A stretch of 64,000 nt of DNA from Verrucomicrobiota bacterium (GTDB lineage Bacteria; Verrucomicrobiota; Verrucomicrobiia; Chthoniobacterales; Terrimicrobiaceae): assembly GCA_026398275.1 (NCBI GenBank), contig JAPLTF010000020.1, positions 1 through 64,000 of the forward strand, given 5' to 3'. Below are positions 1-64,000 of this stretch, in pieces. A model generated the notes under the pieces. The model did no database searches. It was not told the DNA's origin and saw nothing but the letters and a program-made list of their open reading frames with translations. Position 1 is the stretch's first letter, and each line of letters begins with the position of its first letter. Both the position numbers and the translations under genes were made by a program.

Positions 1-262
1 TCCTCGCTTTCCGTTGCATCAACGCGAGCCGCAGACTCGATTCCTTCTGGAAAGACCGCCTCAACTCTCAGGCCGCGCAGAACCACTTGCTACCCCTTGC
101 TGCCTGACGGAAGATTTTTGTCCTGCACCCCGTCGCCGACAAGTGACAAAATAGTTCTTGCATCTGGCGCCAACAAGACCATCTTGATACCGATGCTCGC
201 AAGAGCAACTACTCCTCGCCTTAGAGCAGAGGACAAGGTTTCTAGCCCCGTGAACCAGTAAA
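1..262. other. Window edge, no confident gene
   Basis: No complete gene is seen here. On the minus strand an open frame begins at a GTG at position 86 and runs off the left edge; its 28 codons (ending in SAARVDATESE) read like ordinary protein sequence. It could be the first part of the next gene of the minus-strand island, but it is too short to identify. The rest is the downstream flank of the gene ending at 263. Confidence 0.25.
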
Positions 263-772
263 TCACGGGGCATTTTCTTTCTCCCGTTTCCAAACTGTGC
301 TGCTTCTCTTGGTGTATCGCCGCATGTCTTCCGTGGTCGTCGGATAGGCAGAGGAAAATTTCCAACTTCCGTCTCGAAGCCCGTTGAGCCAGATGATGTA
401 GCTGTATTCCCAAGCCAGAACGAGATATTTTGGCGGTTGCCATTGTCCGGAGTCGTTGGGCACTTGGCGGCACTCGGTGTCGGGAACTCGGCCCTCAAGG
501 ATTTCTCTGATCCACGGCATTCGCTCGATGCGGGCGAAAGACACCTCCGTCTTGGAATATGCCCGCCGTGCCCGATCCGGGGAGGTTTTGAATGCATGAT
601 CATACCGGTCGGCAAAGAAAACCACTTCCTCGCCATGCCATGTCTGGACGGATCCCCGGATTCCCTTGATCGAAAACATTTTGGCGTAAACCTTCCGCCC
701 CATGTCAAATGCCTCTTCCGGCGAGAGGTCATCGAGCGGAAGCAAAAGGGAGTTGAGATCGGTGGGCGACAT
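263..772 (-). CDS. Hypothetical protein, possible RelE/BECR-fold nuclease
   Basis: This is a 169-residue protein that I cannot assign to a named family with certainty. The central part (HGEEVVFFADRYDHAF) and the C-terminal part (YLVLAWEYSYIIWL followed by WKFSSAYPTT) have the layout of small BECR/RelE-like nucleases, where a His-containing strand is followed by an arginine helix and a strand ending in T/S-A-Y/F-P. It starts 13 bp after the DUF3800 gene and is the last complete gene of the minus-strand defence-like island, so a role as an effector is possible. The fold assignment is inference from pattern only; a structure prediction could overturn it. Confidence 0.5.
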   Translation of the reverse strand: MSPTDLNSLLLPLDDLSPEEAFDMGRKVYAKMFSIKGIRGSVQTWHGEEVVFFADRYDHAFKTSPDRARRAYSKTEVSFARIERMPWIREILEGRVPDTECRQVPNDSGQWQPPKYLVLAWEYSYIIWLNGLRDGSWKFSSAYPTTTEDMRRYTKRSSTVWKREKENAP

Positions 773-785
773 GGTTGCAGTTCGC

Positions 786-1466
786 TCACAGATTGATCCG
801 GAAGATGTTGAGTTTCGACGGTCGCGGGGATGCGGATGGCAGGATCAGTCGAACACCGCTTTTGGCTTCGAGATAGCGGACAATCTCGCCTTTGGCAGAG
901 GTTGGAGGCTGGTTGCACCATGCTGCGGTGACACAACCGGTCAGGAGATCGGCCAATTGAGCGAGGGGGGACTGGAAGGAATCGTTGACCGTGAGGTCCA
1001 AGATGGATGCGCCAAATGGCATGCCGTTCTTGAGGACGCGCTTCAATTCTCCGAAGCGATCGGAACCCTTGTTTGTCTTGAAATCCAGAAGCACCAGATA
1101 CCGGTGGGGCGACTCCATCCACTTGACCAGCATCTCGTAGTAAAATTTGTAGAATCCCAACTCGTGATCACCGTCATTGTGGGCCGAATGATCGAGTTTG
1201 GATTTTTCAACCAGGATGATCCGGAACCTGAGAAAATCGTTTGTCAGGAAAAAATCAATCAGCCGCTTGTAGGATTCTAGCTTCAAGGCGCTGACTTTTG
1301 TCCATTTGATTTCTCCGGTCAGACCGACCTCCCGGCGAAGTTGCTGCAAGGCCTTGGTAAGACGGTCTTTTTCAGAACGGGCAACCCAGAGACCACCAAT
1401 ACCCATGAATGGACCGCTCACAGGCCCGTCGTGCCGGCTTTCGTCTGTATAGATGACGTAGTCCAT
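786..1466 (-). CDS. DUF3800 domain protein
   Basis: A 226-residue protein that opens with the DUF3800 signature YTDES (acidic pair D8-E9), followed by a G-rich strand (GPFMGIGGLWV), a middle acidic segment (VLLDFKTNKGSDR) and the conserved C-terminal LAQLADLLTGCV helix. The family has an RNase-H-like organisation of acidic residues and occurs often beside phage, restriction and defence genes; its biochemical activity is not established. It ends the run that begins with the helicase at 10.5 kb and starts only 3 bp after the methyltransferase stop, so the two are probably cotranscribed. Length is normal for the family. Confidence 0.8.
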   Translation of the reverse strand: MDYVIYTDESRHDGPVSGPFMGIGGLWVARSEKDRLTKALQQLRREVGLTGEIKWTKVSALKLESYKRLIDFFLTNDFLRFRIILVEKSKLDHSAHNDGDHELGFYKFYYEMLVKWMESPHRYLVLLDFKTNKGSDRFGELKRVLKNGMPFGASILDLTVNDSFQSPLAQLADLLTGCVTAAWCNQPPTSAKGEIVRYLEAKSGVRLILPSASPRPSKLNIFRINL

Positions 1467-1469
1467 GAA

Positions 1470-4433
1470 CTAAAGTCCCAGTCCCTTCTTCCGTGCCAGA
1501 ACGCCATCGACCCAGCGTTTTTCTGAGGTGCCGGTCGGGTAGAGGGCGCTGAGGGCTTGGGACAATTTCCAGAATCCGGATTCCTGGCCGACGCCGTCAT
1601 CGACGAGGAATCGACGCAGGGCCTCGCCACGTCCGGTGGCGAAGAGGATCATGGATTGGTGGACGCGGTCGAGGATCGTTTCGCCACGTTTGGTGACGGT
1701 CTTTTCTTCCCAGACTTGCTCCGCGACGCCGGGTTGAGTGAGTTCCGCGAAGAGGTCGAGTTGGTGTTTCGCCTTCTTGCGCTTGGCGGGCTCTGGGGCT
1801 GACGCCTGATCCTTGCCGAAAAGAAAGCCCGTGCGCTCGGAGACCGGGAGGAGGCGGGCTTGGTCGCCCTTGATTTCCACGAGGGATTTCAAGTCCTCCA
1901 AATGCGCCCCGAGTCCTTGCGCGATCTTCCGGGCGGCATCGTATTCCAGCGAAAATCCGGACGGGGCCTTGCCTTTGGGCGTTTCCTCCTCTTCGTCTTC
2001 CTCCGTGTTCCCGGCGTTTTCAGTAGTTGATCCGCCGGAGAGCGTCCACAGCCACATGGCCGTGAGGCGGGCATCTGGTTCATAGCCGGAGAGGTCTGCG
2101 TCAAAAATGATTGTCGAGAGCGCCTCACGCGACACGGCAGCCCAGACATGTTCAAGATATTCTTTTAGTAAAACGACTTCTCCGCTGGCCTTTTCTACAC
2201 GTTCGTAGCGGGAAAATATTTCGAGCGCCGGGCCGAGACAGGCGAAAATGGCATCCGCACCGACAACGCCTTCTTCGGCCAGACGCGGCATCCATTCGTG
2301 AATGCGGATGGGCAACGCTTGCAGCACGTCACGCCAATCACCGATGTCATCCGGGCGCACCGATCCGTCGAACTTTTCGCGCGGGCGGCACACAATGTGA
2401 ATGGAAGACGCCAAAACGGCTGAAGCTTGGGCACGAAGCCGACTCGCGTTCTCTGTGTCAATCGGCCACGAGGCGGTGATTATCCAACCGGCGTCAATCA
2501 TGGCTTGAAGTTGTGCCTCCCAACCCGCCGTTGATTTGTGGGCAAAGACCAAGACACCGATGCCTGAGGGCTGCAAGCTCCGCCTACCGTGACTCATCAC
2601 TTCACGCATCGTCTTCTCGAAGTATGCAGCATCCTTTCCTTTTACCTCATCAACGATACATTCCTCTGCTTTGGGTGTGAGCTCTGTGCGGAAAAGAACC
2701 TCGTGCTGCCCCAAGAGGGCGCGTTTCAACCACACATAAAATAGGTCAGAAAGGTCGGCATAGGGCACCGCATCGTAGTAAGGTGGATCAGTAAAAAAGA
2801 CTTGAGCTGAATCGTCCGGCAGGGAAAGTTTACTGGCGTCCTGTTGTTCCGCGTGTCCGGGTAACAGGCCAACTTGTTTCTCAAGGATATCAGCCATTTT
2901 TTCCAAGTAGTTGATCCATGATCCCCTGCCTTCACCAGTAGGAACACCCTCTGCGAAATCCCAACACATCGAGATTGCTTGTCTGCCAAACACATGTTGA
3001 ATTGTTGGGATATTGGGTTCCCATGCTCCTAAGGTTGTTGCTAAGTCCACGAGTTTGCTCAAATTCAGAGCGAGAACTGTTTGCACCGCCACCGCGAAAT
3101 CGGAACTCAATTCATTCGCTAGTTTACTTCCTGCGTCTCTGATCAAACGAGCCAAAGCGTCAAGGGCAACGAGTTGACGGGGTGAGAAAACGCTTCCCCA
3201 ATCTTCCATGCCGTAAAGTTGCACGCGAAATCCTAGAGCGCCTTTCGGCGGCATCGGCTCTCTAGGCAAAGCGCTAAGTTGACCATATGTTTTGCCAAGC
3301 AGGGTTGTAAATCTCTCCTGTGCTTCAGAGATCGCCCGGAAGTCGTTATCATTTGGCAGGCGGTAGAAACGGCCCGTTTGTCCATCACGTGTGGTCGCAA
3401 CGGTAAATAATCGCGCTGTTTTGATTCCACCTTTTGAGTGCCGGAGTTGCTTCCTCACGGACGCAACCGGCGTAGTAAACCCACATACTGGGCAAATGGC
3501 AGATCCACGCTTGACCGTCGGCTCCCCCAAATCTGACGGGGAAGGATTTTGCACTATCTCAAAATCCACACTTTTCGATTTATGATTTGCTATCAGACGA
3601 AAACCGACATTGCGCGTTGATTTCTTCGTAAGCCAAAACGAACGAATCAGCGGGACCTCTGCTCCACAATTTGGTCCTTCGCACTGGATAGTTCTTGCCC
3701 ACAGATAAGCTATAGGGATTCCTCCGTCGGGGTCCTTTGGGTAAAACTGCGCCAGTTCACGGTGTGCTTCGCGTTGAATCCACCGCCCCCACCTGCGAAC
3801 TTCCTCCGAAAGGCGACTCCCAAACCTTGGAATGTATTCGAGTGCTACTTTGTTGAGTAGCACTGCAACCGGGTTGATGTCGCTGGCAAACGCGTCGCAG
3901 CCGACGCGAACAGCTTCAACTGGAATCGATCCGCCCCCGGCAAAAGGATCTACAACCAGAGGCCTAGTTCCTTCAGCACCGCCCAGTGCGACATGAGCTG
4001 CCTCGGACAGCGCACGAGTGGTGGTCAGAAAATCAGGCAATGCTCCGCTTTCCCACCTTGAGAAATCGGCAATGAAGTCCAGCAGTGCACCCCTTAACTG
4101 TTCTGGATCCTCCAGCAGGGATGGGTTTTGTCGAAACTTTTCAAAACGTTCCCGGCTTTTCGGACTAAGCAGTGCCTGCCGCTCATGTGAAATCCAACAG
4201 AGCATTTCTTGACGGGCTCTGGCTCGGAACGAATTGGGACAAAGCTCGTCTACGGGGTCCGGCCATAGTGCGGCGCACATCACAGCGCGGCAGGCAGCTA
4301 GAGGACGCCTTGCCCACCACAAATGCATCTGCTTAAGGTGACCGGGGACTCTCTTTTTTTCCCAGCGCGAGTATTCCGAGATCCTGCGGATGGGTAGGTC
4401 AACTTCTATTAGGCGTTTTGGGTATGTGGTCAT
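1470..4433 (-). CDS. DUF1156 DNA methyltransferase
   Basis: A 987-residue protein of the DUF1156 (COG1743-type) adenine-specific DNA methylase group. The N-terminal DUF1156 domain is clear (residues 6-50, including HLWWARRPLAACRA). The SAM-binding motif is DPFAGGG at 162-168, a split zinc-ribbon uses C251, C256, C314 and C317, and the catalytic motif DPPYY is at 549-553. The C-terminal third has a Glu-rich linker and a Lys-rich segment. The start codon overlaps the stop of the SIR2-like gene by 4 bp (ATGA-type coupling). Methylases of this class occur next to large helicases in defence islands, recalling class 1 DISARM, but the DISARM core genes drmA, drmB and drmC are not in this window. The methylation target is unknown. 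Confidence 0.85.
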   Translation of the reverse strand: MTTYPKRLIEVDLPIRRISEYSRWEKKRVPGHLKQMHLWWARRPLAACRAVMCAALWPDPVDELCPNSFRARARQEMLCWISHERQALLSPKSRERFEKFRQNPSLLEDPEQLRGALLDFIADFSRWESGALPDFLTTTRALSEAAHVALGGAEGTRPLVVDPFAGGGSIPVEAVRVGCDAFASDINPVAVLLNKVALEYIPRFGSRLSEEVRRWGRWIQREAHRELAQFYPKDPDGGIPIAYLWARTIQCEGPNCGAEVPLIRSFWLTKKSTRNVGFRLIANHKSKSVDFEIVQNPSPSDLGEPTVKRGSAICPVCGFTTPVASVRKQLRHSKGGIKTARLFTVATTRDGQTGRFYRLPNDNDFRAISEAQERFTTLLGKTYGQLSALPREPMPPKGALGFRVQLYGMEDWGSVFSPRQLVALDALARLIRDAGSKLANELSSDFAVAVQTVLALNLSKLVDLATTLGAWEPNIPTIQHVFGRQAISMCWDFAEGVPTGEGRGSWINYLEKMADILEKQVGLLPGHAEQQDASKLSLPDDSAQVFFTDPPYYDAVPYADLSDLFYVWLKRALLGQHEVLFRTELTPKAEECIVDEVKGKDAAYFEKTMREVMSHGRRSLQPSGIGVLVFAHKSTAGWEAQLQAMIDAGWIITASWPIDTENASRLRAQASAVLASSIHIVCRPREKFDGSVRPDDIGDWRDVLQALPIRIHEWMPRLAEEGVVGADAIFACLGPALEIFSRYERVEKASGEVVLLKEYLEHVWAAVSREALSTIIFDADLSGYEPDARLTAMWLWTLSGGSTTENAGNTEEDEEEETPKGKAPSGFSLEYDAARKIAQGLGAHLEDLKSLVEIKGDQARLLPVSERTGFLFGKDQASAPEPAKRKKAKHQLDLFAELTQPGVAEQVWEEKTVTKRGETILDRVHQSMILFATGRGEALRRFLVDDGVGQESGFWKLSQALSALYPTGTSEKRWVDGVLARKKGLGL

Positions 4434-5533
4434 GCTAACGGTGCAAATACAGTATCAAAAAGTTTGTCCCAATCGATTTCACTCCCAATGCGCTTTGGCG
4501 TGGTATGGATCCGTCCCTCATTCTCCCATGCCTCGATCTTGCCCAGAATCGCGCCACGAGCACGTTCCGCATCGAATGGTTTGGGATCAAACACGAATAA
4601 ATGATGTTCCATACTGCTAGACATCCAATTCGCGATGAGCGAATTGATGCCCTTGTCAGCAAACCCATATCCACAGACCGCTAAACGGTCTGCACATTGC
4701 AAAGTATTGTGAAACTCACCTAGCAATTGGAGGAAGACGGGGGAACTGTATTGGAGAATCTTATTGAATGTTCCGGCCAGGATCAGTGGAGTTTCGTCCA
4801 TCTGCTCAAATACACGGTTTTTCCCCATTTCTACGCCGATGAATTCGTAAATCCAAGGGTTGTCCGCATTGCGAGCGCGTGTGGGGCGGTGTCGCCACCA
4901 ATTGATAGAGCCATGTAGTTTGAGAAGAGCGACCGCGCTTGTTTCAAACCCCTGCCGGTTGAAATCGAACCGTCTCCCATGATCCACTCCGTCGATTGGG
5001 GCAAATCCATCATAAAAAACGAGTCCGGTTTTTTTCAGATATTTTTCCAGCAGGAGGTCGTGGTTCAGGCTGAAGAAACGAACCTTTTTCGAGGAATGGC
5101 TTTCGAGCGCTGAGTCGAGTGCAATAAATGCCTTGGCTGCTTGTTCATCACTCGAACTCAGTTCGCCGCAGACCACGTGCAAGATAGAAATAATTATTTC
5201 CTCGCAAGCCTTTTGGATTATTTTTGGTGCCAACTCCGTCTTGGAGTTGAGGTCAGCAATCAATGGGATAAGGCCAGGGTTTTCGTATTCGCGATGGACG
5301 TGATCACGCACCTGAGTGGCAAGATAGAGCCAATCTTCGTAGTTCGATGCAGCACCATTCCGGTCCTCATCACATAGGCCCTTGAGCGCCTTGAACAGTG
5401 GTTCGCGCGGGGTGCCGATGAAATGTGATGCGGCTTGCTCCGAAAGTTGATCCACGCTAGGGAGGTCGCCAGCGCAAGAGACACCTGAGCCAATCAGGAT
5501 GGGAATCATTTTAATGTCTGCTGGGATCGCCAT
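4430..5533 (-). CDS. SIR2-like domain protein
   Basis: A 367-residue protein with SIR2-like features: the nucleotide-binding loop GSGVS at residues 15-19, the paired motif N157-H158-D159 in FFSLNHDLLLEKYL, LHGSINWW at 206-213, and a late LAVCGYGFADKGIN segment, the usual GxxxxD-xxIN block of bacterial SIR2 proteins. Bacterial members of this group often deplete NAD during phage infection (family knowledge); this protein carries the Asn and Asp expected for NADase activity but has no extra sensor domain I recognise. An internal start at Met9 (5509) is also possible. Its stop overlaps the DUF1156 methylase start, which suggests the two products act together. Confidence 0.8.
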   Translation of the reverse strand: MAIPADIKMIPILIGSGVSCAGDLPSVDQLSEQAASHFIGTPREPLFKALKGLCDEDRNGAASNYEDWLYLATQVRDHVHREYENPGLIPLIADLNSKTELAPKIIQKACEEIIISILHVVCGELSSSDEQAAKAFIALDSALESHSSKKVRFFSLNHDLLLEKYLKKTGLVFYDGFAPIDGVDHGRRFDFNRQGFETSAVALLKLHGSINWWRHRPTRARNADNPWIYEFIGVEMGKNRVFEQMDETPLILAGTFNKILQYSSPVFLQLLGEFHNTLQCADRLAVCGYGFADKGINSLIANWMSSSMEHHLFVFDPKPFDAERARGAILGKIEAWENEGRIHTTPKRIGSEIDWDKLFDTVFAPLA

Positions 5534-5553
5534 TTAGAGTGTAACGATCTGGA

Positions 5554-5714
5554 TTAATCACTGGCATCGTCGTCGTCCGGCTCCTCGTTGACTGGCACGA
5601 CGCCGAACGCATCGTCAATGTGCCATGGGCTATCCACGCATAGCCCCGCTGATAGTCGGGAACTTGAAAAACCTTTCCTTCAAAGGTTTTCTGGATGGAG
5701 AAGACGTTATTCAC
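5554..5714 (-). pseudogene. DUF262 (GmrS-type) N-terminal remnant
   Basis: From a GTG at 5714 the minus strand reads 27 codons containing VFSIQKTFEG and VFQVPDYQRGYAW, the very recognisable N-terminus of DUF262 proteins (the nucleotide-dependent ParB-like domain of GmrSD-type defence nucleases). After the Trp the frame loses similarity. A different frame then gives WHIDDAFGVVPVN followed by an acidic tail and a TAA at 5554, which looks like a natural protein end. The simplest reading is a large internal deletion that joined the start and end of a DUF262 gene out of frame. The GTG overlaps the stop of the SecB-like gene, so the ancestral gene belonged to the same operon. Confidence 0.6.
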
Positions 5715-6156
5715 CGAGCGACTTCTGGTTCTCGACCTGGAGAGGCTTATCTTTTGCCGGATAAAACGAAACCGACGGCAAAATCGCAGGCATGTAGGGA
5801 CCTTGGGCCGAAACAGAACGGATGATCTCGCGAGCCGCGCCGTAGAGCATCGAGGCTCCATTCGCTCTCAGGAAAAGTTCCCGTTTTTCCTCCGGGACGA
5901 GTGAACTGACCGAAAGGTAACCAACGAGTTCCAATGAGAACGAGTAGGGCTGGTCATCCGCTGCGAGCTGCTGGACGCGCAGAGTCATGATCCATTCGGG
6001 CTCGCTTTTGGGGTCCTCCGATTTCCGTAGCTCCGGAAAAATGCGGAGGTTGCCTCCCTCCAAGGCACTGCTCTCACCAGCCTTGAAAGTCTTGTTTACG
6101 GAAAACGTCAGTTCCGTGACGTAGTAGTAGTGGAGATCAAGCGGCGACGGCTTCAT
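5707..6156 (-). CDS. SecB-like chaperone of a toxin-antitoxin-chaperone module
   Basis: A 149-residue protein resembling SecB. The C-terminal half has NGASMLYGAAREIIRSVS followed by GPYMPAILPSVSF, matching the SecB pattern of a LYGxARE helix, a G-P-loop and L-P-x-V-x-F. The N-terminal half is a run of beta strands as in SecB. I start it at Met (6156) because the upstream in-frame extension reads through the antitoxin gene; this still overlaps the antitoxin end by 20 bp. Solitary SecB-like proteins encoded after a toxin and antitoxin act as dedicated chaperones that fold the antitoxin (for example Rv1957 with HigBA1, and CmdTAC in phage defence). Gene order and overlap fit that role well. Confidence 0.8.
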   Translation of the reverse strand: MKPSPLDLHYYYVTELTFSVNKTFKAGESSALEGGNLRIFPELRKSEDPKSEPEWIMTLRVQQLAADDQPYSFSLELVGYLSVSSLVPEEKRELFLRANGASMLYGAAREIIRSVSAQGPYMPAILPSVSFYPAKDKPLQVENQKSLGE

Positions 6157-6670
6157 CGGAGTAGTCCACTGCGGCAGGAGTTGAGAAGTTGTAAGCGGTG
6201 AAATCCGCGCGGAGCGCCTGGAACCGGGCAATCGGCTGGAACCGCAGCTTGGGATAGCTCAATGAATTCAGGTAGTTGGCATCGATCCGGCCATCCCACA
6301 AACTGTGGAGAAGGATATTCATCGAGCGGGACGGACGCTCCCGGCCAGACTCCCATCGGGTCCATGTTTTCTCCCCGAGCTGGAGCAGGGCGGAGATATT
6401 TTTCTGCGTCAGCCCGAGGTGCTGGCGTAATTCGCGAATCTGATCGGGGGCGAGAAGGCCCATATAGCGGGCTTTGGTTTCCTCCAATTCGGCCTTCACA
6501 TCACCAGGGATGATGAGTTCGCCAGAGGGATTCTTCCATGCGTCGATTTCCACTTCGATGGTTTCGGAGAATCCGGTGCCATCGAGATTGGGAATTCGGA
6601 CAGGGTAAATTGTGGTCACTGCAATCCATCCGGGAGCCGCCGGTTGTTTTTGCGTTCGGATCTTTTTCAT
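6137..6670 (-). CDS. HTH antitoxin with C-terminal extension (TAC module)
   Basis: A 177-residue protein. Residues 1-70 form a beta-rich part without zinc-ligand cysteines. Residues 77-120 are a helix-turn-helix of the MqsA/HigA-2 type, with RELRQHLGLTQKNISALLQL followed by GEKTWTRWESGRERPSR. Residues about 135-177 are an extra aromatic-rich tail (YPKLRFQPIARFQ, FTAYNFSTP). In known TAC systems the antitoxin tail is a chaperone-addiction region that keeps the antitoxin unstable until the SecB-like partner binds; the position and composition of this tail fit, but this is inference. It overlaps the toxin stop by 4 bp and probably represses the operon through its HTH. Confidence 0.75.
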   Translation of the reverse strand: MKKIRTQKQPAAPGWIAVTTIYPVRIPNLDGTGFSETIEVEIDAWKNPSGELIIPGDVKAELEETKARYMGLLAPDQIRELRQHLGLTQKNISALLQLGEKTWTRWESGRERPSRSMNILLHSLWDGRIDANYLNSLSYPKLRFQPIARFQALRADFTAYNFSTPAAVDYSDEAVAA

Positions 6671-7026
6671 AACGATTCTTTGCCTTTGCGTGGTGTGTGG
6701 CTTGAGTAGATGAGGATGATTTTGCCGTCAGGAAAGAGGTTGATCTTTCCGTAGAGTTGGACGGCACGGTGATGAAACCAAAAGGCGTAGGTCTCGCCGG
6801 GTTCATCCATCCCCAGGATGTGTTTTCCAATCACATCGGGCTTTTCGAGAGCGGCTGACATGGCCCCGAAGCGCACGTAATCCCATGCGTCATCAGGGAA
6901 AGTTGCTTCCCAGTCGAGATCCGACTGGCCGGTGGTATCGATAAGTTGGCGATCCCCACTGCGAAGGATCTTCGATACCGCATCGCACCAAGTCCGGGGA
7001 ATTGGGATATGATCATCACTTGCCAT
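6667..7026 (-). CDS. Putative toxin of TAC module (RelE/BECR-like)
   Basis: A 119-residue protein directly before, and overlapping, the HTH antitoxin. The C-terminal half contains GETYAFWFHHRAVQLYGKIN and then GKIILIYSSHTPRKG, a strand-strand arrangement ending in an I-x-S-S-H motif typical of small ribonuclease toxins with the RelE/BECR fold. The N-terminal half is acidic and helical. The genetic position (toxin, antitoxin, SecB-like chaperone) is the strongest evidence. It starts 24 bp after the helicase stop, so it sits inside the island transcription unit. The enzymatic target is unknown. Confidence 0.65.
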   Translation of the reverse strand: MASDDHIPIPRTWCDAVSKILRSGDRQLIDTTGQSDLDWEATFPDDAWDYVRFGAMSAALEKPDVIGKHILGMDEPGETYAFWFHHRAVQLYGKINLFPDGKIILIYSSHTPRKGKESL

Positions 7027-7050
7027 AACGTATCAATTGATACCAACCCG

Positions 7051-10000
7051 TCAAGCGGGTTTTTCTCCGTATGGGGTTTCGTCCTCTTTAATACGAGGAT
7101 TGCGTTGATCCTCCAGCTTGAGCCGGTAGTGCTCGATCTTCACGATTGGCTGCCAATGCAGCCGCGCAGGGTCGCGAAGGATGTTGAGAGAGGGGTTCGG
7201 AGTGGCGCAGTGGAAGACGATGTAGAGCCAGTAGTCCTGCTTGAGACGCTCCGCTGTCTTGAATTCATTGGTGGTCAGGGCCACCTCGCCAATGTCGGCA
7301 CGGCCTTTGACTTCAACAAATCGGACGGAGGGCGCGGCATTTGGTTCGGCTGGATCAGCCTTGCGAGCAACCAGATCGAAGCCTCTGTTATCCGATTCGA
7401 CACTCTCAACGGTAAATCCCTCCGATTCGAGTGCCTTCGTTGCGATCTCGACCGCAGTCCGTTCCACTTCCTCATCACGCCGCATGGCACGTCCGGTGGG
7501 GGTATCGCGGTCCGGGTGCGGCAGAACCCAAGCGCGGCCCACATGGCGGATGTCCGTCACGGCACATTCCCGTTGGCGGGCGAGTTCGCTTCGACGGAGT
7601 TCCAGCCGGCGGTGGATTTCTTCGATCCGGTTCTCCGCCTGCTTAATCCGGCCCTCAAGACCGGACTCCTCGGAGCCGCTCTCACGCTGGGTGACGAGTT
7701 CGGCGAGGGTGCAGTTTTCGCGATTCAGAATCGTGTTGAGGCTGGTCTCGACGTGGCTCTCGACAATCCGCGTTTCGCGGAGGCGTTCTTTGCGGACATC
7801 TTCGAGAAAAGGCGTGAGGCTTCGCTCCAAGAGAATCGATTGGAGTTGGTCTTTTTGCGGGAGATGGGATCCGTCGGGCACCTGAACGGGATTTTCGGCG
7901 GGAACGATCTCATGGAAAATCGTGGGTGGGTGGATTGAGACGGTGCCCTCGATCTCAGTTTGAACGGCAAAAATGCGGCGGTTGAGGACATTCGCGCACC
8001 CGTCACGGATCGTCGCCGTGAAGACATCCAACTGGGCCGGGGTTTGGCGGTGGAGATCGTAGAAGACTGCTCCCCGTTCGAGGGCAGAGATCGTCTCCGA
8101 CTCGATTTCTGCGCGGATGGACTCGAAAAGCGGGTGGCCCGGAGTCACCCACTCGGAGGATGCGTCCTTTTTCAGCAGTTCCTTGTCGAAAATGACATCA
8201 AGGTATTCTCCCCCGAGCCGACCGAACCGGGGTTCCAATTGCTCTCCGCGAGTCAGGAGATGGCGGGGAATCCGACCGACGCGGTAAACATGGGAACGTC
8301 CGCGGCTGTTTGTCAGTTTGAGGCCCACATGCTCGGCAGCTTCCACAAAGAAATCCTCGATCACCTCGGGAACGAGCCGACGTTCTTTTGCCTCGGCTGT
8401 TTTGCCGATGATTGCGGAGAGGTTGAGTTCGCGCTTGGCAAGGCCCTCCAGCGTGGAATTGGTGATTTCTGAAAACCGGCGAATATCGATGTCGGTGACG
8501 ATGCGATCCAAGATGACCTGCTCGGTCTGGTTGCGGGCATACATGTCGCGCAGCATCCGCTCCAGGAGGTTCGAGGGGAACACATCACCCAGGACGTTGA
8601 ATATTTTCCCTGTCCGACCGGGATCGAGGTCGTCCTCAATGGCGGCAATGCGGTCAAAAAGCTTTTGAAGGACGCGTCCCTCCGCCGTGTTGGTCGCCAC
8701 AAAGTTGAATATGAGACAGTCCTTTTCCTGGCCATACCGGTGGATGCGGCCCATGCGTTGCTCCAGACGCATCGGATTCCACGGGATATCGTAGTTCACC
8801 ATCAACCAGCAGAACTGAAGGTTGATTCCTTCACCGGCAGCCTCGGTAGCCACCATGACCTGGCAGGATTCCTTGAACTCGCGCTCCGCGAAAATCCGAC
8901 TTCCGGGAGTATCCCGGTCACCGATCTTCATGCCTCCGTGAATGGTCGTGAGCGACAGCCCCCATTCCCGGAGCTTTCCAAGAGGGCGGCCATCGCGTCC
9001 GTCGCCTGCAAGGTAATCGAGCGTGTCCTTGTGCTCGGTGAAAATGAGGAGTTTCATTTTCGAGTCGGCAAAAATGCCGTGCTCGGTCAGAAGCTCCTTC
9101 AGAGAGGTCAACTTTGTCTCGGTGGATTTGGTTTCCAGTATCCTGGCTTGGTCGATCAACTTGCCCAACTCCTGAACCTCCGCCTTGAGGATAGCCGGGT
9201 CCGGGTTCAGAACGACTTCTTCCAATTGATCGATGATGGCCTGCTGCTGTTCTTCATCAAGATCATCGAAGCCCTCGGGTATGCGCCGGTTGATTTGATC
9301 ACGCCGGTAGCCGTCGGGGTCGGCGAGAATTTTTTCACGCCGGTCTTTCATTCGCTCCAGGGTGCGCCTTGCTGCGTAGAGGCTGGAGGCAAAACGCCGT
9401 TGAAGCATGGCCATCGTGAAGCCGACTGCCCGTGCCTGAGGTGAGTTTGCCTCGGCTGCACGGATCGACTGGTCTTGCACGAATCGGGTCAGGGCGTCGT
9501 AGAATTCCAGTTCGTCATCGGCGATCTCAAACTTTGCTGTTTTGACAATCCGTTTGGTGAAGAGGGATTTGACAAGGCCGGTATCGGGATCTGGAAACGA
9601 TACCAGCGCCTCTTTGACACGTCGCAGGTAGAATGGCGCATCACGGTTGACCATGGCCTGCTCCAAGCTGCTCACGTCACCGTAAACATCACGGTCGAGG
9701 AGTTTGAGAAACAGGGCGAAATTTTCCGGGTCGCCCTTGTGAGGGGTCGCCGTCATGAGCAAGAGATGATCCGTCATCTCCGACAGGTCTTTGCCCAGCT
9801 TGTAGGCAAGCGTCTCATGGTCTGAGCTGTATGCGCTCATTTTGTGGGCTTCGTCCACAATCACGAGATCCCAACGACTGCGGAGCAGGCTGTCGCGGGC
9901 GTCTTCGACGCGGGAAACCCACGAGACGGAGGCGATCACCTGATCATGCTCCTGCCAGGGGTTGGTGCCGTAATTCGCTCGCAGGATGTCCGAGCGAATC

Positions 10001-10533
10001 ACGGTGAACTGCTCGCGGAATTTGTCCTTCATCTCGCGCTGCCACTGGAACGTGAGATTTGCCGGGGTGACGATGAGGATGCGTTTGATCAGGCCGCGCG
10101 CCTTGAGTTCTTTGATCAGGAGTCCCGCCATGATCGTCTTCCCAGCTCCTGGATCATCAGCCAGGAGAAAACGAATCCGCGGCATTTTGAGAAAATACTC
10201 GTAGACCGCTTCGAGTTGGTGCGGCAGCGGGTCCACCCGCGCAATCGAGAGAGAAAAGTATGGGTCGTATTCGTAGGCCAAGCCAAGTCTCATGGCCTCG
10301 ATCCCAAGGCGGAACTTCCGTGCATCGCCATCGAATGGCTCCCGCTGGGGGTTCACTTCAAGGAGCGCAATCTGCTCGGCGTTCAAGATTGGCTGGTAGG
10401 TTTGATTGCTGTGCATCCCAGTCGCGATCAATTTGATCGAGGTGCCCATGGGAATCGCGGTAATCACCTGCACAGGCTCCGGGAAGAGCGCTCCCCGCAC
10501 GATGCTGTTTGGGACAAGCTGATCTGCTTTCAT
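7051..10533 (-). CDS. SNF2-family helicase with DUF3883-like C-terminus
   Basis: A protein of about 1160 residues. The open frame continues to 10719, but similarity starts at the Met at 10533 (KADQLVPNSIVRGALFPEP), so I use that start; no good Shine-Dalgarno site is visible. Walker A is DDPGAGKT near residue 126, followed by the DEAH box (VIVDEAHKM), a TATPH motif III and a helicase C lobe with ATEAAGEGINLQ and QRMGRIHRYGQ. The last part has VRFVEVKGRADIGEVALT and WLYIVF, the DUF3883 nuclease-like pattern with an E-V-K core. This architecture is common in defence loci, including the helicases that accompany DNA methylases (DISARM-like). It is the first gene of the minus-strand island and likely translocates on DNA using ATP. 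Confidence 0.85.
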   Translation of the reverse strand: MKADQLVPNSIVRGALFPEPVQVITAIPMGTSIKLIATGMHSNQTYQPILNAEQIALLEVNPQREPFDGDARKFRLGIEAMRLGLAYEYDPYFSLSIARVDPLPHQLEAVYEYFLKMPRIRFLLADDPGAGKTIMAGLLIKELKARGLIKRILIVTPANLTFQWQREMKDKFREQFTVIRSDILRANYGTNPWQEHDQVIASVSWVSRVEDARDSLLRSRWDLVIVDEAHKMSAYSSDHETLAYKLGKDLSEMTDHLLLMTATPHKGDPENFALFLKLLDRDVYGDVSSLEQAMVNRDAPFYLRRVKEALVSFPDPDTGLVKSLFTKRIVKTAKFEIADDELEFYDALTRFVQDQSIRAAEANSPQARAVGFTMAMLQRRFASSLYAARRTLERMKDRREKILADPDGYRRDQINRRIPEGFDDLDEEQQQAIIDQLEEVVLNPDPAILKAEVQELGKLIDQARILETKSTETKLTSLKELLTEHGIFADSKMKLLIFTEHKDTLDYLAGDGRDGRPLGKLREWGLSLTTIHGGMKIGDRDTPGSRIFAEREFKESCQVMVATEAAGEGINLQFCWLMVNYDIPWNPMRLEQRMGRIHRYGQEKDCLIFNFVATNTAEGRVLQKLFDRIAAIEDDLDPGRTGKIFNVLGDVFPSNLLERMLRDMYARNQTEQVILDRIVTDIDIRRFSEITNSTLEGLAKRELNLSAIIGKTAEAKERRLVPEVIEDFFVEAAEHVGLKLTNSRGRSHVYRVGRIPRHLLTRGEQLEPRFGRLGGEYLDVIFDKELLKKDASSEWVTPGHPLFESIRAEIESETISALERGAVFYDLHRQTPAQLDVFTATIRDGCANVLNRRIFAVQTEIEGTVSIHPPTIFHEIVPAENPVQVPDGSHLPQKDQLQSILLERSLTPFLEDVRKERLRETRIVESHVETSLNTILNRENCTLAELVTQRESGSEESGLEGRIKQAENRIEEIHRRLELRRSELARQRECAVTDIRHVGRAWVLPHPDRDTPTGRAMRRDEEVERTAVEIATKALESEGFTVESVESDNRGFDLVARKADPAEPNAAPSVRFVEVKGRADIGEVALTTNEFKTAERLKQDYWLYIVFHCATPNPSLNILRDPARLHWQPIVKIEHYRLKLEDQRNPRIKEDETPYGEKPA

Positions 10534-10798
10534 GTCAGGAGACACGTTTGCGCTATACGAAAATGCGCATTGCTTCGCGGTTGAAACATGCGGGCTATCT
10601 TCGATGCAATGGGAGATGAACGATGATGCCGCATGTGAGGGACCCCTCTGCGTAGCATTACTGTTGCCGTTTGGCGAGCAGGGATCGTAACGAGAGAAGC
10701 GTGTTTCACTCTCTCCCATATATCAGGCAAAATAGACAAAAGGTGTCCTACACCCGGGTTTCTGTATTTTTCCCGACACGGGACACACCTTGACAGAA

Positions 10799-12295
10799 TC
10801 AACCCAGCCCGAGCAGGGCCACGAGGTTGAGTCCGAACGCAAAGAGGAGCGCGCCGAGGAAGATGCAGACCGGCAGGGTGAGGACCCAGGCCAAGAGGAT
10901 GTTTCTCAGCGTGCCCATCTGGAGTCCGGATTTGTTCGCGGCCATGGTGCCGGCGACGCCGGAGGAGAGAACGTGGGTGGTGCTGACCGGGAGGCCGAAG
11001 CGGTCGGCGACGAGGATCGTGCACATGGCGACAAGCTCGGCGGCGCCGCCCTGCGCGTAAGTCAGGTGATCCTTGCCGATTTTTTCACCGACCGTGACCA
11101 CGATCCGCTTGTAGCCGATCATCGTGCCGAGCCCGAGCGCAAGGGCCACGGCGTATTTCACCCAGTCCGGGATGAAGTTGGTGAGATGCTCCCCGCTTTT
11201 CTGGAGCTCGGTGGCTTTCGCGAGATCGGGGGCTGTCAGAGCAGTGCCGGCCTTCTTCAGCTTGGCGATGGTTTTTGAAATGAGATAGAGATCCGAACGG
11301 ACCTTCCCCCGATCCCCGGCGGGCAGGGTTTCGAATGTCCTGGAGTCGACGAGCCTGCGGTAGACGTCGTGGCATTGATCCGAGAGGGCGGCAAACACCT
11401 TCGGAGAGAACGTCCCGGATGACTTGATGTAGTTGGTCAGCGCATCATCCGCCTCCATCTCGTTCAGTTCGATGCCTTCACCGGATTTTTCGAAGATGGC
11501 CCCAAGGGTTTTTGCGGATTCCGCCACTTGGGCAACCTTCGAGGGGTTGGCAGTCATCTTCAGTGCATAGGTGCCGGGCAGGATGCCGACCAGGATCAGC
11601 ACAATGAGCCCCATGCCTTTTTGTCCGTCATTCGAGCCGTGAGCGAAGCTGACGCCTGTGCACGTGATCATGAGAATCCCGCGAATCCACAGCGGCGGGG
11701 GAGTCTTGCCTTTCGGGGCCTTATAGAGCGAGGGGTTTTTGACAAGGGCTTTGCAGAGGAGGAGCAGCAGGCCTGCCGCGCAAAACCCGACGACCGGCGA
11801 GATCATCAGCCCGAGCCCCATATCCTGTGCCTTGGCCCAGTTGACCCCGTCCGTCATAGAATGCGATGGGCCCATCAACGAGTTGGCGAGACCGACGCCG
11901 ATGATCGAGCCGATGAGGGTGTGGGAACTGGAGGCCGGAAGGCCGAAATACCAGGTGCCGACATTCCAGAGAATGGCGGAAATCAGGAGGGAAAACACCA
12001 TCGCGAAACCCGAGGCGGACCCGATATTGAGAACGAGTTCCACGGGCAGGAGCGCCACGATGCCGAAGGCCACGAGGCCCGATGAGGTCAGGACGCCGAT
12101 CAGATTCCAGATGCCCGACCAGACGACCGCCGGGGTGGCTTTGAGCGTGTTGGTGTAGATGACGGTCGCGACGGCATTCGCCGTATCATGGAAGCCGTTG
12201 ACGAACTCGAAGCTCAGCGCCAAAAGGATCGCCAGAACGAGGAACACGTAGGTGATCAGCGTGGGGTCGGAATAGGCTGTGGCGGTCAAAAGCAT
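10799..12295 (-). CDS. pit: PiT-family inorganic phosphate transporter
   Basis: A 498-residue membrane protein of the PiT family, which couples phosphate uptake to a cation gradient. Both PiT signature repeats are visible: an N-terminal NGFHDTANAVATVIY block and a C-terminal ELVAMCTILVADRFGLPVST block, each in a half of several membrane helices. Between the halves lies a hydrophilic loop of roughly 130 residues (EKSGEGIELNEMEADDALTN onward), as in PitA-type proteins. The middle also has the GSNDGQKGMG motif. It is monocistronic, with flanks of about 190 and 265 bp. The flanking DNA near 10740-10795 holds an imperfect hairpin that may be its terminator. Confidence 0.93.
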   Translation of the reverse strand: MLLTATAYSDPTLITYVFLVLAILLALSFEFVNGFHDTANAVATVIYTNTLKATPAVVWSGIWNLIGVLTSSGLVAFGIVALLPVELVLNIGSASGFAMVFSLLISAILWNVGTWYFGLPASSSHTLIGSIIGVGLANSLMGPSHSMTDGVNWAKAQDMGLGLMISPVVGFCAAGLLLLLCKALVKNPSLYKAPKGKTPPPLWIRGILMITCTGVSFAHGSNDGQKGMGLIVLILVGILPGTYALKMTANPSKVAQVAESAKTLGAIFEKSGEGIELNEMEADDALTNYIKSSGTFSPKVFAALSDQCHDVYRRLVDSRTFETLPAGDRGKVRSDLYLISKTIAKLKKAGTALTAPDLAKATELQKSGEHLTNFIPDWVKYAVALALGLGTMIGYKRIVVTVGEKIGKDHLTYAQGGAAELVAMCTILVADRFGLPVSTTHVLSSGVAGTMAANKSGLQMGTLRNILLAWVLTLPVCIFLGALLFAFGLNLVALLGLG

Positions 12296-12487
12296 AGAGG
12301 CTCCCGCATGAGAACAACCGTAACGAGCGACTTCTGCAAGGATGGAAGATTCAAGCCCCCCTCAGAGGGCATGGCATTCGGGCAGGCTCTTGCCCCACGT
12401 CAAGGAAATGGCGCGGGGTGGCCGGAAAAAGGCGGAAACCCGCAGCGGCGCCACGAGCGCGACAATTCCGTGAACCCGCCGGCCGGC

Positions 12488-12865
12488 TCAGCGGTCGTTC
12501 GTGTCGCTGCCCTTGAATGTCTCGCTGAAGCTTTTCCCGACGTCCTTGAAGGCCTCGCCGATTCCCTGGATGGCCTTGGAGGCGCTGTTGATCGCCTGCG
12601 CCATCTTGGCCGCCTGAAAATCGGTGCGGAGGCTGACGGCCTGGCGGCGGAAGATGTCGGCCTGGGCGCGGTCGCCCTTGGCTTCGAGCTGCTCCACCTG
12701 GGCGTCGAGCTTGGCGAGCGACTGCTCGATTGCCGCCTGCTTCTCCGCATCGGGAGCCGCCTGATATGCGGAGAGCTGCTTGCGCGCGGAGTCAACCGTT
12801 CGCGAGGGAGAATCGCACCCGGCGAGGGCGAACAGGAGCGCCGCGGCCACGAGCAGGCGTTTCAT
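12488..12865 (-). CDS. Small predicted lipoprotein
   Basis: A 125-residue protein with a lipoprotein signal peptide: Lys-Arg start, hydrophobic core and lipobox LAGC, giving a mature N-terminal Cys18. The rest is almost entirely helical and charged, with heptad-like Leu/Ala spacing ([20 protein letters not shown]), so a coiled-coil in the periplasm or at a membrane is likely. The function is unknown. It overlaps the pgi stop by 4 bp and is therefore translated with pgi, although no functional link is evident. Confidence 0.75.
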
Positions 12866-14445
12866 GCGGAGAACGTGTCGAGAGCCGGCGAGCGGCCGTT
12901 TTCGATGCGGATGTTCGGACGGTTGGCGGCGAGGTGGCGGAGGATGTGAAAGACTTCCTCGGGGTCGGCCTCCACCGCCAGCGCGACCTGCTCGGAGGTC
13001 TGCGGCTTTCCGGCATTTTCCAGGAAAGCCACGACTTTGAGCTGGGTCTCGATGATTTTTGCGGCGGCTTTTTTTCCGGCCTCGACCCCCGGCTGGTGGT
13101 AGGCGTTGATGTTCACGAGCGAGCCGTAGAACCCGACCGCCCGCTCGTAGAGCGCGATGAGCGCGCCGAGCTGGAACGCGTTGAATTCCGGGATGCTAAC
13201 GGTGATCGATTCGCGGCCGTTCTCGTGGAGGGCGCTGCGGGTGCCGCGGAGGAAGCCCTGCAGAAAATCCCCGGCGGTGACGCCCGGCTCGACCTCGACC
13301 GGCGTCGAGAACGTGGCCTTGCGCGCCTCGATGAACGTCACGAAGAAATTGTTCACCCCGTCGCGGAGCTGCTGGACATAGGCGTGCTGGTCGGTCGAGC
13401 CCTTGTTCCCGTAAACCGCGATCCCCTGGTTGACGACATGGCCGTCGAGATCGAGCTCCTTGCCGAGCGATTCCATCACGAGCTGCTGGAGGTAGCGGCT
13501 GAAGAGGAGGAGGCGGTCCTTATAGGGAAGGATCACCATGTCCTTCAGCCCGCGCCCGCTGCCTGCGTGAAACCACATGAGCGCGAGGAGCATGGCGGCA
13601 TTTCTGCGGATGTCGTCGGTGCGGGTCTTCGCATCCATGGCGGCCGCGCCGTCGAGAAATTCATCGACCTCCAGCCCCTGAACCGCCATCGGGAGGAGCC
13701 CCACCGCGCTCATCACGGAAGTCCGCCCGCCGACCCAGTCCCACATCGGGAACCTGCGCAGCCAACCCTCGGCCACAGCGACCTTGTCGAGCTCGCTCCC
13801 GTCACCGGTCACGGCCACAAAGTTTTTTGCAAATCCGATCCCCGCCGCTTTGAAGGCGGACTGGGCGGCGAGCATGCCGTTGCGGGATTCCTTGGTTCCG
13901 CCGGATTTGGAAATCACGGCGACGAGCGTGGTGCCGAGGTTGCCGCCGATCTGGCCGAGAACTTTTACCATCCCGTCCGGATCGGTGTTGTCGAAGAAGT
14001 GCGGGCGGACCGGGTTTCCCGGGGTCCAGAGCGCGTCGGCGACCAGCTGTGGTCCGAGCGCGGATCCGCCGATGCCGACGACCAGAAGATCGGTGAACTT
14101 CGCGCCCGTGGCCGAAAGGATTTTTCCCGCGTGCAGGTCGGCCGCAAAATTCAGAATGGATTTTTTCGTGGAGTTGATCGCCTCGCGGATCTCCGGCGTG
14201 GGGGCGAGCCTGGCATCGCGGAGCCAGTAGTGCCCGACCATGCGCTTCTCATCCGGGTTGGCGATCGCCCCGGCCTCGAGCGCCTTCATCTGCTTGCAGG
14301 CCCGGTCGGCCACGAGCGCCATCCCGGTAAAAAAATCCTCTGGAAAGTTCATCCGGCTGATGTCCACAGAAATGCCGAGGTCATCGTAACTCAGGAAATA
14401 TTGCTGAAAGCGGCTCCAGAGTGAGGATTGGGAGATTGTGCTCAT
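12862..14445 (-). CDS. pgi: Glucose-6-phosphate isomerase
   Basis: A 527-residue enzyme interconverting glucose 6-phosphate and fructose 6-phosphate in glycolysis. Visible landmarks are [18 protein letters not shown] (sugar-phosphate loop), [15 protein letters not shown] and [17 protein letters not shown], plus the late [12 protein letters not shown] region containing the active-site His. I place the start at MSTISQSS (14445); an upstream in-frame Met at 14481 would run into the divergent tsaE gene. The C-terminal 40 residues form a small winged-helix-like tail ([20 protein letters not shown]) that is not part of the usual enzyme core. It is followed by the overlapping lipoprotein gene. Confidence 0.95.
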
Positions 14446-14474
14446 GCCCGTGAGCGAACTAGATTGGCGGCGGT

Positions 14475-14930
14475 ATGGCAAACCGAAATCCGATATGTGA
14501 CGGAATCTTTACAGCGCAAGGGGTTGTTTGCGCCTCCGGGGAGGAGACGCGCGCGCTGGGAAGGGCGCTGGCGGAGGCGATCGCGACCGATGCCACGCTC
14601 AGCCTGGAGGGACCGCTCGGGGCGGGGAAAACGTGTTTTGTGCAGGGCCTCGCCGAAGGGCTCGGGCTCGACCCCGCCATGGTCTCCAGCCCGACATTCA
14701 CCCTCGTTCATGAATATCCGGGCGGACGCCTGCCACTGATTCATTTCGACCTTTACCGCCTGAATTCCGAGGAGGAACTCGCCGGGCTGGGATACGAGGA
14801 CTATTTTCAGTCGCCGGGGATCCGCGCGATCGAGTGGGGCGACAAATTTCCAGCCGCCCTTCCGGCAGCAGCCTGGCAGATCCGCCTCTCCATCGAGGGG
14901 GAAACCCGGAGGGTCCGGGGGACGCGATGA
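14475..14930 (+). CDS. tsaE: tRNA t6A biosynthesis ATPase TsaE
   Basis: A 151-residue P-loop ATPase required, with TsaB, TsaC and TsaD, for threonylcarbamoyladenosine at position 37 of ANN-decoding tRNAs. The Walker A loop GPLGAGKT is near residue 45, followed by the family motif [11 protein letters not shown], the HFDLYRL Walker-B-like strand and the AIEWGDKFP motif. It ends in an ATGA overlap with tsaB, so the two are translationally coupled. It is divergent from pgi with about 30 bp between starts, so the promoters must overlap. Confidence 0.93.
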
Positions 14931-15502
14931 ACGTGATCGCCATCGAATGCTCGTGCCGGCAGGGCAGCGTCGCCATCCTCGAAGATGGGACATTGGCGAA
15001 GCTGTGGAAATTTGAGAATCCTCGCGGACGCGGCACCGAGCTATTCACACATTTGGAATCCGCGCTCCGCGAGTGCGGCAATCCCAGCCTCGTCACAGTG
15101 GGTACCGGCCCGGGAAGTTACAATGGTCTGAGGACGTCGATCGCCGCAGCCTGGGGTGTTGCCAGGGCGCGCAGTGCTCAGCTCGCAGGAGTGCCGTCGC
15201 TCCTCGGATACGATGCGCCGGAATACTTCGTCGCCGGCGACGCGCGCGCCAATCAATGGTTCCTCGCACACGTCGAGAATGGAAAATTCCTGTCGCCGCC
15301 CACCCTCTATTCCCCGCAGGAGGTGCTGGGACTTCTCAAGCCGGGAACCCCCGTCTTCACAACCTCCGGGTTGGAGGATCTGCCGGATGCCACCGTCGCT
15401 GCCCCGTGCGCAGGGATTCTCGGCTTAAGGGACTTCGCAGAGGGACAGCCGGTGCCTGCCTATCTGAAGCCCCCCCATATCACGAAACCAAAATTCCGAT
15501 AA
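14927..15502 (+). CDS. tsaB: tRNA t6A biosynthesis protein TsaB
   Basis: A 191-residue ASKHA-fold protein, the partner and activator of TsaD. The start MNVIAIECS follows the tsaE stop in an ATGA overlap, and GTGPGSYNGLRTSIAAAWGV is the characteristic TsaB motif. The second domain is short, as in several non-enteric TsaB proteins. The gene pair tsaE-tsaB is a common arrangement. The stop is followed by a dispersed repeat rather than a gene. Confidence 0.9.
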   Translation: MNVIAIECSCRQGSVAILEDGTLAKLWKFENPRGRGTELFTHLESALRECGNPSLVTVGTGPGSYNGLRTSIAAAWGVARARSAQLAGVPSLLGYDAPEYFVAGDARANQWFLAHVENGKFLSPPTLYSPQEVLGLLKPGTPVFTTSGLEDLPDATVAAPCAGILGLRDFAEGQPVPAYLKPPHITKPKFR

Positions 15503-15504
15503 AC

Positions 15505-15658
15505 CCGAATGCGGATTATTGACCGCGAATAAAGCCAATGAACGCGAATATTATGAGGAAGATGGAAAAAGTTGGCCGTCTTTTCCTGCTGGAAGTCCTT
15601 CCCATTCGCGGGGATTCGTAATTTGCGGGCCTCTTCCGCCGTCTTCGGGATTTGATTC
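15505..15658. repeat. Dispersed 'CGCGAATAAAG' intergenic repeat, copy 1
   Basis: This gap contains GACCGCGAATAAAGCCAATG and CCATTCGCGGGGATTCGTAA followed by TTTGCGGGCCTCTT. The same blocks occur in reverse orientation at 31630-31765 (CATCCATTCGTGGGGATATG then ATTTGCGGGCCTCTT, and CATTCGCGGTCATTCGC). The element lies directly after the tsaB stop and before the stop of the convergent Nudix gene. Confidence 0.6.
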
Positions 15659-16270
15659 TCACCCAAGTTCCGCGAGACCTTCCAGTGCGATCTGGGACCA
15701 TGTCTCCAGCGAATCGCGGCGCGTGAGCAGTTCCTCCCGTGTGGCAAATCCTAGCTCGGCGATCGCTTTTTCTCCGGCCCTCACGTCGGCGGTTTCGAGA
15801 TCGACGATGTGGACGATTCCCAGATGAACCTTCCCGACCTCCGTCGAATCATCGTTGATCAGGGCCGCCGCCCGTTCGGTAAATCCGCCGCCGATCTGCA
15901 ACTCCTCGCGGATCTCGCGCTGCACCGCGTGGTGGTAGGCCGACTGGTCGAATGAAAAAAGGCTTTCGTCGGTGTCGTTGATGTGGCCGCCGATTCCGAC
16001 CGAGCCTTTCGCGACCAGTCGCTTTTCCCCGCTTTTTGCCCCGCGTGTGTAGTGGAGAATTTTGCCGCCGTGGCGGAAAATCGCGTAGGGAATCAGTTGC
16101 TTCAGCGAGGGGTCTTCCTCAGCGGATGATCGCGGAACAAAAAAATTGTTTTCCTTGAGCAAAAAGCTTTGCAGGTAGCGGTCCACCTCGTGGCAGAGCC
16201 CCTGAAAGCTTCCCAGCTGGTCGAAATGCGAGCGCTTGATCACCAGGATCTGTTCTTCTGTTTTGGCCAT
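15659..16270 (-). CDS. Nudix-domain protein
   Basis: A 203-residue protein with a recognisable Nudix box: GGHINDTDES then a helix with REIREELQIGG (pattern GX5EX7REUXEEXGU, with an insertion between the glycine and the RExxEE part). N-terminally it has an LVIKRSHFDQLGSFQG segment found in a group of predicted phosphoesterase-type Nudix proteins of about 200 residues. The start MAKTEEQ at 16270 is chosen because the frame upstream has no similarity. The substrate is unknown. It is divergent from the LacI-family gene. Confidence 0.75.
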   Translation of the reverse strand: MAKTEEQILVIKRSHFDQLGSFQGLCHEVDRYLQSFLLKENNFFVPRSSAEEDPSLKQLIPYAIFRHGGKILHYTRGAKSGEKRLVAKGSVGIGGHINDTDESLFSFDQSAYHHAVQREIREELQIGGGFTERAAALINDDSTEVGKVHLGIVHIVDLETADVRAGEKAIAELGFATREELLTRRDSLETWSQIALEGLAELG

Positions 16271-16404
16271 GGTGACGGGCACTCTGCACGGGCGGGAATC
16301 GCGATCAAAGAGAAAAACTCGCGATTTATGCAACGGGACGCAACAAGAGGCTTGCCGAGCAGTCAACATCGCATATGATGCCGTGCCATCAGGCGACCGC
16401 TGCT

Positions 16405-17514
16405 ATGAAACTTCAACGTATCTCCCTCGACCATATCGCGAAGCTGGCCGGTGTTCACAAAGCCACGGTCTCAAGGGCATTGCGCAACCATCCGACCATT
16501 CCGCTCCACACGCGGGAGCGGATTCACGAGATTGCCCGGCGCGAAGGATACCGCCCGAATCCGCTCGTGGCCATGTATCAGGCGCAGGCCCGCTCGAACC
16601 GGCCGACCGCAATGCAGTCCGCCCTCGCATGGCTCAACGACTACCCGAACCCGACCTGCTGGCAGGAATTTCCCTGGCTGCGCGGATACCTGCGCGGCGC
16701 CCGGCAGCGCTGCGAGGAACGCGGGTTCCGACTCGAGGAAATTTCGATCGGCGGAAACTCAAACAGCAGCGTGGCGGAGGTCGGTCGCATTTCCGAAATC
16801 CTTCGCCAGAAAGGGATCTTCGGGGTCATCCTCCCATTGATGCTGCACCAGCAGTTCCTGCTGGAAGAATGGTCGGACTGCGTGATCGCCTTGGTGGGCA
16901 GCGGCAACCTGAGCGGCTCCGGCGCGGTATCGGCCACCGCCTCGCGCTTCTACCCGCAGGGCTTCCCGATTGCCGACCGCGACTTTTATTACAATCTCCG
17001 CCTCGCCTTCCAGACGGTGGTCCAGCGCGGATACACACGCGTCGGCTTCATCTACAGCCGGTATCTCGACCGGGAATCCGAAGGCCGCTCGCAGGCCGCA
17101 TTCCTCGTCGAGCAATCCCAGCTCCCCGAGGCGCAGCGCGTCCCGATCCTTTTCCTGGAGCGCTTCAAAGAGGGCCGCCCGGCGGCATTCGACCGCTGGC
17201 TCGAAACCTACAAGCCGGATGCGATTCTTTCCATCAACCCCGTCGTGCGCGAGTGGGTGCAGGATTCCGGCCGCACGGTCCCCGAGGAGTGCGGGCTCGT
17301 CAATCTCAACGTCGTGGACGATGTCGAAAACTGGAGCGGGATCCGTGAAAACCATGACCTGATCGGCGCCGCAGCCGTGGACCTGCTGATCGGGCAATTG
17401 AGCCGCAACGAAATCGGCGTCCCCCGGCAGCCCCGCAAGGTTCTCATCCCCGGCGAGTGGCACGAGGGCGGCACGCTTCGCGCCCAGGCCTCATTCGCCA
17501 CAGAACGCCGCTGA
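16405..17514 (+). CDS. LacI-family transcriptional regulator
   Basis: A 369-residue regulator. The N-terminal LacI HTH is clear (ISLDHIAKLAGVHKATVSRA followed by LRNHPTIPLHTRERI, then YRPNP hinge). The remainder is a periplasmic-binding-protein-like ligand domain with the usual YTRVGFIYSRYLDRE segment. The start MKLQRIS (16405) puts the HTH at residue 5 as usual in the family; an earlier Met at 16375 is less likely. No sugar operon lies beside it, so its regulon is probably elsewhere. Confidence 0.9.
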   Translation: MKLQRISLDHIAKLAGVHKATVSRALRNHPTIPLHTRERIHEIARREGYRPNPLVAMYQAQARSNRPTAMQSALAWLNDYPNPTCWQEFPWLRGYLRGARQRCEERGFRLEEISIGGNSNSSVAEVGRISEILRQKGIFGVILPLMLHQQFLLEEWSDCVIALVGSGNLSGSGAVSATASRFYPQGFPIADRDFYYNLRLAFQTVVQRGYTRVGFIYSRYLDRESEGRSQAAFLVEQSQLPEAQRVPILFLERFKEGRPAAFDRWLETYKPDAILSINPVVREWVQDSGRTVPEECGLVNLNVVDDVENWSGIRENHDLIGAAAVDLLIGQLSRNEIGVPRQPRKVLIPGEWHEGGTLRAQASFATERR

Positions 17515-17557
17515 GGCGATCGCTTCCAAGTCCCGGACAAGGCGCGGATTGATTTGA

Positions 17558-17992
17558 TCAGTCCCTGTGATACGGCAGGCCGGCTTTGATCGTGCAGGCG
17601 CGGTAGATTTGTTCGATCGCCACGAGCAGGGCGAGTTCGTGCTGGAGGGTGAGCGATCCTAATGCCCAGAGGAGATCGGCATTTTTCCGCATGTCGCCGC
17701 TCCACCCATCCGCTCCGCCCACCAGGACCGCGCATCTTGAGATCGAGCGGTTTTCCCATTTCATGATCTCGCCTGCAAACCCCCTGCTCGTGAACTGCTT
17801 TCCGCGTTCATCGAGGAGGATCCGGAAATGCCCCTCCGACTCGGCGAGCATTTTGGCGTGGACATCCGGCGTCGGCTTCAGAAATCGGGTCTCGATTTTG
17901 TTGAACCCCTGGATGCGTGAGAGGTAGTCCCGGATGCCATCGCGGGCGTAGCCGAGCGCGGGCTGGCCGACGGCGATGATCTTCCAGATCAA
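17558..17992 (-). CDS. rlmH: 23S rRNA pseudouridine-1915 N3-methyltransferase RlmH
   Basis: A 144-residue SPOUT-family enzyme that methylates pseudouridine 1915 in helix 69 of 23S rRNA. Typical features are VLVGGADGW (the SAM-binding knot), LQHELALLVAIEQIYRA and the C-terminal PYHRD. The stop of lipA overlaps its start by 4 bp. Length is slightly below the 155-160 residues of enteric RlmH because of shorter loops. Confidence 0.93.
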   Translation of the reverse strand: MIWKIIAVGQPALGYARDGIRDYLSRIQGFNKIETRFLKPTPDVHAKMLAESEGHFRILLDERGKQFTSRGFAGEIMKWENRSISRCAVLVGGADGWSGDMRKNADLLWALGSLTLQHELALLVAIEQIYRACTIKAGLPYHRD

Positions 17993-18876
17993 CGGGCGAC
18001 CGGATTAAACTCCCCGGCGTGGTAGGAGCTGCGGACGAGCGGCGCGCTGGCCACAAACGTGAACCCCTTGTTCCTGGCGATCTCCCCGTAAAGCTGGAAC
18101 GTTTCCGGGTTGACAAACTCGACCACGGGCAGGTGGTTCGGCGTCGGGCGCAGATATTGTCCGAGGGTCAGCACCTGGACCCCGGCCTCGCGGAGGTCGT
18201 CCATCGACTCGAAAATCTCGTTCTCCGTCTCGCCGAGGCCGAGCATGATCCCGCTCTTGGTCATCATGCCGGGCTCCATCTCCTTGACGCGGCGTAGCAC
18301 CGCCAGCGACAGCCGGTATTTCGCGCGGGAACGAACCAGCGGGGTGAGCCGCTCCACCGTCTCGATATTGTGATTAAAGATGTCCGGGCGGGCATCCAGA
18401 ACCCTCCGGATCGAGGAGTCCTTGCCGTTGAAATCCGGAACGAGCACCTCGATGGCCACCGCAGAGTCGCTGGCGCGGATGGCTTCGATCGTCCGGGCGA
18501 AATGGTCGGCCCCGCCATCGGCCACATCGTCGCGCGCGACAGCGGTGATCACGACATGCTTGAGTCCGAGACGCTTCACGCCTTCGGCGACCCGCTGCGG
18601 CTCGTCCTCTTCGAGGGGAAGCGGCTTTGCGGTGTCCACGGCGCAAAACCCGCACGCCCGGGTGCAGCGCTCGCCGGCAATCATAAACGTCGCCGTCCCT
18701 CCGCTCCAGCATTCCCAGCGGTTCGGGCACTGGGCGCTCTCGCAGACGGTGTGGAGCCGCAGATCCGACACAAGGTCCTTCGTCGAGAAGAAGACCGGAT
18801 TGTTCGGAAGGCGGACCTTGATCCAGTCCGGCTTCTTGCTCTTGTGCAGCTCGGGATCTATCTTGGGACTTGGCAT
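17989..18876 (-). CDS. lipA: Lipoyl synthase
   Basis: A 295-residue radical-SAM enzyme that inserts two sulfurs into octanoylated lipoyl domains. Both iron-sulfur clusters can be assigned: the auxiliary cluster ligands C45, C50 and C56 (CESAQCPNRWEC) and the radical-SAM motif CTRACGFC at 71-78. The C-terminal RSSYHAGEF holds the conserved Ser ligand. It is the first gene of a two-gene unit with rlmH. No lipB is visible nearby. Confidence 0.95.
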   Translation of the reverse strand: MPSPKIDPELHKSKKPDWIKVRLPNNPVFFSTKDLVSDLRLHTVCESAQCPNRWECWSGGTATFMIAGERCTRACGFCAVDTAKPLPLEEDEPQRVAEGVKRLGLKHVVITAVARDDVADGGADHFARTIEAIRASDSAVAIEVLVPDFNGKDSSIRRVLDARPDIFNHNIETVERLTPLVRSRAKYRLSLAVLRRVKEMEPGMMTKSGIMLGLGETENEIFESMDDLREAGVQVLTLGQYLRPTPNHLPVVEFVNPETFQLYGEIARNKGFTFVASAPLVRSSYHAGEFNPVAR

Positions 18877-18954
18877 GTCCGGAGATCATCGCCATCACCC
18901 GCGCCGCTGTCAAATTTTCCGCAACTTGCCGACAGGCGCGGTGTTGGATTTGAG

Positions 18955-19992
18955 ATGTCTTCCAATCGCAAGCCGATCCTGATCGTTTCAGGAGTCCTGG
19001 TTCTGGCCCTCGCCCTGGTCTGTTACTTCTGGCCGGACGGGCTGATCACGCTGGATTTCAGGGACGCCCCGGTATCGAATGTGATTTCCTCGATTGAGCG
19101 CCAGGGACATGTGCGCATCGGGACCAATGTTCCCCTGGAGACACTCGTGACCATGCAGATGAAAAGAGTTCCGCTGATGGATGCGCTCGAAACGCTTTCC
19201 GTCAGGATCGAGGGCGAGCTCAGGGTTGTGTTTGCAGGCGCCACCACAAAAACCCAGGCCGTTTCCGCCTTGGAGGAGCTTCAGTCGGGCAAGCCGTCGG
19301 ACAATTGGGCGGTCGCCTGGTTTCCCTCCATGGGCATGATCGCAGGAGACACGCCTCCGGACCCCCGCTCGCTCGCCGTCAAGCCCGAGGCCGGCGAAAA
19401 AAATGATCTTCAGTCCGCCCTCCAGCAGGTGGCCATGAAATCCGGAGTGATGACCGCGGTGCCGAAGGATTGGAATCCGGATGCCAAAATGCCCACGAAT
19501 ACCGCGCCCGCCTCGAACATCGTGAAGCAGCTCATCAATTCCTCGGGCGGACAGGTTCAGGAAAGCTTTTTGATTATTGCCCGCGGCGGGCGCGATGGGG
19601 GGCGGGACGGAGGTCCGCCGGGACAGGGCGGGCCCGGGGGCGACCGGGGAGGTCCGCCGGGAGGCCAGCGCGCCGGTCGGGACGCGATGAATCCGGAGTG
19701 GCTGGCTCAACGTGCGGAGGCCGCAATCGCACAACTCCCTCCGGAAGAGCGGCTGGCCGCAAAGGCGGACTTCGACGCGATGCGCAAGTTCTGGGACGTG
19801 GTCCGCGCACTCCCCGATGATCAGCGCCGCGCAAAAATGGAGGAATTTTTCAACCGTCCGGATGTTCAGGATAAAATGGAGCAGCGCCAGACGGCGCGCG
19901 ACTCCCGACAATCTCCCCAGCAGCGGGAAAAGCGGATGAAAGCCTACATCGAGCGCAAGAGGCAGATGATCGCCAATCCACCCAAACAATGA
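18955..19992 (+). CDS. Membrane-anchored STN-like domain protein
   Basis: A 345-residue protein with an N-terminal membrane segment (residues 8-24), then a secretin/TonB short N-terminal-like domain (ITLDFRDAPVSNVISSIERQ and VPLMDALETL are the two halves of that fold). A Gly/Pro/Arg-rich low-complexity linker is at about 205-240 (positions 19585-19680), and the C-terminal half is helical and highly charged (QRAEAAIAQLPPEERLAAKA). The start MSSNRKP is the first after the lipA divergence. The stop overlaps the prepilin start (ATGA). A role with a type II secretion or pilus-like assembly is inferred from the STN fold and the prepilin partner. Confidence 0.6.
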   Translation: MSSNRKPILIVSGVLVLALALVCYFWPDGLITLDFRDAPVSNVISSIERQGHVRIGTNVPLETLVTMQMKRVPLMDALETLSVRIEGELRVVFAGATTKTQAVSALEELQSGKPSDNWAVAWFPSMGMIAGDTPPDPRSLAVKPEAGEKNDLQSALQQVAMKSGVMTAVPKDWNPDAKMPTNTAPASNIVKQLINSSGGQVQESFLIIARGGRDGGRDGGPPGQGGPGGDRGGPPGGQRAGRDAMNPEWLAQRAEAAIAQLPPEERLAAKADFDAMRKFWDVVRALPDDQRRAKMEEFFNRPDVQDKMEQRQTARDSRQSPQQREKRMKAYIERKRQMIANPPKQ

Positions 19993-20552
19993 AAAAGCCC
20001 GCTGGATTCACATTGATCGAACTCCTCGCCGTCATCGCCATCATCGGCATGCTCGCCACGATGCTCGTGCCGCAGATCGGCAAATTCCAGGAGCGGGCGC
20101 AGAGCGTCGTCTGCATGAACAACCTCCGGCAGATCGGCATCGGGGTCCTCGGCTACGTCGGCGACAACAATAATGAGTATCCCGTCATTGAGCCGAACCC
20201 GCAAAACCCGGTTTATCCGCCGGCCATGGGCGACGATCCCACGGAAATTGAAGCCAAACCCCTGCTCGCCGTGCTCGAACCCTACGGGATCACCGAGTCG
20301 GTCTTGAAGTGTCCGGCAGACATCAAGGGGCCGAACTATTTTGCAAAAATTGACCCGCACACGAGCTACCAGTGGAGGGTGGTGCTCGACAGCGAGAACG
20401 CGAATGCCCCGAAAATTTACGGCGGCAGGCGCGGATACGGGGTGCGGATCGTCAAGCCCAGTCGCGTCACCATTTGCACCGACTACGAAGGCGTCCACTC
20501 CGGAAGACTCAACCGCCTCTACGCCGACGGCCACGTCTCAAAACCGAACTGA
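19989..20552 (+). CDS. Prepilin-type protein with cleavage/methylation N-terminus
   Basis: A 187-residue pseudopilin. The class III signal is standard: KKPAGFTLIELLAVIAIIGM, with cleavage expected after Gly and Phe becoming the methylated N-terminus, followed by Glu5. The C-terminal part ends in LNRLYADGHVSKPN, the His-x-Asp-Gly-like ending common in PVC-group pseudopilins (type DUF1559). It is coupled to the upstream STN-like gene by a 4-bp overlap. Its stop abuts the stop of the convergent histidine kinase gene with no spacer. Confidence 0.85.
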   Translation: MKKPAGFTLIELLAVIAIIGMLATMLVPQIGKFQERAQSVVCMNNLRQIGIGVLGYVGDNNNEYPVIEPNPQNPVYPPAMGDDPTEIEAKPLLAVLEPYGITESVLKCPADIKGPNYFAKIDPHTSYQWRVVLDSENANAPKIYGGRRGYGVRIVKPSRVTICTDYEGVHSGRLNRLYADGHVSKPN

Positions 20553-21728
20553 TCAGCCTTCCGGATTTCCCTGTTTGAGGAACCGCACCCGCCGGTCCGC
20601 CCGCGGCAGACGGATCGTCAGCGTCAGCCCGCGTCCCGGCGCGCTCTCGAGGACGACCTCGCCTCCATGGGCGCGGACGATCCGGCGGACGATCAGAAGG
20701 CCGAGGCCGTTTCCATCGGACTTCGTCGTAAAATAGGGCTCGAACATGCGCCCGATGTGTTCGGGGGAAATCCCGCCGCCGGTGTCTGCGAACGAGACGT
20801 TCACATGGGTCTCGTCAGCGGATGTGTGGATGCGCAGGATTCCGCCGGATTTCATGGCCTGGAAGGCATTCCGGCTCACATTGTAAAACGCCTGCTTGAT
20901 CTGGTCGCTGTCGAGGTTCAGCGGCGGAAGGTTTTTATCCAGCTCCGTCTCGACCAGGATGTCGCGATCCTGGATCTCCGCGGCCAGGAAGTGGAGCGAC
21001 TCCTCGACGATCGTGTTGATATTGACCGGGCACAGCTCGAGCGGCTGCGGGCGGATGGCGCGGAGGAACTGCGTGATGATGTGGTCCAGCCGCGAGACCT
21101 CGGCGCGCGCCACGTGGACCGACTCCTCAAGGCCCGCCCGGGTTTTTGCCGGGAGCTTCCGAAGTTCCCGCTGCATGAGCTGGAGGTGGATGTCGAGGGA
21201 GTTGAGCGGATTCCCGATCTCGTGGGCGACCCCTGCGGCGAGGAGCGTGAGGGCGGAGAACCGCTCGGTTTCAATCGTTTCCTGTGTGGCCCGGCGGCTC
21301 TGGGTGATGTCGCGGAGGATGACCGCCCCGCCGACCATCTCGCGATCTTTTCCATCGGCCTCGTCGCTCATCAGCGGGACCACATAGAAATTGAGGAAAC
21401 GGTTTTCCGGATAAAAGACCTCGAGGTCGCGGTTCACGACCTCGCCGCCGGCCCCGCTCAGCGCGCTCCATTCAAGCCCGCGGATCACATCCCCCAGCGG
21501 CTTCCCAAGGTTGCTGGCGGCCTCAATTCCGAAGAACCCGCAGGCCGCGCGGTTGAGATAGATGATCCGGCCTTTCGGGTCGGTCACGATCACCCCCTCA
21601 AGGATCGCGTTGAAGATGGTTTCGAGGAACCCCTTTTCGCGGGCGATCTCGACCAGATAGTTTTGCACTTCGCCCGGCTGGACGAGGCTGATCCGCTCGA
21701 TGAGTTTGTCCAGAAATCCGCTTGTCAT
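20553..21728 (-). CDS. PAS-domain sensor histidine kinase (NtrB-like)
   Basis: A 391-residue cytosolic kinase. A PAS domain spans about residues 33-145 (GVIVTDPKGRIIYLNRAACG). The dimerisation/phosphoacceptor helix has the H-box AAGVAHEIGNPLNSLDIHL with His169. The ATPase domain has the N-box (NVSRNAFQAM), G1 DTGGGISPEHIG, and G2 GNGLGLLIV. No membrane segment is present. A response regulator is not adjacent. Such NtrB-type kinases normally act with a sigma-54 activator, but the partner must lie elsewhere. The upstream gene is the aldehyde dehydrogenase, 4 bp away, so the two are probably cotranscribed. Confidence 0.9.
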   Translation of the reverse strand: MTSGFLDKLIERISLVQPGEVQNYLVEIAREKGFLETIFNAILEGVIVTDPKGRIIYLNRAACGFFGIEAASNLGKPLGDVIRGLEWSALSGAGGEVVNRDLEVFYPENRFLNFYVVPLMSDEADGKDREMVGGAVILRDITQSRRATQETIETERFSALTLLAAGVAHEIGNPLNSLDIHLQLMQRELRKLPAKTRAGLEESVHVARAEVSRLDHIITQFLRAIRPQPLELCPVNINTIVEESLHFLAAEIQDRDILVETELDKNLPPLNLDSDQIKQAFYNVSRNAFQAMKSGGILRIHTSADETHVNVSFADTGGGISPEHIGRMFEPYFTTKSDGNGLGLLIVRRIVRAHGGEVVLESAPGRGLTLTIRLPRADRRVRFLKQGNPEG

Positions 21729-21732
21729 GTTC

Positions 21733-23124
21733 TCAGGCCTTCCGCTGGATCGATTGTTCGTCGGTGGTGAAGCGGATGAACCCCCGCCCGCCCGGGTGGC
21801 CGTTCCCCGAGGCTCCCCATCCGCCGAAGGGAAGCGTTGACGGCGAAAATGTCGTCGGAAGATTCCAGTAAAGGTTTCCGACCGAGAGCCTGTCGCCGAT
21901 CCGCTGGAATCCTTCCTCCTCGCGGGTGAAGATGCTGGCCGTCAGGCCGAAATCCCATGCCTCATGGCGCCGGACCGCCTCGCCCTCATCCGAAAATGTC
22001 TCGACGACCAGAACCGGAGCGAACGTTTCCGCGCTCGCCAGCGGAGTGGAGTCGATCCCCGGGCCCGCGAGGAGAACCGCCGGACGGACGTAGAATCCGC
22101 GCTTTCCACACAGGAGGGCTTCGAGGCATCCCCCGGGCAACATCCATTTCATCTCCGGGAGCGAAACGAGCCGGGCGTAGCGCCGCGCTGCGGCTTCGCT
22201 GATCAAGGGCCCGAGATTCGTCGCGGCATCCAGAGGGTCGCCCGGCTCGAACCTTCCGAGCGAGGAGCTCAGCCGCTCCAGAAAATCCGCCGCCACGCGC
22301 TCGTGGACAAGGACCCTGGATGTTGCATTGCAGCGCTGGCCGGCGGTCAGGCACATCCCGTCGGCCACCGCCGGAGCCGCGGCATCCAGGTCGGCATCCG
22401 CGCAGACGATCACGGAATTCTTCCCGCCGAGCTCAAGCGCGAGCGACTTGGAATAGTCGGCCGCGAGCTCGCGCGCCAGCGCGGTTCCGACCGGAACCGA
22501 GCCTGTGAAACAAACCGCCCTCACGGCAGGATGCAGGCAAAGCGCGCGGCCGGTTTCCCCCCAGCCGGGAACAAGCTCGAAGACTCCTTCGGGCAACGCA
22601 GCCTGCATTGCTGCGGCGTAGGCGACCGCCACATTCACCGCAAGGGGCGAGGGCTTGAAAAGGACCGGATTCCCGGCGAGCAAATACGCCATGGCCGCGC
22701 CGTGCCCGAGGTGGATCGGAAAATTAAATGGCGCAATCACCGCCGCCGGTCCGCGCGGGCGGTGCCGGATTCCCGCCGGATGCGGCCCGTCCGTCACGAT
22801 CTCCTCGCGCACCCAACGCTCCGCATCCGCAAATGTCAGGTCGAATTTCGCTAGGACAGCGCCCATTTCCAGACGCGCCTCGCGAATCGGCTTCCCCGTC
22901 TCCAATGCGATCAACAACGCCAACTCCCCGCTCCGGGCCAGAAGCTGCCCGCGGCAATTTTCCAGCGCGGCGCGCCGCTCGTCGAGGGAGAGAGCCCGCC
23001 ATCCGGAAAACGCATTTTTGGAACGCCCAACGGCACGCTCCACGTCCGCCGCGAACGCTTCAGGAAATTCGTGATCCAAATCCCCGGGCGAACGGTTTTT
23101 CCATGAGTCAGGATCCTTGGACAT
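21733..23124 (-). CDS. Aldehyde dehydrogenase (AstD-like)
   Basis: A 463-residue NAD(P)-dependent aldehyde dehydrogenase. The catalytic Glu is in LALELGGKNS and the catalytic Cys in GQRCNATSRVLV, 34 residues later as usual. The coenzyme-binding strand VCFTGSVPVG and the FNFPIHLGHG motif also fit. Overall spacing resembles succinylglutamate semialdehyde dehydrogenase (AstD), but there are no other ast genes, so I do not assign a substrate. The start MSKDPDSW (23124) is preferred over an upstream Met that lies in a repeat-rich leader. Confidence 0.85.
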   Translation of the reverse strand: MSKDPDSWKNRSPGDLDHEFPEAFAADVERAVGRSKNAFSGWRALSLDERRAALENCRGQLLARSGELALLIALETGKPIREARLEMGAVLAKFDLTFADAERWVREEIVTDGPHPAGIRHRPRGPAAVIAPFNFPIHLGHGAAMAYLLAGNPVLFKPSPLAVNVAVAYAAAMQAALPEGVFELVPGWGETGRALCLHPAVRAVCFTGSVPVGTALARELAADYSKSLALELGGKNSVIVCADADLDAAAPAVADGMCLTAGQRCNATSRVLVHERVAADFLERLSSSLGRFEPGDPLDAATNLGPLISEAAARRYARLVSLPEMKWMLPGGCLEALLCGKRGFYVRPAVLLAGPGIDSTPLASAETFAPVLVVETFSDEGEAVRRHEAWDFGLTASIFTREEEGFQRIGDRLSVGNLYWNLPTTFSPSTLPFGGWGASGNGHPGGRGFIRFTTDEQSIQRKA

Positions 23125-23211
23125 GTCAGCAGTTTGCGCCTTCACAGCGCCGGTGCAAATCGAAATGTCAGCGCCCCGGGGGGAATGGGCGCATCTCCGA
23201 AAGTTGCAGAG

Positions 23212-23303
23212 CACAGGGGGAACGGGCGTCCCGCCCGTTTAGAGACTGGAAATCGCATCGGAGTGATGTGCCTCACACGGGCGGGACGCCCATGCCCCCT
23301 GTG
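23212..23303. repeat. Palindromic repeat family B, copy 1
   Basis: A 92-bp inverted repeat. The left arm starts CACAGGGGGAACGGGCGTCC and the right arm ends GGACGCCCATGCCCCCTGTG. The inner sequence contains TCGCATCGGAGTGATG. A second copy is at 49180-49266 with the same arms and the related inner text TCGCATCGAAGCCTGGTG. It lies in the divergent gap between the aldehyde dehydrogenase and superoxide dismutase genes. Confidence 0.8.
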
Positions 23304-23395
23304 AAGATCCGCGAAGTTGCAACTATCAAATTTGAACAAGTCGCTTGAAACCTCACGGGACCGACTTACCTTGGTGGCCTCAACAAAACCATTCC

Positions 23396-24025
23396 ATGCC
23401 ATTCGAACTTCCTGCATTGCCCTACGCCGCCACGGCGCTTGAACCCAGCATCGATGCCCGCACGATGGAGATCCATCACGACAAGCACCATGCCGCCTAC
23501 GTCAACAACCTGAACAAGGCCCTCGAAAGCGCTCCGGACCTCGCTTCAAAATCCCTCAATGCCCTGATCGTGGACCTGGCCTCGGTGCCGGATGCGATCC
23601 GCGGCGCCGTCCGCAACAACGGCGGCGGACACTGGAACCACAGCTTCTTCTGGAATATCCTCGGCCCGGATGCCGGTGGTGCACCGACCGGTTCGCTCGC
23701 CTCGGCGATCGACAGCGCCTTCGGCAGCTTCTCCGAGTTCCAGGCAAAATTCGAAGCCGCCGGCCTCGCCCGGTTCGGCAGCGGCTGGGTCTGGCTTTCG
23801 GTGAAGCCCGACAAATCGCTCTGCATCTGCTCGACGCCAAACCAGGACAACCCGCTCATGAAGGGCGTCGCCGAATGCACCGGCACGCCGGTCATCGGGG
23901 TGGACGTCTGGGAACACGCCTACTACCTCCACTACCAAAACCGCCGCGCTGATTATCTGAAGGCGATCTGGGGCGCGATCTCCTGGTCGGCCGCCCAGAA
24001 GAATTACGACGCAGCCATCGCTTAA
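23396..24025 (+). CDS. Superoxide dismutase (Fe/Mn)
   Basis: A 209-residue Fe/Mn-type superoxide dismutase. Metal ligands are visible: a first His in [15 protein letters not shown], a second in [11 protein letters not shown], and the D-W-E-H group in [20 protein letters not shown]. The Gly-Gly-His-Trp and later C-terminal features do not let me decide safely between Fe and Mn. There is no signal peptide, so the enzyme is cytosolic. The start [10 protein letters not shown] is the usual one; an upstream in-frame ATG at 23345 lacks similarity. A strong terminator follows. Confidence 0.95.
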
Positions 24026-24038
24026 GACTTTCCACCCG

Positions 24039-24075
24039 AAACGCCCGGTGCCACGGTACCGGGCGTTTTCGTTTT
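24039..24075 (+). terminator. Rho-independent terminator after superoxide dismutase
   Basis: The perfect stem AAACGCCCGGT/ACCGGGCGTTT with an 8-base loop is followed by a T-rich tract ending in GTTTTTAT. It stands between the sod stop and the dapL start. Confidence 0.85.
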
Positions 24076-24078
24076 TAT

Positions 24079-25317
24079 ATGGCACGCCTGAACTCCAACT
24101 ACCTCAAACTCAAAGCCGGCTACCTCTTTCCGGAGATCAACCGGCGGGTCAAAGCGTTTACCGACTCGAATCCCGATGGTGCCGCGCGGCTGATCCGGTG
24201 CGGCATCGGCGATGTCACCGAGCCGCTCCCCGACTCGGTCCGCAAGGCGATGCATGCCGCTGTGGACGAGATGGGTGTCCGCGAATCCTTCAAGGGCTAC
24301 GGCCCGGAACAGGGGTATGAATTCCTCCGACAGGCGATCGCGGAAAATGACTACCGCGCCCGCGGGATTGACATCGCGAATGATGAGATTTTCGTCTCCG
24401 ACGGCTCGAAGTGCGACTGCGGAAACATCCTGGATATTTTCGGGCATGACAACCGGGTCGCGGTCATGGATCCCGTTTATCCGGTCTACGTGGACACAAA
24501 TGTCATGGCCGGGCACACAGGCGAAGGCGATGCCTCCGGTCTCTACGGCGGGCTGGTCTACCTCGCCTGCACCGCGGAGAACGGGTTCGTGCCTTCGGTC
24601 CCGCAGGAAAAGGTCGATCTCGTTTATCTGTGCTATCCGAACAATCCGACCGGGGCCACCGCAACGCGCGCCCAGCTCACCGCCTGGGTGGAATACGCGC
24701 TGGCGAACGACGCAGTGGTCCTCTTCGACGCCGCCTACGAGGCCTACATCCGCGATCCGGAAATCCCGCATTCGATCTACGAGATCCCGGGTGCCAGAAA
24801 ATGCGCGATCGAATTCCGCAGCTTTTCAAAAAATGGCGGATTCACCGGTGTTCGGTGCGCGTTCACCGTCGTGCCGAAGGATCTGGAATGTTCCACCGGT
24901 TCAGGGGACCGCCGGCCGCTGCACCCGCTCTGGAACCGCCGCTTCAGCACGAAGTTCAACGGCGTCGGCTACGTCACCCAGCGCGCCGCCGAGGCGCTCT
25001 ATTCCGGGGAAGGCCGCGCGCAAGTTTCCGCCTTGATCCGCCACTACATGGGCAACGCCGAAATCCTTGTCGCCGCCGCTAAAGACTGCGGGCTCGCAAC
25101 CTTCGGGGGAACCAATGCGCCATACATCTGGGTCCGCGGACCGGAAGGCCTGACCAGCTGGGAAATCTTCGACACGGTCCTCAACAAGGCGAATGTCGTC
25201 GTCACTCCCGGCAGCGGCTTCGGCCCGGCCGGCGAGGGCTACTTCCGGATCTCCTCGTTCAACAGCCGGAAGAACGTCGAGGAAGTCGCCGCGCGCCTGC
25301 GCGCCCTGGAGTGGTAG
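24079..25317 (+). CDS. dapL: LL-diaminopimelate aminotransferase
   Basis: A 412-residue PLP enzyme that converts tetrahydrodipicolinate directly to LL-diaminopimelate, a one-step bypass of the acylation routes for lysine and peptidoglycan. The Schiff-base lysine lies in [13 protein letters not shown]; other markers are [30 protein letters not shown] and [16 protein letters not shown], all typical of DapL rather than general class I aminotransferases. This enzyme is known in Chlamydiae, Verrucomicrobia, cyanobacteria and plants. It starts 4 bp after the T tract of the sod terminator, so the promoter must lie in or before that element. Confidence 0.96.
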
Positions 25318-25435
25318 GACATCGGCGCTGGAGGGACGGTCGCCGCGCCATCCCATTTTTCGGATTGGAAGAAACCCAAATGGGCGCATGCAGACAATCC
25401 TTGTAGCGGCTATAGAATTATTTAAACCGCTCTAG
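25318..25435. repeat. Degenerate repeat plus one MITE end
   Basis: Two repeat fragments share this gap. GGAGGGACGGTCGCCGCGCC at about 25331 recurs in degenerate form at about 44395 (GGAGGGATGGCCGCCGTGCC, both followed by a TCCCA and a TTTTC stretch). At 25424-25435 stands AAACCGCTCTAG, the terminal inverted repeat of the element at 30643-30762. The TAG of that end supplies the stop codon of the truncated mannosidase frame. Confidence 0.6.
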
Positions 25436-26462
25436 ATGAGCGAGCCTTGGCGCTTGAGCCGGCCCTTCCGTGGCGGCACATGCAGGACGACCGAGGGCTG
25501 ATCGAGTGAGGCCGCAAGGCGGGGCAGGTCGGCCCCGGTGTCGGATATTAGGAATCGGAATTTCAGTTCCCCGCAATCCACCGCCGGACGCCAGACCAGC
25601 GCGGATACGGCCGAGGGGTGGTCCTTCGGCGGCTTGCGCGTGACGGTGGTGTCGATGTCGCCCGCCAGAGCGTTGAGCGCCTCAAACTCGGTCTCCGCCG
25701 CCTCGTGCAGGATGCTGCCGAGCGAGGCGATCTGCTCGTCCATCGCCCGCTCGATGCTCGATCCGGGCAGGATGTCGTGAAACGAATTGAAGAGCAGCAC
25801 GTCCCAGGGCTTGGAAAGATCGGCCCCCGGACGATTCTGCGAAGCGGCGACAATCGCATCGGTCGCCTCCGCGCGCCCGGGCAACGCCTCGCTGCGGCGG
25901 TAGGGGAACTTGAATTTCGCGACCGAGGAATAGCAGCCGCGCAGGCAGAAATTGAGTTCGCCCCGGTGAGTCGGGAGCAGGTTTTCGCCCCGGCGGGCGA
26001 CCTCCTTGCGCAGCGCATCCGACAGGCGGTGGAGTCCCGAGTGGATCACCTGGATCCCGGGATCCCGCGCGGCCCATTCCCGAATCTCCAGCAAATGACG
26101 GCGGGAGGGTCCGCCACCGTGGTTCCCGAGACCGTAGAAACAGGCGGTATTTTCCAGGCGGCTGGCAGAGGATTTTTCCAGAATCATGTCGAGCCGCGCC
26201 CTCATGTCATAGCGCTCGTTCTGGTAGGTGCCCACAACTTCGCGGAAGGCGAGGATGCGCGCGCCGGCATCGCCGAGCCACCAGAAGGCCGGTTCCTTCA
26301 AGGGAACCATCCTGGCCTGCGGACGGCTGAAGGCAAAAAAGTTGATGCCGCCTGCGGCAAGGATTTCGGGGAAGCCCGCGCTGTGGCCAAACGAATCCGC
26401 CTGCCATCCGGCTGTGACCGTCTTCCCGAACCGGGAGCGGAAATTCAGCAGTTCCGCCGTTC
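25432..26462 (-). pseudogene. Alpha-mannosidase (GH38) internal fragment
   Basis: About 340 codons of a glycoside hydrolase family 38 protein remain. GH38 signatures include GWQADSFGHSAGFPEIL (with the nucleophile Asp in the DxFGH motif), FFAFSRPQ, FWWLGDAGARI and DVLLFNSFHDILPGSSI. The usual family length is 800-1000 residues. The N-terminal ~100 residues are missing because the frame runs directly into the URO-D gene at about 26462. The C-terminal half is missing because the frame stops inside a MITE terminal repeat at 25432. Both ends are therefore broken, and I call it a pseudogene although the remaining frame is open. Confidence 0.8.
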
Positions 26463-27395
26463 CATCCAGATCGAATGGATCAGGTCGTAGCTCTCCATGG
26501 GCATTCCTTTGAAAACGATGTTGGAGGTGGAAAAGATGTAGCCGCCGCCGGGTTTCCCATGGGTGAGGGCGTATTCGGCGCTTTCGCGGATTTGTTCCGG
26601 CGTGCCGGTCTGCATGTGCGCGCAGTGGACGTTGCCGATGAGGCAGACCTGCTTGCCATATTTTTCCTTGAGTGTCCGGATGTCCATGCCCGCCATGGGA
26701 TCGAGTGAATGCAGGCCGTGAGGCCGGCAGGAGAGGATCTGGTCGATGACCGGCATCAGGTTGCCGTCGCTGTGTTTGATGGCGTAGCACCCGAGCGATC
26801 GGATGCCATCGATCGTTTGCTTGAGGTAGGGGGTGATGAACTCCGCGAACATCTCCGGGGAGAGGAACGGCCCGGGGTTAAAGGCGTAATCCGACCATAA
26901 CAAGAAGCCGTCGGCCCCGGCGTTCCGGTAGCTCTCAAAACTTCGGAGCGCGCCATCGACCCGGCGCTGGGCCTCGTCCTTCATGCCCTGCGGATCGTCG
27001 TAGAGCTTCTCCACGAACTCCATCATATCGGTTCCGGGGATGGCATAAGTGGGATCGCCCCCGCCGAGCACCATGAACTCGCTTCCGACGAGCTCCCGGA
27101 GCATCGCGATCTGCTCGCACGATTCCTCGTCGAATGTTCGGCCCGGGCATTCCGGGGTGACGGTCGAGACGATGATGCTGTGATCGAACTTGCGCGCGAT
27201 GTCGGCGCGGAGGCGCGCATTGTGGAGGTTCATCTCGCGGGGCGTCAGGCCCGTCCGGTCTGTGTCAAAGTCGCGGCTGAACAACGTCCGGCCCCCGAAT
27301 TTGCAGGCGGTTTCCTGAAATTCGATTTCAAAATGCGGGACAAAATCCGGTTGCCTGCCTTCCAGGGCAAGGATGGCTCTTTCGCGGTGGGTCAT
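26445..27395 (-). CDS. URO-D/corrinoid-methyltransferase family protein
   Basis: A 316-residue member of the uroporphyrinogen decarboxylase fold, of the type common in catabolic loci of Verrucomicrobia, where many act as MtaA-like methyl-transfer enzymes rather than true heme enzymes. Features include the opening MTHRERAILALEGRQPDFVP, the central GADGFLLWSDYAFNPGPFL and the metal-binding-type IKHSDGNLMPVID and LIGNVHC segments. The last codons (IHSIWMERRNC) already read DNA from the mannosidase fragment, so the natural C-terminus was replaced at the deletion junction. It follows the desaturase gene by 5 bp. Confidence 0.8.
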   Translation of the reverse strand: MTHRERAILALEGRQPDFVPHFEIEFQETACKFGGRTLFSRDFDTDRTGLTPREMNLHNARLRADIARKFDHSIIVSTVTPECPGRTFDEESCEQIAMLRELVGSEFMVLGGGDPTYAIPGTDMMEFVEKLYDDPQGMKDEAQRRVDGALRSFESYRNAGADGFLLWSDYAFNPGPFLSPEMFAEFITPYLKQTIDGIRSLGCYAIKHSDGNLMPVIDQILSCRPHGLHSLDPMAGMDIRTLKEKYGKQVCLIGNVHCAHMQTGTPEQIRESAEYALTHGKPGGGYIFSTSNIVFKGMPMESYDLIHSIWMERRNC

Positions 27396-27400
27396 GGGAT

Positions 27401-28510
27401 CTATTGAGCGGCCTCCGCACGAAGCAGATCATCATCAGCCAGCAACCCGTTGGAATCTCCCGCCGGGAGCGGCGGAGCATAGAAATAGCCCGGATCCTTC
27501 CGTTGTCGCTTCAGGATCGCCACCATCTCCTTCCATATCGCCCAAAGTCCGTGCGGGGCCGGGGGAAGGTCGTGCTCGATGGCCTTGCGAAGGCGGGGAA
27601 GGTTGTAGAACGGCACGGCAGGGAACATGTGGTGCTCGACGTGATACTGCATGTTCCAGTAAAGGAAGGCCGGAAACCAACTGCAGGTGTAGGTGCGGCA
27701 GCAGAGCCGGAAATCCGGCACGTCCGGAGTCATCCCGGTATGCTGCGGTGCGCCGCAGAGCAATTGGAGCCAGCTGCAATACTGGCATCCGAACGTCACG
27801 ATCAGGATCAGGATCCAGTTGCCCGTTGCCACGAAGAGGATCGCCAGCAGCAGGTGCCCGAAGAGGAGCTTGCGGGCCCAGCTGCGGTGCTCGCGGCGAA
27901 GCTTGAGGTTTTCCTCCGGCAGGATTTTTTCCGTCCATTCCGGGGTAAAATTCCAGATCCCCGACGAGAGATCCCCGCGGGCCGCCAGGATCCATTTCCA
28001 CACAAGAGCAAAAGCACCCTGCGGGTGCATGATGGGTGATAACTGCCAAAAGACGAACTTCACGCCATACCAGTCCAATCCCATCGGCAACACCACCTCG
28101 CCGTCATGGTCGTGATGGACGGTGACCTGGTGGTGTTTGACGTGGCTGACCCGGTAGGCGACCGGGTCGAACCAGCTCAGAAAGGAATACACGTTGTAGA
28201 AAAATTCGTTCCAAAACGCGGTCTTGAATGGCGTCTTGTGCGAAAGTTCGTGGCAGGCGGTCCCGCCTAAAAAAACGGCAAAGCTTCCATGGACGAAGAG
28301 CGCCAGGAGCAGGACCGGCACCGCCCAGGGCCAGTTCGTGGCGTGGATGTTTTTGAACGCCAGAAAGGCCAGCGTGGCAGTCACGGCGTAGAGCCCGAGT
28401 TGCGGGAGAACCTGGGCGAACCCACGCGCGTCGCTCTTGCGCATGAGGTCGCTCATCACCGCCTTGTCCACTTTCGTGCGATACCAGTTGATGCGAATTT
28501 TCTCGTTCAT
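27401..28510 (-). CDS. Fatty acid desaturase-type membrane protein
   Basis: A 369-residue di-iron membrane enzyme. The three His boxes are HELSH, HVKHH (with HHDHDG nearby) and HVEHHMFPAVPFYNLP. Four or more hydrophobic segments surround them. The family includes acyl desaturases, hydroxylases and other alkyl-chain oxygenases, so the substrate is not certain. The neighbour is a URO-D protein on the same strand, and an AraC regulator lies upstream on the same strand, 87 bp away. Confidence 0.85.
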   Translation of the reverse strand: MNEKIRINWYRTKVDKAVMSDLMRKSDARGFAQVLPQLGLYAVTATLAFLAFKNIHATNWPWAVPVLLLALFVHGSFAVFLGGTACHELSHKTPFKTAFWNEFFYNVYSFLSWFDPVAYRVSHVKHHQVTVHHDHDGEVVLPMGLDWYGVKFVFWQLSPIMHPQGAFALVWKWILAARGDLSSGIWNFTPEWTEKILPEENLKLRREHRSWARKLLFGHLLLAILFVATGNWILILIVTFGCQYCSWLQLLCGAPQHTGMTPDVPDFRLCCRTYTCSWFPAFLYWNMQYHVEHHMFPAVPFYNLPRLRKAIEHDLPPAPHGLWAIWKEMVAILKRQRKDPGYFYAPPLPAGDSNGLLADDDLLRAEAAQ

Positions 28511-28596
28511 AATAAAATATCCTAACGGCGCTTTTCACCCCCTGCCCGAAAACTGCTGGTAATGGGCCATGATTTGTTGGTAGAAATTCACCATTA

Positions 28597-29415
28597 TTAC
28601 TCCCGACTGCGGTAAAGTGAGGGACTCATTCCGGTGAGACGACGGAATTGTTTATTGAAGTAGTGCGGGTCGGGGATCCCGCATTCATGGGCGATTTCCT
28701 TGATCGGGCAGTTGGTCGAAATGAGCAGATTCTTCGCCATTTCGATCCGGAGATGAAGCAGGTATCCGTCCACGGTCATGCCGAAGCGCTCGCGGAAGCG
28801 GGCGGAAAAAAAGTTCCGGCTCAAACCGCTGGCGGCGGCAAGCACCGCCACATCCAGAGGCTTCTGGAAATGCAGTTCGATCTCCAGGCGGACTGCGTCC
28901 AGCGCGTGGTCCGACCGGCGATTTTTTCGTCCGCTTTTTTCTTCATGGGGAGGCCGTTGCGCCATCATCAGCAGCAAGTGCTGGAGCTGCGCCCCTGCGG
29001 CAGCGGTGGCCAATTTACTCCCGGTGCGGCTGCCGTCTCTCGGGCGCAGCGTCTCGGTGATCGCCCGGAAACGATCCTCGAAATAGCCGCGCAGGCTGGC
29101 TGGCGACAGATGGATGGGAATGCGGAATCCGGTCTCGCCGGGTCTCAGTGCGACGGATTCAAAGTGGATGCACCAGTGGGTCCCGCCCCTTGGCAGATCA
29201 TAAATTGTGATCACCCCCGGCGGGCTGAGAGTCAGGTCGCCGGCGCGGAACTTGCAGGCTTTCTTCCCGAAGAAAATCGTGCCGTCGTAGAGATGTTGGT
29301 GCAGGGCGACCCGATCATGCAAATACTCCCGCCCCGAATTCGATGCAGGCATGGGAAACCGGCCCGCACTCTTGATTTGCGGGATGCAGCGCAAGGGCCA
29401 TGGAAAATATTTCAC
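28597..29415 (-). CDS. AraC-family regulator
   Basis: A 272-residue protein. The N-terminal half is a cupin-like ligand domain (RAGDLTLSPPGVITIYDLPRG). The C-terminal half is a standard double-HTH AraC domain: LDVAVLAAASGLSRNFFSAR and then IKEIAHECGIPDPHYFNKQF ending in GMSPSLYRS. The downstream genes on the same strand (desaturase, URO-D) are the likely targets, an inference from position. An internal Met22 start is also possible. Confidence 0.9.
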   Translation of the reverse strand: MKYFPWPLRCIPQIKSAGRFPMPASNSGREYLHDRVALHQHLYDGTIFFGKKACKFRAGDLTLSPPGVITIYDLPRGGTHWCIHFESVALRPGETGFRIPIHLSPASLRGYFEDRFRAITETLRPRDGSRTGSKLATAAAGAQLQHLLLMMAQRPPHEEKSGRKNRRSDHALDAVRLEIELHFQKPLDVAVLAAASGLSRNFFSARFRERFGMTVDGYLLHLRIEMAKNLLISTNCPIKEIAHECGIPDPHYFNKQFRRLTGMSPSLYRSRE

Positions 29416-29572
29416 AGCGCGCGGATCTCAGTGCGGCGTCGCGGGTTGGCGAATGACAATAGCTTCATGGATATGAATGGTATCCAGGGCGATGGCGGGA
29501 GTTTGGCCCTTGTGCGTCCAGCGCGAAAGCAATCTGGGCAGACAGGACAGAACGGGGCGTTTTGCCGTCATG

Positions 29573-29700
29573 ATGACGCATCAACTCCAGACAGCCAAGC
29601 AGCGTTTTCGGCCGTGGCCGGGAATGCGGCGAAAGGGATCCCGCAACTTGTGACGAAGCGCGGGAGGCCATTCGTCGTCGTGAGTGCCGCAGACTTCATC
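29573..29700 (+). pseudogene. Phd/YefM antitoxin remnant
   Basis: Reading from ATG 29570-29573, the codons give a start like MTHQLQTAKQRF. After a shift of frame near 29605 the reading continues SAVAGNAAKGIPQLVTKRGR and then PFVVVSAADF. Joined, this is the Phd/YefM pattern: Q-TAK-x-x-F-S, A-x-x-G-x-P-Q-x-V-T-x-x-G-x-P, V-V-V-S-A-x-D. The frameshift and the lack of a further C-terminus or toxin make it a pseudogene. Confidence 0.6.
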
Positions 29701-29801
29701 TGCAAATCCCATTCGTCATCGGCAAACGGTTGCAGGTCCGCCATCAATTCGCAGTATTCCTGCGGGGAAAGCTGCGCAATCGCTTCCTTGATCTCGACTA
29801 A
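29683..29801 (-). pseudogene. Small antitoxin-like N-terminal remnant
   Basis: The minus strand reads LVEIKEAIAQLSPQEYCELM and then ADLQPFADDEWDLQMKSAA, a form seen in short antitoxin-like proteins with an acidic DDEWDxQ motif. There is no start codon in the frame; the upstream codons overlap the stop of yjbQ. Similarity ends at about 29685, where it meets the Phd fragment on the other strand. It is therefore a decayed piece. Confidence 0.45.
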
Positions 29802-30217
29802 ACGCCCATCACCACGACATCGACCTGCCGGGCATGGGCGGCGCGGCGGTGCTCGAAGAGAAAGATCCCCTGCCAGGTGCCGAGGGTGAGGCGTCCGGCG
29901 GCGACCGGGATCACTTCGCTCGTGCGGGTGACCGCCATTCTCAGGTGGCTGGTGGTGTCGTCGGATCCTTCCAAAGTGTGCACATAGTCCGGATCATCCT
30001 CCGGCGCGATTTTTTCCAGCCACGCATGGAGGTCGGTGCGGGCGCTCGGGTCGGCATTCTCGTAGATCACGAGGCTGGCGCTCGTGTGCCGGACGAAGAC
30101 GGTCGCCGTGCCGGTTGTCACCCCGCTGGCGCAGACAATTTTTTCCACGTCACTTGTGATTTCATACGTCCCCTTTCCGCGCGTGCGGACGGTGAGCGTT
30201 TCGTGGAGCGCCTTCAT
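29798..30217 (-). CDS. yjbQ: YjbQ family protein (UPF0047)
   Basis: A 139-residue protein of the YjbQ/UPF0047 family, reported to have secondary thiamine phosphate synthase activity. Family marks are VFVRHTSASLVIYENADPS, then HLRMAVTRTSEVIPV and LGTWQGIFLFEHR. The start MKALHETLTV at 30217 overlaps the stop of the DUF423 gene by 4 bp; longer in-frame extensions have no similarity. It is the second gene of a two-gene unit. Confidence 0.9.
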   Translation of the reverse strand: MKALHETLTVRTRGKGTYEITSDVEKIVCASGVTTGTATVFVRHTSASLVIYENADPSARTDLHAWLEKIAPEDDPDYVHTLEGSDDTTSHLRMAVTRTSEVIPVAAGRLTLGTWQGIFLFEHRRAAHARQVDVVVMGV

Positions 30218-30564
30218 TTCCGGGGTTTGAAGAGCATCGCCCAGCCGACAAGGAAAAGAATTCCTCCGATTGGGGTAATGGCCCCGAGCCACCGGATGTT
30301 TGTAATCGCGAGTAAATACAGCGAGCCGGAAAAGAAGAGGACCCCCGCCGCCCAGAACCACACGACCTTCGGCTTCCGCTCAGAGGCCCAGAGCGAGGCC
30401 ACAGCGTGAACGAGCTGATAGAGAACGGCTGTCTGCCAGATCGCAACGGTTCCGTTTGCGGCGAGCAGGTCCTTCAGCGCATGGGCTCCAAACGCCCCGA
30501 AGGCGACGCCGGTAAATCCCAATATTGCGGCAAGTGTTGTAGCGGGCATACGGGGAGCCTGCAC
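30214..30564 (-). CDS. DUF423 family small membrane protein
   Basis: A 116-residue inner-membrane protein with four hydrophobic helices. Markers of DUF423 are GAFGAHALKDLLA, WQTAVLYQLVHAVASL, LFFSGSLYLLAIT and ITPIGGILFLVGWAML. The exact start (30564 or the Met at 30549) is uncertain. It overlaps yjbQ, so they are coupled. The function of the family is unknown. Confidence 0.88.
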   Translation of the reverse strand: MQAPRMPATTLAAILGFTGVAFGAFGAHALKDLLAANGTVAIWQTAVLYQLVHAVASLWASERKPKVVWFWAAGVLFFSGSLYLLAITNIRWLGAITPIGGILFLVGWAMLFKPRK

Positions 30565-30642
30565 GAATCGCGCCTACTGATCAACCGTTGCCTCCGGTCC
30601 CAAATCCGCGCGCAAGCTCGACTCTGGAGAAACACGTTGCGA

Positions 30643-30762
30643 CTAGAGCGGTTTCCGATTTACTGAGCCACGGCGCTCTGTCGCCGTGCCGCTGCTGCGC
30701 CTCGACAGAGCGAGGCGACTACAACGATGTATCCGGCCATGACTTTACTTAAACCGCTCTAG
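30643..30762. mobile_element. MITE-like element with CTAGAGCGGTTT ends
   Basis: A 120-bp element bounded by perfect 12-bp inverted repeats, CTAGAGCGGTTT on the left and AAACCGCTCTAG on the right. It has no coding capacity, and the ends start with CTAG. Inside is a second palindromic portion (CACGGCGCTCTGTCGCCGTG). One right end is found alone at 25424-25435 next to the truncated mannosidase gene. The surrounding gap 30565-30950 holds nothing else that I recognise. Confidence 0.7.
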
Positions 30763-30950
30763 CTTCGCCGGGCATGTAGCGGTTGCAACGCAGGGCGCAA
30801 AGCGTCCGAGGCCGGGCTTTCCATTCTGAAAGAATTTCGTTCCCGATGTTTTCGCTATGATGTCCTTGCGCTCACAACCTTATGGGAAGCTGCTTCGGAA
30901 AAATGAAAAATCACTTGCGCGGATGCCGATCCCGGCATCCACTCCGAGTT

Positions 30951-31601
30951 ATGAAATTTCTGGAACCTGCGGCACTGATCGAGACTCTGAACTGGCGGTA
31001 TGCGACGAAGCAATTTGATCCGGCGAGGAAGATCCCGGCCGCGGTGTGGAGCGCGCTCGAGGACGCGCTGATCCTGACGCCCTCGTCCTACGGGCTCCAG
31101 CCATGGCATTTCTTTGTTGTCACGGACGCAAAGCTCAAGGCCGCCCTGCGCCCGCATTCTTGGGATCAGCCCCAGGTGACAGATTGCTCGCATCACGTGG
31201 TTTTCGCAGCCCGCAGGGACATTGATGCGGCATTTGTGGAAAAATATCTCGCGCGGATTTCCGAGATTCGCGGCGTCGGAGTTGAATCGCTCGGGTTCTA
31301 CCGGGACATGATGACTTCGGACATTCTGAACGGTCCGCGCTCGAAGTGGGTGCAGGAATGGGCGGCCCGCCAGGTGTATATCGCGCTGGGAAACTTCATG
31401 ACCGCCGCCGCCCTGCTCGGCGTGGACACCTGCCCGATGGAGGGTATGGATCCCGCCAAATACGACGAGATTCTTGGCCTCCCTGCAAAAGGGTTCAACA
31501 CCATCGTCGCCTGCCCGACCGGATACCGCGCCGAAGGAGACAAATATGCCGGCCTCCCGAAAGTCCGGTTCCCAAAGGAAGATCTCCTAGAGGTTTTGTA
31601 G
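30951..31601 (+). CDS. Nitroreductase-family NAD(P)H oxidoreductase
   Basis: A 216-residue FMN-dependent oxidoreductase of the nitroreductase fold. Markers are NWRYATKQFDP at the N-terminus, LTPSSYGLQPWHFFVV and the C-terminal FNTIVACPTGYRAEGDKYA. The middle GVDTCPMEGMDPAKY is the usual FMN-contacting region. The start MKFLEPAALI at 30951 is chosen over an upstream Met with no similarity. The physiological substrate is unknown; it is monocistronic. Confidence 0.9.
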   Translation: MKFLEPAALIETLNWRYATKQFDPARKIPAAVWSALEDALILTPSSYGLQPWHFFVVTDAKLKAALRPHSWDQPQVTDCSHHVVFAARRDIDAAFVEKYLARISEIRGVGVESLGFYRDMMTSDILNGPRSKWVQEWAARQVYIALGNFMTAAALLGVDTCPMEGMDPAKYDEILGLPAKGFNTIVACPTGYRAEGDKYAGLPKVRFPKEDLLEVL

Positions 31602-31770
31602 CCCTGCGCCCGGCTCAGCGGAACCCGGCATAAGAGGCCCGCAAATCACGCATATCCCCACGAATGGATGAGGCTTCCGGCGGGAGAAGGGGAGGCTTTT
31701 TCGTGTTTTTCTGTTCCTTGTTGCATTCGCGGTCATTCGCTTTATTCGCGGGCAAAATCCTGCGCCTGGC
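31602..31770. repeat. Dispersed 'CGCGAATAAAG' intergenic repeat, copy 2
   Basis: This convergent gap contains the reverse-oriented copy of the repeat found at 15505-15658. It is flanked by near-identical 17-base direct repeats, CCTGCGCCCGGCTCAGC at about 31604 and CCTGCGCCTGGCTCAGC at about 31762, which may be traces of insertion. Confidence 0.6.
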
Positions 31771-32421
31771 TCAGCCGAAAGTCCCGATCCAGTGCCAGAT
31801 CCCGGCGGCCCCCGCGCCGCCAAGGGCTGCGATCAGGATGACATACGCCGCTGACAAAACGGTCAGCACGTAGCCGAAGCAGGTCACGAGCCCGTCGCGT
31901 TCCAGCATGCCCAGGCAGAGCATGATGATGGCGAACCCCGGAATCGTGTTCGTTAAGGGGAACGGCGGGGGAATCGGAAGGCTCAGGAGGAATGCGGAAA
32001 GGGCGATGGCAAACCCGGCCGCCATCTGCGCCTGGCGGCTGTCCACCAGGCCCAACCAGCGCACGCGCAGGAATTTTTCCAGCCTCGTATGGATCGCGAT
32101 CCCGAACCGGAGCGTTTTGTCCAGCACGGCAGATGAAATCCTCCGCTTCGCGATAAATTCCGGGAGCCATGGCCGGTGGCGGAAGGCGATCCTGATCCCG
32201 CAGATCGCAATCGCGATCCCGAACGGAATCGAAAGCCCGGGGATCGCCACCGGCGACAAAAATGGAAGGCAGAGGACGATGGCGATGGTCTGCAGTCCGC
32301 GCCCGTGGGTGTGCCGGATGATATCCTCGACGGACATCGGCTCCCCTCCGGCGAGTTCGAGAATCCGCCGGAGATCGTCGGAAACGCGCAGTGCCGGAGC
32401 GGGAGATTCGGGTTCAGTCAT
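31771..32421 (-). CDS. ExoD-like membrane protein
   Basis: A 217-residue membrane protein of the ExoD family (exopolysaccharide synthesis ExoD). Characteristic motifs are ILCLPFLSPVAIPGLS-type segment (LPFLSPVAIPGLSIPFGIAI) and the FPLTNTIPGFAIIMLCLGML helix. The start MTEPES (32421) is used; Met at 32439 is an alternative. The molecular function of ExoD is not established. Confidence 0.83.
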   Translation of the reverse strand: MTEPESPAPALRVSDDLRRILELAGGEPMSVEDIIRHTHGRGLQTIAIVLCLPFLSPVAIPGLSIPFGIAIAICGIRIAFRHRPWLPEFIAKRRISSAVLDKTLRFGIAIHTRLEKFLRVRWLGLVDSRQAQMAAGFAIALSAFLLSLPIPPPFPLTNTIPGFAIIMLCLGMLERDGLVTCFGYVLTVLSAAYVILIAALGGAGAAGIWHWIGTFG

Positions 32422-32511
32422 GGGAATCACGCCTGTCATACAGCGCCGGGCGCAAAGGAGCAAATTTTGTTCGCCTTGCATGTCGGGCGGATTCCCTGTG
32501 AGATGAGGGGA

Positions 32512-34386
32512 ATGACAGACGAACTCGCCCAAGCCGTGGAGAGCGGCTCAATTGACAAGAAATGCGCAGACGCCCTCGCCCGCCTTACTCCCGGCTCCTA
32601 TTGCCAGCACAAAAGCTGGGGATTCGGGCGTGTGGCGGAGTGGAACCTGATCGCCGGACAGATCTTCATCGACTTCGGAACCAAGAAGGGCCACCCGATG
32701 CAGGTCGCATACGCGGGGGAAACGCTCACGCCGATCCCGGGCGACCACATTCTCGCCCGCAAAGCCTCCGAGCCGCAGGCGGTCCGCGACCAGGCGAAGG
32801 GAGATGCCCTCGAGCTTGCGCGCAAAATCATTGCCGACCTTGGGGGCAAGGCCACCACTGAGCAGGTGGCCGCCACACTCCAGCCCGAAATCTTTGACGC
32901 GGCCGGCTTCAAAAAATGGTGGGATGGGGTGAAGAAAAAAATGAAGGCGGACGGGCATTTTCAGATTCCGTCAAAGAAGTCAGATCCGTTCGTGCTTCTC
33001 GAGGTTGCTGTGAATCCCGGCCGCGGATTCATTGACCAGTTCCGCGAGGCCCGCCACACAAAGGACCAGGTGGCTGCGCTGGACCAGATCACCAAGGCCC
33101 TCGGCGATCTCGCCGACGAGGTCGAGGAGCTCAAGTCCCTCGCCGCGCAGATCGAGGACACCGCGCAGAAAGGGCGCAAGCTCCAGTCGGCGGCAGCGGT
33201 CGAAATGCTCCTCGTGCGCGATGAGATTCTATCCCGCCACAGCGCTCTCACTCCGGGGCCGGACGCCCCGACGGTCGCGGACATTCTGGTCGGCGAGGAA
33301 TTCCGCCTGCCCGCCCTCTTTGCCAGCCTCCCCGCCTCGAAGCACCGCAAGGTTCTGGAATCTTTTGAAAAAGCCTTCGGCGACCGCTGGACGGACAAGG
33401 CGCTCAAGCTTGCCCAGCAGGCGAATTCCCGCCTCGTCATCGAAATTGCCAGGCTGTTCGAGAAGGTCGGCAAGGGCGACGTCATCCATGCCGCCCTCGC
33501 GCGCTGGATCAGCGAGCGCTCGATTTCCTCTGAGACCCTGATCTGGCTTTGCAAGGAGCGTGGTGCCGGGTTCTCCGGAATCTTCAATGCCGAGCTGCTC
33601 GCCGCGGTCTTCAGCGCGCTGGAGACCGACCTGCTCTCCGAGCGCCGCACGTCGCGACTGCGCGACCTCCTCATGGACGACCGCAAGCTCCTCGGCGAGC
33701 TCATCGCCGGGGCGGACCGCGACACCGTCCGGGACACGATGCGCAAGCTTTTGCTCACGCCGGTCTTCGATGACCTGACGAAGCGCTCGCTCATGGCCCG
33801 CATCGTGAAGCTCTATCCCGACACCCAGAGCATGATCACGGGCGACTCCCCGGAGGAAAAGGTCGAGTCGCTCACGGTCTCCTGGTCGAGCCTGGAAAAG
33901 CGGAAGGCCGACTACGAGCACCTGATCTACAAGGAAATTCCGCAGAACCTCAAGGACATCAACGTCGCCAAGGAGCAGGGCGATCTTCGCGAGAATTTCG
34001 GATTCAAGGCCGCCAAGGAGCAGCAGCGGGTTCTCGAGCGCCGGAAGATCGAGTCCGAGCGGGACCTCTCGAACGCGCGCGGAACGAATTTCGAAAACCC
34101 CGACACCAACCAGGTTTCGATCGGCACCGTTGTCACCCTCGTGCAGGAATCCGGAGACAACGAGGTCTACACGATCCTTGGAGCATGGGATAGCGCGCCG
34201 GATCTCGGCATCGTTTCCTACAAAGCCGGCATCGGCCAGATCCTCCTCGGGCGCAAGCCGGGCGAGACGGTCGAGCTTCCCGGCGAGCAGGGCGCCCGCC
34301 AGTTCCGCATCGAGTCGATCACCGTGTTCAGCGGCCTGGATCTCCTCCGCGAGAAGGTTCACGCGCTCAGCCCGGCCGAAAACTGA
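32512..34386 (+). CDS. Long GreA-type transcription elongation factor
   Basis: A 624-residue protein. The last ~160 residues are a GreA domain: an antiparallel coiled-coil with the acidic tip GDLRENFGFKAAKEQQ (the D and E needed to stimulate RNA cleavage by polymerase are kept), then a FKBP-like half with SIGTVVTLVQE and IGQILLGRKPGETVELP. The first ~460 residues are a helical domain without a known name to me; its start resembles a tudor-like part (WGFGRVAEWNLIAGQIFIDF). An extended GreA of about 700 residues is known in Chlamydiae, so this is probably a PVC-type variant. The start is preceded by AGGGGA. Confidence 0.8.
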   Translation: MTDELAQAVESGSIDKKCADALARLTPGSYCQHKSWGFGRVAEWNLIAGQIFIDFGTKKGHPMQVAYAGETLTPIPGDHILARKASEPQAVRDQAKGDALELARKIIADLGGKATTEQVAATLQPEIFDAAGFKKWWDGVKKKMKADGHFQIPSKKSDPFVLLEVAVNPGRGFIDQFREARHTKDQVAALDQITKALGDLADEVEELKSLAAQIEDTAQKGRKLQSAAAVEMLLVRDEILSRHSALTPGPDAPTVADILVGEEFRLPALFASLPASKHRKVLESFEKAFGDRWTDKALKLAQQANSRLVIEIARLFEKVGKGDVIHAALARWISERSISSETLIWLCKERGAGFSGIFNAELLAAVFSALETDLLSERRTSRLRDLLMDDRKLLGELIAGADRDTVRDTMRKLLLTPVFDDLTKRSLMARIVKLYPDTQSMITGDSPEEKVESLTVSWSSLEKRKADYEHLIYKEIPQNLKDINVAKEQGDLRENFGFKAAKEQQRVLERRKIESERDLSNARGTNFENPDTNQVSIGTVVTLVQESGDNEVYTILGAWDSAPDLGIVSYKAGIGQILLGRKPGETVELPGEQGARQFRIESITVFSGLDLLREKVHALSPAEN

Positions 34387-35256
34387 TCAAGGCTGAACCT
34401 GCCGGAGGAACGCTCTGCGGTATTCCCGCGGAGTCGTTCCCGTCCGCTCGCGGAACCGGCGGTTGAAATTGGTCAGCGTGGAGAATCCGGTGTCCAGAGC
34501 GATGTCGGCCACCGTGCGGCTGGTTTCCCTCAAAAGCCGGCAGACGTGCTCGACCCGCAGGTCGTTCAAAAAATCCGACGGTGCCCGGCCGGTTGAGCGC
34601 TTGAAATACCTGCTGAACGCCGCCGGCGACATCGCGGCGGACCGCGCCAGTCCCGCCAGGGTCACCACCTCCCGGAAGTGCCGGGCCGCATAGCTATAAA
34701 CCCTCGCCAGGCGGGCTTCCTTCCTGCGGTCCAGGACCGGCGCATAGCACAAGCTCGCCAGCGGCTTCGCTTTTTTATCCTTGGAAAGATGCTCGAGCAG
34801 CTCCAGCAGACGCGTGAGTGCCCGCAATCCTGACAGCCCGCGAAGCGTCCGCAATTCCTCCGCCGCCGCCCGGGAAAATTCCCGCGAGAACTCGAGCCCC
34901 CGAGCGGCGGATGCGAATAGCTGCCGGAGGTTTTGAAATTCCGGGCGGGTATAAATCTCCTGACCGAGAAATCCGGTGCTGAACTGGACCACGACCGAGT
35001 GCGCACGCGAGCCGCGCGGCTGCGGGCCTTCATTCTGCCAGAGGTGCGGGAGGTCCGGACCGAGCAGCACAAGATCTCCCTCCCGGAATGGCGCGATGCT
35101 GTCCCCGACGAACCGTCGCCCGCGGCTCTCCACAATCCAGGTCAGCTCGACTTCGGGATGGAAGTGCCACGGCGCGTCGAACCTTGCCAACCGCTGCTCG
35201 GCAATGTGAAACGAGCGCTCGGGGTCGGCGGTGATCTTTTCGTATCGCGCCCGCAT
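34387..35256 (-). CDS. AraC-family regulator
   Basis: A 289-residue regulator with an N-terminal cupin (WHFHPEVELTWIVES and GDLVLLGPDLPHLWQNEG) and a C-terminal AraC double HTH (VVTLAGLARSAAMSPAAFSR and VADIALDTGFSTLTNFNRRF, ending TTPREYR). It is divergent from the unknown gene and URO-D gene pair at 35372-37011, which it may regulate. Its stop abuts the greA-type stop convergently. Confidence 0.9.
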   Translation of the reverse strand: MRARYEKITADPERSFHIAEQRLARFDAPWHFHPEVELTWIVESRGRRFVGDSIAPFREGDLVLLGPDLPHLWQNEGPQPRGSRAHSVVVQFSTGFLGQEIYTRPEFQNLRQLFASAARGLEFSREFSRAAAEELRTLRGLSGLRALTRLLELLEHLSKDKKAKPLASLCYAPVLDRRKEARLARVYSYAARHFREVVTLAGLARSAAMSPAAFSRYFKRSTGRAPSDFLNDLRVEHVCRLLRETSRTVADIALDTGFSTLTNFNRRFRERTGTTPREYRRAFLRQVQP

Positions 35257-35371
35257 ATCGGTATTTTAAATAGCGGATCGTTCCATATTTTTCCAGTTTT
35301 AAGCATTTAAAGCCTGATATTGGCAATCAGACTGGGATGATTTAAAACCCGGCCGCTGCGATACTCCCGCC

Positions 35372-36007
35372 ATGAACTCCGGATCATATCGCCCCCACAA
35401 AAACCTCCCCCCGCTCGCAGGTCTCAGCAGTTTTGAGGAAGCTATGCGACCGGGATTGCCGGTCGACGAGTGCGTGAGCCGGCTCAAGCGTTTCCACTAC
35501 TCGCTCTGGCGCCTTCACCAGATCAGCCTTTCCCACATTGCTGAAGAGCCGGTCTACGAGCTGAAAATGGCGTTCAGCCTCCACGGGCACCTCGCTGCGG
35601 AAAACGATTCGGCTTTCCGGTCCCGCATCGGCGAGATGCGCGAGCCTCCGCTCGGGCTGGAAAAAATCCCTCACCCGGCCGTGGCGGCATTTTTCGATGA
35701 GATCCTTGCGACGCCCTCGACCGAAGAGCGCCTGCTCGGGCTTTATGAAAAGGCCTGGCCTGCTCTGCGGGATGCGCTCCGGACGTATATCGGGCAGACC
35801 CATGTGCTGGCGGACGAATGCTGGAGCCGGGTCCTCTCCGCATGGAAGCATTGGAAGGAAGCCGGCCTCACGGCGCACCGCAATTGGTGGCCGGACCTCT
35901 ACAGCGCCTGGTGCCGGGAGTCCGGTCAGACGCCCGATCCGGATGTTCTGGCATTCCATGTCTCCTACGAGGACAAACGCGCTGACCTGAAAGAAATCGC
36001 CTCATGA
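35372..36007 (+). CDS. Hypothetical helical protein, possible ferritin-like fold
   Basis: A 211-residue protein that I do not recognise as a named family. It is helical, with spaced acidic and His residues (LHQISLSHIAEEPVYELKMA, FSLHGHLAAENDSAFRSRIG) that could form a ferritin-like four-helix bundle with metal ligands; this is a guess. It precedes, and overlaps by 4 bp, a URO-D family gene, and is divergent from an AraC regulator, so it probably acts in the same catabolic pathway. Confidence 0.6.
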   Translation: MNSGSYRPHKNLPPLAGLSSFEEAMRPGLPVDECVSRLKRFHYSLWRLHQISLSHIAEEPVYELKMAFSLHGHLAAENDSAFRSRIGEMREPPLGLEKIPHPAVAAFFDEILATPSTEERLLGLYEKAWPALRDALRTYIGQTHVLADECWSRVLSAWKHWKEAGLTAHRNWWPDLYSAWCRESGQTPDPDVLAFHVSYEDKRADLKEIAS

Positions 36008-37011
36008 ACAGCCTCGAACGCTACCTCGCTACACTGGAAGGCCGGCCCACCGACCATCTTCCGCGGCTCCCGATTCTCATGCAGTTCGCCGCCGAACACA
36101 TCGGCAGCAACTACGGCGCCTTCGCGTCCGACCACAGGGTTTTGACCGATGCCAACATCGCCTGCGCGCGGGAGTTCGGGATTGATCAGATGAACACGAT
36201 GTCCGATCCCTACCGGGAAACCCAGGGCTATGGCGCGAAAATCATCTACGAGCGGGATATGGTTCCGAGATGCGAAAAGCACCCTTTGGAGGATGGCTTC
36301 GATCTTTCTAACCTCCCCCGCCCGAACCCAATGGAAACTGAGCGGATGCGGGACAGAATTGACGCGGTGAAGCGCTATAAGGAGCTCGTCGGGGGAGAAT
36401 ATTCCATCATGGGCTGGGTCGAGGGACCGGCCGCGGAAGCGGCGGATATCCGTCGCCTGGACAACTTTTTCATGGACCTCATTGATGAGTCTCCGGATCT
36501 GCGATCGCTCATGGAGATCTGCGTGGATGTCGCGCTGGATTTCGCCCGCATCCAGATCGAGGCAGGAGCTGAAACCGTCGGCATCGGCGATGCGGCGGCC
36601 AGCCAGGTTTCGGCAGAACTTTATGAAAGCCTGATCCTTCCCCACGAGCAGCGCCTGGTGCGCGGGCTCAAGGACATGGGCGCGAGGGTGCGGCTGCACA
36701 TCTGCGGCAACATCACCCGCCTCCTGCCGGGAATCGCGTCGCTCGGAATCGACGTCCTCGACGTGGATCACATGGTCGACCTCCGCAAGGTCAGGAATGC
36801 CGTCGGCCCAAAAGTGGCCATCGCAGGCAATCTCGATCCCGTCACTGCCGTCCTCCGGTCCACTCCGGACAAAATCCGCGCCCACGTCCTCTCCTGCTAC
36901 GCCCAGGCGGGCAATCCCTTCATGGTCAATGCCGGTTGCGAGATCCCCAGCGCGACTCCGGTGGAAAATCTGCAGGCGCTTTGCGAACCGGTTCCCTTCA
37001 GGGCCTCGTAA
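36004..37011 (+). CDS. URO-D/MtaA-like methyltransferase family protein
   Basis: A 335-residue uroporphyrinogen-decarboxylase-fold protein. The segments GWVEGPAAEAADIRR, AGAETVGIGDAAASQVS, VRLHICGNITRLLPGI and NAGCEIPSATP fit the MtaA/MtbA-like branch, where H-x-C and a later C bind zinc for methyl transfer to a thiol. True heme URO-D lacks these. It overlaps the preceding gene by 4 bp. A second, different member is at 26445. Confidence 0.85.
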   Translation: MNSLERYLATLEGRPTDHLPRLPILMQFAAEHIGSNYGAFASDHRVLTDANIACAREFGIDQMNTMSDPYRETQGYGAKIIYERDMVPRCEKHPLEDGFDLSNLPRPNPMETERMRDRIDAVKRYKELVGGEYSIMGWVEGPAAEAADIRRLDNFFMDLIDESPDLRSLMEICVDVALDFARIQIEAGAETVGIGDAAASQVSAELYESLILPHEQRLVRGLKDMGARVRLHICGNITRLLPGIASLGIDVLDVDHMVDLRKVRNAVGPKVAIAGNLDPVTAVLRSTPDKIRAHVLSCYAQAGNPFMVNAGCEIPSATPVENLQALCEPVPFRAS

Positions 37012-37039
37012 CACCAGTTTCACTTTGAGAGAGGCTGAA

Positions 37040-37091
37040 TAGGACATTATGAGTCCCATACCATGACCTGATATGGACATATTGTGTCCTA
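37040..37091. repeat. Imperfect inverted repeat
   Basis: TAGGACATTATGAGTCCCAT on the left and TATGGACATATTGTGTCCTA on the right form an imperfect palindrome around CCATGACCTGA. It may be the end of transcription for the URO-D gene or a relic of an element. The part between 37092 and 37260 shows nothing I can assign. Confidence 0.4.
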
Positions 37092-37260
37092 TGCCTGTTG
37101 TTTTTTAGATCACACTCCACTGATCTTAGAACCTGTGAAATAATTAGGAAAAGCCGCGCCGACACGAACCGCGTGAACAAGATCTCCATGTCAATGCGGT
37201 GATGAAAAATGATGAGCAACCTCCGGGATCATAAAAACAGGCACCCTGCCTAACCCCAAT

Positions 37261-37356
37261 GCTGTTCACTTAAGAAGGGAACGCGGGCGTCCCGCCCGCT
37301 GGTTTTTCGGTTGCGGGCGGGACGCCCACGCTCCTTTTTGCAGCAAAGTGAACAGC
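37261..37356. repeat. Palindromic repeat family A, copy 1 (96 bp)
   Basis: A 96-bp element bounded by 11-bp terminal inverted repeats GCTGTTCACTT and AAGTGAACAGC, with inner arms GCGGGCGTCCCGCCCGC and GCGGGCGGGACGCCC. It is almost identical to 56834-56929. It is flanked by a direct repeat of CACCCTGCCTAACCC (37242-37256 and about 37356-37370), which suggests insertion with target duplication. Confidence 0.85.
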
Positions 37357-37492
37357 ACCCTGCCTAACCCGCATCTCTCACGGTCGTCGTTGTAGGGGTG
37401 CTCTATGAGCGCCCATCCCAACCTGCTTGGCAAACGACCCACGGCCACAGCTTGCGACCCCCTCAAACCGGAGCTTGAGTCATGCGGCCTAA

Positions 37493-37508
37493 AGTTCCAC
37501 GTGGAACA
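37493..37508. promoter_or_regulatory. parS-like site 1
   Basis: The 16-mer AGTTCCACGTGGAACA matches the ParB-binding consensus TGTTNCACGTGNAACA at all positions except the first base, with the central CACGTG intact. The same palindrome recurs 70 bp away. Confidence 0.65.
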
Positions 37509-37562
37509 TATGGGCGAACACAAAGCGAGCCGGGTTGGTGTTCCGCGCCAACCCCATGAACA

Positions 37563-37578
37563 TGTTCCACGTGGAACA
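37563..37578. promoter_or_regulatory. parS-like site 2
   Basis: TGTTCCACGTGGAACA is a perfect 16-bp palindrome identical to a parS form known in Pseudomonas-type chromosomes. It lies 18 bp before the end of the SDR gene. No parA or parB gene is in the window. Confidence 0.7.
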
Positions 37579-37595
37579 TGCATCACCGCAGCGCT

Positions 37596-38402
37596 CTAGA
37601 TAGTCTGCGACAAGAACCCACCATCTACCCGAAGGTCGATCCCCGTGACGAACGAGGAGGCGGCAGGAGACGCAAGAAAGACAGCCGCGCCGAGAAGCTC
37701 CTCGGAATTACCGAAGCGGCCCATGGGAGTATGGGAAAGAATCGAGGCCGCACGCGGTGTTGGGGAGCCATCAGGATTGAAGAGTAACGCGCGGTTCTGC
37801 TCAGCGGGGAAGAAGCCCGGCGTGATCGAGTTGACCCGGACATGATGCGGCGCCCACTCGCGGGAGAGGAATCGGGTCAGGTTAAGGACAGCAGCCTTTG
37901 CCGCCGAGTAGGCCACAACCCCGGAAAGAGGCAGATGCGCGGACACGCTTGCGATATTGATAATGCTCCCCTTCCCGGCCGCGACCATCTCTGGACCAAA
38001 AACCTGGCAAGGCAAAAAGGTGCCCCCGGTGAGGTTGAGGTCAAAGTTTGAAGCCCAGTCAGCGGCGGAAATACTTTCGAAAGGATGCTCCATGGTGACC
38101 GTCACCCTGGGATCATTTCCCCCGGCGGCATTGACGAGAACCGTGGGTGATCCAAAAAGATTCCGCGTGCTGGCAAGGAGGCTCTTCAGGCTATCCTTGG
38201 AGGAGGCGTCCACTTCACTGAATGCCGCCGTTCCCCCCGCCTTGGAAATGGCGTCAACCCGTTCGGTGCCGCGCGCGGCATTGCGTCCGGCGACAACGAC
38301 CCTTGCACCGCTCGCAGCCAACCCGCCGGCAAGGGCGCCACCAAGAGCCCCGGTTCCACCGATCACAACAGCGACTTCGTTTGTTAGATCAAAAAGATTC
38401 AT
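37596..38402 (-). CDS. Short-chain dehydrogenase/reductase
   Basis: A 268-residue SDR of the KduD or mannonate-reductase kind. The nucleotide-binding loop is VIGGTGALGGALAGGL, followed by NAAGG, the catalytic Ser in IINIASVSAH and the Tyr-x-x-x-Lys in VAYSAAKAAVLNLTRF. The C-terminus RVDGGFLSQTI is typical of classical SDRs. The start MNLFDLTNEV (38402) is used because the upstream extension has no similarity. The substrate is probably a sugar acid, but this is not certain. It is divergent from folE2. Confidence 0.87.
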   Translation of the reverse strand: MNLFDLTNEVAVVIGGTGALGGALAGGLAASGARVVVAGRNAARGTERVDAISKAGGTAAFSEVDASSKDSLKSLLASTRNLFGSPTVLVNAAGGNDPRVTVTMEHPFESISAADWASNFDLNLTGGTFLPCQVFGPEMVAAGKGSIINIASVSAHLPLSGVVAYSAAKAAVLNLTRFLSREWAPHHVRVNSITPGFFPAEQNRALLFNPDGSPTPRAASILSHTPMGRFGNSEELLGAAVFLASPAASSFVTGIDLRVDGGFLSQTI

Positions 38403-38480
38403 CCAGGCAGGATAATCAAAACTTTTCCTGGTGGCATTGATTTTCTCGCGAATCTGCTGCGGGTCCTGTAGGGTGCTCGA

Positions 38481-39248
38481 ATGAAAGATATGCAGAACGA
38501 ACCCGACACCCGACAACTCCCGATCGACCGGGTAGGAGTCAAGGCCTTGCGGTATCCTATACAAGTTCGGGACAAGGACCACGCCACGCAAAGCACGATC
38601 GCAACCGTGCAGTTGACGGTTGATCTTCCGCACCACTTCAAAGGCACGCACATGAGCCGGTTCATCGAGGTCCTTGGGTCACACGGACCAGTGGTTCACG
38701 TGGACAATATCCGCGCGATTCTTGAGCAACTCACGAAGCGCCTCGAAAGCGACTGCGCGCACCTCGAGTTTGAGTTTCCGTTTTTCCTCGAAAAAAAGGC
38801 CCCGGTGACGGGCTCCGCCGGGCTGCTCGACTACACGGCGAAGTTCCAAGCGACTCTCGAACGGGGAAAAATGGACTTCCTCGTGCAGGTTATCGTGCCT
38901 GTGACCACCCTTTGCCCGTGCTCGAAAGCGATCAGCAAGGCCGGAGCCCACAACCAGCGCGGCGACGTGACGCTCGCCATCCGTTTCCGGAAACCGATGT
39001 GGATTGAAGACATGATCCGCCTCGTCGAGGACTCCGCAAGCTCCGAACTTTACAGCCTCCTCAAGCGCCCGGACGAAAAAGCCGTCACCGAGCGCGCCTA
39101 CGAAAACCCTGTCTTCGTCGAGGATCTCGTGCGCAATGTCGCCGTGAAGTGCGAGGCGGATTCCAATATCACTTGGTATCGCATCGAGGCGGAAAACTTT
39201 GAGTCAATCCACAACCACAACGCCTACGCACTGATCGAAAAGCATTGA
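38481..39248 (+). CDS. folE2: GTP cyclohydrolase FolE2
   Basis: A 255-residue type IB GTP cyclohydrolase, which makes 7,8-dihydroneopterin triphosphate for folate and queuosine-type pathways. The marks are HFKGTHMSRFIEVL near residue 55, the metal-binding Cys in TTLCPCSKAIS, and HNQRGDVTL. The C-terminal SIHNHNAYA is also typical. FolE2 is often used when zinc is scarce. Met4 is an alternative start. Confidence 0.96.
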   Translation: MKDMQNEPDTRQLPIDRVGVKALRYPIQVRDKDHATQSTIATVQLTVDLPHHFKGTHMSRFIEVLGSHGPVVHVDNIRAILEQLTKRLESDCAHLEFEFPFFLEKKAPVTGSAGLLDYTAKFQATLERGKMDFLVQVIVPVTTLCPCSKAISKAGAHNQRGDVTLAIRFRKPMWIEDMIRLVEDSASSELYSLLKRPDEKAVTERAYENPVFVEDLVRNVAVKCEADSNITWYRIEAENFESIHNHNAYALIEKH

Positions 39249-39291
39249 GCGTCTGCGTGGGGGGATACTGCAGCCAGGACTGTTAATTATA

Positions 39292-40116
39292 TTATATAAT
39301 TGACTCTTGCGTCCAAAGGTCCGGGCCGAAACGCGCTTTAGCCCGCCGGGCAAGCGTTCCGGCCCCCTGATGAAGAATGGCAAAGAGCGTGGACCCCGAC
39401 CCGGACATCATTGCGGCCGCGACCTCCTCCTGATCGAGGAGCCAGGATTTGATGGCCGGGAGGAGGAGATATTTTTGAAAGACGGGATCCTCGAGATCAT
39501 TGATGAGCTCAATCCCGGCATGAAATTGTTGCGGGTAACCGGCCGGATCTCTTGTTCGTTTGGGGGCGCTCCAGGTCTTGTAGGCCCATGCGGTGGAAAC
39601 CGGAAAAGGCGGTTTCAAAAGCAGCAGGGGTGTTTTGGGCAGTGCGGCGGCGTCCTGCATCAGCTCGCCACGACCTCTGCAGAGAGCAGGTCGGGAGCGG
39701 ATGAAGAAGGGGATGTCGGATCCGATTTTTGCCGCCAGCGCCTCGAGCGCCTGGAGGCCGAGGCCGGTATTGAGCAATTGATCCAGCGCCTTGATCACAG
39801 CCGCCGCATCGCTGCTCCCGCCGCCCAGCCCCGCTCCGTGCGGAATCCTCTTTCGCAAAAAAATCTTGGCGTGAAAGCGGAGGCCCGTTTCCTGCCGGAA
39901 ACCTTCGGCCGCCCGCCAGACAAGGTTCTCGGGTCCGACCGGAAGGTCCGGATGGTCGCACTGAAAATCCATCCCGTCGCCATCGGAGACCGCAATGTCG
40001 ATTTCGTCAGCGAGCGAGATCGGGGCCATCAGTGTCTCAATGTCGTGGTATCCGTCCCGGCGCTTCGCGAGAATCCGGAGCACGAGGTTGACTTTGGCTG
40101 GAGCCTGAATTGTCAT
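39292..40116 (-). CDS. ispE: 4-diphosphocytidyl-2-C-methyl-D-erythritol kinase
   Basis: A 274-residue GHMP kinase of the non-mevalonate isoprenoid pathway. Motif 1 is QAPAKVNLVLRILAKRRDGYH, the ATP loop is PHGAGLGGGSSDAA and the third motif is MMSGSGSTLF. The Met at 40116 is preferred because the Met at 40137 would overlap the pyrF start codon on the other strand. The gene pair is divergent with a gap of only about 20 bp. The sequence just downstream is AT-rich (TTAATTATATTATATAATTG). Confidence 0.94.
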   Translation of the reverse strand: MTIQAPAKVNLVLRILAKRRDGYHDIETLMAPISLADEIDIAVSDGDGMDFQCDHPDLPVGPENLVWRAAEGFRQETGLRFHAKIFLRKRIPHGAGLGGGSSDAAAVIKALDQLLNTGLGLQALEALAAKIGSDIPFFIRSRPALCRGRGELMQDAAALPKTPLLLLKPPFPVSTAWAYKTWSAPKRTRDPAGYPQQFHAGIELINDLEDPVFQKYLLLPAIKSWLLDQEEVAAAMMSGSGSTLFAILHQGAGTLARRAKARFGPDLWTQESII

Positions 40117-40136
40117 GCGGGTTCCATCATCCGCCA

Positions 40137-40841
40137 ATGTCTGTTCCTGCCAAAGAAAAAATCATCGTCGCCATTGATTCCCCGGATTTGAAATCCGCGC
40201 TCGCCCTGATCTCTCCGCTCGCCGGAGAAGGCTGCGTCTTCAAAATCGGGCTGCAACTCTTTACGGCCGTCGGCCCGTCGATCATCAAGGAAATCCAGGC
40301 CCTCGGTGCCAGGGTGTTTCTTGATCTGAAATTTCACGACATTCCGAACACGGCGAAGGAAGCCGTCAAATCGGCTGTGGCGCTTGGCGTGGATATGACG
40401 ACCATCCACCTCGCCGGTGGTCCGGCCATGGTGTCCGAATCGGTGGCTGCGGCTGAAAATTCGAAGACGCTTGTTCTCGGGGTCACCGTGCTGACGAGCA
40501 TGGATGACGAGACGCTCGATATTGTCGGCATCCCGCGCCCTGCGACCGACCAGGTTCTCTATCTCGCCGAGATGGGTGCGAACTGCCGCCTGCGGGGCGT
40601 CGTCGCCAGCCCACACGAAATCACGCCATTGCGCGAGGAGTTCGGTCACGGGCTTGTGATCGTGACCCCAGGCGTGCGGCCGGCGGGCAGCGACAAGGGC
40701 GACCAGCGCCGCGTCATGACCCCGGGCGAGGCTGTGCGTTGCGGTGCCGACTACCTTGTGATCGGGCGCCCGATTACCGCAGCCGCCTCCCCGCACGATG
40801 CGTTTCTCTGGATTGCTGACGAAATCAGCGAGGCGACATAG
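40137..40841 (+). CDS. pyrF: Orotidine-5'-phosphate decarboxylase
   Basis: A 234-residue class I OMP decarboxylase for UMP synthesis. The active-site signature is FLDLKFHDIPNT, with the Lys and the Asp residues of the DxKxxD motif. The phosphate-binding part VTPGVRPAGSDKGDQRRVMTPGEA is complete. The start MSVPAKEKI at 40137 is used. It ends before a 280-bp intergenic region with DnaA-like boxes. Confidence 0.96.
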   Translation: MSVPAKEKIIVAIDSPDLKSALALISPLAGEGCVFKIGLQLFTAVGPSIIKEIQALGARVFLDLKFHDIPNTAKEAVKSAVALGVDMTTIHLAGGPAMVSESVAAAENSKTLVLGVTVLTSMDDETLDIVGIPRPATDQVLYLAEMGANCRLRGVVASPHEITPLREEFGHGLVIVTPGVRPAGSDKGDQRRVMTPGEAVRCGADYLVIGRPITAAASPHDAFLWIADEISEAT

Positions 40842-41121
40842 CCCGGGACAAACCTTGTTCACAACGACTAAGAAGAAGAGATGGAATTAATTGACCCTCT
40901 CTTCTTATTCATAGTGTGAACAACCGGGACAAAAGGTGTTCCTCGCAGCACAGGTGGGTGTTCCACGGGAAACACAGTCTGTGAACAAAAGCCAGCGAGC
41001 CATCCGCGCAGGCCAATAAATGCGGGAACCGGGCGGGTTCTTCGTCGAAACGGGAGGAAACCACCAAACTGTTCACAAACGATCCACAATCCGAAATCCG
41101 GTCAGCGGGAGAGAATCGGGA
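40842..41121. other. Intergenic region with DnaA-box-like 9-mers and parS-like site
   Basis: The 280-bp gap holds TTGTTCACA on the plus strand at 40855, and the same 9-mer on the minus strand at 40915-40923 and 40980-40988. A one-mismatch form CTGTTCACA is at 41069, and TATCC/GATCCACAA is at 41081. A near-parS site TGTTCCACGGGAAACA is at 40959-40974. A stem TAAGAAGA/TCTTCTTA stands at 40869-40907, possibly ending pyrF. This cluster is the best origin-like candidate in the window. Confidence 0.45.
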
Positions 41122-42207
41122 TCACAAAAAAAGGTCGGAGCCTGATTCGACAGCCGGGAGGCGGAGCCTGAGCGACGCGGAATGTCCGTGCTTCGTGATC
41201 AGGCGCTCGAGGCTCGTCCGCACCAGCTCGCCCATCGTCCCGCACCCCAAAAACACCGCCTCCTGGTAATGCTCGGCCAACTCCCTCCCGAGCTGGTGCA
41301 CGTTGTGCTCCGGCGCCAGATCCTCGGTGACCATCACATTCAGGAGCATCCTGAGCCGGTCGTGAATGGCCTGCATCCGGCGCAGGATCAGGGACTGCTC
41401 CTCGCGCTGGTATTGCATCGCCGTCTGCACGTTCAGGTGGTCGGTGCAGTAGACCACGAGCGGCTTGTTCTCCTTGAAAAACTGGGGGAGATAAAATTTT
41501 TTCCGCTCGTTGTGGCACTGCTGATCAAAATCCATCGCGCGGATCCGGATCTGGACCTCCTCGACGTCCGGGGTCATGTCCATCACAAAGTTGCAGGCGC
41601 GCATGTCGCCGAGCAGCCGCACGAAGCAGCGCTCGTTGAACCTCACGAGCTCCTTCGCGAGGCGGATGATTTTCACCTGCGGGTTGTGGAGCCAGTCCTT
41701 GATGAAGAGGTCGCCCGGGATCCCCGCCACATGTTCCTCGACGAGCGTGTTTCCGCACGTGAGATAATGCATGCGGTTCGGCGAGAGCAGGTGCTCGAGC
41801 TCGAGGCCGTAGGCGCGCGAGGCGTCGGCGCGCTTGATGTAAAAATAATCCTGATTGTCGTTGTAGGAATTGACGATCCGGATGCGGAACGGCTGAGTGT
41901 TTCCAAACGAGCAATAGTCCACGCGGTCGACGTAGAGGTGCTCGAGCGCCGAGCGGTCGCCACCGCTTTTCAGCAGGGCATAGATCTCCTTCAGCGCCTC
42001 GAAGATCCGCGGCATCTCAAACGACCGGTAGCCGACCGTCTGCCACAGCGTGTCTTTCCCGGCCTTGTCCAGCAGCGGGCCGCTGACATGGAAATAAAAC
42101 AAATCCGAATACGTCAGCGGCAGCGCGACCTCCCGGTTGTATCTGGCCAGATACTCCCGCAGCCCGGGCTGGATCGGATAGATCGGCTTTTTGAAAATCG
42201 TCCGCAT
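41122..42207 (-). CDS. Conserved hypothetical protein, possible kinase fold
   Basis: A 361-residue protein of a family I cannot name. A catalytic-loop-like stretch GDMRACNFVMD (Asp, then Arg and Asn at kinase-like spacing) is followed by RAMDFDQQ, which resembles the DFG/DFD metal-binding motif of aminoglycoside-phosphotransferase-like kinases. The first half contains FRIRIVNSYNDNQDYFYIKR, a possible ATP-lid with a Lys. The last 120 residues are helical. I call it a possible kinase-fold protein; there is no other evidence. It is followed downstream by no gene before pyrF. Confidence 0.55.
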   Translation of the reverse strand: MRTIFKKPIYPIQPGLREYLARYNREVALPLTYSDLFYFHVSGPLLDKAGKDTLWQTVGYRSFEMPRIFEALKEIYALLKSGGDRSALEHLYVDRVDYCSFGNTQPFRIRIVNSYNDNQDYFYIKRADASRAYGLELEHLLSPNRMHYLTCGNTLVEEHVAGIPGDLFIKDWLHNPQVKIIRLAKELVRFNERCFVRLLGDMRACNFVMDMTPDVEEVQIRIRAMDFDQQCHNERKKFYLPQFFKENKPLVVYCTDHLNVQTAMQYQREEQSLILRRMQAIHDRLRMLLNVMVTEDLAPEHNVHQLGRELAEHYQEAVFLGCGTMGELVRTSLERLITKHGHSASLRLRLPAVESGSDLFL

Positions 42208-42225
42208 GAACCCGGTCCGCCCGGC

Positions 42226-42669
42226 TTACGGCTTCCGACCCTTCGGAGTTTCCTCCTCCGGCCAGGGACCATCGCAGTCCAAACGATGCACCTCCAGCGT
42301 CGCCTGGTCGGTCACCTGCTTCGCGATCTCGATCAGGTTTTTGTCAAAATCCGTCGAGCGCTCAGCCTCCCAGATCACGAGCTGCATCTTGTTGAAATAA
42401 TTGAGCAGGATGTGGTGCGATTGCCGCACCGTGCGCTTGAATTCCTCCAGGCGCTTCTGCTGGGCAACCTCCTGGATCTGGTGGGCGGTCTGGGCGAGAA
42501 AGTAGACCAGAGCCCCGGAAGCCAGAACGTAGAGCCAGCCCTTGATGGTCTGCCACCCGGTCATCGCATCGACCGTGGTGGGGACCGGCGCGAGCAGGCG
42601 GTCGGTCAATGAAATCCAAAGCGCCCCGAACAAAAGATACCAAAGCGTGATGCGGAGATATGGTTTCAT
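42226..42669 (-). CDS. Small membrane protein with coiled-coil
   Basis: A 147-residue protein with two hydrophobic segments (ITLWYLLFGALWISL and WLYVLASGALVYFLA) that read like a truncated sensor input region, then a charged coiled-coil (QEVAQQKRLEEFKRTVRQSHHILL). The start MKPYLRITL at 42669 is chosen because upstream codons are unlike protein. The resemblance to the first helices of membrane histidine kinases is weak, and no kinase domain follows. It lies 18 bp before the possible kinase-fold gene on the same strand and is likely cotranscribed with it. Confidence 0.65.
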   Translation of the reverse strand: MKPYLRITLWYLLFGALWISLTDRLLAPVPTTVDAMTGWQTIKGWLYVLASGALVYFLAQTAHQIQEVAQQKRLEEFKRTVRQSHHILLNYFNKMQLVIWEAERSTDFDKNLIEIAKQVTDQATLEVHRLDCDGPWPEEETPKGRKP

Positions 42670-42851
42670 GGGTAAAAACCCTCCGCCGAAATCCAGGCGG
42701 AGGGCACCGCAATGTGGCACTCCTGTTGGGAGGATGCAACCCGGGAATCCGACAGCAAGACATTTCATGCCCGATGGGACGGGATCGCTACAATTTTGCA
42801 CACATGCGCGGGATCCTGTGCAATAATCCCGGCTCACCATCCTACTGAACC

Positions 42852-43877
42852 ATGATCACAGAACTCTCCCAACTCGCCGTCTACATCGTCTTCGGCATCG
42901 TCCTCGTCGTCGGACTGGTGCTCGTCATCGTGCTGGCCAACTTCTTCGGGGTCTGGCTGAGGGCCAAGATCGCCGATGCGCCGGTCCCGTTTTCAAAGCT
43001 CATCGGCATGCGCCTCCGGAAAGTCCCCGTCGGCATGATCGTCGACAGCCGGATCACCGCGGTCAAGGCGGGCATCCCGCTGGAGACCGACCTGCTCGAG
43101 GCCCACTACCTCTCCGGCGGAAATGTCCCGCATGTCGTGCTCGCGCTCATCGCCGCCGACAAGGCCGGCATCACGCTGGACTTCAACCGCGCCTGTGCGA
43201 TTGACCTCGCGATCAAGGGCACGAGCAAGACCGTTCTGGAAGCGGTCCGCACGAGCATCAACCCCAAGGTCATCGACTGCCCGAATCCCGCGACCGGAAA
43301 AGTCACGATCGACGCGGTCGCGCGCGACGGCATCGGCGTCAAGGTCCGCGCCCGCGTCACCGTGAGATCGAACCTCGACCGCTTCGTCGGCGGCGCCACC
43401 GAGGAGACGATCATCGCCCGCGTCGGCGAGGGCATCGTCACCTCGATCGGATCCGCCCTCTCCTACAAGGACGTCCTCGAAAACCCCGACCGCATCTCCA
43501 AGACCGTCCTCCAGAAGGGGCTCGACAGCGGGACCGCATTCGAAATTTTGTCGGTGGACATCGCGGATGTGGACATCGGCGACAACATCGGTGCGAAGCT
43601 TCAGGCCGAGCAGGCCGAGGCCGACAAGGTCGTCGCGCAGGCGAAGGCGGAGATGCGCCGCGCCGCCGCCGTCGCGAGCGAGCAGGAGATGAAGGCGCGC
43701 ACGCAGGAGATGCGCGCGAAGGTCGTCGAGGCCGAAGCCCAGGTCCCTCAGGCGATGGCCGAAGCATTCCGCAGCGGCAACCTCGGCATCATGGATTACG
43801 TGAAGATGAAAAATATCCAGTCCGACACCACGATGCGCGAGAGCATCGCGGGTCCCGAAAAACATCCGGGCCACTGA
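42852..43877 (+). CDS. floA: Flotillin-like protein FloA
   Basis: A 341-residue SPFH-domain membrane-microdomain scaffold. One N-terminal hydrophobic segment (residues 9-34), then the FloA/YqfA core with [38 protein letters not shown] and a C-terminal Glu/Ala-rich coiled-coil ([20 protein letters not shown]). Length and the segments match the UPF0365/FloA family. A partner nfeD gene, often seen beside it, is missing; the next gene is of unknown kind. Confidence 0.93.
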
Positions 43878-43910
43878 TCATTTTCACGCCCGCCTCCGGC
43901 CCTCCGCTCC

Positions 43911-44381
43911 ATGGAACAAGTCGTCATCATCGTCGTCATCGGCCTCATCAGCCTTGTGAACTGGCTGATGAAGCGCTCCGCCGAAATCCGCGCGGAGCGG
44001 AGACTCGAGCGCCAGCGCCTGGGCATTCCCGAAGGCGATCCGTATCATGAGGGATCGCGGAAAGCCGGAACGCCCGCAGACCCTTCGCCTCCGGCCATGA
44101 CGCCCTCCGCCGACATGCGGCGGCTCATGGAGGCGCTCGGTCTTCCAGCAGGCGAGGAAGAGGATGTTCCGGAGTCCGCCCCGGACCTCCCGCCCCTGCC
44201 CGCCTTCCACCCGCCGACTCCGCCGAAACTCCGCGCCGGAAAAATCAAGGATCCCGGATTTGCCCCGCCTCCCGCCCCGCCCGCAAGCCCGCTCGCCCTC
44301 GCCCTTCACTCGCACGAAGGCATCCGTCAGGCGATCGTCCTCCGCGAAATCCTCGGCCCGCCGAAAGCACTCACGATCTGA
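43911..44381 (+). CDS. Hypothetical single-pass membrane protein
   Basis: A 156-residue protein with an N-terminal membrane segment (VVIIVVIGLISLVNWL) followed by charged helix, a Pro-rich middle (positions 44100-44280, many PP and APP repeats) and the end IRQAIVLREILGPPKAL, similar to a tail seen in several PVC-group proteins. It follows floA by 33 bp on the same strand, so a membrane role near FloA is inferred. Confidence 0.7.
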   Translation: MEQVVIIVVIGLISLVNWLMKRSAEIRAERRLERQRLGIPEGDPYHEGSRKAGTPADPSPPAMTPSADMRRLMEALGLPAGEEEDVPESAPDLPPLPAFHPPTPPKLRAGKIKDPGFAPPPAPPASPLALALHSHEGIRQAIVLREILGPPKALTI

Positions 44382-44394
44382 TCCTCCGACGATT

Positions 44395-44432
44395 GGAGGG
44401 ATGGCCGCCGTGCCGTCCCAAATTTTCTGGAT
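44395..44432. repeat. Degenerate short repeat, copy 2
   Basis: GGAGGGATGGCCGCCGTGCC and the following TCCCAAATTTTCTGGAT resemble 25331-25367. It lies after the floA partner gene and may be a relic of the same element. Confidence 0.5.
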
Positions 44433-44509
44433 CAGGCATCCCTCGGCGCTGACGGCGCAGCGCCCTCCAGACCGGACAGAAGGCTGCTCCGCCCCGGCTT
44501 CACGGCACA

Positions 44510-44552
44510 AAAAAATTGGGAGAAGCTGGTTGGAGCTTCTCCCAATTTGATT
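44510..44552. terminator. Bidirectional hairpin terminator
   Basis: AAATTGGGAGAAGCT pairs perfectly with AGCTTCTCCCAATTT around the loop GGTTGG, with A-runs on one side and T-rich sequence on the other. It lies between the convergent floA-partner gene and the histone-like gene and can end both. Confidence 0.85.
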
Positions 44553-44580
44553 TTGCTATCCGTCTAAAACGGATCGCGGG

Positions 44581-44721
44581 TTATTTTTTCTTCTTGGCGG
44601 GCGCTTTCTTAGCGACAGCTTTCTTGACGACTTTCTTGGCGGGCGCCTTTTTCGCGACAGCTTTCTTCACGACTTTTTTGGCGGGTGCCTTCTTGACTGC
44701 TTTTTTCTTTGCTACTGGCAT
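44581..44721 (-). CDS. Lys/Ala-rich histone H1-like small protein
   Basis: A 46-residue gene, too short for most ORF callers. It reads MPVAKKKAVKKAPAKKV and continues with repeated VKKAVAKKAPAKK units, ending in four lysines before TAA at 44581. Such Lys/Ala/Pro repeats are found in bacterial histone H1-like DNA-condensing proteins, such as chlamydial Hc1/Hc2. A strong Shine-Dalgarno-like AAAGGGGGG precedes the ATG, and a terminator follows 30 bp after the stop, so it is a real transcription unit. Confidence 0.85.
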   Translation of the reverse strand: MPVAKKKAVKKAPAKKVVKKAVAKKAPAKKVVKKAVAKKAPAKKKK

Positions 44722-44762
44722 TTAATATCCCCCCTTTCTATCCGCAACAGCGGGAAATTGTT

Positions 44763-44803
44763 TTGTGAACATGTTGTGAATAACTCACTGATGTTGTGAA
44801 TAA
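44763..44803 (-). promoter_or_regulatory. Pair of DnaA-box-like 9-mers upstream of histone-like gene
   Basis: TTATTCACA occurs twice on the minus strand (44775-44783 and 44795-44803), 20 bp apart, both fitting the DnaA box TTATNCACA. A third related ATGTTCACA is next to them. They lie in the promoter side of the histone-like gene and may link its expression, or an origin function, to DnaA. Confidence 0.5.
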
Positions 44804-44832
44804 GTCCCGCGGTGACATGCGTCAACAAATTT

Positions 44833-45426
44833 TCACAATTTTTCTTGATTTATTTTTTGGTGTTTCGCAGCGGGAATTTTTTTGCGCGGCGATATTTTGA
44901 TCATCGCGCAGGCCTCCCGCGCGATCTCTTCGACATTCCACAACCGCCCGAGACCCTCATAACCACAGGCGAGAAGGCCTTCTTCGGGTCCGATGAATTT
45001 CGCGCCGCGCGATTTCAGGCGCGCGACATTTTCCCGCGTCGCGGGGTGCATCCACATTTTTCCATTCATCGCCGGCGCGATGAGCAGCGGGGCGAGCGAT
45101 GCGAGCGCGATCGACGTGAGCGCATCATCCGCGATTCCGTTTGCGAGTTTGGCGATGACGTTCGCCGTGGCCGGCGCGATGAGCAGAAGGTCGGCGCGGT
45201 CGGCGAGCGCGATGTGCCCGGGATGCCAGGATTCCTGCGCGTCGAATGTACCGGTGGTGACCGCATTGCGGGAGAGCGTTTGGAACGTGAGCGGCGCGAT
45301 GAACTCCGTGGCATTCGCGGTCATGACGACATGGACATCGTGGCCGGCTTTGGTGAGGCGGCTTGTGAGGTCGGCGGCCTTGTAGGCGGCGATCGAGCCG
45401 GTGACGCCGAGGAGGATGGTTTTCAT
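44833..45426 (-). CDS. coaC: Phosphopantothenoylcysteine decarboxylase (CoaC-type)
   Basis: A 197-residue HFCD-family flavoprotein for the third step of coenzyme A synthesis. GVTGSIAAYKAADLTSRL, the active-site His in SWHPGHIALADRA, the PAMNGKMW motif and the late GLLACGYEGLGRL with the catalytic Cys are all present. It has only the decarboxylase half; the synthetase (CoaB) half usually fused to it is absent. Its start overlaps the gmk stop by 4 bp. Confidence 0.9.
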   Translation of the reverse strand: MKTILLGVTGSIAAYKAADLTSRLTKAGHDVHVVMTANATEFIAPLTFQTLSRNAVTTGTFDAQESWHPGHIALADRADLLLIAPATANVIAKLANGIADDALTSIALASLAPLLIAPAMNGKMWMHPATRENVARLKSRGAKFIGPEEGLLACGYEGLGRLWNVEEIAREACAMIKISPRKKIPAAKHQKINQEKL

Positions 45427-46037
45427 AATCCGGGAATGACCAGCCGGCGGCTGAGGTAGCGCTCCGCGCGCATGACGGCGCGGAACTTTTCGATGTCCTC
45501 CTCCATCGAGCCGCTGATCAGGGTGTAACGATAATCGTGCCAGTGTTGCATTTCTGCGGCCGCGTTCTCGAGGCGCATGGCGATCTGCTCCTCGCTCTCG
45601 GTGCCGCGCCGGCGGAGGCGGCGGGCGAGCTCATCGAGGCCCGGCGGCATAATGAAGACGTCGGCGAGCGCCCCGGCGATCACGGGATCCCCGCAGTTGC
45701 GGATGCTCGCCGCGCCGGCGGTGTCGATGTCGATGAGCACGTCGACGCCCTTGGAAAGATTGTCGACAACCGTCGAGCGGAGCGTTCCGTAGAAACGTCC
45801 GTGCACCTCCGCGTATTCCAGAAATTCCCCGGCCGCAATGCGCGCCTGGAAGTCGTCGTGGCCGAGAAAATAATAATCCTCCCCGTCGATTTCGCCCGGT
45901 CGCGGCGGCCGCGTCGTGCACGAGACCGCGTAGACAAAGTCGGGTTTCTGGCGCAGGGCGGTTGTCAGCGTCGTCTTGCCCGCGCCGGATGGCGCGGAGA
46001 GGACGAAGAGGATTCCGGATCGTTCGATCTTATTCAA
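45423..46037 (-). CDS. gmk: Guanylate kinase
   Basis: A 204-residue kinase for GMP to GDP. The P-loop is SAPSGAGKTT, followed by SCTTRPPRPGEIDGEDYYFL (GMP-binding) and ALADVFIMPPGLDELARRL. I set the start at TTG 46037 (TTG AAT AAG ATC), which overlaps the yicC stop codon in the string TTGAATAA. No ATG lies between it and the conserved core. The order yicC, gmk, coaC is a usual one. Confidence 0.9.
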   Translation of the reverse strand: MNKIERSGILFVLSAPSGAGKTTLTTALRQKPDFVYAVSCTTRPPRPGEIDGEDYYFLGHDDFQARIAAGEFLEYAEVHGRFYGTLRSTVVDNLSKGVDVLIDIDTAGAASIRNCGDPVIAGALADVFIMPPGLDELARRLRRRGTESEEQIAMRLENAAAEMQHWHDYRYTLISGSMEEDIEKFRAVMRAERYLSRRLVIPGL

Positions 46038-46896
46038 TGTTGGCAAGTTGTTCGCGGATCCTGTCGAGCTCCGCCTTGGCGCTGATGATGAGGCGGGCGA
46101 GCTCCGCGTCGGAAGACTTCGAGCCGATGGTGTTGAACTCGCGGCCGAGCTCCTGCGCGAGGAATTCGAGCGTGCGCCCGACCGGTCCGTCGCCTGCCAG
46201 CTTCTCGCGGAACTGGTCGATGTGGCTCGCTGCGCGGTCGAGCTCCTCGGTGATGTCGCCGCGCTCGGCGAGCAGGACGACCTCGGTGAGGAGGCGCGGG
46301 TCGTCGCAGGAGATTCCGATTCCGGCGCGCGCCACGCGGCGCAAAAGCGATTCCCGCTGCTGGAGCGTCGCCCGCTTCGCCAGCGGTGAGATTTTTTTTG
46401 CGATCGCCCCGAGGCGCCCGATCGCTTTGTCCAAAACGCCCTGCAAGGTTTTTCCCTCGCGACTCCGCGTGGACACGAGGCCGTCGAGCGCATGGTCGAG
46501 CGCGGCCACGACCGTTTCCTTCACGCCCTCGCCGGACGGTTCGGCCGACTGGACGACGCCCGGCGCGCGCAGGACATCGGCGATCGTGATCTCCCCGGGG
46601 AGCTGGAGCTTTTTCTGCAATGCCCGCGCCTCGCGCAAAAAGACGCCCGCCCGCGCGCTGTCGAGAATTCCGCCGGATGCGCCGCCCGCATGCGAGAGCG
46701 TGAGATTCACCTGCACGCGGCCGCGCGCCACGCGGGCCAGCGCCCGCTCGCGCACCACCGGCTCGAGCCAGGCGGCCCCGCGCTCCGCATGAAACACGAT
46801 CTCGGCGGTCTTGCGGTTCACGGAAAAGCACTCCACGACGGCAGCCCACGTCTTGGTCCGCGCTTCGCCGCGCCCGTGTCCGGTCATGCTGGTCAT
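46030..46896 (-). CDS. yicC: YicC family protein (RNA endonuclease-type)
   Basis: A 288-residue YicC/YloC protein. It opens with MTSMTGHGRGEA, and the C-terminal DUF1732-like end has GREFNTIGSKSSDAELARLI followed by KAELDRIREQLANIE. Members act on RNA, with endoribonuclease activity reported for YicC. It is the first gene of the yicC-gmk-coaC unit. Confidence 0.92.
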   Translation of the reverse strand: MTSMTGHGRGEARTKTWAAVVECFSVNRKTAEIVFHAERGAAWLEPVVRERALARVARGRVQVNLTLSHAGGASGGILDSARAGVFLREARALQKKLQLPGEITIADVLRAPGVVQSAEPSGEGVKETVVAALDHALDGLVSTRSREGKTLQGVLDKAIGRLGAIAKKISPLAKRATLQQRESLLRRVARAGIGISCDDPRLLTEVVLLAERGDITEELDRAASHIDQFREKLAGDGPVGRTLEFLAQELGREFNTIGSKSSDAELARLIISAKAELDRIREQLANIE

Positions 46897-46938
46897 GGGG
46901 AAAAACTAAGCGCGCGGCCGCTCACCTGTCGAGGAGGT

Positions 46939-47784
46939 TCATGATTTGAAATCCCGACGCTGAAAGATCGCGCGCGCGAGAACGATCAGCGTGGCGTTGA
47001 TGGCGAGCAGCCACGCGTAGTCCTCGATCATGTGCTCCCAGGGGATCCGGTATTCGAAGACATGGACCCATGCGGCCATGTGCGAGGTGATGAACCATGG
47101 TTTCAGGGACTCGAAGAACGGGATGTTTTTCAGGATCGAATCCAAAAAGAAAAACGAGAGCGTGGTGATCGTGGCGGCGGCGGGCTTCATGTCGAGGCAC
47201 GAGAGAAAGAACCCGACCGCCGGGATCGTGAGCAGCGAGAGCGAGAGGAAAAGCACCGCGAACGCGTAGCGGGCGAGGCCGGGGCCGAAATCATACAGCG
47301 CGAAAACTTTTTCCATCGGCGCGAAAACAAACAGCCCGCCCGCCCCGCTGTGCAGCAGCCCGACAATCAGCGCCGTGAGCCCCACAAACCACGTGAGCGC
47401 GAAAGAATACACGATCACGGCGCAGACCTTGAGCGTGAGGATCCGCCCGCGCGAGACCGGACGGCAGAGCATCATGCGCAATGTCCCGTCCTCGACTTCC
47501 TTCCCGACGACATCGCCGGCGACGAGCGCGAGGTAGAGGGCGCCGAGCAGGAATACCGACCAGAGCAGGACAAAGAACCCGAGCGTCAGGCCGGAGAGAT
47601 ATTCTCCCGCCGGATATCCCGAGTCTTCGATCACGCGGACAAGCGCGCCCCGCACCCGCGGCAGGTTCAGCAGAAACAGGATGATCACCTCGACGCCCAG
47701 AAACGCCGCGAACCCGATATAGGTCCGCTTGCGCGCGAAGAGCTTCAGGAGCTCGCCGGAAAATTGGTGGAGGAACCCGCTCAT
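46939..47784 (-). CDS. ABC transporter permease
   Basis: A 281-residue membrane protein of the ABC-2 type with six predicted membrane segments, including FAAFLGVEVIILFLLNL and LLWSVFLLGALYLALVAGD, and the short DVVGKEVEDGTLRMMLCRPV segment that is found in ABC-2 permeases just after the second helix. Its start overlaps the ATPase stop by 4 bp. With the ATPase it forms an exporter of unknown cargo. Confidence 0.85.
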   Translation of the reverse strand: MSGFLHQFSGELLKLFARKRTYIGFAAFLGVEVIILFLLNLPRVRGALVRVIEDSGYPAGEYLSGLTLGFFVLLWSVFLLGALYLALVAGDVVGKEVEDGTLRMMLCRPVSRGRILTLKVCAVIVYSFALTWFVGLTALIVGLLHSGAGGLFVFAPMEKVFALYDFGPGLARYAFAVLFLSLSLLTIPAVGFFLSCLDMKPAAATITTLSFFFLDSILKNIPFFESLKPWFITSHMAAWVHVFEYRIPWEHMIEDYAWLLAINATLIVLARAIFQRRDFKS

Positions 47785-48662
47785 CCTCCGGTCCTCTCCA
47801 GGTAAAAGTCTTCGAGCGTCCGGACGAGCCTCCGGAATTCCCCAACGCGCACGCCGGCGGCGACGAGCGCGGAGAGGACCGTCGCGGAGTCAAGGGTGCC
47901 GGGCAGAACAAACGTGCCGTCGGGCAGGACTTCCAGCTGCAACTCCTTGAGAACCGCCGCGCATTTTTCGATCTCGCGCGTTTCGATTTTCCACCGCGTC
48001 CCGCCCGGCCCGGCATCCTGCCACCTGCCGCAATAGGCGAGCGTGCCGCGGTGCAGGATGGCGACGCGGTCGCAAAGTTGTTCCACCTCGTGGAGGATGT
48101 GCGATGAGAGAATCACCGTCATTCCATGCTCGGCGCGCAGCTTCAGAATCAGTTCGCGCATCTCATGGATGCCGGCCGGATCGAGCCCCTCGGTCGGCTC
48201 GTCGAGCAGGATCAGCTCCGGATCCGGAAGAAGCGCCTGGGCGAGCGCGAGGCGCTGGCGCATCCCGTGGCTGTAGGCGCGGACGGGATCATGGATCCGC
48301 TCCTCGAGCCGGACGAGCCGGACAACCTCCTCCATGCGCTGGCGAGAAACCTCGCCGCCGAGCGACACAAAAAACCGCAGGTTCCTCCATCCGCTCAGGT
48401 AATCGTAGAACGCGGGCGTTTCAAAAATGGCTCCGACCCGCGCGAGCGCAAGCGGGCGGGCAGTCGAAACATCGTGCCCGTTCACCGTGACGCGCCCCGA
48501 ATCCGCGTGGACATGCCCGAGGGCGATCCCGAACGTCGTGCTCTTGCCGGCCCCGTTGTGCCCGAGCAGGCCGAAGATTTCCCCGCGCGCGACCTCGAAC
48601 GAGACGTCCGCCACAGCCGGTCGCCCGCGGAACTTTTTGCTGATCGAATCAAACCGGATCAT
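47781..48662 (-). CDS. ABC transporter ATP-binding protein
   Basis: A 293-residue ATPase. Walker A is GHNGAGKST, the signature motif is YSHGMRQRLALAQAL, Walker B is LILLDEPTEGLDPAG and the switch His is in SSHILHEVEQLCDRV. A C-terminal extension of 80 residues may regulate. The start MIRFDSISKK (48662) overlaps the stop of the prepilin gene by 4 bp. Earlier in-frame codons read shadow sequence. Confidence 0.92.
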   Translation of the reverse strand: MIRFDSISKKFRGRPAVADVSFEVARGEIFGLLGHNGAGKSTTFGIALGHVHADSGRVTVNGHDVSTARPLALARVGAIFETPAFYDYLSGWRNLRFFVSLGGEVSRQRMEEVVRLVRLEERIHDPVRAYSHGMRQRLALAQALLPDPELILLDEPTEGLDPAGIHEMRELILKLRAEHGMTVILSSHILHEVEQLCDRVAILHRGTLAYCGRWQDAGPGGTRWKIETREIEKCAAVLKELQLEVLPDGTFVLPGTLDSATVLSALVAAGVRVGEFRRLVRTLEDFYLERTGG

Positions 48663-49177
48663 GGGTCGGTGAACAGCCGGAGGTGGTTCGCGGCATGGCC
48701 GTCGGCGAACAGGTGGTTCACCTTGTCCTCCGAGTGGACATGCCAGCCTTCCTTGTCCACGACCACCGGGATTTTTGAGAGGTCGGTCGCGAGCGAGAGG
48801 AAATTCAAATTCACGGCGGACTGTCCGCTGAGGACGCTGTTCCAATAATAGCTGGTGCCGGTTTCGCGGGCCAGTGACTTGTCCGCCGGGCACGCGAAGA
48901 CGCGGGCGTCGGGGAGATACGCGGCCAGGGCGGTGTCGATCACCGGCACGTCCTCGCTGCGGCTCTTCCTGCCGGCCGCGAGCGCGGGCATCACCATGTT
49001 GTTGTCGGCCAGCCAGCCATTCAGCCCGACGCCGATCGCGCGGAGGTTGCCGAGGCACTTTGCCGAGTCGGCGCGCGCGATGCCAGACCGGGCAGCTGGA
49101 ACCGCAATGGCGGCGAGGACGGCCACGATGGCCGCGACGACCAACATCTCGATGAGAGTGAACCCTCGCGGGCTCAT
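48659..49177 (-). CDS. Prepilin-type protein with pseudopilin signal
   Basis: A 172-residue pseudopilin with the class III signal SPRGFTLIEMLVVAAIVAVL (cleaved after the Gly) and the C-terminal VNHLFADGHAANHL, a common ending in this group. The start MSPRG is set at 49177; the frame upstream is read from repeat B. Overlap with the ATPase gene makes a prepilin-ATPase-permease unit, which is unusual. Confidence 0.85.
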   Translation of the reverse strand: MSPRGFTLIEMLVVAAIVAVLAAIAVPAARSGIARADSAKCLGNLRAIGVGLNGWLADNNMVMPALAAGRKSRSEDVPVIDTALAAYLPDARVFACPADKSLARETGTSYYWNSVLSGQSAVNLNFLSLATDLSKIPVVVDKEGWHVHSEDKVNHLFADGHAANHLRLFTDP

Positions 49178-49179
49178 CT

Positions 49180-49266
49180 CAGGGAGAACAGGCGTCCCGC
49201 CTGTTTGGAGGCCGGTAATCGCATCGAAGCCTGGTGCCCCACACGGGCGGGACGCCCATGCCCCCT
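49180..49266. repeat. Palindromic repeat family B, copy 2
   Basis: CAGGGAGAACAGGCGTCCCG on the left and CGGGACGCCCATGCCCCCTG on the right are the same arms as in 23212-23303, and both inner parts contain TCGCATCG. The repeat lies directly before the prepilin start and may hold its promoter. Confidence 0.8.
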
Positions 49267-49308
49267 GGCCGAACATCCCCGCATGCAACTTACGAAGAGA
49301 AGGCTCCC

Positions 49309-49863
49309 TCATCGCGGGCTTTGGAGGTTCTTTTGCAGCTCTTCGAGCACCGGCGCGAAATCCAGCTTCACGTCCGCATTCGCCTCTTCGTAAAAACTCG
49401 AAACCCCCTGAGCGACGATCTTCTTCACATCGTCCTCGTTGACCCGCTCCGCGGACTGCGGCGCATTTTTCCGGATGTCATCGAGCGCCCGCCGCACGAG
49501 CTTCTGGCGCTTTTCGGGATTCATCTTGTTCAGGGCGGACATCATCTGCCGGAACCCCTCGGGCAGGGTCAGGTCGAGGAACCGCGCGCGTTCCGCCGCC
49601 GTGAGGCTCTCAAAAAATCCGCGCACCGCGCCGCTCTCACGCAGCTCCCGCCGCTGTTCAAAATTCAGGCTGTTGAGCTGTGCGGCGGTCCTCTCCAGGA
49701 CCTGCGCGCGCTGCGCGTCGCCGAGACCCGCGAGCGGATGCGACTCGACATACGCCTTCAATTTTTCCGGCGTCGGGCTCGCCGACCGCGAAAACCAGAT
49801 CACGCCAGCAGCCACAGCCCAGATCGCGAGAAGGACCGCAACGGTTCGCAAGAAAAGTTTCAC
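49309..49863 (-). CDS. Hypothetical membrane-anchored helical protein
   Basis: A 184-residue protein with an N-terminal membrane segment (TVAVLLAIWAVAAGVIWF) and a helical charged remainder with the segments SLTAAERARFLDLTLPEGFR and LNKMNPEKRQKLVRRALDDI. No family is recognised. It is probably exposed outside the cytoplasmic membrane. It precedes the prepilin gene on the same strand, separated by repeat B. Confidence 0.7.
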   Translation of the reverse strand: MKLFLRTVAVLLAIWAVAAGVIWFSRSASPTPEKLKAYVESHPLAGLGDAQRAQVLERTAAQLNSLNFEQRRELRESGAVRGFFESLTAAERARFLDLTLPEGFRQMMSALNKMNPEKRQKLVRRALDDIRKNAPQSAERVNEDDVKKIVAQGVSSFYEEANADVKLDFAPVLEELQKNLQSPR

Positions 49864-49911
49864 GCTGTCCTTGTATCACACTCCGGGCATGCAGGCAAAG
49901 AACGGCGCTTT

Positions 49912-50040
49912 GCTGGGGAGCACGCGCGCCTCGCGTGTGGAGGCCGGCGCCTCGCCGACCGGACCGATCAAAAGCCAAAACGGGCAATGAATGGCGGGGC
50001 GCCATTCACCACACGCGAGGGCGCGTGTGCTCCCCGGAGC
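49912..50040. repeat. Palindromic repeat family D
   Basis: A 129-bp inverted repeat. The left arm is GCTGGGGAGCACGCGCGCCT CGCGTGTG; the right arm is CACACGCGAGGGCGCGTGTG CTCCCCGGAGC, with a few mismatches. It lies in the divergent gap between two genes. Only one copy is seen in this window. Confidence 0.75.
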
Positions 50041-50123
50041 AGCAACCACGCCCGCGCAACGGCCAGGATGAAAAAGTTGTATTGCGCGACCGGCTTTCGA
50101 TCCGCCATCCTGCATTCCAGCAC

Positions 50124-50408
50124 ATGAACCACACCGCGTCACCATCCCGATACGACCAGATGACCTGCCGTCGCTGCGGAAAGAGCGGGCTGAAGCTGCC
50201 GGCGGTGTCGCTCGGGCTGTGGCACAATTTCGGCGGCCTGGACGCGCATGAGAACTCCCTCGCGTGGGTGCTTTCGCGCCCGGCCGTGACCACCGTCCTC
50301 CTCGGCGCCAGCAAGCCCGCCCAGATCGAGGAAAATGTCGCCGCCCTTGCAAACCTCGAATTTTCACCGGACGAGCTCGCGGCCATCGACGCCGCCTGTT
50401 TACTTTAA
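50124..50408 (+). pseudogene. Aldo/keto reductase with internal deletion
   Basis: A 94-codon open frame starting at ATG 50124. It joins the first part of a YghZ-type aldo/keto reductase (CGKSGLKLPAVSLGLWHNFG) directly to its last part (LAWVLSRPAVTTVLLGASKP and AALANLEFSPDELAAID). The family is about 330 residues long, so roughly 230 central residues, including the catalytic Tyr, Asp, Lys and His, are missing. The frame is intact over the junction. It cannot be an active enzyme. Confidence 0.85.
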
Positions 50409-50411
50409 GAC

Positions 50412-51233
50412 ATGCCCGCACGACGCATCCGCACCCTCCTGTTGAATCTTCGCTACTATTTCGAGGATCCCCTCTACGGACGGGAGCGAAGATTTCTCTT
50501 CATTGTTCTTCCCCTCTGCCTCCTCATCGCGGCGGGAATCGGGCTGGCCATCTATATTTCTCACAGCCAGCCCGCCGCCCCCGTCGAACCGGCTGCGCCG
50601 CTCCCGCTCCTGCCCGCAAAGCCGACGACCGCGGAGCTGATCGACAAGGCGAAGAAGGCCTACGAATCCGGCAACACGGACAGCGCGCTCTTCGGCCTTG
50701 CGAAGATTGACCTCACAACGGCGGACTCTCCGGTGGGCTGGGAACTCGCCGGGCTGCTCCGGGAAAAGGAAGGCGACATGACCGGCGCGTTTGAGTCCTA
50801 CTCCAATGGCCTCGCCACAAACCCGTCCGCCGACCTCTTCTACCGCCGGGCGCTGGTCTATCGCGGTTGGGAAAATCTCCCCGCCGCCCTCGCCGACCTG
50901 GACGCTGCAAACCGCTTGGACCCCCATGACCCGCTCTACACAAACGAACGCTACCTCCTCCTCATCCAGATGGGCCTGAAGGAAAACGTCCGCGCGGAAC
51001 TCACCGGATTCGTCACCTCGGGCGTCCGCACGGATACCAAGGAATGGATCTTTGCCCTCGCCGCCATCGCGCTCGAAAACGCCCAATATAATGACGCCGC
51101 CGAGACGCTCGGCGCCTGCCGCGAGGCCTTTCCTCCCGGCACATTTTCCAAGCTCCTCAAGAGCCCGGTCATGCAACGTCATCAGGCACAGCCGGAAATT
51201 CTCCCCTTCTATATCAATAATTCTCAGCCGTAA
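50412..51233 (+). CDS. Membrane-anchored TPR-like protein
   Basis: A 273-residue protein with a short cytosolic start, one membrane segment (FLFIVLPLCLLIAAGIGLAIYI), a Pro-rich linker (VEPAAPLPLLPAKP) and at least three TPR-like helix pairs: ADSPVGWELAGLLREKEGDM, SADLFYRRALVYRGWENLPA and TKEWIFALAAIALENAQYND. The fold is a protein-protein interaction one. It starts 3 bp after the deleted aldo/keto reductase frame. The cellular partner is unknown. Confidence 0.7.
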   Translation: MPARRIRTLLLNLRYYFEDPLYGRERRFLFIVLPLCLLIAAGIGLAIYISHSQPAAPVEPAAPLPLLPAKPTTAELIDKAKKAYESGNTDSALFGLAKIDLTTADSPVGWELAGLLREKEGDMTGAFESYSNGLATNPSADLFYRRALVYRGWENLPAALADLDAANRLDPHDPLYTNERYLLLIQMGLKENVRAELTGFVTSGVRTDTKEWIFALAAIALENAQYNDAAETLGACREAFPPGTFSKLLKSPVMQRHQAQPEILPFYINNSQP

Positions 51234-51378
51234 CTCGCTGCTGGTTAGGTGAATAGAAAAAGTTTATTTGATCGGTAATATTTTATCGACAAATCATGCG
51301 TTGCATAAGAAATTGTTTCGCAACGCACGCAACATCACGTCAGCGCAACACGTGCAACACAGCCATCCACATAAAACC

Positions 51379-52173
51379 ATGAAAACAAAAATCCTGCTTT
51401 TCACCCTCGGTATCCTGCTCGTTCCCGCCTTGGGATTGGCCCAGACTCCGGTGCTTGTCCAGACCCAGTCGTATTCTTGGTCGCTTGCTCAAAATCTTCA
51501 ACTGATCAGCACCGAGGCAAACGGCGGAGTCTTCGCCTACACGTCGATCAACGGTGTGAGTGTATCAAAATACACCGGGGCTTTGGACCTCACGCGCGTC
51601 GTGATCAAGATTTTGCAGCCAGCCACGCCTGTTTCCCCAACCATCAATGTTTCGCTGGCGGTCGCAACAGGAGAGTCTACCGTATTCTCGAACGACACCG
51701 GCGTGAATTCAGTCAGTGAGTCGACCACCCTCCTAGGGAACAAAGTTTCGGTGTATAACAATCTAAAAACTCTGACGGGAAACAACAACGTAATCTCAAA
51801 TTACTACGCCAGCGCGACCAGTGGCGACTACGCAAATACCCCGCTGACAAGCCCAGACACAATATCTCGAAGCTTGGATCTGACGAACTCGGCTGTCACG
51901 CTATTCGACTCCAGTTCCTACAGTCTTTCCTCAGCCAACCTCAACACCCTCTTCCGTGATGGGTCGAATATCACATTTGGTGGAGCAAACGCTGTTAACA
52001 CGACTTTCGGTTATGATCGTAGTAACGCGAGCCTGCTGACCGCAACCATCACCGGGACAAACTCCGGTAAGGTCAGCATCGAATACTACGCCGTGCCCGA
52101 GCCGGAGACCTGGGCGTTGCTGGCCTTCAGCCTGACGACGGTGATGGTCCTGCGCCGGCGCCGGAATCACTGA
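51379..52173 (+). CDS. PEP-CTERM sorted exported protein
   Basis: A 264-residue secreted protein with an N-terminal signal peptide (LLFTLGILLVPALGLAQ, cleavage after about residue 22) and a C-terminal PEP-CTERM tag: VPEPETWALLAF, a short hydrophobic helix and a terminal RRRRNH. The middle is Ser/Thr/Asn-rich and strand-forming. Such tags are processed by exosortase, usually with exopolysaccharide export. The leader of 145 bp has the inverted repeat GCGTTGC/GCAACGC at 51298-51326. No exosortase gene is in the window. Confidence 0.92.
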   Translation: MKTKILLFTLGILLVPALGLAQTPVLVQTQSYSWSLAQNLQLISTEANGGVFAYTSINGVSVSKYTGALDLTRVVIKILQPATPVSPTINVSLAVATGESTVFSNDTGVNSVSESTTLLGNKVSVYNNLKTLTGNNNVISNYYASATSGDYANTPLTSPDTISRSLDLTNSAVTLFDSSSYSLSSANLNTLFRDGSNITFGGANAVNTTFGYDRSNASLLTATITGTNSGKVSIEYYAVPEPETWALLAFSLTTVMVLRRRRNH

Positions 52174-52191
52174 TTATATTTTCTGGGGGTA

Positions 52192-52234
52192 GATGGCGGC
52201 TGCCAGATGAGGGTCTGGCAGCCGCATCTTTTTT
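52192..52234 (+). terminator. Rho-independent terminator after PEP-CTERM gene
   Basis: GCGGCTGCCAGA and TCTGGCAGCCGC form a perfect 12-bp stem around TGAGGG, followed by a run of six T. It follows the PEP-CTERM stop by about 20 bp. Confidence 0.88.
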
Positions 52235-52277
52235 GAGGGCAGGCGTTCCCCGCGGGCCATGTGGGCGCAGTTTCCTT

Positions 52278-52384
52278 GGTGCGCGAGCGGTAGGGGCAGA
52301 CCTCCGGGCTGACCGTTTTCCGCGCGGCGGGCCGGGGACGTCCCGCCCTAGCGCGCATTGCGTCCGACCTCGCCCGGCTTTGAT
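52278..52384. repeat. Dispersed repeat family C, copy 1
   Basis: From GGTGCGCGAGCGGTAGGGGC to TTTGATC this 107-bp block is about 85 percent identical by eye to 57555-57663; common text includes GACGTCCCGCCCT and GCATTGCGTCC. It lies between the PEP-CTERM terminator and gapA. The rest of the 290-bp gap shows nothing else. Confidence 0.75.
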
Positions 52385-52483
52385 CGCCCCCGCATTCCCA
52401 CCCTGGCGAATCCGCCGCATGTTTGCTCTAGCTCAAGAATCCGCACGATTGCGCATTGACGGTTTGCGCGGGGAATTCTTTAA

Positions 52484-53524
<1,041 letters not shown>

Positions 53525-53551
53525 CCAAGGCAAATTCGCGACTGGGCTTTA

Positions 53552-53598
53552 CATAAGTCCTATAGGCCCTATCCGACCTATAGGACTTATGCTTTTTT
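53552..53598 (+). terminator. Rho-independent terminator after gapA
   Basis: CATAAGTCCTATAGG pairs with CCTATAGGACTTATG in a perfect 15-bp stem and is followed by CTTTTTTA. It separates gapA from pgk, so pgk may be read partly from its own promoter. Confidence 0.9.
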
Positions 53599-53619
53599 AG
53601 CCCACCAACATCTCTTCCT

Positions 53620-54900
53620 ATGAAAAAATCCATCAAAGACATCCCACTCGCCGGCAAGCGCGTCCTCATGCGCGTTGATTTCAATGTCCCGCAGGACAAG
53701 GCGACCGGCGCGATCACGAACCCGCAGCGGATCGCCGCCGCGATCCCCACGATCCAATACGCCCTCGACCAGGGAGCATCGGTCATCCTCATGAGCCACC
53801 TCGGACGCCCGGACGGCGAGCGCGTGGAAAAGTTTTCCCTCAAGCCGGTCGCAGACAAGCTGGCCGAGCTTCTCGGCAAGCCGGTGAAATTCCTCAATGA
53901 CTGCGTCGGGCCCGATGTCGAGGCGGCCTGTGCGGCGGTCAAGCCGGGCGAAGTCATCCTGCTCGAAAACCTCCGCTTCCACCTCGAGGAGGAGGGCAAG
54001 CGGAAGAATGCGGACGGCACATCCACGAAGGCCGATCCCGCCAAGGTGGCGGAGTTCCGCGCGAGCCTGACGAAGCTCGGCGACGTGTTTGTGAGCGACG
54101 CCTTCGGGACCGCGCACCGCGCGCACTCGTCGGTCGTCGGCGTCGCGCTGCCGGACAAGGTTGCGGGCTTCCTCATGCAAAAGGAACTCGATGCGTTCGC
54201 GGCGGTCCTCGACCATCCGAAGCGCCCGCTGCTCGCGATCCTCGGCGGCGCAAAAGTCGCCGACAAGATCCCGCTCATCAGCAACCTGCTCGACAAGGCG
54301 GACGAGATCATCATCGGCGGCGGCATGGCCTACACGTTCAAAAATGTTCTCAGCAACATGCCGATCGGCAACAGCCTCTTCGATCCCGAGGGTGCCAAGA
54401 TCGTCGTCGAGCTGATGACCAAGGCGAAAGAAAAAGGCGTCCAGATCCACCTGCCGGTCGACTTCGTCTGCGCGGACAAATTTGCGCCGGACGCCGAGAT
54501 CCGCGAATCCGACGACATCGCCGGAATTCCGGAAGGCTGGATGGGCCTCGATGTCGGGCCGAAGAGCCGCGCGCTTTTTGCCGGGGTGATCGGGCGCGCG
54601 AAGACGATCATCTGGAACGGGCCCGCCGGAGTTTTTGAGTTCGACCGCTTTGCGGAGGGAACCAAGAGCATGGCCGATGCCGTTGCGGCCTCCACGGCGG
54701 CAGGGGCGATCAGCGTTGTCGGCGGTGGAGACACCGCGACCGCGGCGAAAAAATTCAAGGTCGCCGACAAGGTCAGCCACTGCTCGACCGGCGGCGGCGC
54801 CTCGCTCGAACTCCTCGAAGGAAAATCCCTTCCCGGAGTCGCCGCGCTGGACGAGAATCTTGTTAATCTGCGGCTAAACCTTCTGCTGGATTTAGGATGA
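53620..54900 (+). CDS. pgk: Phosphoglycerate kinase
   Basis: A 426-residue ATP-producing enzyme of glycolysis. N-terminal [13 protein letters not shown], the substrate-binding SHLGRPDG and [14 protein letters not shown], the nucleotide loop [11 protein letters not shown], and the C-terminal [12 protein letters not shown] and [14 protein letters not shown] are complete. It follows gapA as is common. Confidence 0.97.
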
Positions 54901-54952
54901 TAGGGCTCGCAACCCGCACGGGGCGTGGTCTATCTTTTCCGGCCCGCGCACC

Positions 54953-56560
54953 ATGTCAGAAATCTCACGCCGCCGAACCTTCGCCATCATCTCCCACCCG
55001 GATGCCGGCAAGACGACCCTGACCGAAAAGTTTCTTCTTTACGGCGGGGCGGTCCAGCTTGCCGGAAGCGTGACCTCGCGGAAAAACCAGCGCGCGACGA
55101 CAAGCGACTGGATGGAGCTCGAGAAGCAGCGCGGGATCTCGGTGTCGTCCACGGTTCTCCAATTCGACTACAAGGACTGCGTGGTCAACCTCCTCGACAC
55201 GCCGGGCCACAAGGACTTTTCCGAGGACACCTACCGGGTGCTCACGGCGGTCGACGCGGCGGTGATGGTGATCGATGCGGGAAAAGGGATCGAGACCCAG
55301 ACGCGGAAGCTGTTCGAGGTGTGCCGCCAGCGCGGGGTTCCGATCTTCACCTTCATGAACAAGCTCGACCGTCCGGCCCGCCCGCCGCTCGACCTGCTCG
55401 ACGAGCTGGAATCCGTCCTCGGCATCCACGCGCTTCCGATGAACTGGCCGCTCGGCGACGGCCCCGAGTTCAAGGGCGTCTACGACCGGATGAAGCAGTC
55501 GATGCACCTCTTCGAGCGGACCCCCGGCGGCGCCTACCGCGCGGCGGTCGCAGTGAAAGACATCCATGATCAGGCGGTGAAGGACACCGTCCTGCCGGAC
55601 GTCTACGCGCGGATCTGCGACGAGCTTGCGCTGCTCGATGGGGCGGGCACGGAGTTCGATGTCGAAGCCGTCCGGGCCGGGAAGGCGACGCCGGTCTTCT
55701 TCGGGAGCGCGATGAACAATTTCGGAGTCCAGCTCCTCCTGGATTCATTTCTGGAACTTGCCCCGCCGCCGGCATCCCGCCTGAGCGGCGACCGCCTGAT
55801 CGCGCCCGATTCGGAGGAGTTCTCCGGGTTTGTTTTCAAAATCCAGGCGAACATGAACCCGAAGCACCGCGACCGGGTCTCGTTCATCCGCGTCGTCTCC
55901 GGATGCTTCCGCCGCGACATGGTCGCCCACCATGTGAGGCTCGGGAAACCCGTCCGCCTCGGAAATTCGCAGCGCCTCTTCGCGCAGGATCGCGAAACCG
56001 TCGACGAGGCCTGGGCGGGAGATGTTGTCGGCATCGTCGGCAATTACGATTTTTTGATCGGCGACACCGTGAGCGAGGATCCCACGATTTCCTATCACGA
56101 GATCCCGCGGTTCGCGCCCGAGTGCTTCGCCTACCTCCGGAATTCGAGCACGGCAAAATTCAAGCGCTTCCGCGAGGGGCTCGACCAGCTTTTGAAGGAA
56201 GGCGTCGCGCAGGCGTTTGAGCTTCCGGATTCCCTCCAGCGCGTCCCGCTCCTCGGCGCGGTCGGCCCGCTTCAGTTCGAGGTCATGCAATACCGGCTCG
56301 AAAGCGAATACAGCGCGGACTGCCGGGTCGAGTCCGCCACATGGCAATTTGTCCGCTGGCCGCTCGACAAGGAAACCGGTGCGCCGATTCTCGAACGCCC
56401 GGACCTGATGCTCCCGACCGGCTGCGCTCTCGCCCGCGATGCCTTCGGCCAATGGGTCGTGCTCCTTCCCAGTTCCTGGACAGCCAGCTACCTCGAGGAA
56501 AAGAACAGCGCCTACGCCTTCATCCCCACGCCGCCATCCGCGCGGACGCAGGTGGCTTGA
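54953..56560 (+). CDS. prfC: Peptide chain release factor 3
   Basis: A 535-residue GTPase that recycles release factors 1 and 2. The GTPase elements are HPDAGKTTLTEKF (G1), QRGISVSSTV (G2), DTPGHKDFSEDTYR (G3) and NKLDR (G4). The C-terminal domain has GPLQFEVMQYRLESEYSAD typical of RF3 and not of EF-G. Length is normal. The start MSEISRRRT at 54953 is the first Met. Confidence 0.95.
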   Translation: MSEISRRRTFAIISHPDAGKTTLTEKFLLYGGAVQLAGSVTSRKNQRATTSDWMELEKQRGISVSSTVLQFDYKDCVVNLLDTPGHKDFSEDTYRVLTAVDAAVMVIDAGKGIETQTRKLFEVCRQRGVPIFTFMNKLDRPARPPLDLLDELESVLGIHALPMNWPLGDGPEFKGVYDRMKQSMHLFERTPGGAYRAAVAVKDIHDQAVKDTVLPDVYARICDELALLDGAGTEFDVEAVRAGKATPVFFGSAMNNFGVQLLLDSFLELAPPPASRLSGDRLIAPDSEEFSGFVFKIQANMNPKHRDRVSFIRVVSGCFRRDMVAHHVRLGKPVRLGNSQRLFAQDRETVDEAWAGDVVGIVGNYDFLIGDTVSEDPTISYHEIPRFAPECFAYLRNSSTAKFKRFREGLDQLLKEGVAQAFELPDSLQRVPLLGAVGPLQFEVMQYRLESEYSADCRVESATWQFVRWPLDKETGAPILERPDLMLPTGCALARDAFGQWVVLLPSSWTASYLEEKNSAYAFIPTPPSARTQVA

Positions 56561-56833
56561 CCTGAGCCCAGGGCCCACGCGGCACTCCTCCGATTTGAGC
56601 ATGTCTTGCTGGATTTCCGACCGGTGATCAGGCACCCTGCGGGAAGCCATTTGCTAGAAAAATGAAACAAGTCCACGTCCTCATCCGCCAGGGCTTGCCA
56701 CAACCAGAACGCCTTGCAACGCTCAATGGCATCGCCATCTCCTAGATGGGCGCCCTGCTCCAACGCCAACTTACCAGCGAGGAAAAGAAGTCGCTCAAAA
56801 AGCCGGACGTGCTAAAAGCGGGTAAGCAGCAAT
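56561..56833. other. Intergenic remnant before KilA-N gene
   Basis: Two short open pieces on the plus strand, MKQVHVLIRQGLPQPERLAT (from 56662, ending at a TAG) and MGALLQRQLTSEEKKSLKKP (from 56746), look like relics of a coding region but match nothing I recognise. The second runs into the palindromic repeat A copy 2. Confidence 0.4.
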
Positions 56834-56929
56834 GCTGTTCACTTAAGAAGGGAGCGCGGGCGTCCCGCCCGCTGGTTTTTCGGTTGCGGGCGGGACGCCC
56901 ACGCTCCTTTTTGCAGCAAAGTGAACAGC
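56834..56929. repeat. Palindromic repeat family A, copy 2 (96 bp)
   Basis: The same 96-bp element as 37261-37356, with only a one-base difference that I can see. It is flanked by GGGTAAGCAGCAAT on the left and GGGGTAAGCAGCCAT on the right, again a direct repeat, and is next to the KilA-N start. Confidence 0.85.
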
Positions 56930-56945
56930 ATTGGGGTAAGCAGCC

Positions 56946-57510
56946 ATGAGCAAAGCCAAAAAAAGCACCATAGAAGTCAGGGGTGCCACCGTTACCGTGC
57001 TCTCTCAGAACCAGGAGGATTTCATCTGTATCACGGATATCGCCCGTTACAAAGACGCTGAACGGACGGATTACCTCATCTCCAATTGGCTTCGCAATCG
57101 CAATACCATCGAGTTTCTTGGCGTCTGGGAACGCCTCAACAACCCCGGTTTTAATCCCATCGAATTCGATGGAATTAGAAAGCAGGCGGGATTGAACAGT
57201 TTCATTCTGACCGCCAAACGTTGGATCGAAACGACGGGTGCCATCGGACTGGTTTCCAAAACAGGCCGCTATGGCGGCACCTTCGCCCACAAGGACATCG
57301 CTTTCGAATTCGCGTCCTGGGTATCCGTGGAGTTCAAGCTCCACCTCATCAAGGAATTCCAGCGCCTCAAGGACGATGAAAACAACCGCCTGAAGCTGAA
57401 TTGGAACCTTCAGCGCACCCTCGCCAAGATCAATTACCGCATCCACACCGACGCCATCAAGGAGACCCTCCTTCCGCCTGCCATCACGAAGGCCCAGGCC
57501 TCCACGAGCC
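56946..57510 (+). pseudogene. KilA-N domain protein, C-terminally truncated
   Basis: About 185 codons match KilA-N DNA-binding proteins of phage and mobile-element type: DFICITDIARYKDAERTDYL, NWLRNRNTIEFLGVWE, TAKRWIETTGAIGLVSKTGR and YGGTFAHKDIAFEFASWVSV. The usual middle continues KETLLPPAITKAQAS and then stops. From about 57510 the frame reads repeat C (57555-57663), which breaks the C-terminal half. The open frame itself runs to 57695. Family members are usually 270-290 residues. Confidence 0.75.
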
Positions 57511-57554
57511 TTTGGCTTCTCCCTGGGTGTGATGAAATGTGTGTGCGGTTCTTC

Positions 57555-57663
57555 GGTGCGCGAATGGTAGGGGCAGACCTCTGGGCTGACCGTTCCCCAC
57601 GCGGCGGGCCGGGGACGTCCCGCCCTGCCAGGCATTGCGTCCAACCTCACCCACTTTTGATCA
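57555..57663. repeat. Dispersed repeat family C, copy 2
   Basis: A 109-bp block like 52278-52384, with the shared text GGTAGGGGCAGACCTC and CGGGCCGGGGACGTCCCGCC. Its position coincides with the end of similarity of the KilA-N gene. Confidence 0.75.
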
Positions 57664-57733
57664 CACCCCTTCTCCCCTTGGAGGGGCTCCTTTGACTTGC
57701 ACCGCAGGGGTTCGTGGCGCATGGTTAATAGCC

Positions 57734-57964
57734 ATGTCGTCGCAACAGATTATTCAAGAAGCTGTGGCCCTGCCCTTGGCGGAGCGATTCCTGCTCGCGC
57801 AGGAACTTTGGCAGAGCTTGGACGCCGGTCTCAACGATGCGGAGGCCCAGCCAGCCCTCACGGAAGCCATTCGCCGCGATGAGGAACTCTCTGCCGGCCA
57901 TGTCGCAGGACGCTCCCACAGCGACGTCATGCTCGCAGCCCGCCTCGCCATCGGATGCGCGTGA
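57734..57964 (+). CDS. Addiction-module antitoxin
   Basis: A 76-residue protein of the 'putative addiction module component' type: it starts with QQIIQEAVALPLAERFLLAQ followed by ELWQSLD and ends with a short helix that binds a toxin. The start MSSQQ follows a repeat-rich leader. Its end overlaps the next gene by 10 bp, a classical antitoxin-toxin order. Confidence 0.8.
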   Translation: MSSQQIIQEAVALPLAERFLLAQELWQSLDAGLNDAEAQPALTEAIRRDEELSAGHVAGRSHSDVMLAARLAIGCA

Positions 57965-58239
57965 TTTACCACCCGGATGCCGAGCCGGAACTCATCCGGG
58001 CAGCGGAATATTACGAGAAGCAAGTCCCCTCCTTGGGCGGTCAGTTTCTCGACGCCATGGAGGAGGCTGCCGCCAGCATCACAGAGTCGCCGAAAAGATG
58101 GCGGATTCTTGAAAAGGACGTGCGCCGATTCCTGCTGCCGCGGTTTCCATTTGCCGTCTACTACCGGGCCCCGGGCGATCACATCCGGATTCTCGCGGTC
58201 AAAATTTCCCCGCTCGCCTCGGCAGCCGGAGTGTGGTAA
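57955..58239 (+). CDS. RelE/ParE-family toxin
   Basis: A 94-residue protein with the RelE/ParE fold: VIYHPDAEPELIRAAEYYEK, GGQFLDAMEEAAASITESPK, and the strand-loop RRFLLPRFPFAVYYRA followed by HIRILAVKIS. It is the toxin partner of the gene at 57734. It may act on ribosomes or gyrase; I cannot tell which. Confidence 0.85.
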   Translation: MRVIYHPDAEPELIRAAEYYEKQVPSLGGQFLDAMEEAAASITESPKRWRILEKDVRRFLLPRFPFAVYYRAPGDHIRILAVKISPLASAAGVW

Positions 58240-58248
58240 GCAGAAGTC

Positions 58249-58464
58249 ATGAAAAGCCTCGTTGTTGCCCGTGATCCGGGGATCCTCGGAGCCACCCCCG
58301 TCTTTGTTGGAACCCGGGTCCCTGTTCGCAACCTTTTGGATTGCCTTGAAGGCGGCTACACCATTGATGAATTCCTCGAGGATTTTCCGACGGTGAAAAA
58401 GGAACAGGTTCTCGCCTTCTTGGAGGATACCAAGGCGGACTTGGAATTGGCGGTCACGGCATGA
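58249..58464 (+). CDS. DUF433 antitoxin-like protein
   Basis: A 71-residue DUF433 protein: the start DPGILGATPVFVGTRVPVRN is the family signature, followed by LLDCLEGGYTIDEFLEDFPT and the helix VKKEQVLAFLEDTKADL. DUF433 genes usually sit before DUF5615/Mut7-C genes and are proposed antitoxins. It overlaps the next gene by 4 bp. Confidence 0.85.
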   Translation: MKSLVVARDPGILGATPVFVGTRVPVRNLLDCLEGGYTIDEFLEDFPTVKKEQVLAFLEDTKADLELAVTA

Positions 58465-58838
58465 GGCTCATCCTGGATGAATGCCTTCCCAAGCGCTTGA
58501 CCCGCGAATTGCCCGGACATGATTCCGTTACCGTTCCAATGGCAGGGTTGGCCGGACTGCAAAATGGAGACCTCCTGCGTCAAATCTCCGGAAAATTCGA
58601 GGGATTCATCACGATTGACGGAAACCTGGCCCACCAACAGAACACGGGGAAACTTCCCTTCGGGGTTGTCGTTCTCGCCGCCTCCTCCAACAAAATTGAG
58701 GACATCCGGCCCCAAAATCCTCCAGACGCTGAAACCCGGCCAAGTTGTCCGGGTTCTTTGAATGCAGCCCTTCGCGCCTCCGCGCCTTCGCGGGAAATCC
58801 CTGATTTGAAAAATCCGCGCATCCCGCGCGCATTGTAG
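58461..58838 (+). CDS. DUF5615 PIN-like toxin candidate, frameshifted end
   Basis: The first ~85 codons match DUF5615 (PIN-like) proteins: RLILDECLPKRLTRELPGHD, GLQNGDLLRQ and FEGFITIDGNLAHQQN with acidic metal ligands. The last part of the reading (QNPPDAETRPSCPG and onward) is not family-like. In the next frame the bases from about 58705 give ILQTLKPGQVVRVL and a stop, which is the normal end of the family. So a small frameshift near 58700 has replaced the C-terminus. Confidence 0.7.
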   Translation: MRLILDECLPKRLTRELPGHDSVTVPMAGLAGLQNGDLLRQISGKFEGFITIDGNLAHQQNTGKLPFGVVVLAASSNKIEDIRPQNPPDAETRPSCPGSLNAALRASAPSREIPDLKNPRIPRAL

Positions 58839-58862
58839 CCGATCGTCCGCAGACGTTCGGGC

Positions 58863-59111
58863 ATGGTTCTGGGCATGATGCCCAACATGCCTGCCAAGGA
58901 CCGGACCCTCTCAAAATTCGGACTCAACGTCGCCCGCCTCCGCGCCGCCAAGGGGTTCTCCCAAGAAAAACTCGCTGAAAAAGCGGGGATAGACCGGACG
59001 TATGTCAGCGGGATCGAACGCGGGGTGCGCAATCCGGGGATCAAGACGGTCCTTCAGATTGCGAAGGCGCTCGGCGTTTCGATCACGGAACTTTGCGAGG
59101 ACGTTTCGTGA
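58863..59111 (+). CDS. XRE-type controller protein of restriction system
   Basis: An 82-residue (or shorter, from Met at 58887) HTH protein: GLNVARLRAAKGFSQEKLAE, KAGIDRTYVSGIERGVRNPG, TVLQIAKALGVSITELCEDV is a full XRE helix-turn-helix domain with no other domain. Controllers of this size before a methylase gene (C proteins) delay endonuclease expression. The stop overlaps the methylase GTG start. Confidence 0.85.
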   Translation: MVLGMMPNMPAKDRTLSKFGLNVARLRAAKGFSQEKLAEKAGIDRTYVSGIERGVRNPGIKTVLQIAKALGVSITELCEDVS

Positions 59112-60226
59112 AAACGAAACGCAAGAAACCGGCCCGCATAAAGGAAGATGCAGCGGTTTTTGGCACATCCAAGCAGCCCTTGCGGTTCATTGATCTTTTC
59201 TGTGGTATTGGAGGTTTTCGCATCGCCTTTGAGAGAGCCGGTGGCAAATGCGTTTTCTCATCCGACTACGACAAATTCAGCCAGCAAACTTACGAAGAGA
59301 ATTTTGGCGAACGCCCGCACGGTGACATCCATAGCGTGGCCGTCGCTGAGATCCCGGCGCATGACATCCTCTGCGCGGGGTTTCCTTGCCAACCGTTCAG
59401 CATCGCGGGAGTTTCAAAAAAGCTGAGCCTTGGACGCAAGCACGGCTTTGACGACGAAAAACAGGGCAATCTCTTTTTCTCCATCGCCGAGATCCTCGAC
59501 TTCCATCGCCCAGCAGCTTTTGTCTTGGAGAACGTCAAGAACCTCAAAGGGCATGACGGAGGCAAGACGTTCGATATTATCTATCGCACCCTTACCGAAG
59601 CGCTGGGCTACACGGTCTATCACAAGATCATCGATGCGAAGAGCGTCGTCCCCCAGCACCGCGAACGTATCTTTCTTGTAGGGTTCCGAGAGTGGCGCTA
59701 TTTCGACTTTCCACAGTTTCCCGACAAGGGGCCTAAACTTGGTAGCATCCTCGAACCGAAGCCGGATCCGAAATACACACTCACTGACCATCTTTGGAAT
59801 TACCTTCAGAACTACGCCGCTAAACATCAGGCAGCCGGCAATGGATTTGGATTTGGCCTCGTGACTGAGAATGACACCACTCGAACCCTCAGTGCGCGTT
59901 ACCATAAGGACGGTTCAGAAATTCTCATTGCACAGAATAGAAAGAATCCCCGCCGCCTCACTCCACGCGAATGCGCGCGCCTGATGGGCTATCCGGAGAC
60001 ATATAAGGTCGTTGTCTCCGATACGCAGGCTTACCGGCAGTTTGGGAACTCCGTTGTCGTTCCCGTCGTAGGGCAAATTGCGCAAAGCGTTGTCCGCACG
60101 CTGCAGCAGCCATTGAACGCTTCGCCAGATTTTGTCCTCACTGCAGCAGAAAGAACCAAGTCTGCTAAAATCAAAGTCACAAAAACCCCGAGCAAATATC
60201 CGAAACCGAAACGACGAGTTTCTTAG
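59108..60226 (+). CDS. DNA (cytosine-5) methyltransferase
   Basis: A 372-residue type II modification enzyme starting at GTG 59108. Motif I is RFIDLFCGIGGFRIAFE, motif IV PCQPFSIAG with catalytic Cys, motif VI ENVKNL, motif VIII QHRERIFLVGF and motif X QFGNSVVVPVVG. The variable target-recognition part between VIII and X is about 90 residues. The target sequence cannot be read from the protein. The order controller, methylase, endonuclease supports a complete restriction system. Confidence 0.95.
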   Translation: MKTKRKKPARIKEDAAVFGTSKQPLRFIDLFCGIGGFRIAFERAGGKCVFSSDYDKFSQQTYEENFGERPHGDIHSVAVAEIPAHDILCAGFPCQPFSIAGVSKKLSLGRKHGFDDEKQGNLFFSIAEILDFHRPAAFVLENVKNLKGHDGGKTFDIIYRTLTEALGYTVYHKIIDAKSVVPQHRERIFLVGFREWRYFDFPQFPDKGPKLGSILEPKPDPKYTLTDHLWNYLQNYAAKHQAAGNGFGFGLVTENDTTRTLSARYHKDGSEILIAQNRKNPRRLTPRECARLMGYPETYKVVVSDTQAYRQFGNSVVVPVVGQIAQSVVRTLQQPLNASPDFVLTAAERTKSAKIKVTKTPSKYPKPKRRVS

Positions 60227-60231
60227 ACTGT

Positions 60232-61182
60232 ATGGCAACACTCTCAACTGAAGCAATGCGGGCTTTCCTGCGTAAAAGCATCACAAGCCTTAATCGCAAT
60301 AAGCTCAATGGCTTGTTGGCTGAGGTTGATCTCCGCCAACATCTAGCAGAACTTGGTTTTGGTGATCGTGTCTCACGTGGAGGTTGGATCGCACGACGTG
60401 AGGGGCCGGGGGAGTTCGGGCATCGAACTGCCGTTTTTTTTCCAGAGGTGCTATTGCCTGAAGTCGATTACCCGTCAGACCGAGTCCTGCCTGCCCCAGA
60501 TCTCGGGCTCCACACGATTTGTGCAACCTTTCATCAGACAGGAATCGAGGCCTATTTCTGCGCAGCTAGGGTAGACGAGAAAGACGATGCGATGGCTTTG
60601 CATTGGCATGCTATCCAGTTAGGCCTTCCAACCCAGCAGCAATTTTGCACTTTTCCGCAGTGTGTCGCATCGCTTTTCCGGGCTCGCAATGCTCGCTATA
60701 ACTTTCTTCGCTACGATGCAGACGCGACTCTGGTGCCGGATATTGCAATTGCGGACGAGTTTTCTAAAGAACACATGCGCGTAGCTTTCCAGACAGCCTA
60801 CCTTGCGGAAGTGTCGGATGTAGATGGCATTTTCTGGGGTCAGCAATTTACTTACCCGCTCGAAGTCAAGGAAAAGACAGCGGCAACAGATAGTCGGCTA
60901 GGTCACTACTTTGGGCTTGATGTGGGTCCATTTGTGAAACTCGCCTACTACGCTGCAAAGCGAGGAAATCTCCAGTCGCTATTCATTGTTCGGGAGATAA
61001 ACAACACAGACGAGAGGGCTCTGGTCCAATGGTGGTTTATAACGTTCGAACAGCTTGCTCGGTTTGCATCATGGGTGCAGAGAGCTGGGGGCACGAGTAT
61101 GTCTGGCGGCGCGAGTGCCGTGGTGCGAATTCCTCGAGCCGAATTTCGGCCGCTCAATGCGGCGAATCTCCGTGAACTGTAG
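60232..61182 (+). CDS. Candidate type II restriction endonuclease
   Basis: A 316-residue protein that begins 5 bp after the methylase stop. I do not recognise a named endonuclease family. A PD-(D/E)xK-like arrangement is possible: acidic residues in LVPDIAIADEFS, then DVDGIFWGQQFTYPLEVKEK, with E-V-K as the core and a Gln/Glu helix before it. It is lower in GC than its neighbours, consistent with transfer. Its position makes it the likely nuclease of the system; the specificity is unknown. Confidence 0.65.
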   Translation: MATLSTEAMRAFLRKSITSLNRNKLNGLLAEVDLRQHLAELGFGDRVSRGGWIARREGPGEFGHRTAVFFPEVLLPEVDYPSDRVLPAPDLGLHTICATFHQTGIEAYFCAARVDEKDDAMALHWHAIQLGLPTQQQFCTFPQCVASLFRARNARYNFLRYDADATLVPDIAIADEFSKEHMRVAFQTAYLAEVSDVDGIFWGQQFTYPLEVKEKTAATDSRLGHYFGLDVGPFVKLAYYAAKRGNLQSLFIVREINNTDERALVQWWFITFEQLARFASWVQRAGGTSMSGGASAVVRIPRAEFRPLNAANLREL

Positions 61183-61236
61183 ATTGCTCGTATTTTTTCC
61201 CTGGCAAGAGGATGACGGCCTGGTAGTGCTCAATGC

Positions 61237-61608
61237 ATGAGCACTTGCATCTCTGTTCCAAACACGTTGCGCGGCGCAGGCCGCGAACTTCGCCGCGCGT
61301 TCGCCGCGCAACTCGAACAGCTCCTCAAGCCGGATTTCCTCCGCACATGGTGCGCCGTGGCCTACGCCTTTCCCGGCCTGCATCCCGACGGATACGAGGA
61401 CGAGGGCAGCGGGTGGCCGCGCGCGCTGAAGCGCTTCGCGGCCGAGGCATGGCGGCGAGCTGAAGCGGGTGAACTTTCTGACGAGGAGCTTTACCCGTGC
61501 GCCGCGCAGTGGGCCGGGCTTTACGACCGGATGCTCGAGCGTGAGGAGGACGAAACCGAACGCCGATTCCAGATTGCATCCGACCACGGCGCACCCGCCG
61601 ATGGCTGA
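61237..61608 (+). CDS. Unknown protein linked to vsr, copy 1
   Basis: A 123-residue protein without a recognised family. The most striking part is FPGLHPDGYEDEGSGWPRAL, followed by ELSDEELYPCAAQWAGLYDR and an acidic EREEDETERRF helix. It overlaps the vsr start by 8 bp. A second copy of the same part is at 63283-63558, again directly before a vsr frame, so the pair is kept together. Confidence 0.65.
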   Translation: MSTCISVPNTLRGAGRELRRAFAAQLEQLLKPDFLRTWCAVAYAFPGLHPDGYEDEGSGWPRALKRFAAEAWRRAEAGELSDEELYPCAAQWAGLYDRMLEREEDETERRFQIASDHGAPADG

Positions 61609-62068
61609 CGTCTTCACAAAATCGAAGCGGTCTGAGGTGATGTCGCGGATCCGCTGGCGCGGCAACAAGGCAACGGAGCTGGAGATGGCGAAGCTTTTCC
61701 GCGCGAACGGGATCACCGGCTGGAGGAGGGGGAGGAAGGTGAAGATTTCTGAAACTGGAAACGTGAAGCCTGAAGGTGGGAAGACCAGAATCATCCGGCC
61801 GGATTTTATTTTTTCGAAAAGCAAGGTTGCCGTGTTTGTCGACGGGGACTTTTGGCACGGGCATCCGACGCGGGCGAAGATCCCAAAGACCCGGCGGGCG
61901 TGGTGGCTGGCGAAGATCGAAGGGAACAAGTCGCGGGACCGGATGCAGAATCGTTTACTGCGAAAGAACGGCTGGCGGGTCGTCCGCATCTGGGGGCACG
62001 AGCTGGAGCGGAAGCATGTGCCCAAGGCGCTGCGGAAGCTGCGGGCGGCTGGTTTGGGAGATTTTTGA
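61601..62068 (+). CDS. vsr: Very short patch repair endonuclease
   Basis: A 155-residue Vsr family endonuclease that nicks T:G mismatches arising from deaminated 5-methylcytosine. Marks are KRSEVMSRIRWRGNKATELE, RPDFIFSKSKVAVFVDGDFW followed by HGHP, and the Trp-rich WWLAKIEGNKSRDR and RLLRKNGWRVVRIWGHELER. The Asp and His of the active site are present. It fits with the 5mC methylase upstream. Confidence 0.93.
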   Translation: MADVFTKSKRSEVMSRIRWRGNKATELEMAKLFRANGITGWRRGRKVKISETGNVKPEGGKTRIIRPDFIFSKSKVAVFVDGDFWHGHPTRAKIPKTRRAWWLAKIEGNKSRDRMQNRLLRKNGWRVVRIWGHELERKHVPKALRKLRAAGLGDF

Positions 62069-62164
62069 ACCACGAGGTTCCCGCCAAGCTGAGCCGGATA
62101 CAGGAACTCTTGCGCCGCGGCCGGTTCGTGGGCTACATTCGCGAAGTAACGGGAGGACCAAACG

Positions 62165-62404
62165 ATGCAAGTTGTGCTGACCAAAGAACTGGAGGATTTT
62201 GTGAAGGCGAAAGTCGCTGAGGGGCGATACCTCGACGAGAGCGAGGTGGTGCGGGAAGCGATCCGCCACCTCGAAGACCGGGAGCGCTACGAGTCGCCGG
62301 AGCTGGAGGCCTTGCTGCTGGAGGGGCTGGACAGTGGCTCGCGGCCTTGGACGCAGGAAGTCATGGCCGAGATCCGGCAACTGGCCACCCTGCAAGAGGC
62401 GTGA
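62165..62404 (+). CDS. ParD-like antitoxin
   Basis: A 79-residue protein with a ribbon-helix-helix start (QVVLTKELEDFVKAKVAEGR, YLDESEVVREAIRHLEDRE) and an acidic C-terminal tail, typical of ParD/CopG antitoxins. Its stop overlaps the start of the ParE gene by 4 bp. Confidence 0.88.
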   Translation: MQVVLTKELEDFVKAKVAEGRYLDESEVVREAIRHLEDRERYESPELEALLLEGLDSGSRPWTQEVMAEIRQLATLQEA

Positions 62405-62721
62405 AGATCGCCTACACCCTGCTCGCCAGAAACGATTTGGCGAAGATTTATCGATGGTATCAATCCCATGGCGGCGTGGAACTTGCCGAGAGATTTCTGC
62501 AGGCGGCGGACAAGGCGTTTCAGGAAATCGCCAGAAACCCGGAAATCGGCCGGAGGAGGAACCTTCAATCGCGGCGTCTGGGAGAAGTGAGGTCTTTGGC
62601 CGTATCCAAGCCGTTCTCTGTTTATCTGACGTTTTATCGGCGTGAGCCGGACGAGATCCTGATCTTGAGAGTCCTCCAAGGCATGAGGGACCTGCCTCCC
62701 CTTCTCGAAGGCGGGGCGTGA
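62401..62721 (+). CDS. ParE-like toxin
   Basis: A 106-residue RelE/ParE-type protein from GTG 62401: KIAYTLLARNDLAKIYRWYQ, FLQAADKAFQEIARNPEIGR, LGEVRSLAVSKPFSVYLTFY and EILILRVLQGMRDL are in the usual order. ParE toxins block DNA gyrase. It follows the antitoxin and ends where a vsr fragment begins. Confidence 0.87.
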   Translation: MKIAYTLLARNDLAKIYRWYQSHGGVELAERFLQAADKAFQEIARNPEIGRRRNLQSRRLGEVRSLAVSKPFSVYLTFYRREPDEILILRVLQGMRDLPPLLEGGA

Positions 62722-62822
62722 AAGTCGTGCGCATCTGGCAGCATCAGTTGGAGCGGAAGCATATGAAGCGCGCACTGCGCAAGCTGCAGGGGGCGGGGCT
62801 GGCAGGCGATTTGAAATTTTGA
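62718..62822 (+). pseudogene. vsr C-terminal fragment
   Basis: Thirty-four codons from GTG 62718 read VKVVRIWQHQLERKHMKRAL and KLQGAGLAGDLKF before TGA. This is the same as the end of vsr copy 1 (VVRIWGHELERKHVPKALRK). It is joined directly to the parE stop, so an earlier vsr copy was broken here. Confidence 0.75.
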
Positions 62823-62914
62823 ATGGAGACCGTATTGATCTGCAGGCGTCTTCCCGAGCGGCAATGGAGGAATTGGCGTTGCCCGTGCCGGCAGGATGGG
62901 ATAAGCTTTTCCGC

Positions 62915-63211
62915 ATGACGACGTTGACAGCCGAGGCCGAGATTGATGCGGACGGGAGAGTAACAATCGCCGAGCCCCTGCCCGGATGGGTAAGGGCCGG
63001 ACATGCGCGGGTGTTGCTGGTGGTTGACGACGATGCGCAAGGCTGCGCAGGGCAACGGCGCCCCAAGCCGGAGGCAACGCCGGAGATGATCGCGCGGAGG
63101 AAGAAGGCTCTGGCATCCGTGAGGCGATTGAACCCTTACCGGGACATTGCCGATCCTTCGGCCTGGCAGAGAGAAATCCGCCGGGACCGACCGCTTCCTT
63201 TTCGCGATTGA
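62915..63211 (+). CDS. VapB-like antitoxin
   Basis: A 98-residue protein: TTLTAEAEIDADGRVTIAEP is an AbrB/VapB-type swapped-hairpin start, and the C-terminal RDIADPSAWQREIRRDRPLP is the motif that contacts PIN toxins. The start at 62915 is chosen by similarity. A vapC start follows 7 bp later but is broken. Confidence 0.75.
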   Translation: MTTLTAEAEIDADGRVTIAEPLPGWVRAGHARVLLVVDDDAQGCAGQRRPKPEATPEMIARRKKALASVRRLNPYRDIADPSAWQREIRRDRPLPFRD

Positions 63212-63217
63212 TCCGCC

Positions 63218-63280
63218 ATGCTGCTGGATACGAACATCGTCATCCATGCGTGCCAGCCCGGCAGCGAGTGGTGGAGGGGA
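63218..63280 (+). pseudogene. vapC (PIN) N-terminal fragment
   Basis: ATG 63218 reads MLLDTNIVIHACQPGSEWW, the start of a PIN-domain VapC toxin with the first catalytic Asp. After about 19 codons the sequence is that of the unknown vsr-linked gene, so the toxin is lost. Confidence 0.75.
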
Positions 63281-63282
63281 GG

Positions 63283-63558
63283 ACATTCCTCCGCGCATGG
63301 AGCACCGTGGCCTACCTGTTTCCCGGCCTACATCCCGACGGCTTCGAAGACGAGGGGAGCGGGTGGCCGCGCGCGCTGAGACGCATTGCCGCCGAGGCAT
63401 GGCGGCGGGCCGGGGCGGGGGAACTTTCCGACGAGGAGCTTTACCCCGGCGACGCGCAATGGGCCGGGCTTTACGACCGGATGATCGAACGGGAGGAGGA
63501 CGAAATCGAGCGCCGATTCCAGATCGCCTCCGACCATGGCGCGTCAGCCGATGCCTGA
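63283..63558 (+). pseudogene. Unknown vsr-linked protein, copy 2 (5'-truncated)
   Basis: From FLRAWSTVAYLFPGLHPDGF onward this copy matches 61300-61608 closely. Its first ~25 codons are missing and replaced by the vapC fragment; the open frame continues upstream to a TTG at 63208. It overlaps the next vsr frame by 8 bp, like copy 1. Confidence 0.7.
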
Positions 63559-64000
63559 CATCTTCACAAAAGCAGAGCGCAGCGCGGTCATGTCCTGCAT
63601 CCGCTCGCGAGGCAACAAGGCGACGGAGTTGGAACTGGCGAAGATTTTTCGGGCGAACGGCATCATCGGCTGGCGGAGGGGGAGGAAGCTGAGCCTTCTC
63701 GAAAGCAGAGTTCGGAGATCGGACACCGGAGAGAGCAGAATCATTCGTCCAGATTTTGTGTTTCCCAACTGGAAGATTGCCGTGTTTGTCGACGGCGAGT
63801 TGCTTCCCAAGCTCTGCAAAAATGTTTCCCATCATTAGAGGGCGCTATCGCGCGGGCAGTCTGGCACGGGCATCCGAGGCGGGCGAAGATCCCAAAGACG
63901 CGGCGGGCGTGGTGGCTGGCGAAGATCGAAGGTAACAAGGCACGGGACCGGAGACAGAACCGGCTTTTGCGGAAGAACGGCTGGACGGTCGTCCGGATCT
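63551..64000 (+). pseudogene. vsr copy 2, interrupted by about 59 bp
   Basis: The frame opens like copy 1 (KAERSAVMSCIRSRGNKATE) and reaches IAVFVDGE, then reads an insert of about 59 bp (63801-63859) with a stop at 63836. After it, WHGHPRRAKIPKTRRAWWLA resumes in another reading, and the window ends at the Vsr GWTVVRI motif. The gene is therefore non-functional unless the insert is removed. Confidence 0.8.

Follow-up and report, generated by a model that had tools for sequence, protein, structure and literature searches.

The window, a 64,000-nucleotide stretch comprising the first 64 kb of its contig in a 4.66-Mb draft genome, contained three minus-strand open reading frames (5707–7026) encoding a predicted toxin (T), then a predicted antitoxin (A) and then a SecB-like chaperone (C). 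The triad was located between an HmaA-type gene, 24 nt upstream, and a SIR2–HmaB pair. The features of the locus were as follows.

1470–4433, minus strand: HmaB-type DUF1156 DNA methyltransferase (PDLC00661, 382 bits)
4430–5533, minus strand: SIR2-like protein, between C and HmaB
5583–5690 (approximate), minus strand: GmrSD_N/DUF262 remnant, between C and SIR2
5707–6156, minus strand: chaperone gene C, SecB-like, 149 aa from the ATG at 6156 (ORF 5707–6231)
6137–6670, minus strand: antitoxin gene A, 177 aa, MqsA-type HTH (about residues 73–127), tail ending in DEAVAA
6667–7026, minus strand: toxin gene T, 119 aa, predicted MqsR-like BECR fold, conserved Y92, K94, S108 and H110
7030–7043, no strand assigned: putative operator GTATCAATTGATAC, a perfect 14-bp palindrome 3 nt before the T start codon
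7051–10719, minus strand: HmaA-type SNF2 helicase with NOV_C domain (PDLC00659, 612 bits), the upstream gene of the host operon

T and A overlapped by 4 nt, and A and C by 20 nt when counted from the ATG at 6156. Since homologues of C begin with MK-SPL, this ATG (MKPSPLDL...) is probably the start of C, and the TTG start of the ORF reaching 6231 probably lies too far upstream. A sequence-only reading of the window had described the three overlapping genes as a toxin–antitoxin–chaperone (TAC) triad within a defence island. Homologues of T, A and C (25–60% identity) occurred in the same order in most PVC-group loci, so the triad is not a chance arrangement, and the TAC operon order (toxin, HTH antitoxin, chaperone) was found in the window as in its relatives. 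The position in a defence island was likewise borne out by the flanks: HmaA, SIR2, HmaB and two PADLOC candidate families.

Hma systems are type-1 DUF499-centred BREX-related systems (PMC8565338, PMC12839542), of which HmaA and HmaB were matched in the host operon. HmaC was found downstream in the sister loci L016, L023 and L025, and was not seen in the window, since window position 1 is where the contig starts. Directly after HmaB lay a DUF3800 protein and its partner (263–1466, minus strand; PADLOC candidates PDC-M04A/B), and HmaC would fall past this pair, beyond the contig end. The GmrSD_N/DUF262 remnant NNVFSIQKTFEGKVFQVPDYQRGYAW at 5583–5690 had lost its frame. Over 25 aa it was 68% identical to the L016 GmrSD gene, and its match to PF03235 fell below the cut-off (E 0.009).

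Folds and families of the three proteins

T had no match in Pfam, NCBIfam, PADLOC or PHROGs and none by sequence in the PDB, and searches of plasmid and phage records with T gave no match. A model built from 35 homologues had a pLDDT of 93.9. Structures were ranked with VIA-align applied to Foldseek candidates, the plain Foldseek E-values being weak (best 0.08). The closest solved fold was MqsR (3hi2_D; Z 9.8, rmsd 2.5, 91/91 residues), followed by a next best Z of 6.3; HP0892, YafQ, YoeB, HigB/HigB2, ParE and RelE scored about 5–6. The model indicates that T likely has the same superfamily (BECR) fold as RelE, YafQ, YoeB and HigB, but RelE-like, the term used for T in the sequence-only reading, is not its best description, MqsR being well ahead of RelE, YafQ and HigB. 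We rejected a RelE/HigB assignment, for which there was no Pfam match (window protein and 12 homologues) and a weaker fold match than for MqsR, and also a CmdT-type ADP-ribosyltransferase, T being a 119-aa protein with a BECR-like fold.

At the sequence level, hhalign of the T profile against E. coli MqsR did not rise above shuffled controls, and against ten MqsR proteins it was not significant (score 11.2; column-shuffled controls up to 19.7). Membership in the MqsR sequence family was rejected on these scores. The MqsR family PF15723 did not match T in 13 homologues. A separate PF15723 search in relatives also gave no match, but it is uninformative since its controls were equally silent. T thus has an MqsR-like BECR fold by prediction but, showing no significant similarity in sequence, lies outside the MqsR sequence family. 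K94, S108 and H110 were invariant in the 35 homologues, and Y92 and others nearly so. The invariant Lys, Ser and His and the near-invariant Tyr fall on the final strands of the BECR sheet, and by analogy with BECR RNases Y92, K94, S108 and H110 likely form the active site.

A scored 54.3 bits against TIGR03830 (MqsA), under the curated cut-off of 61.8, and was also below the second curated cut-off for MqsA (PF15731/TIGR03830 test; 26.6 vs 30). The best PDB matches of its HTH domain were to E. coli MqsA (3fmy, E 2e-7), with an hhalign probability of 96% over 55 columns of the E. coli MqsA HTH. The N-terminal zinc site of MqsA (two CxxC) had no counterpart, the window protein having no N-terminal cysteine and the alignment no column of conserved cysteine. 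Judged by sequence, A is a relative of MqsA and not a standard member. An MqsR fold for T and an MqsA HTH for A identify a matched pair by two independent routes, which supports the TAC reading.

The proposal of a SecB-like chaperone as third gene was confirmed by Pfam, family profile and model together. C matched Pfam SecB at 26.7 bits, just above the cut-off of 26, and a profile from 31 C homologues matched SecB chains in the PDB (E 3e-6). LYGAAREI and LPSVSF, the SecB elements noted earlier, were both present in C and well conserved among homologues. The AlphaFold2 model (pLDDT 89) had the SecB fold (Z 13.6–13.8 to SecB of H. influenzae and E. coli); the absence of this fold had been set beforehand as grounds for dismissing the triad. 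It also matched Rv1957, the TAC chaperone of M. tuberculosis, in complex with its addiction peptide (5mtw; Z 11.7), then two uncharacterised streptococcal proteins (Z 9.6–10.3), and all other structures at Z below 6. SecB-family proteins were present in just 19/388 genomes of the phylum sample. Eight of these 19 carried T, and one more (G132, L116) had A and C at a contig end. The remaining SecB genes mostly stood behind other toxin–antitoxin pairs, as read from sequence (HMM scoring covered the T–A family only), so that SecB in this sample is mostly a TAC component. These other pairs read as HigBA-like (L105, L107, L110, L117–L119), HicAB-like (L108) and CmdT-like (L104).

Operator and antitoxin tail

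The palindrome GTATCAATTGATAC at 7030–7043 lay inside the 24-nt gap between HmaA and T. It was found exactly at the start of T in 25/37 distinct loci, and with no more than two mismatches in 34/37, although the proteins of those loci differ by about 40–75%. The home genome contained one copy. In 11/20 other T- or TAC-bearing genomes tested the palindrome also occurred once each, always at T, so that the figure of one copy per genome covers the 12 bacterial genomes in which it is present. A 16-bp form of the palindrome was found in at least 120 stretches of viral contigs. Among the viral matches listed, one alone carried T and A (L187, the same contig as L052); as the viral stretches mostly lack T and A, the palindrome by itself has no specificity in viral DNA. 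No operator was present at the decayed Hma copy that lacks C (L013/L023).

A TTGAC box starts 11 nt before the palindrome and a TAnnnT box 11 nt into it, which suggests that GTATCAATTGATAC is a putative operator within a promoter spacer. The ATG of T follows directly after the putative −10 box (window 7026–7043) and would then lie, unexplained on this reading, ahead of the expected transcript start; the internal promoter would give a leaderless transcript or one that begins inside the gene. A change of one half-site from GATA to GGTA went with a change from Arg to Tyr or Leu before a conserved PS in the HTH region of A. Antitoxins with Arg had GATA and GGTA in a ratio of 29:0, and those with Tyr or Leu in a ratio of 0:5, where the five may be one clade. 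This covariation supports the predicted binding of GTATCAATTGATAC by A.

The tail of A, measured from after the RWExG motif in distinct antitoxins only, was linked to the chaperone. Where C was present (n=31) it was 67–134 aa long in 30 antitoxins and 48 aa in one (L039), and where C was absent (n=8) it was 30–63 aa in all eight (Mann–Whitney p 4e-5, without correction for relatedness). A missed C in the eight C-less loci was not found by tblastn with all C proteins, except for a 33-codon C remnant in L042 and one weak match elsewhere. Were the tail of A protected by C, tail and chaperone would be expected to be lost together; the linkage fits chaperone addiction, and the C-terminal tail of A is a candidate chaperone-addiction region whose dependence on C the comparative evidence supports.

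Antitoxins accompanied by C ended in Ala-Ala in 17/31 cases (AVAA here), vs 14/491 in a background of long ORFs rather than curated genes. Where A overlaps C, the conserved MK-SPL start of C limits which codons A can end with, so that Ala-Ala is partly forced, and loci overlapping by no more than 4 nt were therefore examined separately. In this subset, with three near-identical loci taken as one, Ala-Ala was found at 5/11 loci (p 8e-6). The ClpX degron of M. tuberculosis HigA1 is a C-terminal Val-Ala, which SecB-TA shields (PMC8165232). The Ala-Ala ends of A resemble a ClpX degron and may be a candidate degron, as the layout of tail and end is the same as in HigA1.

Distribution and host operons

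The T–A–C order was found in about 30 distinct loci of Verrucomicrobiota and Lentisphaerae. T was present in 13/388 sampled genomes of the phylum (13/384 of the class) and, where flanks existed, was nearly always followed by A and mostly then by C. The named relatives were nearly all Verrucomicrobiota, Lentisphaerae or Kiritimatiellae; a match in Planctomycetales (L049) was to the HTH alone. In one IMG/VR viral contig, a complete TAC with operator (L052, 4549–5988) adjoined a gene resembling a tyrosine integrase, which indicates that the module travels on a mobile element.

Of about 30 loci with flanks, 14 had TAC embedded among defence genes or abutting them, and about half of the TAC loci had no recognised defence gene as neighbour. 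Sister Hma loci had the orders HmaA–GmrSD–T–A–C–HmaB–x–HmaC (L016, GmrSD full-length) and HmaA–T–A–C–x–HEC05–HmaB–...–HmaC (L025). In a third (L023, the same locus as L013), ordered HmaA–T–A–HmaB–...–HmaC, the module was apparently decayed, with a short T, no chaperone and no operator, so Hma does not require the module. HmaB was present in 23/388 genomes of the phylum sample and T stood between HmaA and HmaB in just two, from which it follows that most Hma operons are without the module. Type I restriction–modification (RM) loci were ordered HsdM–TAC–HsdS–helicase–DprA–HsdR (L017), HsdS–PDC-S14–TAC–HsdR (L035) and YhcG–HsdS–TAC (L033). A BREX locus (L036) was ordered BrxC-like–methylase–two small genes–TAC–PglZ–BrxL. 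The first of the two small genes beside TAC (L036, 8521–9439) reads like a DUF4065 (Panacea-type) antitoxin, so this operon may hold two toxin–antitoxin modules. A type ISP RM locus (L041) hosted TAC with a broken T. Other hosts were Upx (L019), HEC-07 (L048), a metallophosphatase candidate (L045), an MmeI N-terminus upstream (L030) and an HmaA C-terminal remnant (L018). The broken or shortened T of the embedded copies lay at 9553–9960 in L041 and 9720–9989 in L023. The near gene set matched 315 PADLOC models and the far set (>5.5 kb away) 41, in sets that differ in size and mean length and with many models redundant; defence genes also in the far set indicate that the defence islands are broad.

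Proposed function and relation to known systems

We consider it probable that the triad is a type II TAC module of a new toxin/antitoxin subfamily, placed within DNA-modification defence operons and serving there as an infection alarm. Its recurrence in several unrelated anti-virus clusters suggests that it probably stops the cell once a virus has passed the main defence, and the tail–chaperone linkage and the embedding in defence operons support an antiphage role. In the proposed mechanism, T would be a BECR-fold RNase-like toxin of the MqsR type, bound and blocked by the N-terminal part of A, whose HTH would repress the module from GTATCAATTGATAC. The SecB-fold C would shield the C-terminal tail of A, a presumed chaperone-addiction region with a terminal ClpX-type C-degron. 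Upon infection, a phage structural protein would titrate C, leading to degradation of A and release of T; the freed toxin would stop translation and abort the infection, and the operator would be released at the same time. TAC would thereby act as a second line if the DNA-targeting machine, here Hma, is overrun.

Sensing of phage by the chaperone is proposed because of two precedents: CmdTAC senses the T4 capsid via CmdC (PMC11618068), and chaperone-based phage sensing has been described for HigBAC (PMC11980606). The fail-safe step is proposed from the embedding, by analogy with three others. DarTG2 lies within an EPEC type I RM operon (PMC12255303), a linked type I enzyme keeps the anticodon nuclease PrrC silent (PMC2610378), and MqsRAC, which blocks T2 with a rescue that needs the chaperone (PMC9519451), reportedly works together with restriction (PMC10783111).

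The same observations bear on other explanations. TAC might be an ordinary addiction module that stabilises mobile defence islands and senses no phage, in keeping with the many loci without a recognised defence neighbour (about half), the viral-contig copy with a tyrosine integrase close by (L052) and the defence genes found more than 5.5 kb from the module. We regard this as unlikely, since TAC does not merely lie nearby but is flanked on both sides by core genes of a single operon (HmaA/HmaB, HsdM/HsdS, HsdS/HsdR, BrxX/PglZ) at short distances (downstream gaps of −3 to 35 nt in L016, L017, L025 and L036, and 80 nt in L035), and the TACs tested by experiment sense phage (PMC11618068, PMC9519451). 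The operator inside the operon, flanked by the TTGAC and TAnnnT boxes and upstream of SIR2/HmaB here, HsdR (L035), PglZ–BrxL (L036) and HsdS (L017), would also be expected if A and C were mainly a phage-responsive repressor of downstream defence genes, with T secondary or a fail-safe. The retention of T with its invariant residues in nearly all loci makes such a role rather improbable, and one operator per genome leaves no wider regulon.

The activity of T could also differ from that proposed here. The BECR fold is common to RNases and ParE (PMC11980606) and the sequence similarity to MqsR is not significant, so another activity such as gyrase poisoning is conceivable. It is nevertheless quite doubtful given the invariant Lys, Ser and His and near-invariant Tyr on the last BECR strands and the wide margin by which MqsR was the best fold. 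As an extension of the alarm reading, the module might be a portable infection-sensing switch, in which titration of C frees the RNase toxin and also derepresses GTATCAATTGATAC, raising downstream restriction or effector genes (SIR2/HmaB, HsdR, PglZ–BrxL); we put this forward tentatively, as a possibility on the unlikely side.

The recognition of TAC systems as a class of phage sensors is recent, and the class so far comprises three type II toxin–antitoxin families (HigBA, HicAB and MqsRA) plus CmdTAC (PMC5105189, PMC11618068). The new subfamily is most like MqsRAC/HigBAC of E. coli C496 (PMC9519451, PMC10783111, PMC11980606), with which it shares the T–A–C order, a BECR-type toxin, an HTH antitoxin with a C-terminal tail and a SecB-like chaperone. 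That those systems act with restriction is a further likeness. In contrast to them, T has no significant MqsR sequence relation, A lacks the zinc site, and the family has its own operator and is embedded in Hma, RM and BREX operons. HigBA1-SecB(TA) of M. tuberculosis (Rv1955–Rv1957; PMC5105189, PMC6377645, PMC8165232) shares the chaperone fold (5mtw, Z 11.7) and the layout of an addiction tail with a hydrophobic/Ala C-terminal degron, but its toxin and antitoxin belong to other families and the parts of these sources consulted describe no surrounding defence operon. DarTG2 in the EPEC type I RM operon (PMC12255303) and PrrC linked to its type I RM enzyme (PMC2610378, PMC3874168) share the placing of a toxin with a DNA-modification system as back-up, but have no chaperone and other toxins.

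With the triad, a toxin/antitoxin subfamily absent from current libraries is added and given a diagnostic operator, and a chaperone-sensing module is placed within DNA-modification systems of several unrelated kinds (Hma, type I RM, type ISP RM and BREX). The coupling of DNA restriction to a translation-stopping back-up thereby becomes directly testable, and the arrangement suggests how an operon could notice the failure of its first line. The main text of a 2026 BREX/BR survey names no MqsR, BECR, SecB or chaperones among back-up effectors. A search of openly accessible main texts for SecB, toxin–antitoxin and Verrucomicrobia returned no paper that, judged by title and abstract, concerns this triad, so the priority of the new subfamily is not certain.

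CmdTAC of E. coli ECOR22 (PMC11618068) shares a SecB-like third gene and the chaperone-titration trigger proposed here, but differs in that CmdT is an mRNA ADP-ribosyltransferase and CmdA is unrelated to A. One locus of our sample (L104, 1468–2806) encoded a CmdT-like toxin (GYHGTS motif), a small protein ending in ELALAA and SecB, and is a probable CmdTAC in the PVC group, its antitoxin likewise ending in LAA. Antitoxins of unrelated TAC families (HigA and HicB types; L105, L107, L108, L110, L117–L119) also ended in Ala (ALTA, AVTA, ADAA, LSA, VPA), and Ala-ending antitoxins in several TAC families suggest a general C-degron rule for TACs.
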